Positions 1 to 24,318 of a DNA stretch of 24,318 nt are shown piece after piece. Numbering within the stretch: position 1 is the stretch's first letter; each line of letters begins with the position of its first letter. Below the pieces are notes generated by a model. It had not been told where the DNA came from and did not search any database. It saw only the letters and a program-made list of their open reading frames with translations. This stretch comes from a virus. A program made the translations under genes and the position numbers. The stretch spans positions 1-24,318 of the IMG/VR virus record IMGVR_UViG_3300005511_000083; one strand, written 5' to 3'.

Positions 1-162
1 GAAATAAAGGGGAACGAACTCGCATTTGGATGGTATGAAACAGGCCGCTTTGCATGGGAGATGACAGAAGTCCAGCGACTCACTACTCCGATTCAAGCCA
101 AAGGACAGCAAGGTCTATGGAACTGGGATTACGAGGGGCAGGGAGGAACGGGAGATGCATAG
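1..162 (+). CDS. ASCH-like phage protein, C-terminal fragment (5' end outside window)
   Basis: An open frame enters from the left edge and stops at TAG 160-162, leaving 53 residues. The visible part has a Gly-Arg-Phe-Ala-Trp segment followed by a PIxAKGQQGLWNWD-like segment. From memory, these resemble the C-terminal part of small ASCH-domain proteins carried by many Firmicute phages; ASCH is a beta-barrel fold thought to bind RNA or nucleotides. The N-terminal half, which would hold the rest of the fold, is missing, so the call rests on this short match alone. The next gene starts inside its last codons (ATG 155), which suggests translational coupling. It belongs to the early/middle block preceding the late regulator. 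Confidence 0.6.
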   Translation, partial: EIKGNELAFGWYETGRFAWEMTEVQRLTTPIQAKGQQGLWNWDYEGQGGTGDA

Positions 163-451
163 ACCTTTCTTCAAAGGGTATCGTCCGCGCTTTTGGTTTA
201 AGACCGATGATCAGAAAAAAGAAGATAGTGAATGCCAGAAGAAGCGGGAGCTGTACGAGGAATTAAAGGAGCAATACTTTTCAGTAACTACAAGGATCGA
301 AGAGCTAGAAGAGCGGGAACAGAAGTTGAAAGCCTTGCTCCATCGCATTCTGAGGTACACTAGCAAATCCCAAGCATACACAAAGACGGCATACATCCAC
401 TTCTGGACTCGATCAACAATGAAATTTCTGTACGGGGAAGAAGAGATATGA
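155..451 (+). CDS. Hypothetical protein with central coiled coil
   Basis: 98 aa. The ATG at 155 follows a good ribosome binding site (GGGAGG, about 8 bases upstream) and overlaps the end of the ASCH-like gene. The N-terminus is basic and aromatic (PRFWFK). Residues about 22-65 are rich in Glu, Lys and Leu with heptad-like spacing, suggesting a coiled coil; the C-terminal third is aromatic and basic. No catalytic motif or membrane segment is seen and I do not recognise the family. It is joined to the next gene by an ATGA overlap, so the two are probably co-translated. A DNA- or protein-binding accessory role is possible but is only a guess. Confidence 0.7.
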   Translation: MHRPFFKGYRPRFWFKTDDQKKEDSECQKKRELYEELKEQYFSVTTRIEELEEREQKLKALLHRILRYTSKSQAYTKTAYIHFWTRSTMKFLYGEEEI

Positions 452-711
452 GCAAGGCGATTGCACGAACTCACTGGGTATGGACGGAGACGGCGGCAAG
501 CAATTGGGATAACCGATACAATGGGCGAAAGAGAATCGCGGGAAAACCAATAAAGGATAAAGCAGAAGACTCCCGAGAAGCCGACTCAGCTTGGTTGATG
601 CGTGGGTATGTAATAGACGCTGCAGACTACATTCCAGCGGACGGCCAGATGGATTTGCTCGAATACATTGACGATTTGATCAAATACATGGAAGCGGGTT
701 TATCAAATTAA
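448..711 (+). CDS. Hypothetical phage protein, 87 aa
   Basis: The ATG at 448 overlaps the previous stop in an ATGA arrangement, typical of coupled translation. The protein is mixed charged with several Trp residues near the N-terminus, a basic stretch around residues 25-37, and an acidic helical C-terminus (MDLLEYIDDLIKYME). There is no signal peptide, membrane segment or recognisable motif. It lies between an unknown coiled-coil gene and the RinA/ArpU-like regulator, in the position where phages of this type carry small middle genes. Function unknown. Confidence 0.7.
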   Translation: MSKAIARTHWVWTETAASNWDNRYNGRKRIAGKPIKDKAEDSREADSAWLMRGYVIDAADYIPADGQMDLLEYIDDLIKYMEAGLSN

Positions 712-727
712 CTTAGGGGCTGAGGCG

Positions 728-1093
728 ATGGGACAATTAGAAATCTTTCCACGGGCAACCGAGGCAGATATAAGAACCGTCAAGGCCATGGTAGACAAAT
801 ATCCAACCATGAAAAGGAGGGTTGATGTTCTATCGACGAAAGCGGAGTTGACGGCCATTGAAAGTAAAGTGTACAAAGAATATTCGACAGACATAGAAAA
901 CGTTGAGACGGCAATCGAATCTATTGCCGATGACGAGATAAGGCAGATCATGAAATACCGCTTCATCGAGAACTATCCACGTAAATCAGCGGTGGTGAAG
1001 TGGCGGGTGTTCACCGATAGAACGTTAGATAGAAAGATAGCAGAAGGCTTCGAGGCGATGGCGGATGTCCTCAAGCTATACGGTAAAATATAA
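728..1093 (+). CDS. RinA/ArpU-like late transcriptional regulator
   Basis: 121 aa, start ATG 728 after a G-rich site (GGGGCTGAGG). The C-terminal half has the layout of the RinA/ArpU/LtrC superfamily, small sigma-region-4-like DNA-binding proteins that activate packaging, structural and lysis genes in Gram-positive phages. An acidic helix with DDEIRQIMKYRFIE (about residues 69-82) is followed by a helix-turn-helix-like TDRTLDRKIAEGFEAM (about 96-111). The N-terminal half is helical and probably mediates interaction or dimerisation. It sits directly upstream of a 345-base non-coding, repeat-rich interval, which is the expected place for its target. The family call is by eye from pattern and position; the exact subfamily is uncertain. 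Confidence 0.7.
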   Translation: MGQLEIFPRATEADIRTVKAMVDKYPTMKRRVDVLSTKAELTAIESKVYKEYSTDIENVETAIESIADDEIRQIMKYRFIENYPRKSAVVKWRVFTDRTLDRKIAEGFEAMADVLKLYGKI

Positions 1094-1301
1094 AAATCAT
1101 GTCTGTATTATGTCTGTTCCGCGTCGGCACAGTGTCTGTAGTACAGGGATACAGTAGGCACATAGAGCGATAAAGCTTCGCTCGGGTGATGTCTACTGTA
1201 CCCTTATCATCGTCGTAGGCACTCGGTCACGCTGAATGGTTGCAGCCGATGCACCCTTAGCTGTATTGCGATTGTGTGATACGGGGAATCAATGGTTTTA
1301 G

Positions 1302-1344
1302 TGTGATAGCGCTTGTTCCCCTTGCTTCGAACGACGCTATCACA
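1302..1344 (+). repeat. Perfect 10-bp inverted repeat with nested 4-bp stem
   Basis: TGTGATAGCG (1302-1311) is exactly complementary to CGCTATCACA (1335-1344). The 23-base loop contains a second small stem GTTC (1315-1318)/GAAC (1329-1332). No U-tract follows, so it is not a standard terminator. It could be a DNA operator dyad or a structured leader in the late transcript. Confidence 0.65.
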
Positions 1345-1393
1345 GTGATACCGTTAAGGAATCACGACAAACCTTTTTTATCCTCCTTACTTG

Positions 1394-1424
1394 GCCGCTC
1401 CTTTGATGGGGCGGCACTTTCTTT
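1394..1424 (+). terminator. Weak terminator-like hairpin upstream of the 72-aa gene
   Basis: GCCGCTCC (1394-1401) pairs with GGGGCGGC (1408-1415) as 8 bp with one wobble and loop TTTGAT. An interrupted T-rich tract (ACTTTCTTT) follows. The strong stem and imperfect tract suggest a leaky terminator or attenuator just before the GTG start at 1439. Confidence 0.5.
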
Positions 1425-1438
1425 GAAAGGGTGAAGGC

Positions 1439-1657
1439 GTGGACAAGATAGAGCAGCTGGATCAAGTTTTTTGGGAGTATAAACGGTTACACGGCAAGAA
1501 ACCACGGAAGATAACCGTTAGTTCAGAATGGCTAATGGCTGCGGCCTCACTATTTAATATTGCAGTAGCCGCACAGCTCATTAAAGATAAAGTGACACAT
1601 AGAGGTGTGCCAGTTGAAGAGGATGAGTCCCAAACAGAAGAATATGTGTTCCATTAG
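1439..1657 (+). CDS. Hypothetical protein, 72 aa
   Basis: GTG start at 1439 with GAAAGGGTGAAG just upstream. The N-terminal 30 residues are charged and basic (a GKKPRKITV-like segment). Residues about 32-47 form a short hydrophobic helix (AAASLFNIAVAAQLI) that could be buried or membrane-associated, and the C-terminus is acidic. Not a recognised family. The gene is framed by two GC-rich hairpins with related arms (1394-1415 and 1657-1674), giving it the look of an inserted unit within the late region. Function unknown. Confidence 0.65.
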   Translation: MDKIEQLDQVFWEYKRLHGKKPRKITVSSEWLMAAASLFNIAVAAQLIKDKVTHRGVPVEEDESQTEEYVFH

Positions 1658-1685
1658 TCGTCCATATGGGCGGCTTTTTATTTTG
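1657..1685 (+). terminator. Rho-independent terminator after the 72-aa gene
   Basis: GTCGTCC (1657-1663) pairs with GGGCGGC (1668-1674) as 7 bp including two G-T wobbles, loop ATAT, followed by TTTTTATTTT. The stem begins at the last base of the stop codon. Confidence 0.75.
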
Positions 1686-1710
1686 CTGAAAGGAGGGTGT
1701 ATATAAAAAA

Positions 1711-1959
1711 ATGATGTTTCACGTAGTGTGCATAAACCTGATCAATAAAACCAAACACACTCTTTATTTTGATAGTGAGGCTGACATGAACAAAGGCATT
1801 GATTCATTACTGGAATGCATTAACGGTGGGGAAGTTTACTTCAATCACTTCACTAGAAAAAATGGGGGAGTAGTAATTCCACGCACATCTATTGTCAGCT
1901 TCGAGTATTCAAGCAAATGGGTATCTGCTCCAGAACGATTTCAAAGCAAGGGCAGGTGA
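1711..1959 (+). CDS. Hypothetical protein, 82 aa
   Basis: ATG 1711 (a second ATG follows immediately at 1714) is preceded by a strong AAAGGAGGGTG about 11 bases upstream. The sequence alternates short beta-like hydrophobic segments (FHVVCINLI, HTLYFD, VVIPRTSIVSFEY) with polar loops, suggesting a compact beta-rich cytoplasmic protein. No motif or membrane segment is seen. It starts right after the terminator at 1657-1685, so its expression depends on read-through or an unseen promoter. The following mini-gene starts 4 bases after its stop. Unknown function. Confidence 0.65.
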   Translation: MMFHVVCINLINKTKHTLYFDSEADMNKGIDSLLECINGGEVYFNHFTRKNGGVVIPRTSIVSFEYSSKWVSAPERFQSKGR

Positions 1960-1963
1960 TGAA

Positions 1964-2056
1964 ATGAAACTATTGGAATGGCTGGTACGGCTCACGCACA
2001 GAGCTGGTTCGGTGCCACGTAATCGGGAGGAACGAAGACATGGCAGGAAGACATAA
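1964..2056 (+). CDS. Possible small basic protein, 30 aa
   Basis: ATG 1964 follows GGCAGGTGATGAA, a fair ribosome binding site that overlaps the previous stop. The product begins with an amphipathic MKLLEWLVRL segment and ends in a strongly basic Arg/Lys-rich tail. It overlaps the next gene (ATG 2040) by 17 bases in another frame. Small size and absence of a known family make this tentative. If not translated as a protein in its own right, the segment could serve as a leader that couples translation into the Cys-rich gene. Confidence 0.4.
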   Translation: MKLLEWLVRLTHRAGSVPRNREERRHGRKT

Positions 2057-2213
2057 CGAACGGTCGACACCCAAGAAGGAATGGAAACAACCAGACGAGT
2101 GCAACGGGTGTCGATGGGGGAATTGGGACGGTGTGAGTCAATTTTGTATGTGGCAAAAATGCATTAAGGAGGATGAAGAGCATGTTTCGAAAGAAAAATC
2201 AGAAAAATGCTGA
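2040..2213 (+). CDS. Small Cys-rich protein, probable zinc binding, 57 aa
   Basis: ATG 2040 lies 9 bases after GGGAGG (2025-2030), a good ribosome binding site. The product has a CxxC pair (Cys21, Cys24) and a second pair Cys36/Cys41 among Trp residues, consistent with a small four-Cys zinc knuckle, plus a basic N-terminus and a charged Lys/Glu C-terminal tail. Similar short proteins of the form C-x2-C-x-W ... C-x4-C occur near terminase genes of Firmicute phages (recollection, not a search). It overlaps the next gene by 32 bases in another frame. Function unknown; nucleic acid binding is a reasonable guess. Confidence 0.6.
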   Translation: MAGRHNERSTPKKEWKQPDECNGCRWGNWDGVSQFCMWQKCIKEDEEHVSKEKSEKC

Positions 2214-2406
2214 AATGACGATAGCGCTTGTAGACTATCAGTTTATTGAAATCAAACTAAGTTATTTAAGAGAATTGCGACTGCTCCAAGAATCAATTGG
2301 ACACGTTCCAGGTAATGAGGTTGAAAAACGTATCACTAAGATTTGCGATAGCATCGAAGGGGATTTATATCGGTTTCTAATCAAGGTAGACAATAATGCC
2401 AACTAA
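2182..2406 (+). CDS. Hypothetical helical protein, 74 aa
   Basis: I prefer ATG 2182, about 9 bases downstream of AAGGAGGA (2165-2172). The upstream in-frame ATG at 2173 is directly adjacent to that site and too close to be used. The protein has a basic Lys/Gln/Asn-rich N-terminus (residues 1-12) and then predicted helices rich in Leu, Glu and Ile, with no membrane segment or motif. The stop overlaps the HNH gene start by 11 bases. Unknown family; a small DNA-associated or regulatory role is possible. Confidence 0.65.
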   Translation: MFRKKNQKNAEMTIALVDYQFIEIKLSYLRELRLLQESIGHVPGNEVEKRITKICDSIEGDLYRFLIKVDNNAN

Positions 2407-2752
2407 ACCTATGCGGCCATGCAGCAAGCCGGGGTGTCCTGAGTTAACGACAGAACGGTATTGCAGTAATCACAAGAAAGCAGCTTCACAAGCAATGCCA
2501 AGCCGATCATACGCCAAGATGTACGGACGGCGTTGGCGTAATTACAGGGAACAGTATCTAGCCATACATCCATGGTGTGCGTGTCATGAATGCAAAGCGA
2601 GGGAGATTCCACTGCCGGCTAATGTAGTGGATCACATCCAGCCTCATAAGGGAGATTACAAGCTGTTCTGGGATCCAAAGAACCACCAGCCTATGAGTAA
2701 GAGATGTCATGATAGAAAGACAGTAACTGAGGACGGAGGGTTCGGACGATGA
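2396..2752 (+). CDS. HNH endonuclease (packaging-associated)
   Basis: 118 aa, ATG 2396. The HNH core is clear: VVDHIQPHKGD (Asp79-His80), Asn96 within DPKNHQPM, and His105 in SKRCHDRKT. Cys residues at 9, 14 and 23 near the N-terminus and at 61, 63, 66 and 104 suggest zinc-stabilised structure, and residues 38-53 are basic. In phages with HNH next to TerS and TerL (HK97 gp74 type), the enzyme works with the terminase in cutting DNA during cos packaging. Its position about 560 bases before TerS fits that role. It joins the next tiny gene by ATGA. A homing endonuclease is less likely given the conserved synteny. Confidence 0.92.
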   Translation: MPTKPMRPCSKPGCPELTTERYCSNHKKAASQAMPSRSYAKMYGRRWRNYREQYLAIHPWCACHECKAREIPLPANVVDHIQPHKGDYKLFWDPKNHQPMSKRCHDRKTVTEDGGFGR

Positions 2753-2904
2753 CCACTACAATTGCAATCAAGATTGCGATATTAATCCTCATAGTAATCA
2801 ATGCTTACTGTTTGGAGCGAGAGATAGATTCTCGTAATTATGGATGTGCGGCCAGAATAACCGCGCTCACTGCTTTGTTGTTAGTGTCACTCGCGTCTTT
2901 GTGA
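2749..2904 (+). CDS. Small two-membrane-segment protein, 51 aa
   Basis: ATG 2749 overlaps the HNH stop as ATGA. The product has a first hydrophobic segment at about residues 4-20 (IAIKIAILILIVINAY), a charged turn (CLEREIDSRN), and a second hydrophobic segment at about 35-51 ending at the C-terminus. It looks like a hairpin membrane protein. It is not recognised as a holin, since the phage has its own holin near the lysin. Translation is supported by the coupled start and clean reading frame; the function is unknown. Confidence 0.55.
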   Translation: MTTTIAIKIAILILIVINAYCLEREIDSRNYGCAARITALTALLLVSLASL

Positions 2905-2933
2905 GTCACAAGGAATAGGAGGAGGGAAGTGGC

Positions 2934-3170
2934 GTGAAAATAAGTATTGGACATTATGTGCTGGAAGGCACACCAGAAGAGTTGATAGAGTATGAAAGGT
3001 TGTCAGAAGAGGCGGAGCGAAAAGCTAAGACAACAACAACTAACTGCGTCATAAATATTCCCGCAAGCTTCACGGCTAAAGGTGTTGCAGATGCGATAAG
3101 GGATGGGCTTGGGAAATTAAACAAGCTTCATGAGACGAACGTAAAGGCGGCTAAGAGGGATTTGCAATGA
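2934..3170 (+). CDS. Hypothetical protein, 78 aa
   Basis: GTG 2934 follows a strong AGGAGGAGGG site. The N-terminus reads like a short beta strand followed by GTPEELIEYERLSEEAERKAK, a charged helix with the common phage pattern G-T-P-E-E-L. A short Thr-rich linker separates this from a helical C-terminal half. Proteins starting with this 'xGTPEEL' pattern are frequent in Paenibacillus and Bacillus phages with no assigned function. It is the last gene before the non-coding gap containing the candidate cos site. Confidence 0.7.
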   Translation: MKISIGHYVLEGTPEELIEYERLSEEAERKAKTTTTNCVINIPASFTAKGVADAIRDGLGKLNKLHETNVKAAKRDLQ

Positions 3171-3308
3171 AACAGTGCGAATGGGTCAGACGGAAGCAGA
3201 ACGCCCCCCTAGGGTCGAAAACATGAGGCTCTGAGGCGTTGAGCGTTGCCCCCTCAAGCGCATGATTTTTTCCTGAAATAAAGTTTAGGGTACGCAAAAG
3301 GAGGTGAG
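3171..3308 (+). other. Non-coding gap before TerS, candidate cos region
   Basis: 138 bases between the 78-aa gene and TerS without a supported gene. It holds a GC-rich tract GCCCCCCTAGGGTCG (3203-3217), an interrupted inverted repeat around GCGTTGAG and CTCAAGCGC (about 3237-3262), and a T6 run (3268-3273). In HNH-TerS-TerL phages, cos commonly lies in this interval and is GC-rich. The assignment is positional inference; neither the cut site nor the overhang can be read from sequence alone. Confidence 0.4.
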
Positions 3309-3803
3309 GTGACGTTGGGAAGAAATCCAAAACCGTTGCATTTAATCAAGGGAAACATTACAAAAAAACAGAAATTCGACCGAGAAGAAAAGGAAAAGAA
3401 GGTTAGTAATCGTTTGCGACGTGATCGCATCCGGCCTCCTACTTGGTTGAATGATAAAGCGAAAAAGATGTTTCGTGAGTTGGTTAAGCAGCTTGAAGAT
3501 ACCGAATTATTAACTAACTTAGATGTAAACGGGCTTGCTCAATACTGTGATTTGCATTTTAGAATGCTTGAATTACGCCAAGAGGTCGAGGAAAAAGGAT
3601 ACACACTTGCCAATAAGAATTCACGTGGCGGGGTAACCTACGTCACGAATCCAGCGCTAACAGCCCTTAATTCAACTATTAAACTGCTGCAGATATATGA
3701 AGGGAAATTTGGCTTGACCGTTTATGACAGAACAAAGATTGCTCTCAAAGATGAAAAGCCGAAAGAATCCGATCCAGTTACAGATCGTTTCGGTGATATA
3801 TGA
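3309..3803 (+). CDS. terS: Terminase small subunit, P27 family
   Basis: 164 aa, GTG start at 3309 directly after a near-consensus AAAGGAGGTGAG. The N-terminus GRNPKPLHLIKGN matches the P27-family signature (Gly-Arg-x-Pro-Lys-Pro ... Leu-x-x-x-x-Gly-Asn). A basic linker and an RPPTWLNDKAKKMFRELVKQLEDTELLTNLD helical core follow, where P27 members carry the DNA-binding and oligomerisation helices. The protein recognises the packaging site and delivers DNA to TerL. The stop overlaps the TerL start by 4 bases. Strong context: HNH upstream, TerL downstream. Confidence 0.93.
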   Translation: MTLGRNPKPLHLIKGNITKKQKFDREEKEKKVSNRLRRDRIRPPTWLNDKAKKMFRELVKQLEDTELLTNLDVNGLAQYCDLHFRMLELRQEVEEKGYTLANKNSRGGVTYVTNPALTALNSTIKLLQIYEGKFGLTVYDRTKIALKDEKPKESDPVTDRFGDI

Positions 3804-5509
3804 TTCTAGAAGAGTTAGTTTCGTATTCTGAGAAAGTCATAAACGGCGAAATAGTAGCGTGTAAGAAGCATAAACAGGCGTGCAGGCGGTTCCTACGCGA
3901 CCTCGAACGGCAAGATACAGATGAGTTTCCTTATGTTTTTGTCGAAGAGTACGCAGAGCGTTTTTTGGACTGGATGCGACTTTTCAAACACCGTAAAGGT
4001 GCGTTAGCGCGGCAGCATATCGAACCGCATATCATCCAGAAGTTTGTATTCGGGAATATCTACGGTTGGGTGCATCGCGATACTGGATTTCGTCGGTTTA
4101 ATAAAGCCTACTGGCAGGTAGCACGAAAAAATGCAAAGTCGCAGTCACTTGGCTGCGTAGGATCATATGAAACGATCGCCTTTGGGGAGTATGCCTCAGA
4201 GGTTTATTGTGCTGCTACTAAGAAAAAGCAATCCAAGATTGTTTGGAACGAAGCGGCAGCTATGCTGAAAAACTGCTCAGAACTCATGAGACGAGGAACT
4301 ATCAAGATAGCTAATGGGCAGATTCAGCACCTTAAATCAGAATCTTTCATGGAAGCTCTATCGAAAGAGGATGGCAAAGAAGGCGACGGAACGAACGTAC
4401 AATGTGGGATCGTGGATGAATATCACCTACACAAAACCACGGAGTTTTACGACGTTTTAGCATCCGGTATGATAGCCCGCGAAGAACCGTTACTCATGAT
4501 TATTACGACTGCGGGACGGAATCTGAACCATCCATGTTATCGGATAGAGTACAACTTTGTTTCAAAGTTACTTGATCCTAATGTCGACCTTGAAAACGAC
4601 GAATACTTTGCTATGGTCAACGAGTTAGACGAAGATGACGACATCACAGATGAACGGAACTGGATAAAAGCAAACCCTATAGTTGCAAGCTACCCAGCTG
4701 GACTTAAGATGCTTCGCAGTGAATTGAAAATGGCGTTGGCCGATCCCGAAAAGATGGTCAATTTCAAGATCAAAAACATGAACATCTGGGTTGATGCCAA
4801 GCTATCTGGCTACATGGACATGAGTAAGTGGAAGGCATGCGGTGCCACAGAGGAAAACCCTATGCCAGACACTCGCGGTCTGGATGCAGTTGTGGGAATC
4901 GACTTGTCACGAACAATCGACCTGACAAGCTGTAGTTTTGATGTAGAGCTACCAGACGGACGAATTGCCGTATTCAGTCATTCCTTCATACCGGAGGAAA
5001 AGCTTGCTCAGAGGAAGCAATCCGATAAGATGCCATATGATCTGTGGATCGCAAAAGGGTGGCTCACAGTGACACCGGGCGCTGTCGTGGACTATGATTT
5101 TGTGATGGCTTACATTCCAGAAGAAGCAGAGCGAAGAGGCTGGAACATAAAAGAGATTTGTTACGATCCATACAATGCAACGCAATTCTCTACAGCAATG
5201 GCTAACGAAGGATTTGTAATGATCGAGATTAGGCAGGGCATCAAAACACTGAACGCTCCGACAAAAAATTTCAGGGAACGTGTCTACATGGGGCAGGTCA
5301 TTCATGAAAACGATCCTGTACTTGGTTGGGCGATGGCAAATGCAATTGTTAAAGTGGATGCACAGGACAATATAATGCTGGACAAAGCAAAGAGTGTCGA
5401 ACGTATTGACCCAGCAGCAGCTCTTATGAATGCGCATGTTCGGGTTATGGTTTCTGGAACTGGAACCGACTTGAATAAACATGTCCAGAGCGGTGAATTT
5501 TCGTTCTAG
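3800..5509 (+). CDS. terL: Terminase large subunit (ATPase and nuclease)
   Basis: 569 aa, normal for the Terminase_1 family. ATPase features: a Walker-A-like VARKNAKSQ at residues 108-116, a Walker B CGIVDE at 202-207 with catalytic Glu207, and a coupling motif TTAG at 236-239. The nuclease domain is RNase-H-like, with Asp368 in GIDLS, Asp456 in CYDPYNA and Asp537 in RIDPAAALMNA as likely metal ligands. It pumps DNA into the prohead and cuts it at the packaging site. The ATG at 3800 overlaps the TerS stop (ATGA). Nothing looks truncated. Confidence 0.97.
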   Translation: MILEELVSYSEKVINGEIVACKKHKQACRRFLRDLERQDTDEFPYVFVEEYAERFLDWMRLFKHRKGALARQHIEPHIIQKFVFGNIYGWVHRDTGFRRFNKAYWQVARKNAKSQSLGCVGSYETIAFGEYASEVYCAATKKKQSKIVWNEAAAMLKNCSELMRRGTIKIANGQIQHLKSESFMEALSKEDGKEGDGTNVQCGIVDEYHLHKTTEFYDVLASGMIAREEPLLMIITTAGRNLNHPCYRIEYNFVSKLLDPNVDLENDEYFAMVNELDEDDDITDERNWIKANPIVASYPAGLKMLRSELKMALADPEKMVNFKIKNMNIWVDAKLSGYMDMSKWKACGATEENPMPDTRGLDAVVGIDLSRTIDLTSCSFDVELPDGRIAVFSHSFIPEEKLAQRKQSDKMPYDLWIAKGWLTVTPGAVVDYDFVMAYIPEEAERRGWNIKEICYDPYNATQFSTAMANEGFVMIEIRQGIKTLNAPTKNFRERVYMGQVIHENDPVLGWAMANAIVKVDAQDNIMLDKAKSVERIDPAAALMNAHVRVMVSGTGTDLNKHVQSGEFSF

Positions 5510-5524
5510 GGAGGGGGTGAGAGT

Positions 5525-6850
5525 TTGCGAAGAAAAAAGTTACGAATGGGCTGGCTCTCCTTCTTGAATAAGCGTTCCGATACGTCGAATTTGAGGAATC
5601 CAAAATCATGGTTTCTGGATCTATTTCGAGGAAAAAAGACATCTAGTGGGGAGCGAGTGACTAGTGAATCAGCTCTAATGAACAGCAATGTTTATACTTG
5701 CGCCAGCATCCTAGGCGGGGACGTTGGAAAATTGCCGATCCAGGTATACCAGAAGACAAAAACAGGACGCAAAAGAGCCCGAAATCACCCTGTTTCGAAG
5801 ATACTCGGAATTCGATCTAATCCCTATATGTCAGCGTACACATTCAAGGAATTGATGATGGTTCATGTGGTAGCTTGGGGGAATGCTTATGCCAACATCG
5901 AATGGCATACAAGCGGCGTGCATAACGGAAAGCCCAAGGCATTATGGCCTCTCGATCCTTCTAAGACGGATGTTCATGTTGATAATATTACGGGGGAAGT
6001 GTGGTATGTAACAACACTGCCGAGCGGGGAAACGCGAAAGCTCAAGCATTGGGAAGTGCTTCACTTTAAATCCATTAGCAAGTCCGGCCTTAAAGGTATA
6101 ACGCCTATTCAGGTTATTCGCGAGGAAATTGGCGCCCAACAATCTCAAAAGAAATTTATTGGTAGTTTTTACGGAAATGGAACGACAACAGGGGGAATTC
6201 TGAAAACTCCAACTCCGCTAGATAAGCCAGCGAAGGATATAGTTCGGGATGAGTGGCAAAAGGTAAACTCAGGCCTGACCAATGCGCATCGCATAGCTAT
6301 TTTGGATGCAGGGTTTGATTATCAAAGTATTGGAATGCCTCTAGCCGATGCGCAATTCATTGAAACAGCGAAATTTGGTATTTCAGAAGTCGCTAAGATA
6401 TACAAGGTGCCGCCGTACAAGCTTGGTCTTACTGACATGAAATATAACAACATGGAAAACCTGTCACTCGAATATGTAAAAAGCACCTTGCAACCAATTT
6501 TTACGAATTGGGAGCAGGAAATAGATTGGAAATTATTTGTTGAGTCAGAACGCCACTATGTAAAATTCAATGTAACAAGTGAATTACGGGGCGACTCTAA
6601 GAGCAGAGCCGAATTTTATAAAAATATGATCCAAATGGGACCCTATTCAATCAATAAAGTGCTTGAGCTGGAAGACGAGGACGGCATTGGTGAGTTAGGG
6701 GACAAGCATTATATGAGCCTTAATTTCACAACGCTTGATATTTTAGAAAAGTACCAGCTCATGAAGGCAGGGATCAAGAATGCAGACATTGAGGAAGGGG
6801 GTGAAGATATTGGGGACGATGGACAAGGAACGTCGACTGCTGACGAATAA
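5525..6850 (+). CDS. Portal protein, HK97 family
   Basis: 441 aa, within the usual range for Phage_portal (PF04860). I use TTG 5525 because a strong GGGAGGGGGTGA lies about 7 bases upstream; the first in-frame ATG (5546) has no ribosome binding site. Family features include SALMNSNVYTCASILGGDVGKLPIQVY near residues 45-75, the aromatic wing region VHVVAWGNAYANIEW, and a late segment FGISEVAKIYKVPPYKLGL with the following helix. It forms the dodecameric DNA entry/exit ring at the head vertex and docks TerL and the connector. It overlaps the protease gene by about 40 bases. Confidence 0.95.
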   Translation: MRRKKLRMGWLSFLNKRSDTSNLRNPKSWFLDLFRGKKTSSGERVTSESALMNSNVYTCASILGGDVGKLPIQVYQKTKTGRKRARNHPVSKILGIRSNPYMSAYTFKELMMVHVVAWGNAYANIEWHTSGVHNGKPKALWPLDPSKTDVHVDNITGEVWYVTTLPSGETRKLKHWEVLHFKSISKSGLKGITPIQVIREEIGAQQSQKKFIGSFYGNGTTTGGILKTPTPLDKPAKDIVRDEWQKVNSGLTNAHRIAILDAGFDYQSIGMPLADAQFIETAKFGISEVAKIYKVPPYKLGLTDMKYNNMENLSLEYVKSTLQPIFTNWEQEIDWKLFVESERHYVKFNVTSELRGDSKSRAEFYKNMIQMGPYSINKVLELEDEDGIGELGDKHYMSLNFTTLDILEKYQLMKAGIKNADIEEGGEDIGDDGQGTSTADE

Positions 6851-7412
6851 GGTTGAATATAGAACGGACAGCGAAGACTCGTCGCCGCGCATCGTTGGAT
6901 ATGGGTTGCGGTTCAATGTCTGGTCACAAGACTTGGGTGGATTCATCGAAAGAATAGACCCGAAAGCGCTAGATGGTGCGGATATGTCTGATGTACGTTG
7001 TTTAATCGACCATGAAAGCGGGAAAATAATTGGCCGCACAACGTCTGGAACACTCCGACTATCCGTAGATGAATTTGGCCTTAGATATGATGCAGATCCA
7101 CCAGATACAACATACGCCAATGATTTGATTACAGTTATGAAACGTGGAGATGTCAATCAATCAAGTTTTGCGTTTCGTATTGATTATGAAAATGGCGGTG
7201 AAGAGTGGGATTATGACGAGGAAAAGGGAATCTATCTTCGAACAATCCATAAGATAAAGCGTGTTTTTGATGTAAGCGTGGTAACATACGCCGCTTATGT
7301 GCAAGCTGAATCGTTAGTATCCAACCGCAGTTTAGAATGTTATCAGCACGAGCTGCGCAGGAAGCAAGAACACGAAAAGTTGCTTCTCGAAATCGACCTT
7401 TTAGGAATCTAA
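6810..7412 (+). CDS. Prohead protease, HK97 / peptidase U35 family
   Basis: About 200 aa. I favour TTG 6810, six bases after GAAGGGGGTG, giving an N-terminus LGTMDKERRLL; ATG 6819 and an upstream ATG 6780 are alternatives with worse spacing. The fold is a herpesvirus-assemblin-like serine protease. VRCLIDHESGKIIGRT carries the catalytic His (residue 68 from this start) and GDVNQSSFAF carries the Ser (118/119). RIVGYGLRFNVW and VFDVSVVTYAAY are typical flanking strands. It removes the capsid protein's N-terminal delta domain during maturation. Its stop codon lies inside a terminator hairpin. A C-terminal Lys/Glu-rich tail is probably self-cleaved. Confidence 0.92.
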   Translation: MGTMDKERRLLTNKVEYRTDSEDSSPRIVGYGLRFNVWSQDLGGFIERIDPKALDGADMSDVRCLIDHESGKIIGRTTSGTLRLSVDEFGLRYDADPPDTTYANDLITVMKRGDVNQSSFAFRIDYENGGEEWDYDEEKGIYLRTIHKIKRVFDVSVVTYAAYVQAESLVSNRSLECYQHELRRKQEHEKLLLEIDLLGI

Positions 7413-7427
7413 GAGGCCGATTTTTTT
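7393..7427 (+). terminator. Terminator-like hairpin spanning the protease stop codon
   Basis: Left arm TCGACCTTTTAG (7393-7404) pairs with CTAAGAGGCCGA (7409-7420) over 12 positions with one A/C mismatch and one wobble, loop GAAT, then seven Ts (7421-7427). The stop TAA (7410-7412) is inside the right arm, so ribosomes finishing the protease gene would melt it. Probably an attenuator between head genes. Confidence 0.75.
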
Positions 7428-7457
7428 ATACCCAAAATTCGAAAGTGAGGAATTTAT

Positions 7458-8663
7458 ATGGATCCAAAGGAACGCGAACTGCGCCAACAATTGGCGGCAA
7501 AATTAGATGAGGCACGCAATCTGACGAATGAAGGGAAGTTAGCGGAAGCCCGAGCTGCTACAGACGCAGCCAAGGAGTTGCGAGAGCAAATTGACCTACT
7601 TGAGGAATTACGATCAACTGATACTGGCGGACAATTAACACCTGTTATTGAGCCGGAAGTTGATGACAAACGCTCTGTTGATGTTAAGAAAGAATATCGT
7701 AGTGCATTCCAAAAGATTTTAAAATACGGAAAAGAAGCCGAACTGACGGAAGATGAGCAACGGGCGCTCAAGGAAATGAAGGATCAAGCTCGATCTATGT
7801 CAGAAGGTGACGGTGCTAAAGGCGGCATTTTAGTACCGGAAGATATTACTTTTGAGATCATCAAACAAAAGAAGACTAAGCGGTCTATTCGCAACCTGGT
7901 TGGAGTGAAACCAGTCGGGACTTTATCCGGTAGCAGACCGAAACGACGCGGTACAGATTTGCGGATGAAAAAAGTCGGAGAAAAGAAAAAGATTGAGGGC
8001 GTTGATACACCGGAATACGGAAAAATTGAATACAAAGTTCATAAATACGCAGGGATTTTTGAAGCAACAAATGAGCTGATGGCAGATAGCGCCGTGAACA
8101 TTGATGAAGAATTGGCAGACTGGTATATGGAAATTTCACTTAATACTGAAAACGCCGAAGTGTTCTACGGGGTAGGCGGTGACGATGATTGCGAAGGTAT
8201 GTTCACTACAACTAAATACCGCACTATTAAGTGCCCTGCTGATATCGACATTAAGACACTGCGCAAATTGAAAAATGCGGTAGATGCCGGCTATCGCGAC
8301 GGAGCCAAGTTCATCATGAACACTTTGGCGACCGAGACGCTGGCAGACATCAAGTATGCGGACGGGAAGAGTGTTCTTGTTCCTGACCCTACGAAAGCTG
8401 ATGTATTCACATTGTTCGGCTTCCCTGTTGAAGTGTATGACGATATTAAGAATGAAACAGGTAAAACAAAGATTGCATTTGGTAACTTTGAAGTTGGTTA
8501 TTACTTCTTCGACCGCAAGGGACTTGAAGCCAAGACGACTGACGAGGGTGGAGATGCTTTCGAAAATGATACAACTCTTACTCGCGTCATCCAACGCTTT
8601 GATGCGAAGCCAGCGAACGAAGATGCCATTGTAATCCTGACGGATGTCCCTGTAACTGAATAA
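7458..8663 (+). CDS. Major capsid protein, HK97 fold
   Basis: 401 aa, ATG 7458 after GTGAGGAATT. Residues 1-75 are a charged helical coiled coil (ELRQQLAAKLDEA ... AKELREQIDLLEEL), the delta domain that acts as internal scaffold. A linker of about 90-118 is the likely protease cleavage zone. The mature domain then begins GGILVPEDITFEII, the standard N-arm start, followed by an E-loop region rich in Lys/Gly and the P-domain with NTLATETLADIKYADGKSVLVPD near residues 289-310. Family Phage_capsid PF05065. Cleavage by the upstream protease fits the gene order. No Lys-Asn crosslink pair can be assigned by eye. Confidence 0.95.
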   Translation: MDPKERELRQQLAAKLDEARNLTNEGKLAEARAATDAAKELREQIDLLEELRSTDTGGQLTPVIEPEVDDKRSVDVKKEYRSAFQKILKYGKEAELTEDEQRALKEMKDQARSMSEGDGAKGGILVPEDITFEIIKQKKTKRSIRNLVGVKPVGTLSGSRPKRRGTDLRMKKVGEKKKIEGVDTPEYGKIEYKVHKYAGIFEATNELMADSAVNIDEELADWYMEISLNTENAEVFYGVGGDDDCEGMFTTTKYRTIKCPADIDIKTLRKLKNAVDAGYRDGAKFIMNTLATETLADIKYADGKSVLVPDPTKADVFTLFGFPVEVYDDIKNETGKTKIAFGNFEVGYYFFDRKGLEAKTTDEGGDAFENDTTLTRVIQRFDAKPANEDAIVILTDVPVTE

Positions 8664-8707
8664 TATACGGGAAGAGGGTACTCCCTCCCTGAAAGGAGGT
8701 CATTCCT

Positions 8708-8884
8708 ATGGGGTACGCAACAAAGAACTACTCTACTGGCGATAGGATGATGATCGGTGGGGAATTGGCTATATTAAAAGGCGCTAAGGTAACCAAAGAT
8801 GGAAAGCCAATCGAATTGGTGGACAAGTCCTATGTGGATCAAGAAATAAAGAAGCTTAGGAATGAACTGGGCAAAGGGGGATAA
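8708..8884 (+). CDS. Small head-fibre-like protein, 58 aa
   Basis: ATG 8708 follows GAAAGGAGGTC, a near-perfect ribosome binding site about 7 bases upstream. The product begins GYATKNYSTGDRMMIGGELAI, resembling the N-terminal unit of phage head fibre or capsid decoration proteins ('ATKNYxxxGG...VVGGxLxI'), then ends in a charged helix with VDKSYVDQEIKKLRNEL. Position directly after the capsid gene suits a decoration or fibre subunit; most relatives I recall are longer, so this may be a minimal form. The next gene starts 4 bases after its stop. Identification is by eye. Confidence 0.6.
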   Translation: MGYATKNYSTGDRMMIGGELAILKGAKVTKDGKPIELVDKSYVDQEIKKLRNELGKGG

Positions 8885-8887
8885 GCC

Positions 8888-9451
8888 GTGCTTTGTTCCC
8901 TTGAAAAGTTCAAACGGCATATGGGCGACGTTGGGGAAGATGATGAATTAAAGTTGTATTTGATGGTCGCCAGTCAAGGAATCGAAAATTACTGCAAACG
9001 ATCGTTTCGAAAGCAAACGTACACGGAGCAGCTTAACGGTTACGGCGAATCACCTTATATAAACTTGAGAAACTACCCTGTTCATGAAATCGTTTCTGTA
9101 AAGTCTAGCAACTCGGTTGTGACAGGATTTGAAAGTGTTGGTGAAGGCCGCCTCTATCGCTCTTGTGGATGGCCTAGCGGGAAACATAATCTAACCATTA
9201 CGTATATCGGCGGGTATGTACTACCAGGAGAGGAAACCAAAGACGAACCTAGGACGCTGCCTGAATCTTTGGAGTTTGCCTGTATTCTGTATGCTCAGTC
9301 CATGTATGATAGTCAATTTATACCGACTGGTATCCAGACGGAACGATTAGGGGAAATGTCGGTCACGTACCAACATCAAGCAGATGGTGGCAACCAAATG
9401 CCGCTCACTGTTCTGTCGTTAATTAACCCCTATGTAGGGCGGTGGTACTGA
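8888..9451 (+). CDS. Head-tail connector, gp6-like
   Basis: 187 aa, GTG 8888. The N-terminal half follows the gp6-like connector pattern (Phage_connect_1 / HK97 gp6, SPP1 gp15): LCSLEKFKRHMG, then DDELKLYLMVASQGIENYCKRSF helices, a beta hairpin region with PYINLRNYPV and VKSS, and a GWPSGKHNLTITYIGGY strand close to the middle. The C-terminal helices contain LEFACILYAQSMYD. These proteins form a ring below the portal. The length is larger than some minimal relatives, owing to the inserted beta region. Strong positional support between capsid and neck genes. Confidence 0.85.
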   Translation: MLCSLEKFKRHMGDVGEDDELKLYLMVASQGIENYCKRSFRKQTYTEQLNGYGESPYINLRNYPVHEIVSVKSSNSVVTGFESVGEGRLYRSCGWPSGKHNLTITYIGGYVLPGEETKDEPRTLPESLEFACILYAQSMYDSQFIPTGIQTERLGEMSVTYQHQADGGNQMPLTVLSLINPYVGRWY

Positions 9452-9969
9452 TACGTATCAAGCTCAAGGTTAAAGAAGAAAAGAAGGAGTTCCGCAAGCA
9501 TAAGAAACAGGCTGAGAAGCTTTCGCGCTCCCGTGCAGAAGTTGGGTGGATTGGTGATCGTGAGCAGGTGTTTAAAGCTGTATTCAACGAATACGGAGCT
9601 AACATCCCCGTGACCGACAAAATGAGAAAAAAGTTTCTTTCGATGGGTGTTCATCTCCGAGATGACACCCATTTCATTTCTATCCCGGAGCGTCCGTTTC
9701 TACGCGCTGGGTATGATGCATACGAGAGTGCGTTGAATAAGCTAATGCAAACACTGGTGGGGCAGGCGCTTGACGGAACCATCACGCCTGAGAAGGCGTT
9801 GGAACGAGCAGCGAAAGAGCTCAAAAAGCATATACAATCGCATATCGAGAAGGGTTCATTCGCACCCAATGCGGAGCTAACGCAAAAACTCAAGGGCGGA
9901 AATCATCCATTGATTGACGAACAGAAGCTTATGGACACATTGGAATATGAGGTGCATATGAAGAAATGA
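9442..9969 (+). CDS. Neck / minor tail-completion protein, HK97 gp10 / Mu gpG-like
   Basis: 175 aa. GTG 9442 overlaps the previous gene by 10 bases; the start is not certain, as the ribosome binding site (TAGGGCGG) is weak. The N-terminus is highly basic. Family-like markers are VFKAVFNEYGANIP (about 44-56), IPERPFLRAGYD (81-92) and, near the C-terminus, NAELTQKLKGGNHPLIDEQKL (143-163) ending in a DTLEYEV strand. This is the pattern of gp10-type and Mu gpG-type virion morphogenesis proteins ('IPaRPFL ... PLidTgqL ... I.yeV'). It helps finish the head-to-tail joint. The next gene begins in an ATGA overlap. Confidence 0.78.
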   Translation: MVLIRIKLKVKEEKKEFRKHKKQAEKLSRSRAEVGWIGDREQVFKAVFNEYGANIPVTDKMRKKFLSMGVHLRDDTHFISIPERPFLRAGYDAYESALNKLMQTLVGQALDGTITPEKALERAAKELKKHIQSHIEKGSFAPNAELTQKLKGGNHPLIDEQKLMDTLEYEVHMKK

Positions 9970-10316
9970 ATCCAAGACAATTCGAAGGGTTGCTGCGCCG
10001 CTTTCGCAAGCCGTTTCAAGTGGTTGTAGAATCAGGAGGGCATTGGGATCAATCAACGGGTGATTGGATTGCTGGAGGCGAGACGGAAACAGTAACAGAT
10101 TACGGGGCGATTGTCGCCCTGCCAGAACGAGTGGTATTTGCTTCTGGTGGGATGTACACCCAAGCGGATCGTCATTTGTATACGAAGCGCAAAATCCCAT
10201 CACAAACCGAGGTTATTTACGAAGGTGTGAAGTACCGTGTCCAAGACGATAACGATTACGCCGGGTATACGACTGTGAATCGGTACGTGTTGAAGCGGGT
10301 GAGTGTGCATGATTGA
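9966..10316 (+). CDS. Head-closure / adaptor protein (SPP1 gp16-like position)
   Basis: 116 aa, ATG 9966 in ATGA overlap. It is beta-rich, with GAIVALPERVVF (48-59), GGMYTQADRHLYTKRKI (61-77) and EGVKYRVQDDNDYAGYTTVNRYVLKRV (86-112). The pattern 'DRxLYT ... G.kYrV ... dy....Y.lkr.' is what I know from phage head-completion or stopper proteins that close the connector after packaging. Gene order (gp6-like, gp10-like, this, neck terminator) supports the class; which specific function each neighbour performs is not certain. Confidence 0.7.
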   Translation: MNPRQFEGLLRRFRKPFQVVVESGGHWDQSTGDWIAGGETETVTDYGAIVALPERVVFASGGMYTQADRHLYTKRKIPSQTEVIYEGVKYRVQDDNDYAGYTTVNRYVLKRVSVHD

Positions 10317-10782
10317 TCACCAGAAAATAAAAGCGGAATTCGTCGGAAATCTGCATAAGCACCTTGGAATTCCTGTTATCATGACGGATCAAGCAGCACC
10401 ACAACCTCCATATCCTTTCATCGGCTTTACATTTGTAGCGCCATATATCGATAGGTCACCGTACGGCAACCACTCCATTACGAACGATCGTCACAGGATC
10501 GAGAAAATGGCGGCGGTAACAATATCAATAACCTGTTACGCGAAGTCGGCACAAGATGCCTTCCGCATATCGGGGCAGGCACGGGACTGGTTTCGTGGGT
10601 ATGGGCGTGTATCTCTCAAGGATCAAGGGATTGTAGTTGTGAACCTGGAAGAGACGACGGCACGGGATACGCTGCTTACTTACGAATACGAGCGTAAAGT
10701 CGGCTTCGACGTCCAATTACGTTTGGTTGATATCATTGAATACAAGGAAGACATGATCATGAAAATTAAAACGAAAGGGTGA
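10309..10782 (+). CDS. Phage neck terminator-like protein (LIC_12616 / gp12-like)
   Basis: About 157 aa. I choose ATG 10309, preceded by GCGGGTGAGTG; the in-frame GTG 10303 adds only two residues. The pattern KHLGIPVIMTDQAAPQPPYPFIGFTFVAP, followed by a central beta region (MAAVTISITCYAKSAQDAF), then RDWFRGYGR and RKVGFDVQLRLVD near the end, matches the short proteins of myophage necks that cap the tail and sit before the sheath gene. The gene overlaps the previous stop. The following sheath gene starts just beyond its end. The family name is from memory. Confidence 0.7.
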   Translation: MIDHQKIKAEFVGNLHKHLGIPVIMTDQAAPQPPYPFIGFTFVAPYIDRSPYGNHSITNDRHRIEKMAAVTISITCYAKSAQDAFRISGQARDWFRGYGRVSLKDQGIVVVNLEETTARDTLLTYEYERKVGFDVQLRLVDIIEYKEDMIMKIKTKG

Positions 10783-10787
10783 GGCAT

Positions 10788-11798
10788 TTGGGTACACTCA
10801 AGGACGTTACAGTTACTATCGACCTTGTCCAACCGATAGGGCGCAAAGGTTTTGGTACGCCGTTGATTTATGGCACCAAGGCAAAGGGGCATGAACTGAA
10901 ATATTATTATGAACTTAGTGAGGTTAAGAAAGATTTCACAGACAAAACACCAGAGTATGAAGCAGCTAAAGTGATTTTTGAACAAGGAGATAACCGCCCA
11001 GAAAAGATCGCTATTGCTTGCCGTGACTCAGTGGTGAAAGATGGGCTTGTTACGGATGTGCTCGAAACACTACTCGATAAAGATTGGTACTTCCTGATTA
11101 GCACTAGTGCTGTAAAAGAAGATGTTTTGAAGATTTCAGAAATGATCGAGCTTGACGGCTCGAAGATGTTCTTTACGAGAACAGATAAAGTCGAGGAAGC
11201 CGCAGAGATCAAGAAAGCTGGGAAAGAACGAACAGTTGTGTTCTATCACAATGATGTAAGCAAGTTTCCGGAATCGGGATTGATCGGCGCAGTCGGTGCA
11301 GCTCCTGTTGGATCGGTTACATGGAAGTTTAAAGAGATCAAAGGTATTTCACCAATGGAACTTTCTCTCGGTGAATTAACTGCCGTACATGAAGCGGGAG
11401 CAATTACTTACGTACAAAAGGCTGGCCGTGGTGGGACGAGCGAAGGAACGACATCAACAGGCGTCTATATCGACATCATCCACTCAAAAGACTATGTGAA
11501 GTTCAATATGGAATATCGACTACAGCAGTTGCTTAACAATACACCAAAGATTCCGTATACGGATGCCGGGATTGCTCTTATCGAGGCACAGTGTACAAGC
11601 GTGCTTAAAGAAGCATTCAATAACGGGATTATTGCAGCGGATGAGAATGGGCTCCCTCTGTATTCGGTGAACTTCAAGAAGCGCAGCGAGATTCCAGCAG
11701 ACATCCGGGCGAAGCGAGAATACAACGAGGGATCGTTCGAATTTGAACTGTCTGGCGCTGTTCACGGTGTGAAAATCAAAGGTTCGATCAGATTCTAA
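10788..11798 (+). CDS. Contractile tail sheath protein
   Basis: About 336 aa from TTG 10788 (AAAGGGTGAGG just upstream); GTG 10779 is an alternative overlapping the previous stop. The N-terminus GTLKDVTVTIDL is followed by a Gly-rich phase GRKGFGTPLIYG, then alternating helix/strand blocks and a C-terminal segment ending VHGVKIKGSIRF, typical of sheath subunits where the last strand reaches the neighbour. It is shorter than PBSX XkdK and resembles DUF3383-type compact sheaths. The tail tube gene follows immediately, as in contractile tails. I infer that the phage is a myovirus. Confidence 0.8.
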   Translation: MGTLKDVTVTIDLVQPIGRKGFGTPLIYGTKAKGHELKYYYELSEVKKDFTDKTPEYEAAKVIFEQGDNRPEKIAIACRDSVVKDGLVTDVLETLLDKDWYFLISTSAVKEDVLKISEMIELDGSKMFFTRTDKVEEAAEIKKAGKERTVVFYHNDVSKFPESGLIGAVGAAPVGSVTWKFKEIKGISPMELSLGELTAVHEAGAITYVQKAGRGGTSEGTTSTGVYIDIIHSKDYVKFNMEYRLQQLLNNTPKIPYTDAGIALIEAQCTSVLKEAFNNGIIAADENGLPLYSVNFKKRSEIPADIRAKREYNEGSFEFELSGAVHGVKIKGSIRF

Positions 11799-11815
11799 GT
11801 GAGGTGAGATAGAAC

Positions 11816-12214
11816 ATGTCAACTAATTACGATGCTATGGACGTAACGGTCATGGTGGATGAGACGTTCATTACGGGATTTGCGGACGGCTCTATGGTTG
11901 AAGGGGAGAAGGACGAGGAAAACTTTTCTGCATCCGTAGGAGCACAAGGGGATGTGGTTGTAAGTGAGGTGAACAACCCACTAGGAACAATTACGATCAC
12001 GCTGCAGCAAACATCGCCGTCCGTTTCTTTCTTGAATAAGCTGGCAAATACGAAAAAAGAAGTCCCGGTATGGGTGATTTACAACGGGACGCCAAAGGAG
12101 AAGTTCGGCGGAAGTCGTGCGCGAATTAAGAAGCCGGCTACATCGAGTTACAGCAACGAGGCGGAGGATAGAGAATTTGAATTACAAGTATTCGACTATA
12201 CGGTCGAGAACTAG
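11816..12214 (+). CDS. Tail tube protein (Phage_Tube_2 / DUF3277-like)
   Basis: 132 aa, ATG 11816 after AGTGAGGTGAG. Signature: NYDAMDVTVMVDETFITGFADGSM at the N-terminus, then GEKDEENFSASVGAQGDVVVSEVNNPLGTITITLQQTSPSVSFL, and a C-terminal ARIKKPATSSYSNEAEDREFELQ strand set. This is the pattern of the DUF3277 tail tube family ('itGfadGtmv...kdednfs..vGadG...rs..nd..GtititlkqTSps'). It polymerises inside the sheath and guides DNA. A strong terminator follows directly after the stop. Confidence 0.88.
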   Translation: MSTNYDAMDVTVMVDETFITGFADGSMVEGEKDEENFSASVGAQGDVVVSEVNNPLGTITITLQQTSPSVSFLNKLANTKKEVPVWVIYNGTPKEKFGGSRARIKKPATSSYSNEAEDREFELQVFDYTVEN

Positions 12215-12243
12215 GAACCGCGCTTGTAGCGGTTCTTTTTAAT
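12215..12243 (+). terminator. Rho-independent terminator after the tail tube gene
   Basis: Perfect 7-bp stem GAACCGC (12215-12221) / GCGGTTC (12229-12235), loop of 7, then TTTTTAATT. It begins the base after the tube stop codon. It would drop expression of the downstream tail genes relative to sheath and tube. Confidence 0.85.
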
Positions 12244-12272
12244 TCCAACCAACAAAAGGAGAAGTGATTTAC

Positions 12273-12536
12273 ATGGCAAAGAAGCAAGCAACTGAAACAA
12301 TTCAAGGTGTCGAGTATACATTCCAGCATCCAGGCGTGCGCGAGTCGGTGCGACTGCGTGACCGTTCCAAAAATAAAGCAGGGCAATTGGTAGAGGAAAA
12401 ATACTACAACGAACTGATGACACACGTAATTGTACAGCCAAAAGTAAGTTGGGATTACTTCGACGAACACCCAGAAGCATTCGACGATGTAATGTTGGCA
12501 GCAGTTGAGTTCCTAAACCCGCCCAGCGACAAGTAA
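12273..12536 (+). CDS. Tail assembly chaperone, upstream (zero) frame
   Basis: 87 aa, ATG 12273 after AAAAGGAGAAG (spacing about 8). GVEYTFQHPGVRESVRLRDR near the N-terminus and PKVSWDYFDEHPEAFDDVMLAAVEFLNPP near the C-terminus resemble XkdN-like and other short chaperones encoded between tube and tape measure. Such proteins coat the tape measure while the tube grows, and are usually made in two lengths by a programmed shift. Here a second open frame begins before the stop and continues to the tape measure gene (12526-12723). Confidence 0.85.
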   Translation: MAKKQATETIQGVEYTFQHPGVRESVRLRDRSKNKAGQLVEEKYYNELMTHVIVQPKVSWDYFDEHPEAFDDVMLAAVEFLNPPSDK

Positions 12537-12723
12537 TGCAGCCTATAAACAACGCGCCAAGGAGAATTGGATCTTCTGGCGCGTTGTTCTTTCTGACGGT
12601 GGCGTTACCTATGGTGATGCGTGTGAAATGGATTGGGATGAGCTTTACGAAGCGAATGCGGCTATCGACATACTAGCCGAGCAGCAGAAGCCAAAAGGTA
12701 AGAGATCTAAGGGGGCGAAATAA
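12526..12723 (+). CDS. Tail assembly chaperone, frameshift extension (+1 frame)
   Basis: This frame is open from 12517 to the TAA at 12721-12723 and has no usable start: although AAGGAG occurs at 12562-12567, no in-frame ATG, GTG or TTG follows at a suitable distance. The peptide (AAYKQRAKENWIFWRVVLSDGG ... MDWDELYEANAAIDILAEQQ) looks like the C-terminal extension of tail chaperones. A shift at CCC-A (12522-12525), moving Pro tRNA +1 onto CCA, would give a fusion of about 149 aa. A -2 shift would reach the same frame, but no re-pairing site is as good. The stop overlaps the tape measure ATG by one base. The fusion is inferred. Confidence 0.75.
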   Translation, partial: ATSNAAYKQRAKENWIFWRVVLSDGGVTYGDACEMDWDELYEANAAIDILAEQQKPKGKRSKGAK

Positions 12724-15700
12724 TGTCACTTAGGAAGATGACAGTGGATGTTGGATACAACATTTCAACGTCCCCTCTTGAAATGCTAGACAAGAGATTA
12801 AATAAGCTCTCCGGTGTAAATTCGAAGGTTTTTGACCGAATGGATGCAAGTATGGGCAAGGCTGGAAAGGCTATGCAAGGCATGGCGTCTAAGTCTTCCG
12901 ATATGACGACGGCGGTTTCAAAGTCGCAAGCAGCATCTGAACAAGCGGCAAAGGCAGCGCAGAAAGCAGCAGTGGCAAATGAAAAACTGACAAAGGCCTC
13001 TGATCGTGTTAAAGCAGCTAACGAGGCAGCGGCCAAGGCGACTGAAAAGGCGAGAGCCGCAACAGCGCGGGCGGCGGATATCGCAATGGTATCTACCAGT
13101 TCTCAAGATAAAGTAACCAAGGCGATACAACGCGCTCAGAGTGCAAATGAGAAAGCCACAACAGCGGCTGTTCGTGCTCAAAAGGCAGAAGAAAAATTCC
13201 GGATTGCTCAAGAGCAAGCGGCAGCAGCTGGTAATAGGGTTAAGCAGTCAGCTGCAAGCGTTACGGCAGCTGTTGAGAAACAATCAAAAGCAGCATCCCG
13301 CGCAGCTCAAGAAATGTCTAAGTTGCGTGACAAGTACGGTGACTTCTCAAACGGATCTTTAAAGGCACTAGATCAGCTTGATCAAGCATCGGGTAATGTT
13401 CGGGCAGCTGGCGTAGCAATGGGGGCGGCTGGCGGTATTCTGACCGCCGGGATCGGCTCGTCGATCAAATTGGCAGCAGATTTCGAGTCGTCCATGTCGC
13501 GGGTTGGCGCATTGTCCGGGGCTTCTGCCGAAGAAATGAAGCGGTTGACAGATACCGCGAAGCAACTCGGCGCCGCAACAGTATTCACGTCCAGCCAAGC
13601 AGCGGAAGGTATGCAATACCTGGCTATGGCTGGCTTCAAAACAAATGATACGATTGCGGCCATGCCGGGGTTGCTTGACACCGCAGCAGCCGGGCAAATT
13701 GACCTTGGGCGAGCAGCGGACATTACTTCCAACATCCTGACCGGATTTGGTATTGCAGCAAAGGATACAACAAAGGTAGCAGATATCCTGACCGCTACAT
13801 TCACCAACTCAAACACGGACTTGAACATGCTGGGCGATACCATGAAATATATTGCTCCTATCGCTAAAGCGTCCGGTCAGTCGCTTGAAGAGATGGCCGC
13901 AGCAACTGCGATGCTCGGTAATGCTGGTATTCAGGGCAGTGAAGCGGGTACGGCACTACGCGCAAGCATGATTCGACTTGCGAAGCCGCCAAAGGAAGCA
14001 GCGGACGTTCTAGATCAATTAGGCGTCAGCGTAGCAGATCAGGCAGGGAAGGTATTGCCGCTTTCCAATGTGGTTGGGCAGTTTGTGGAGAAGACAAAAG
14101 GTCTAACAGACGCGCAAAGATTGGCCGCAGTCTCTACAGTAGTCGGCACCGAGGCGGCAAGTGCTTTTCTCGCTCTGATGGATTCAGGGCAACCAGCGTT
14201 GGAAGGATTCCGGGGATCGCTTGAAAAGAGTGGCGGTGTCGCGAAAAGGATCGCTGACAAGCAACTCGACAACCTTAACGGGGCAATGGAAAAGGTGAAC
14301 TCCGCTATGGAAGGGGCAAAGCTTTCCATTGGTGAAACATTTATTCCAATCCTCACAAAACTAGCCGAATACGTCAATGGCTTAATTGATAAATTCAACG
14401 CATTGCCGGATGGCCTAAAACAAGGGATTGCTATTTTTGTTGCAATCGCTGGTGCGGTTCTGTTATTAGGTGGGGCTTTAACGATTCTAGTATCATTCAT
14501 TCCCAATGTTGTGGCCGGATTCAAAATGCTATCGGCAGTTCGACCAATCATCATGGGTTTATCGGGTCCGATGCTTGGAATCATTGCCGTGGTTGCTGCG
14601 GTCGCCGCAGCCGCTTATTTGATTATTAAGTATTGGAAGCCGATAACCGCGTTTTTCAAAAAACTTTGGACATCTATTTCGCAATGGTTTACGAATTCTT
14701 GGAACTCGATCTTAGGGTTCCTTACAAATACATGGAATTCAATCAAAACCACTGCCATAACCTTATGGAATTCAATCGTCAGCATGGTTATGGCGATAAT
14801 TTCACCATTCATTGAAAATATCCGAGCTTCATTCGCACGAGCTGTAAGTGGTGTCCGGATGATTTGGGAAGGGTTGAAGACTTTTTTCAGCGCCGCATGG
14901 GAAGTAATTAAGAACATCTTCTTAGGTGCAATTCTACTTATCGTTGATCTTTTCACAGGCAATTTCAGCGCAATGAAGGAGCACGCTGTACAGATTTGGG
15001 AAAATATCAAGGGAGTAATTGGACGAGCATGGGAAGGAATAAAACTCATTTTCTCCGGTACACTTGAGGCTATCAAGGGCGGCCTTGATGGAGCATGGGA
15101 AACCATTAAGACAGCAACTGAAACAACTTGGAATGGCATAAAATCTTTCTTCGAAAACACATGGAATGGCATAAAGGACATGAGCAGCAGAATATGGGAT
15201 GCGATTGTTGAGGCCATCCAAGGTGCGATTGATTGGGTAGCTAATCTGCCAAGTGAGATGTGGGAAATGGGTAAGAATGCGATACAAGGCTTTGTGGACG
15301 GTGTGAAGGGAACTGTTAGTGCTGTGGGGGATGCGGTATCGAATGTAGCGAATACCGTTAAGGATGGTATCACTGGCGCACTCGACATTCATTCGCCGTC
15401 GCGGGTGATGAAGGAACTCGGACAATACACGTCCGAGGGTTTCCAAATCGGTATCCAAGATAAGATCCCGGAAATTACGCACGCAGTGAATGGTATGGCT
15501 TCGGCTGCGACTTCGCCAGAAGTACCACAACCGGATACGCAAGGGCTTGCGCCAACATACAGTCACAGTTCCAGCCAAAGCAAAAGCATAATAGCACCAA
15601 AGATTGAAATAAAAATTGAAGGCGGCCAAGGTAATGCTAATGCAAAAGATGTAGCGCATGAAGTTGAGAAAAAGCTGGAACAGTTCTTCAAGTCATTTGG

Positions 15701-15731
15701 TATGAAAAATCCGCAGTATATCGAGGGGTGA
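12723..15731 (+). CDS. Tail tape measure protein, TP901 type
   Basis: 1002 aa, ATG 12723 in a TAATG overlap with the chaperone frame. Residues 60-200 form an Ala/Lys/Gln-rich coiled coil. The TP901 core starts near 240 (AADFESSMSRVGALSGASAEEMKRL) and runs through about 540. Two strongly hydrophobic stretches (about 568-592 and 616-637) are candidate membrane-inserting segments. From 649 to 825, Trp residues recur on a strict 11-residue register. An IHSPSRVMKELG segment (889-900) marks the conserved C-terminal part, cut or held at the baseplate in many tapes. It sets tail length and probably helps DNA entry. Confidence 0.95.
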   Translation: MSLRKMTVDVGYNISTSPLEMLDKRLNKLSGVNSKVFDRMDASMGKAGKAMQGMASKSSDMTTAVSKSQAASEQAAKAAQKAAVANEKLTKASDRVKAANEAAAKATEKARAATARAADIAMVSTSSQDKVTKAIQRAQSANEKATTAAVRAQKAEEKFRIAQEQAAAAGNRVKQSAASVTAAVEKQSKAASRAAQEMSKLRDKYGDFSNGSLKALDQLDQASGNVRAAGVAMGAAGGILTAGIGSSIKLAADFESSMSRVGALSGASAEEMKRLTDTAKQLGAATVFTSSQAAEGMQYLAMAGFKTNDTIAAMPGLLDTAAAGQIDLGRAADITSNILTGFGIAAKDTTKVADILTATFTNSNTDLNMLGDTMKYIAPIAKASGQSLEEMAAATAMLGNAGIQGSEAGTALRASMIRLAKPPKEAADVLDQLGVSVADQAGKVLPLSNVVGQFVEKTKGLTDAQRLAAVSTVVGTEAASAFLALMDSGQPALEGFRGSLEKSGGVAKRIADKQLDNLNGAMEKVNSAMEGAKLSIGETFIPILTKLAEYVNGLIDKFNALPDGLKQGIAIFVAIAGAVLLLGGALTILVSFIPNVVAGFKMLSAVRPIIMGLSGPMLGIIAVVAAVAAAAYLIIKYWKPITAFFKKLWTSISQWFTNSWNSILGFLTNTWNSIKTTAITLWNSIVSMVMAIISPFIENIRASFARAVSGVRMIWEGLKTFFSAAWEVIKNIFLGAILLIVDLFTGNFSAMKEHAVQIWENIKGVIGRAWEGIKLIFSGTLEAIKGGLDGAWETIKTATETTWNGIKSFFENTWNGIKDMSSRIWDAIVEAIQGAIDWVANLPSEMWEMGKNAIQGFVDGVKGTVSAVGDAVSNVANTVKDGITGALDIHSPSRVMKELGQYTSEGFQIGIQDKIPEITHAVNGMASAATSPEVPQPDTQGLAPTYSHSSSQSKSIIAPKIEIKIEGGQGNANAKDVAHEVEKKLEQFFKSFGMKNPQYIEG

Positions 15732-15738
15732 TAGATAC

Positions 15739-16371
15739 ATGGCGACTATCGACGGCATTAACATCCATGTGACGAGCGAGAAGCCGTCATACTCGGTTAG
15801 GGTATCTACTTACCCTATCGAGGGCGGGGCAGCAATTACGGATCACGTTGAACCACAATTAATTTCGCTGAACCTGACAGGATTGCTGGTTGGTGATGCG
15901 GCAAAAAAACGAAATGAGTTGCTTGCAAAGATGAATGCAGGGGCTACGGTCAAATATATTGGCCGTAACTCCTTTGTAAACTGCGTTATTGTCTCCTTCG
16001 AAAGCACGCACGAATACACAAACGCAGCTGGTATGGGGTTCACCATGCAATTACAGGAAATCAAAAAGGTAAAACCATTGTTCTCCAAGAAGCTACCGAA
16101 GAAGGTACAGACCATTGTCAAAGTGCTTGACAAGTCAGGGCGCAAGCAAACCAAAACGACCAAAAAGAGCAAGGGCAAAGGAAAAAGCACTAAAGGAAAA
16201 AAATCAAAGAACAAGGGTCCCACAGGGAAGAAGCACACCGTACGAGAAGGTCAAACATGGGAGGCACTTGCCTACACATATAAAGTGCCGTTAAAGACCT
16301 TGCGTTCTTGGAATCCGCAAATTCCAAAGGGAACACGACTAAAGCCGGGTATGGTTGTCATAGTCGGATAG
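15739..16371 (+). CDS. LysM-containing baseplate/tail protein (XkdP-like role)
   Basis: 210 aa, ATG 15739 after GAGGGGTGAT. Residues 1-110 form a beta-rich domain like the Dit-like N-terminal domain of contractile-tail baseplates (VSTYPIEGGAAITDHVEPQ ... LNLTGLLVGDAAKKRNEL). Residues about 137-165 are a Lys-rich linker (KKSKGKGKSTKGKKSKNKG), and residues 165-210 are a LysM domain (HTVREGQTWEALAYTYKVPLKTLRSWN). LysM binds peptidoglycan glycan chains, so it may hold the baseplate on the wall or sit inside the tube end. This occupies the place of PBSX XkdP and T4 gp53-type proteins, between tape measure and hub. Confidence 0.85.
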   Translation: MATIDGINIHVTSEKPSYSVRVSTYPIEGGAAITDHVEPQLISLNLTGLLVGDAAKKRNELLAKMNAGATVKYIGRNSFVNCVIVSFESTHEYTNAAGMGFTMQLQEIKKVKPLFSKKLPKKVQTIVKVLDKSGRKQTKTTKKSKGKGKSTKGKKSKNKGPTGKKHTVREGQTWEALAYTYKVPLKTLRSWNPQIPKGTRLKPGMVVIVG

Positions 16372-16380
16372 GGGGAATGT

Positions 16381-16707
16381 ATGGAATTCATTCCGATTGA
16401 AAAAGAGAATATACCATATCAATTTGAAATAGCGCTCGGCGTAGACCTCTTCTCGTTCGAAGTTAACTACAACGAGCGTTTTGATTTTTTTACAATTGAT
16501 CTTATCAAGGATGATGATGTTTTAGTTCAAGGTGCAAAGCTCGTATATGGTGTTCCTGTCTTCACTGGAATTGAAGATCATCGCTTCCCTGTCCCTTTAA
16601 TCATTCCATTTGATGAAGCTGGCAAGGAAACGGCTGTGACATGGGACAACTTCGGAGAAACAGTGTTCCTTTCATATGGCGAAGGAGAGGGGGAAGAGGA
16701 TGAGTGA
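16381..16707 (+). CDS. Baseplate plug protein (Pam3 gp18-like)
   Basis: 108 aa, ATG 16381 after GGGGGAATGT. The sequence follows the short all-beta baseplate plug family: ENIPYQFEIALGVDLFSFEVNYNERFDFFTIDLIKDDD and a C-terminal PVPLIIPFDEAG. In the minimal baseplate of cyanophage Pam3 this class seals the tube tip beneath the hub. An acidic Glu-rich tail at residues 101-108 overlaps the next gene's start. The assignment is from pattern and position between the LysM protein and the hub. Confidence 0.75.
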   Translation: MEFIPIEKENIPYQFEIALGVDLFSFEVNYNERFDFFTIDLIKDDDVLVQGAKLVYGVPVFTGIEDHRFPVPLIIPFDEAGKETAVTWDNFGETVFLSYGEGEGEEDE

Positions 16708-17488
16708 ATCATATGGCCGTGTTGTTGAGCTTATAGTCGGTGGGAAAACGTTGAAGACCCCTGGCTTAGAAATACATTTCGATGTGCCTTTTTCGGACAG
16801 CCCTGATCCAAATGAGGCGAGGATTGATATTTACAACCTGAGCGATAACACGATAAACAACATCGCCCATTATTCCAAGGTTGTGTTGAATGCAGGATAT
16901 AAAGGGGATGTCGGAACGATCCTATCCGGTTTCATTGCATTTTATGAAACACGGTGGGATGGTCCCGATAAAGTGACATCGTTCACCGTGCTGGATTCGG
17001 AGCCGCTGGATGAAAGAACGGTACCAAGTGTGTCCTACGCCAAAAATACGAAAGCTTCCACCATAATCAAAGACTTGATGAAGCGGGGTAAGTTGTCAGC
17101 TGCAGCAATGAATTTAGTAAAGGATGTCACATATAGCGAGGGAATGACGGTTGAAGGTTCTGTTATTGAAGCGATAAAAAGAATAGCTGATGACTGCCAG
17201 ACGTCATTCTATATTCTCAAAGGGCGCTTGTACATTCGGCCTCTCTCACAGGGCGACGCAACCAATTTTGTTCTTTCACCGAAAACAGGGCTGCTAGGCA
17301 CTCCCACCTTCTTTTCAGACGATGGTGGGGCAGGATTCCAAGCTAGGTGCTTGTTGAATCATCGGTTGGCAACCGGAAGTTTGATTACAATAGAAAGTCG
17401 TGTCGTGGAAGCTTCGATGCGAGTCCGAAGCGGGCGACACTCTTATACCGGGAGCGACTTTACAACAGAGATTGAGGCGGTGTTCTAA
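16700..17488 (+). CDS. Baseplate hub protein
   Basis: About 262 aa from ATG 16700 (GAGGGGGAAGAGG upstream); an earlier in-frame ATG 16676 lies inside the previous gene and is less likely. It resembles gp27/gpD/XkdQ-type hubs: an N-terminal beta domain (VVELIVGGKTLKTPGLEIHFDV, then NEARIDIYNL), a second domain with GDVGTILSGFIAFYETRW, a helical insert from about 105, and a final tube-like domain with SLITIESRVVEASMRVRSGRHSYTG. Hubs form the trimer linking tube to spike. The neighbours (plug before, Gp138-like spike after) strongly support it. Confidence 0.8.
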   Translation: MSESYGRVVELIVGGKTLKTPGLEIHFDVPFSDSPDPNEARIDIYNLSDNTINNIAHYSKVVLNAGYKGDVGTILSGFIAFYETRWDGPDKVTSFTVLDSEPLDERTVPSVSYAKNTKASTIIKDLMKRGKLSAAAMNLVKDVTYSEGMTVEGSVIEAIKRIADDCQTSFYILKGRLYIRPLSQGDATNFVLSPKTGLLGTPTFFSDDGGAGFQARCLLNHRLATGSLITIESRVVEASMRVRSGRHSYTGSDFTTEIEAVF

Positions 17489-17865
17489 TGGCGAAGCTTG
17501 ATGAAAGCTTGAATGGGTGGCTAGAAAACGCGCTTCGGCAGCTTCACACGTCCACTATTGGGAAAGTGGAGTCTTACGACAAGGTGCGGCGCCGGGCAAC
17601 TATTCAGCCGCTTATCATGCAAAAGATGATGGGGAAATCTCCTACGCCTCACGCTGTAATAACCGATGTGCCAGTGATGTTCCAGCGTTATGAAATAGAT
17701 GGAGCCGAAAAGGAATGTACACCAGTCTTGAAGCAAGGTGATGTGGTGTTATTGGTATGCGTGGAGCGGGCTATGGATCAAAGTCTATCCGGTAGCATGG
17801 CGTTTCCTGACTCGCGCCGGAGACATAGCCTAACGGACGCAGTAATTATCGGGGTGATAACATGA
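17488..17865 (+). CDS. Gp138-like N-terminal spike/OB-fold protein
   Basis: 125 aa, ATG 17488 sharing a base with the hub stop (TAATG). The pattern STIGKVESYDKVRRRATIQPLI, ITDVPVMFQRYEID, LKQGDVVLLVCVERAMDQSL, and a final RRHSLTDAVIIGVI is that of the Gp138 N-terminal domain, the OB-fold at the base of membrane-piercing spikes. The protein stops soon after that domain, so the beta-helix and apex of longer spikes are missing. Either this phage has a stub spike or another protein supplies the tip. Confidence 0.82.
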   Translation: MAKLDESLNGWLENALRQLHTSTIGKVESYDKVRRRATIQPLIMQKMMGKSPTPHAVITDVPVMFQRYEIDGAEKECTPVLKQGDVVLLVCVERAMDQSLSGSMAFPDSRRRHSLTDAVIIGVIT

Positions 17866-18221
17866 ATAATTTCATGTTAGACGGTACGGGCGATATCGTA
17901 ATTAGTCAGGACGATATGCAAATGGTGTCCGGTAAAGATGAAGTTATTCAGTCAGCCCGTATTATTTTGGGAACGAATCTAAATGAATGGTTTTTAGATC
18001 CGGAGGCGGGCACTGATTATGATGTTCTATTGCAGAAGCAACCGAACGAAGAGGCCATTCGTGCTGCTGTGTTTGCTGCGCTTGAGCAAGTAGAACAAAT
18101 ACAGAAGGTTGACAGCATAGAAATTAGATTCGAACGCGAAAACCGCATGCTTTATATAACTTTCTCCGCAACCGCAACAGATGGAGAGAAGATAGAAAGC
18201 GAGGTGATTATGGATGCTTGA
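17862..18221 (+). CDS. Baseplate wedge protein, gp25-like (XkdS / DUF2634 family)
   Basis: 119 aa, ATG 17862 in ATGA overlap. Features are DGTGDIVISQDDMQMVSGKDEVIQSARIILGTNLNEWFLDPEAGTDYDVLL: the 'E-x-x-Q-x-x-x-I-x-L-x-T-x-x-x-E-W-F-L-D-P-x-x-G' signature of gp25/W/XkdS proteins. It joins the sheath base to the wedge and triggers contraction. The C-terminal half is a beta strand pair with MLYITFSATATDG. The next gene (gpJ-like) overlaps by 8 bases. Strong call. Confidence 0.92.
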   Translation: MNNFMLDGTGDIVISQDDMQMVSGKDEVIQSARIILGTNLNEWFLDPEAGTDYDVLLQKQPNEEAIRAAVFAALEQVEQIQKVDSIEIRFERENRMLYITFSATATDGEKIESEVIMDA

Positions 18222-19371
18222 TGAAAAGGGCTTCAAGCGTATGCGGTACAGTGATCTAATGGAGCAAATGGAGGAACAGGCTCGGGCGAAGTATGGGGAA
18301 ACGGTGAATACTTCGGCACTATCTCCGCTTGGGATGATCTTGCGCATATTCGCATTCTTTTTAGCTTACGTATGGCAGGGAGCAGAACAAGTGTATTATA
18401 GCGGTTACCGAGATACCGCCACTGGTGTATCGCTTGATAGAATTGCTCCATTAGTGGGCATCAAACGATTCCAAGAACAGTTTTCATACGGGGAAGTGTC
18501 ATTCGTGGGCACTCCTGGATATACGATCTATGAAGGAACAGTGCTCGGGACGACATCGGGCAAATATTTTAATCTCACGGATGATATCACACTTGATGAT
18601 ACAGGCCGGGGCGTTGGTGAAATTATGGCACAAGAGCCGGGCAGCGGATGGAACGTAGCGACCGGAACAGTGACCATGTTGCTTAATCCTGACACAAATA
18701 TTATGAGCATCACAAACGAGCGCCCAACCGCTGGAGGGAGAGAAAGGGAAACAGACTCGGAGTTCCGCACGAGATTCCAACTATCTGTGGCCGGTGGCGG
18801 CGCTGCATCGGTGGATGCTTTGCGAGGGGCTTTGTTGCGGCTACCCAGCGTCCGGGCGGTCGCCGTCATTGAAAATAGCTCACTTACAACTGATGTAGCA
18901 GGTAGACCGGGGAAGTCGTTCCAGTGTTATGTGCTTGGCGGGGACGAACAGGAAATAGCGAACACCATCTTTGCAACAAAGGCAGGGGGAATAGAGGCGC
19001 ACGGGGATATAATCTGTGATGTAACTGACGTTGCTGGCTACATTCATAAAGTGAAATTTAGCCGTGCAGAAGAAGTTCCTATGGATGTGAAAGTAAAGAT
19101 AAAACGAACATTCGAATTTCCGGCTGATGGGATAGAGAAGGTGAAAACTGAAATAGTCCAATACATCGGCGGCGAATTCGACGGCAAATATTACAATGGC
19201 CTTTCCATGGGTGCTGATGTGGTCTACAACAAACTAATTAGTGCGTTGTACAAAGTGCCAGGCATAGATGATGTTGAGTTGCTATTGAGGGGCGCCGTCA
19301 AAAATGTTGATATAGCACCACATCAAGTGGCGAGGATCAAAGATGTCGACATAGAGGTGTCTTATGTTTAG
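18214..19371 (+). CDS. Baseplate wedge protein J (XkdT-like)
   Basis: 385 aa, ATG 18214 after GAGGTGATTATGG, overlapping the previous gene. Typical Baseplate_J (PF04865) features: a helical N-terminus, AYVWQGAEQVYYSGYRDTATGVSLDRIAPLVGIKR (about 46-80), a beta domain from 90-150, NERPTAGGRERETDSEFRTRFQLSVAGGGAASVDALRGALLRLPSVRAVAVIEN (167-220), and a C-terminal MGADVVYNKLISALYKVPGIDDVELLL. It forms the wedge ring around the hub together with gp25 and gpI. Length is normal. Confidence 0.95.
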   Translation: MLDEKGFKRMRYSDLMEQMEEQARAKYGETVNTSALSPLGMILRIFAFFLAYVWQGAEQVYYSGYRDTATGVSLDRIAPLVGIKRFQEQFSYGEVSFVGTPGYTIYEGTVLGTTSGKYFNLTDDITLDDTGRGVGEIMAQEPGSGWNVATGTVTMLLNPDTNIMSITNERPTAGGRERETDSEFRTRFQLSVAGGGAASVDALRGALLRLPSVRAVAVIENSSLTTDVAGRPGKSFQCYVLGGDEQEIANTIFATKAGGIEAHGDIICDVTDVAGYIHKVKFSRAEEVPMDVKVKIKRTFEFPADGIEKVKTEIVQYIGGEFDGKYYNGLSMGADVVYNKLISALYKVPGIDDVELLLRGAVKNVDIAPHQVARIKDVDIEVSYV

Positions 19372-20011
19372 TTTTAGTTTTAAGGACATGCTAAACCGAT
19401 TTACTGATGCCTATAACAAAAATCCTAACAGCAATTTAGGAAAGCTTGTTTCTATCCTCCATACACAATTGCAAAGTGTAGAACAAACATTAGTAAAAGT
19501 TGATGAGTGGCGTGATTTGGATAAAGCGCAAGGTACGACATTAGACAGGATAGGAGAAAATGTGGTGCAGCCCCGAGGCGCGGCAAGTGATGAGGTATAC
19601 CGTATACTGCTGAAATCAAAAGTAGCTCGTAACCTATCGAAAACAGATGTAAACACCATTATCGAGGTACTAGCCTTGGCTCTGGATTGTGATTATTCAG
19701 ACATTAGAATTGAAGAGAAATTCGAGGATTCTAATGAACCGGAACCAGCCGCGCTTTCATTGCTCCGAGTTCCAATAGCACGCCTAAATGAAGTTGGTTT
19801 GTCACCCTACCAGTTCGCACAAATAATACAAAAAACAGTGGCGGCTGGTGTAAGAGTGGCTCAAATTGATTTGTCTGGAACGTTCCTGTTGGCATCGAAA
19901 AGAGCTGAGGTAGAAAAAGATAAATTCGGTCTATCGAATGTTGAAATGACGGTTGGCGGTACGCTTGGGACGGTATTTGTGCCGGGCAACGATTACGAGT
20001 TACCGATCTAG
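19364..20011 (+). CDS. Baseplate wedge / tail protein I (DUF2612 or gp48-like)
   Basis: 215 aa, ATG 19364 overlapping the gpJ stop by 8 bases. The core reads AYNKNPNSNLGKLVSILHTQLQSVEQTLVKVDEWRDLDKAQGTTLDRIGENVVQPRGAASDEVYRILLKSKVARNLSKTD, the arrangement of DUF2612-type proteins ('lD.iGe.v...R....De.Yr..lk.ki..n.s..t'). It follows gpJ in the order seen in P2 (J-I), Mu (gp47-gp48) and PBSX (XkdT-XkdU). It links wedges to fibres. The fine family (DUF2612 or DUF2313) cannot be settled by eye. Confidence 0.83.
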   Translation: MFSFSFKDMLNRFTDAYNKNPNSNLGKLVSILHTQLQSVEQTLVKVDEWRDLDKAQGTTLDRIGENVVQPRGAASDEVYRILLKSKVARNLSKTDVNTIIEVLALALDCDYSDIRIEEKFEDSNEPEPAALSLLRVPIARLNEVGLSPYQFAQIIQKTVAAGVRVAQIDLSGTFLLASKRAEVEKDKFGLSNVEMTVGGTLGTVFVPGNDYELPI

Positions 20012-20021
20012 GAGGGATAGC

Positions 20022-21275
20022 ATGGCATATGAAAAGGAACTGCCAGAATGGGGAGCCAAGGGCATCCAACCACCTGAATCAAAGCGGGCGAAAGGGTGGG
20101 AGGTGGAAGATCGCCCGCCCGCCGATTGGTTGAACTGGCAAATGAATAGGACATTTGAAGCGTTGAAAGAAGTACATGAGAAAGCAGCAGAGAAAGCAGA
20201 CGTAACAAAGGCCGCTAAAGATGCGAAGGATTACACAGATCAAAAAGCCAAAACGATAAATGATGAACTAGCCACGGTAAAGCAGTCTGGCGCTAATGGC
20301 AAAGGAAAGTTGGAAACCACCATTATCGTCAAGAAAGGCACGGTTTCCAAGCAAGGTGAAGTCGCAACATTTGACGAATTGGACGCTGGCATTAAAAGCA
20401 TCCCTGTTGGCATTGATACAAGTGACGCAACCGCTACAGCCGCTGAAATTATTTCTGGAAAAACAGTGTATGTAAAAAGTGCGAAGATGACAGGCACGAT
20501 GCCAGACCGTGGCGCGCAGGTCATTACACCAAGTGGTGTGCAAGATGTCTTAATTCCGGATGGGCGGCATGCAGGTAGCAAGGTAGCAAGGGTATCCGTT
20601 CCGACCGACCGCGTACTCAACAACACAAATATCGCAGGTGTGCAAGGAACCATGCCGTTTCGTTCGGCAGAAAATGCCCATATGCCTAGCACGGAACAAA
20701 CAGTATGGCCGGGGGATCGTGTCTTTGTTAAGCCGCCGCATGGCTACTATGATGGGGCTTCGTGGATAACGGCTCCTGCGCCGCAACTCAAGCCTGAAAA
20801 CCTGCCCAAAGACGTAAATATCCTAGGTGTGCAAGGTACAGCAGAACGTGCTGTACCCGGGAGGATAAGCATTACATACTACTCGGGGCAACGTCCGAAT
20901 GTACCCGGGGAGAATACCTTTATAGAGTTGGCTAGCATCCCGGCTGGGGTGAAGCTTGTAACTTTAACAAAGCCAGACTGTAGAAGTTTCGTATTTTGGG
21001 CTCATGGCTTTATAGGCTTTTTGCTACGCGACGACCTCGGAAACGAAATCGATATTGCAAGCAGCTCTATAGCTACTCATATTGATGAGTTCGTTTTGGA
21101 CTTTTACAGCAGAACTGCATCCGCCAGTGGCACTAGCGATGGGCACGCTGTGTTCAGCAGGAATATCCAACCGGAGTTCAATCAAAACTCAACAATGAAG
21201 CTTGGGTATACGATTAGATCTGGCGACAGCGGCGTTTCATATTTTGATGCGAATTTTACAATCACACACATGTGA
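20022..21275 (+). CDS. Tail fibre protein
   Basis: 417 aa. ATG 20022 is chosen because GGAGGGATAG lies just upstream; the frame is open further back only by chance. The N-terminus WGAKGIQPPESKRAKGWEVEDRPPADWLNWQMNRTFEAL (residues 10-48) is the baseplate-anchor motif of many Firmicute phage fibres, followed by a coiled coil. Residues 130-285 carry shaft repeats such as TAAEIISGKTVYVKSAKMTGTMPDRG, with two GVQGT motifs (NIAGVQGTMP and NILGVQGTAER). The C-terminus (from about 282, VPGRISITYYSG) is a beta-rich receptor-binding domain. A 9-bp hairpin sits at the shaft/tip boundary. Confidence 0.9.
   Translation: MAYEKELPEWGAKGIQPPESKRAKGWEVEDRPPADWLNWQMNRTFEALKEVHEKAAEKADVTKAAKDAKDYTDQKAKTINDELATVKQSGANGKGKLETTIIVKKGTVSKQGEVATFDELDAGIKSIPVGIDTSDATATAAEIISGKTVYVKSAKMTGTMPDRGAQVITPSGVQDVLIPDGRHAGSKVARVSVPTDRVLNNTNIAGVQGTMPFRSAENAHMPSTEQTVWPGDRVFVKPPHGYYDGASWITAPAPQLKPENLPKDVNILGVQGTAERAVPGRISITYYSGQRPNVPGENTFIELASIPAGVKLVTLTKPDCRSFVFWAHGFIGFLLRDDLGNEIDIASSSIATHIDEFVLDFYSRTASASGTSDGHAVFSRNIQPEFNQNSTMKLGYTIRSGDSGVSYFDANFTITHM
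20835..20857 (+). repeat. Perfect 9-bp inverted repeat inside the tail fibre gene
   Basis: GGTACAGCA (20835-20843) and TGCTGTACC (20849-20857) are exact complements with loop GAACG. It lies in the codons for VQGTAERAVP, at the change from shaft repeats to the tip domain. A nearby direct repeat TGTACCCGGG occurs at 20853 and 20900. Possibly a recombination-favouring site; could also be chance. Confidence 0.6.
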
Positions 21276-21284
21276 GGTGAAGAA

Positions 21285-21584
21285 ATGTATATTGCATATG
21301 ATATTGTGTCGAAACATATTGGAAAGGTACGGGCGATATATCACAATCCCGTACCAGAACAGATAGAAATGGAGCCTAACGGATTCTATGTTGAATCCAT
21401 TCCTACAGCCGATGAAAAGCCGGGGTTTATGCCTAATCCAATGGTCAAAATTGACGCAATGGAAATCTATTATGACTATGTGGCAATATCAGAGCCACCA
21501 AGCGAAGGAAAACAAATCCGTGAAGAGGTAGACGATTTGAAACAATCGGTTGCAGAACTCACAATCTTAATAGCGACACCATAA
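21285..21584 (+). CDS. Hypothetical tail-associated protein, 99 aa
   Basis: ATG 21285 after GAGGTGAAGAA, a good ribosome binding site. The beginning is beta-like (MYIAYDIVSKHIGKVRAIYHNP), followed by a Pro-rich middle and a C-terminal heptad segment (REEVDDLKQSVAELTILI) likely to trimerise. Proteins in this slot after the fibre, such as XkdW in PBSX, are small and often fibre-associated or fibre-assembly factors. I do not recognise a specific family. A 20-base gap separates it from the next small gene. Confidence 0.7.
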   Translation: MYIAYDIVSKHIGKVRAIYHNPVPEQIEMEPNGFYVESIPTADEKPGFMPNPMVKIDAMEIYYDYVAISEPPSEGKQIREEVDDLKQSVAELTILIATP

Positions 21585-21603
21585 TATGAGAGGATGGTTA
21601 GAC

Positions 21604-21744
21604 ATGAATTTTACTAAGGATAGTGGATTGGTCAAGGTTTGGGTGGGGTTGGTGATGGTTGGGACATACAAAATGGAGGCAGTACCGAAGCTATACAATC
21701 TCAGAGATGTGGTCAATGAAGTAATCAACGGCACAGCACAATAA
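21604..21744 (+). CDS. Small XkdX-slot protein, 46 aa
   Basis: ATG 21604 after GAGAGGATGG (about 8 bases). The product NFTKDSGLVKVWVGLVMVGTYKMEAVPKLYNLRDVVNEVI is typical in style of the tiny proteins that follow tail fibres in Paenibacillus-type phages ('V..vWv.lV..GtY....VP.l.NLr.vV..vi'). It has a short hydrophobic centre and a helical end. XkdX-type proteins sit at the same place but have a different sequence. Two hairpins follow before the holin. Translation is well supported by the ribosome binding site and the clean frame; function unknown. Confidence 0.75.
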   Translation: MNFTKDSGLVKVWVGLVMVGTYKMEAVPKLYNLRDVVNEVINGTAQ

Positions 21745-21745
21745 G

Positions 21746-21772
21746 GCGCTACCGCATAGGTGGCGCTTTTAT
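21746..21772 (+). terminator. Terminator before the lysis genes (first hairpin)
   Basis: GCGCTACC (21746-21753) pairs with GGTGGCGC (21759-21766), 8 bp with one wobble, loop GCATA, then TTTTATT. It follows the 46-aa gene stop directly. Confidence 0.8.
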
Positions 21773-21775
21773 TAT

Positions 21776-21802
21776 GCCCTCACAACTTCGTGGGGGCTAT
21801 TT
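21776..21802 (+). terminator. Second hairpin before the holin
   Basis: GCCCTCAC (21776-21783) and GTGGGGGC (21790-21797) form 8 bp with one wobble, loop AACTTC, followed by TATTTC. The short T tract makes it weaker than the first hairpin. It ends 25 bases before the holin start. Confidence 0.6.
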
Positions 21803-21822
21803 CATGTTAAGGGGGAAAAGAC

Positions 21823-22239
21823 GTGGAAAGATGGGATCTTGTACTTAAAACGAGCGTCGCAGCAAGTGGCGGAATCGTAGCGTTTTTGTTCGGCGGCTGG
21901 CCGCTGCTGCTCCAAGTCCTGCTCATTATGACGGTGGCAGATTATATTACGGGAATGATCGCAGGCGGTTTGGAAGGGAAGCTAAAAAGCAAAATCGGAC
22001 TTATCGGTATTGCTCGTAAGGTATTTATTTTCGTGATTATCTCATTAGCGCACCAAGTCGACATGGTTCTCGGAGATCAGCACATGTTGAGAGATGCCAC
22101 GACTTTCTTTTATATGGCAAATGAACTTTTGTCGATCATCGAGAACGGCGGGCGCATGGGCGTGCCAATTCCAGCCGTTTTGAAACAAACCATTGAAGTT
22201 CTAAGAAGCAAGAGCGGAGAGAAGGGAGAGGACAAGTAA
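21823..22239 (+). CDS. Holin, phiLC3 / Cph1 family (Phage_holin_4)
   Basis: 138 aa, GTG 21823 after AAGGGGGAAAAG. Three hydrophobic stretches: about 10-28 (SVAASGGIVAFLFGGWPLL), 30-48 (VLLIMTVADYITGMIAGGL) and 65-85 (ARKVFIFVIISLAHQVDMVLG), plus a C-terminal FFYMANELLSIIENGGRMGVPIP with the 'anElLSiieN.g.mGvpiP' signature of this holin family. It forms membrane lesions that release the lysin. The basic/acidic tail is cytoplasmic. The stop touches the lysin start (TAATG). Confidence 0.95.
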   Translation: MERWDLVLKTSVAASGGIVAFLFGGWPLLLQVLLIMTVADYITGMIAGGLEGKLKSKIGLIGIARKVFIFVIISLAHQVDMVLGDQHMLRDATTFFYMANELLSIIENGGRMGVPIPAVLKQTIEVLRSKSGEKGEDK

Positions 22240-23636
22240 TGAAAAAAATATGGGTTGACGCAGGTCATGGGGGAAAAGATCCGGGTGCAAGTGGTTTTGG
22301 AGTTGTTGAAAAGAATATTGCTCTACGTGTGGCAGTAGAAATGGCGAAGCAGCTGGAGCGGGACTATGAGGATGTAAAATGCTATCTTTCTCGTTCCACA
22401 GATGTATTTGTTGATTTGGAAGAGCGAACGAACAAGGCCAATGCTGCAGGTGCTGATGTATTTGTTAGCGTCCATTGCAATGCTGGCGGAGGTAATGGCG
22501 GCTTCGAATCATTCACGTACATCGGAACTCAGGACGCGGCTACAGCAGCATTCCAAGCTACTCTCCATACTGAGATTATGAAACAATTGCAACCGTTCGG
22601 GGTGATCGACCGGGGGCAAAAGAAAAAAGACTTGCATGTATGCAGGGAAACCCGAATGCCGGCTGTCTTGACGGAAAATATGTTTGTCGATGTCGTGGCG
22701 GACGCAGCACGGCTCAAGCGGCCAGAAATTATTGAGGCGATTGTAGCTGGTCATGTCGCGGGTGTGGCGAAGTATTTAAAGCTGCAGCCGAAAAAAGAGC
22801 AGCAGAAGCCTACAGCCAAAGGGACGAACATCATAGGCAAGGCATCGGCCACGCTGGAACAAGCAAAGGCATGGGCACGCAGCATGAAGGCACCTGCTGA
22901 GTTTGTGGGGTTAGCGGATTTGTACTGGCAGCTTGCACCACAATGCGGAGGCGTTGATCCAGCCATTGCCTACGTGCAGTTCGCGCACGAAACGGGCTTC
23001 CTTTACCGGGGCGGGCACAGCGCAGCCGGAATTGATGCAAGCTATTGCAATCCCTGTGGCTTGAAAATAACGGCTGGTGGTGGTGACTATCAGGCGAGTG
23101 CTCACAAGCGATTCCGTGACTGGAAAGAAGGCATTACGGCGCATCTGGATCACTTAGCCTTGTATGCTGGAGCTGCTGGCTATCCGCGTTCGGGAACTCC
23201 GGATCCGCGTCATTTCACCTACCTGCACGGTACAGCGCGGACGCTTGAGGATCTAGGGGCAAAGTGGGCACCGTCATCGTCATATGGTGCAAACTTGGTC
23301 AATGAGTTGGCGAAGCTGCGCGGTGCGGCGGTGGACAAGCCTACAAGCTCAAAACCTAGCGCAAACGTAGCGACAGTCGAGCTAAACGGGAAGGTGATTG
23401 CCATCGGGGAATTTTTGAACGGCCTTGTTACTGCCCCAGTTCGGGTTATTGCTGAGGAACTAGGGGCGGTTGTCGGATACAATGGTAAGAAAGCAACCGT
23501 AAACGGGAAAGTGATTGTCGGCAGTCAAACGATATGGGACACTTCCTATGCCCCAGTGCGTGAGGTCGTAGAAGCTGCTGGAGGGCGTGTGCTATCTTGG
23601 GATGGATCGACTAGAAAAGTGACTATTCAAAAGTAA
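22239..23636 (+). CDS. Three-domain lysin: amidase, glucosaminidase-like, wall-binding domain
   Basis: 465 aa, ATG 22239 sharing a base with the holin stop. Residues 1-180 are Amidase_3 (N-acetylmuramoyl-L-alanine amidase): VDAGHGG with His10, Glu24, His79 in SVHCNA, and catalytic Glu146 in LTENMFVD. Residues about 197-362 form a glucosaminidase-like domain (VDPAIAYVQFAHETGFLYRGG with probable catalytic Glu251; NPCGLK at 271-276). Residues about 379-465 match the copper amine oxidase N-terminal-like domain (APVRVIAEELGA and APVREVVEAAGG), used for wall attachment in Paenibacillus surface proteins. It has no signal peptide, so export depends on the holin. Confidence 0.93.
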   Translation: MKKIWVDAGHGGKDPGASGFGVVEKNIALRVAVEMAKQLERDYEDVKCYLSRSTDVFVDLEERTNKANAAGADVFVSVHCNAGGGNGGFESFTYIGTQDAATAAFQATLHTEIMKQLQPFGVIDRGQKKKDLHVCRETRMPAVLTENMFVDVVADAARLKRPEIIEAIVAGHVAGVAKYLKLQPKKEQQKPTAKGTNIIGKASATLEQAKAWARSMKAPAEFVGLADLYWQLAPQCGGVDPAIAYVQFAHETGFLYRGGHSAAGIDASYCNPCGLKITAGGGDYQASAHKRFRDWKEGITAHLDHLALYAGAAGYPRSGTPDPRHFTYLHGTARTLEDLGAKWAPSSSYGANLVNELAKLRGAAVDKPTSSKPSANVATVELNGKVIAIGEFLNGLVTAPVRVIAEELGAVVGYNGKKATVNGKVIVGSQTIWDTSYAPVREVVEAAGGRVLSWDGSTRKVTIQK

Positions 23637-23655
23637 TAATCCATTGTAAAACGAT

Positions 23656-23695
23656 AAAGAGCAGTTGAGGAAAGAATCTCACTGCTCTTTTTGTT
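23656..23695. terminator. Terminator between convergent lysin and MBL-fold genes
   Basis: AAAGAGCAGTTGAG (23656-23669, one bulged T) pairs with CTCACTGCTCTTT (23678-23690), loop of about 8. On the plus strand it runs into TTTTTGTTT, a strong terminator. On the minus strand the T tract is short (TTTATCG), so it may act both ways but favours plus. Confidence 0.85.
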
Positions 23696-24318
23696 TACTT
23701 CGACGCCTCAAATTTGATTGTCTTACCGTCGCTTATGGATATGATAGTTCCCTGCTGGTCTGTACTGAAAACTTTTATATTGGATTTTTTCAAACGTTTC
23801 ATGATGACATCCTTCGGATGACCATATTTGTTATCCTTGCCAGCGCTGATGACTGCATACGTTGGGTTAATAGCTTTTAGGAACTCAGCTGAGGTAGATG
23901 TATCCGACCCATGGTGGCCGACTTTGTATACATCTGCTTTTAGATTGGCTCCGCTTTTCACCATATCAGATTCACTCTTGCGCTCTGCATCTCCTGAGAA
24001 TAAGTACGATGTATTTTTGTATGTAACCTTAAGAACTGCGCTCCATGCATTCAAGTCCTTCCCATAGTCTCCGACTGGTGCAAGGAACTCAGCCGTAACT
24101 CCATCTAGTGGCAGCTCAAGCCCTGCCTTCGCCGCCTTGATTTTCAGCCCGCGATTTTTTACAGCCATCAAGAAATCTTTATACGTCTTTGTTGTGTGCG
24201 ACACTCTAGGCGCATATACGGACTTAACTGGTATTGCGTCGATCACCGTATCCAGTCCACCGATATGATCGGCGTCAGGGTGAGTGGCTATGACTGCTTC
24301 AAGTTCCTTCACCCCGTA
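23695..24318 (-). CDS. ComEC-like metallo-beta-lactamase-fold hydrolase, C-terminal part (5' end outside window)
   Basis: The minus-strand frame runs from the right edge to the stop at 23695 (207 residues visible, reading YGVKELEA at the edge). Motifs match the beta-lactamase-like domain of ComEC/Rec2: VIATHPDADHIGGLD (HxHxDH-type with Thr-His-Pro-Asp-Ala-Asp-His), SYLFSGDAERKSE, KADVYKVGHHGSDTSTSAEFL, and INPTYAVISAGKDNKYGHP. These bind two metal ions and hydrolyse phosphodiesters; ComEC itself degrades one DNA strand in uptake. Free-standing forms, often secreted, are common in Bacillus relatives. The N-terminus (signal peptide or not) is off the window. Opposite orientation and a convergent terminator suggest an independent cargo gene or the first host gene. 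Confidence 0.88.
   Translation of the reverse strand, partial: YGVKELEAVIATHPDADHIGGLDTVIDAIPVKSVYAPRVSHTTKTYKDFLMAVKNRGLKIKAAKAGLELPLDGVTAEFLAPVGDYGKDLNAWSAVLKVTYKNTSYLFSGDAERKSESDMVKSGANLKADVYKVGHHGSDTSTSAEFLKAINPTYAVISAGKDNKYGHPKDVIMKRLKKSNIKVFSTDQQGTIISISDGKTIKFEASK

Follow-up and report, generated by a model that had tools for sequence, protein, structure and literature searches.

A predicted +1 programmed frameshift at a proline codon in a probable tail assembly chaperone gene of a contractile-tail Paenibacillus phage

The window, by which we mean the whole 24,318-nucleotide stretch of IMG/VR record IMGVR_UViG_3300005511_000083, is part of a contractile-tail phage and has the gene order sheath, tube, chaperone pair and tape measure, with all of its features discussed here on the plus strand. 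The tail sheath gene (10779–11798) matches phrog_205 (tail sheath; E 3e-78), and the tail tube gene (11816–12214) matches KPP10_Orf10 (PF11681; E 2e-8) and phrog_280. The first ORF of the pair (12273–12536, the zero frame) encodes an 87-residue G-like domain that matches phrog_1778 (E 9e-26); it starts at an ATG at 12273, has the ribosome-binding site AAAGGAG at 12256–12262 and ends in FLNPPSDK at a TAA stop codon (12534–12536; TAA or TAG in relatives). The second ORF (12517–12723), a putative T-like C-terminal extension that matches phrog_37484 (E 4e-16), lies in the +1 frame between TAA codons at 12514–12516 and 12721–12723, the latter overlapping the ATG at 12723 of the tape measure gene (12723–15731, 1002 residues; PhageMin_Tail, PF10145, E 2e-54). 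Its sole start codon is an ATG at 12628, with no ATG, GTG or TTG earlier. A previous sequence-only reading of this DNA had proposed a frameshift from these same boundaries and from the lack of a usable start codon in the second frame, and both observations are right on re-reading. The closest genome found is that of Paenibacillus alvei DSM 29 (L025), which encodes a zero-frame protein identical to that of the window. A terminator-like hairpin with a T-run lies between the tube and chaperone genes (12213–12237); its position is kept, and its sequence is not, in all seven intact loci with the window's type of slip site (CCC_A, see below) and in many loci of the TTT_C type. It may reduce the chaperone and tape-measure transcripts relative to those of the tube.

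The codons of the overlap are AAC CCG CCC AGC GAC AAG TAA, and a codon-by-codon check finds +1 re-pairing solely at the CCC followed by A (CCC to CCA). The predicted shift site CCC_A is at 12522–12525, with GCG at 12526 as the next codon in the +1 frame; it is the site favoured by the sequence-only reading, and its CCC is invariant in the seven members of the window's clade. That reading had kept a −2 shift as an alternative, which would land in the same frame and is known from the tail chaperone of phage Mu (PMC5009743). Mu resembles the window in having a contractile tail and a second frame that is the +1 frame; the Mu slip is −2, however, and at none of the overlap codons (AAC CCG CCC AGC GAC AAG) could the same tRNA pair again two bases upstream. 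Reasoning on the sequences of relatives, their TTT_C and CCC_T sites also fit +1 and not −2. We consider −2 frameshifting extremely unlikely here and have dropped it, the site being a proline codon of the CCC/CCU kind followed in frame by another base, with no −2 alternative. Transcriptional slippage was ruled out, as the site lacks a long run of A or T.

Viral contigs, genomes and phage records supplied homologous loci, of which 79 distinct ones were left once duplicates and damaged copies had been removed. The second domain, with a pattern of roughly W..W....G.TY.EA..M..DEL.EANAALD, is in the +1 frame in 79 of the 79 intact distinct homologues, and an in-frame fused version of the two domains was not found among those gathered. 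When 399 genomes of the class were searched in addition, nine gave matches, and the eight new loci share the +1 arrangement. An alignment of homologues had been proposed as a check on both the frame offset and the CCC-A site: the offset is kept throughout, but CCC_A is found in seven loci and the others have TTT_C, CCC_T or a start codon. In the CCC_A clade (seven phages) dN/dS is 0.03 for the zero frame and 0.07 for the +1 frame after the stop codon, as against more than 2 in two control frames, and the second domain in this clade is thus under strong purifying selection. These values bear on the idea that the second ORF has decayed, or that a sequencing error made the split, leaving the 87-residue protein as the only one that matters. 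Two visibly damaged copies in Paenibacillus sp. 2.1 (L029 and L032) would suit such decay; the reading as a whole is barely conceivable: the identical split is present in independent genomes, and the second frame evolves as a protein, with 24 of its 25 codons outside the hairpin described below being synonymously variable. The Paenibacillus sp. 2.1 assembly contains several near-identical copies of the prophage region (L019, L028–L032, L136 and L137), two of them with a damaged chaperone gene.

Another reading is that the second domain is made as a separate protein, through an internal start or by re-initiation past the zero-frame stop codon. There are 17 relatives with an in-frame start codon in the second frame, several with a Shine–Dalgarno-like sequence, and the window itself has an AAGGAG at 12559–12564. 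In the window's clade, however, the +1 frame contains no ATG, GTG or TTG from the slip site to 30 nt beyond the zero-frame stop codon, the ATC that follows AAGGAG is unconserved (GCC or TCC in relatives) and a start at the ATG at 12628 would remove the conserved NWxFWR part. Separate initiation is therefore highly unlikely for the window. The 17 relatives (L005, L006, L008–L014, L018, L036, L039, L041, L043, L044, L046 and L120) have no conserved slip site; the start codon is ATG in all but L010 (GTG), and the Shine–Dalgarno-like sequence (for example AGGAGG 6–9 nt upstream) is good in L036 and L046 and absent in L005. In these loci the second part may be expressed separately and, judging from their sequences, the second protein is probably initiated on its own, possibly as a replacement for frameshifting; two separate proteins can therefore apparently serve. 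Homologues with an independent start had been named in advance as the finding that would count against a frameshift; they exist in this sister clade and not in the window's clade, and the two clades are separate on the tree.

The slip codon itself is conserved beyond what the zero frame asks of it. Among the seven CCC_A relatives, 59 of the 66 upstream codons with an identical amino acid vary synonymously, and CCC AGC GAC is invariant. The zero frame leaves the third base of CCC free, yet this base is fixed, as expected if slipping needs it. The preceding codon varies (CCG or CCA), which would alter the residue in the +1 frame, and the +1 frame is therefore not read upstream of CCC. For AGC and GAC dual coding alone is a sufficient explanation of the third-base conservation, both also being coding in the +1 frame, and the invariance of CCC represents few independent events because the seven sequences are closely related. 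The CCC is preceded by another proline codon (CCG CCC at 12519–12524; CCN CCC in 7/7 of the clade), and a peptide-bond pause at this pair is possible. CCC is the rarest proline codon in the window (8.2% of Pro codons). The tRNA search of P. alvei DSM 29 found 75 genes, in which proline is represented solely by UGG, three times (150 of 335 candidates were scored, so that the census is possibly incomplete); on the set found, CCC is read by the near-cognate tRNA-Pro(UGG). Native tRNA-Pro(UGG) pairs weakly with CCC (PMC4519876). In Escherichia coli a CCC-A site gives 1.5% of +1 product, and 4.2% without tRNA-Pro(GGG) (PMC8324841); the in vitro message in that laboratory study of +1 slippage was CCC-AGU, and the phage site is CCC-AGC. 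At the RF2 site, CUU has been reported as the most slippery codon, followed by CCC and UUU (PMC10885494).

A 12-bp hairpin that the sequence-only reading had overlooked lies inside the second ORF. Its 5' arm (AACAACGCGCCA, 12548–12559) begins 24 nt past the CCC and is paired with the 3' arm (TGGCGCGTTGTT, 12577–12588); over the seven CCC_A sequences 98.8% of cells are paired, and a single change is two-sided. The downstream region folds more stably than dinucleotide shuffles in 7/7 sequences (z −2.8 to −5.0) and more stably than synonymous codon resamplings in 7/7 (z −2.8 to −3.7; 0–3 of 500), and third positions vary less in the stem (three of six codons, compared with 24/25 outside the hairpin; p 0.016). 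The 12-bp hairpin is thus selected beyond its coding role. A further, outer stem, some 8 nt from the CCC, is paired in 69%, and most of this stem and the inner part of the hairpin are poorly conserved in the CCC_A clade. Downstream of TTT_C and CCC_T sites no consistent structure was found, the hairpin being consistent in the CCC_A clade alone. This distribution, together with the stability and pairing just given, would suit a stimulator of +1 efficiency at CCC_A, and at the cps site of Listeria phage PSA a stimulatory pseudoknot follows the CCC (PMC5009743). The start at 24 nt past the CCC, however, is beyond the usual spacing and long for a direct effect on a slipping ribosome, the nearer outer stem is the less well paired, and mRNA stability or translation of the tape measure gene are alternative roles; a stimulatory role is plausible, although we lean slightly against it.

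Across the 79 distinct homologues the slip-site classes are TTT_C (37), CCC_T (18), CCC_A (seven) and a second-frame start codon (17). The TTT_C sites, mostly TTT CTT, are at or near an F-L position in their 37 homologues. TTT is found in 24/24 clusters (below 80% similarity) against a background of 0.48 (P about 3e-8), a value that describes more than it tests as the presence of TTT partly defines the class. The CCC_T sequence is ACN CCC TTG in 18/18 and the CCC_A sequence is CCN CCC AGC in 7/7. A first-domain tree (few columns, rough support) places the CCC_A, CCC_T and in-frame-start groups in one clade each, with TTT_C as the probable ancestral slip site. A slip at TTT_C would change a third-position G-U pair to G-C; at both TTT_C and CCC_A it would trade a wobble third-position pair for a Watson–Crick pair, and the gain at CCC_T is less evident. 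Locus L195 has both TTT CAG and CCC TTC, and its relative L194 retains CCC TTC alone; both resemble EauM-23 of Exiguobacterium. The pair looks like slip-site turnover under way, with a candidate intermediate. Extra matches to CCNCCCAGCGACAARTA in viral contigs, other than those in the known phages L103, L107 and L110, did not match the chaperone when searched locally and are probably due to chance.

The two halves match phrog_1778 (first) and phrog_37484 (second), both PHROGs without a function, and searches against Pfam and the PDB by sequence or profile gave nothing significant. An AF2 model of the fusion has a pLDDT of 82. With Foldseek and a viral library several annotated tail assembly chaperones are near the top of the matches (probability 0.9–1.0), with E values of 0.005–0.06 that are weak; the same model gave no significant match in a PDB fold search and the second domain alone gave no match in a fold search. 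As in gene pairs of the G/GT type, the pair is flanked by the tube and tape measure genes, and its two ORFs overlap in different frames, the second having no start codon of its own in the window's clade. The identification made by the sequence-only reading is supported by the position between tube and tape measure, with a fold that resembles annotated chaperones at weak E values, and on position and frame arrangement the gene is likely to be a tail assembly chaperone. This contractile-tail phage of Paenibacillus very probably makes two forms of the tail-building helper protein via +1 slippage.

From the frame geometry and the conservation at the site, we are highly confident that the two ORFs form one tail assembly chaperone gene with a +1 programmed frameshift at CCC_A. 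Most ribosomes would make the 87-residue G-like protein. In a minority, the peptidyl-tRNA-Pro(UGG) on the rare CCC (12522–12524) would move one base forward to CCA, and these ribosomes would read GCG ACA AGT onward to give a 149-residue G-T-like fusion that stops just 5' of the tape measure gene. An apparent absence of tRNA-Pro(GGG) from the host should favour this slip, in which an unstable U-C wobble on CCC becomes a U-A pair; a pause may be added by the preceding proline codon and the AGC serine codon. During tail assembly the fusion would connect the tape measure and the tube, in the manner of lambda. Slippage and its efficiency, any role of the Pro-Pro pair or the hairpin and the lambda-like function are what we infer from these features.

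In phage lambda gpG and gpGT are made by a −1 frameshift at a ratio of about 30:1. As in the window, two overlapping ORFs lie between the tube and tape measure genes, and a short and a frameshift-extended product are expected. Lambda differs in its −1 slippery heptamer, whereas the window has a +1 single-codon CCC_A site and a contractile tail, and no sequence similarity was detected. Tailed phages use −1, −2 or +1 shifts in the tail chaperone gene (PMC5009743). Listeria phage PSA, which had been offered as a parallel, does use +1 shifts at proline codons (cps, ACA_CCC_UCC; tsh, CCC_UGA; PMC5009743), and resembles the window in slipping +1 on CCC in a Firmicute phage with RNA structure 3' of the cps site; these shifts, however, extend the capsid and tail-shaft proteins rather than a chaperone, and the hairpin spacing is unlike that of the window. 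The haloarchaeal myovirus HSTV-2 very likely expresses its tail chaperone by a +1 shift (PMC5009743); like the window it is a myoviral tail chaperone with +1, although the host is archaeal. Listeria phage B054 (gp16/gp17), AP45, EauM-23, LBR48 and LspM-01, which belong to the phrog_1778 family, have a homologous first domain and a second ORF in the +1 frame in the equivalent place. They differ in having TTT_C and not CCC_A, and in their records the two parts are separate hypothetical proteins or the second ORF is missing. The annotation of this ORF begins at an upstream ATG in B054 (gp17) and at an internal TTG in Pd_22F, and the AP45 and EauM-23 records leave it out.

To our knowledge +1 programmed frameshifts are few and have no general motif, and prediction tools perform poorly on them for this reason. 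Our literature search found no report of +1 frameshifting in the phrog_1778 chaperone family, and an earlier mention, for example in the B054 genome paper, is possible. Its homologous genes supply natural +1 sites by the dozen, of three kinds, and the slip codon can be pinpointed from the coding constraint on either side of it. A laboratory model, CCC-A read by tRNA-Pro(UGG), gains a natural counterpart in a host apparently without the cognate tRNA. This is a previously unannotated family of tail assembly chaperones, in which two function-less PHROGs, phrog_1778 and phrog_37484, are explained as the halves of one protein, and its members retain the +1 trick while exchanging the slip codon. A wider proposal, for and against which we judge the case to be evenly balanced, is that contractile phages and tail-like elements of Bacilli share a +1 family locked in direction, in which the offset would stay constant, the slip codon, each time one with weak third-position tRNA pairing and the ability to re-pair a base further on, would be repeatedly exchanged (TTT_C, CCC_A and CCC_T, with a start codon in one clade) and the hairpin would have arisen with CCC_A and tune efficiency.

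Of the 19 genomes in the P. alvei GTDB genus, 18 have a single-copy chaperone-like gene with ACN CCC TTG and a second frame at +1, and the remaining genome (G011) has a clade member with an in-frame ATG instead. The single-copy gene may belong to a tail-like element maintained by vertical descent; in P. alvei DSM 29 (L199) it is at about 12747–13010 on the minus strand, among baseplate, fibre and endolysin genes.
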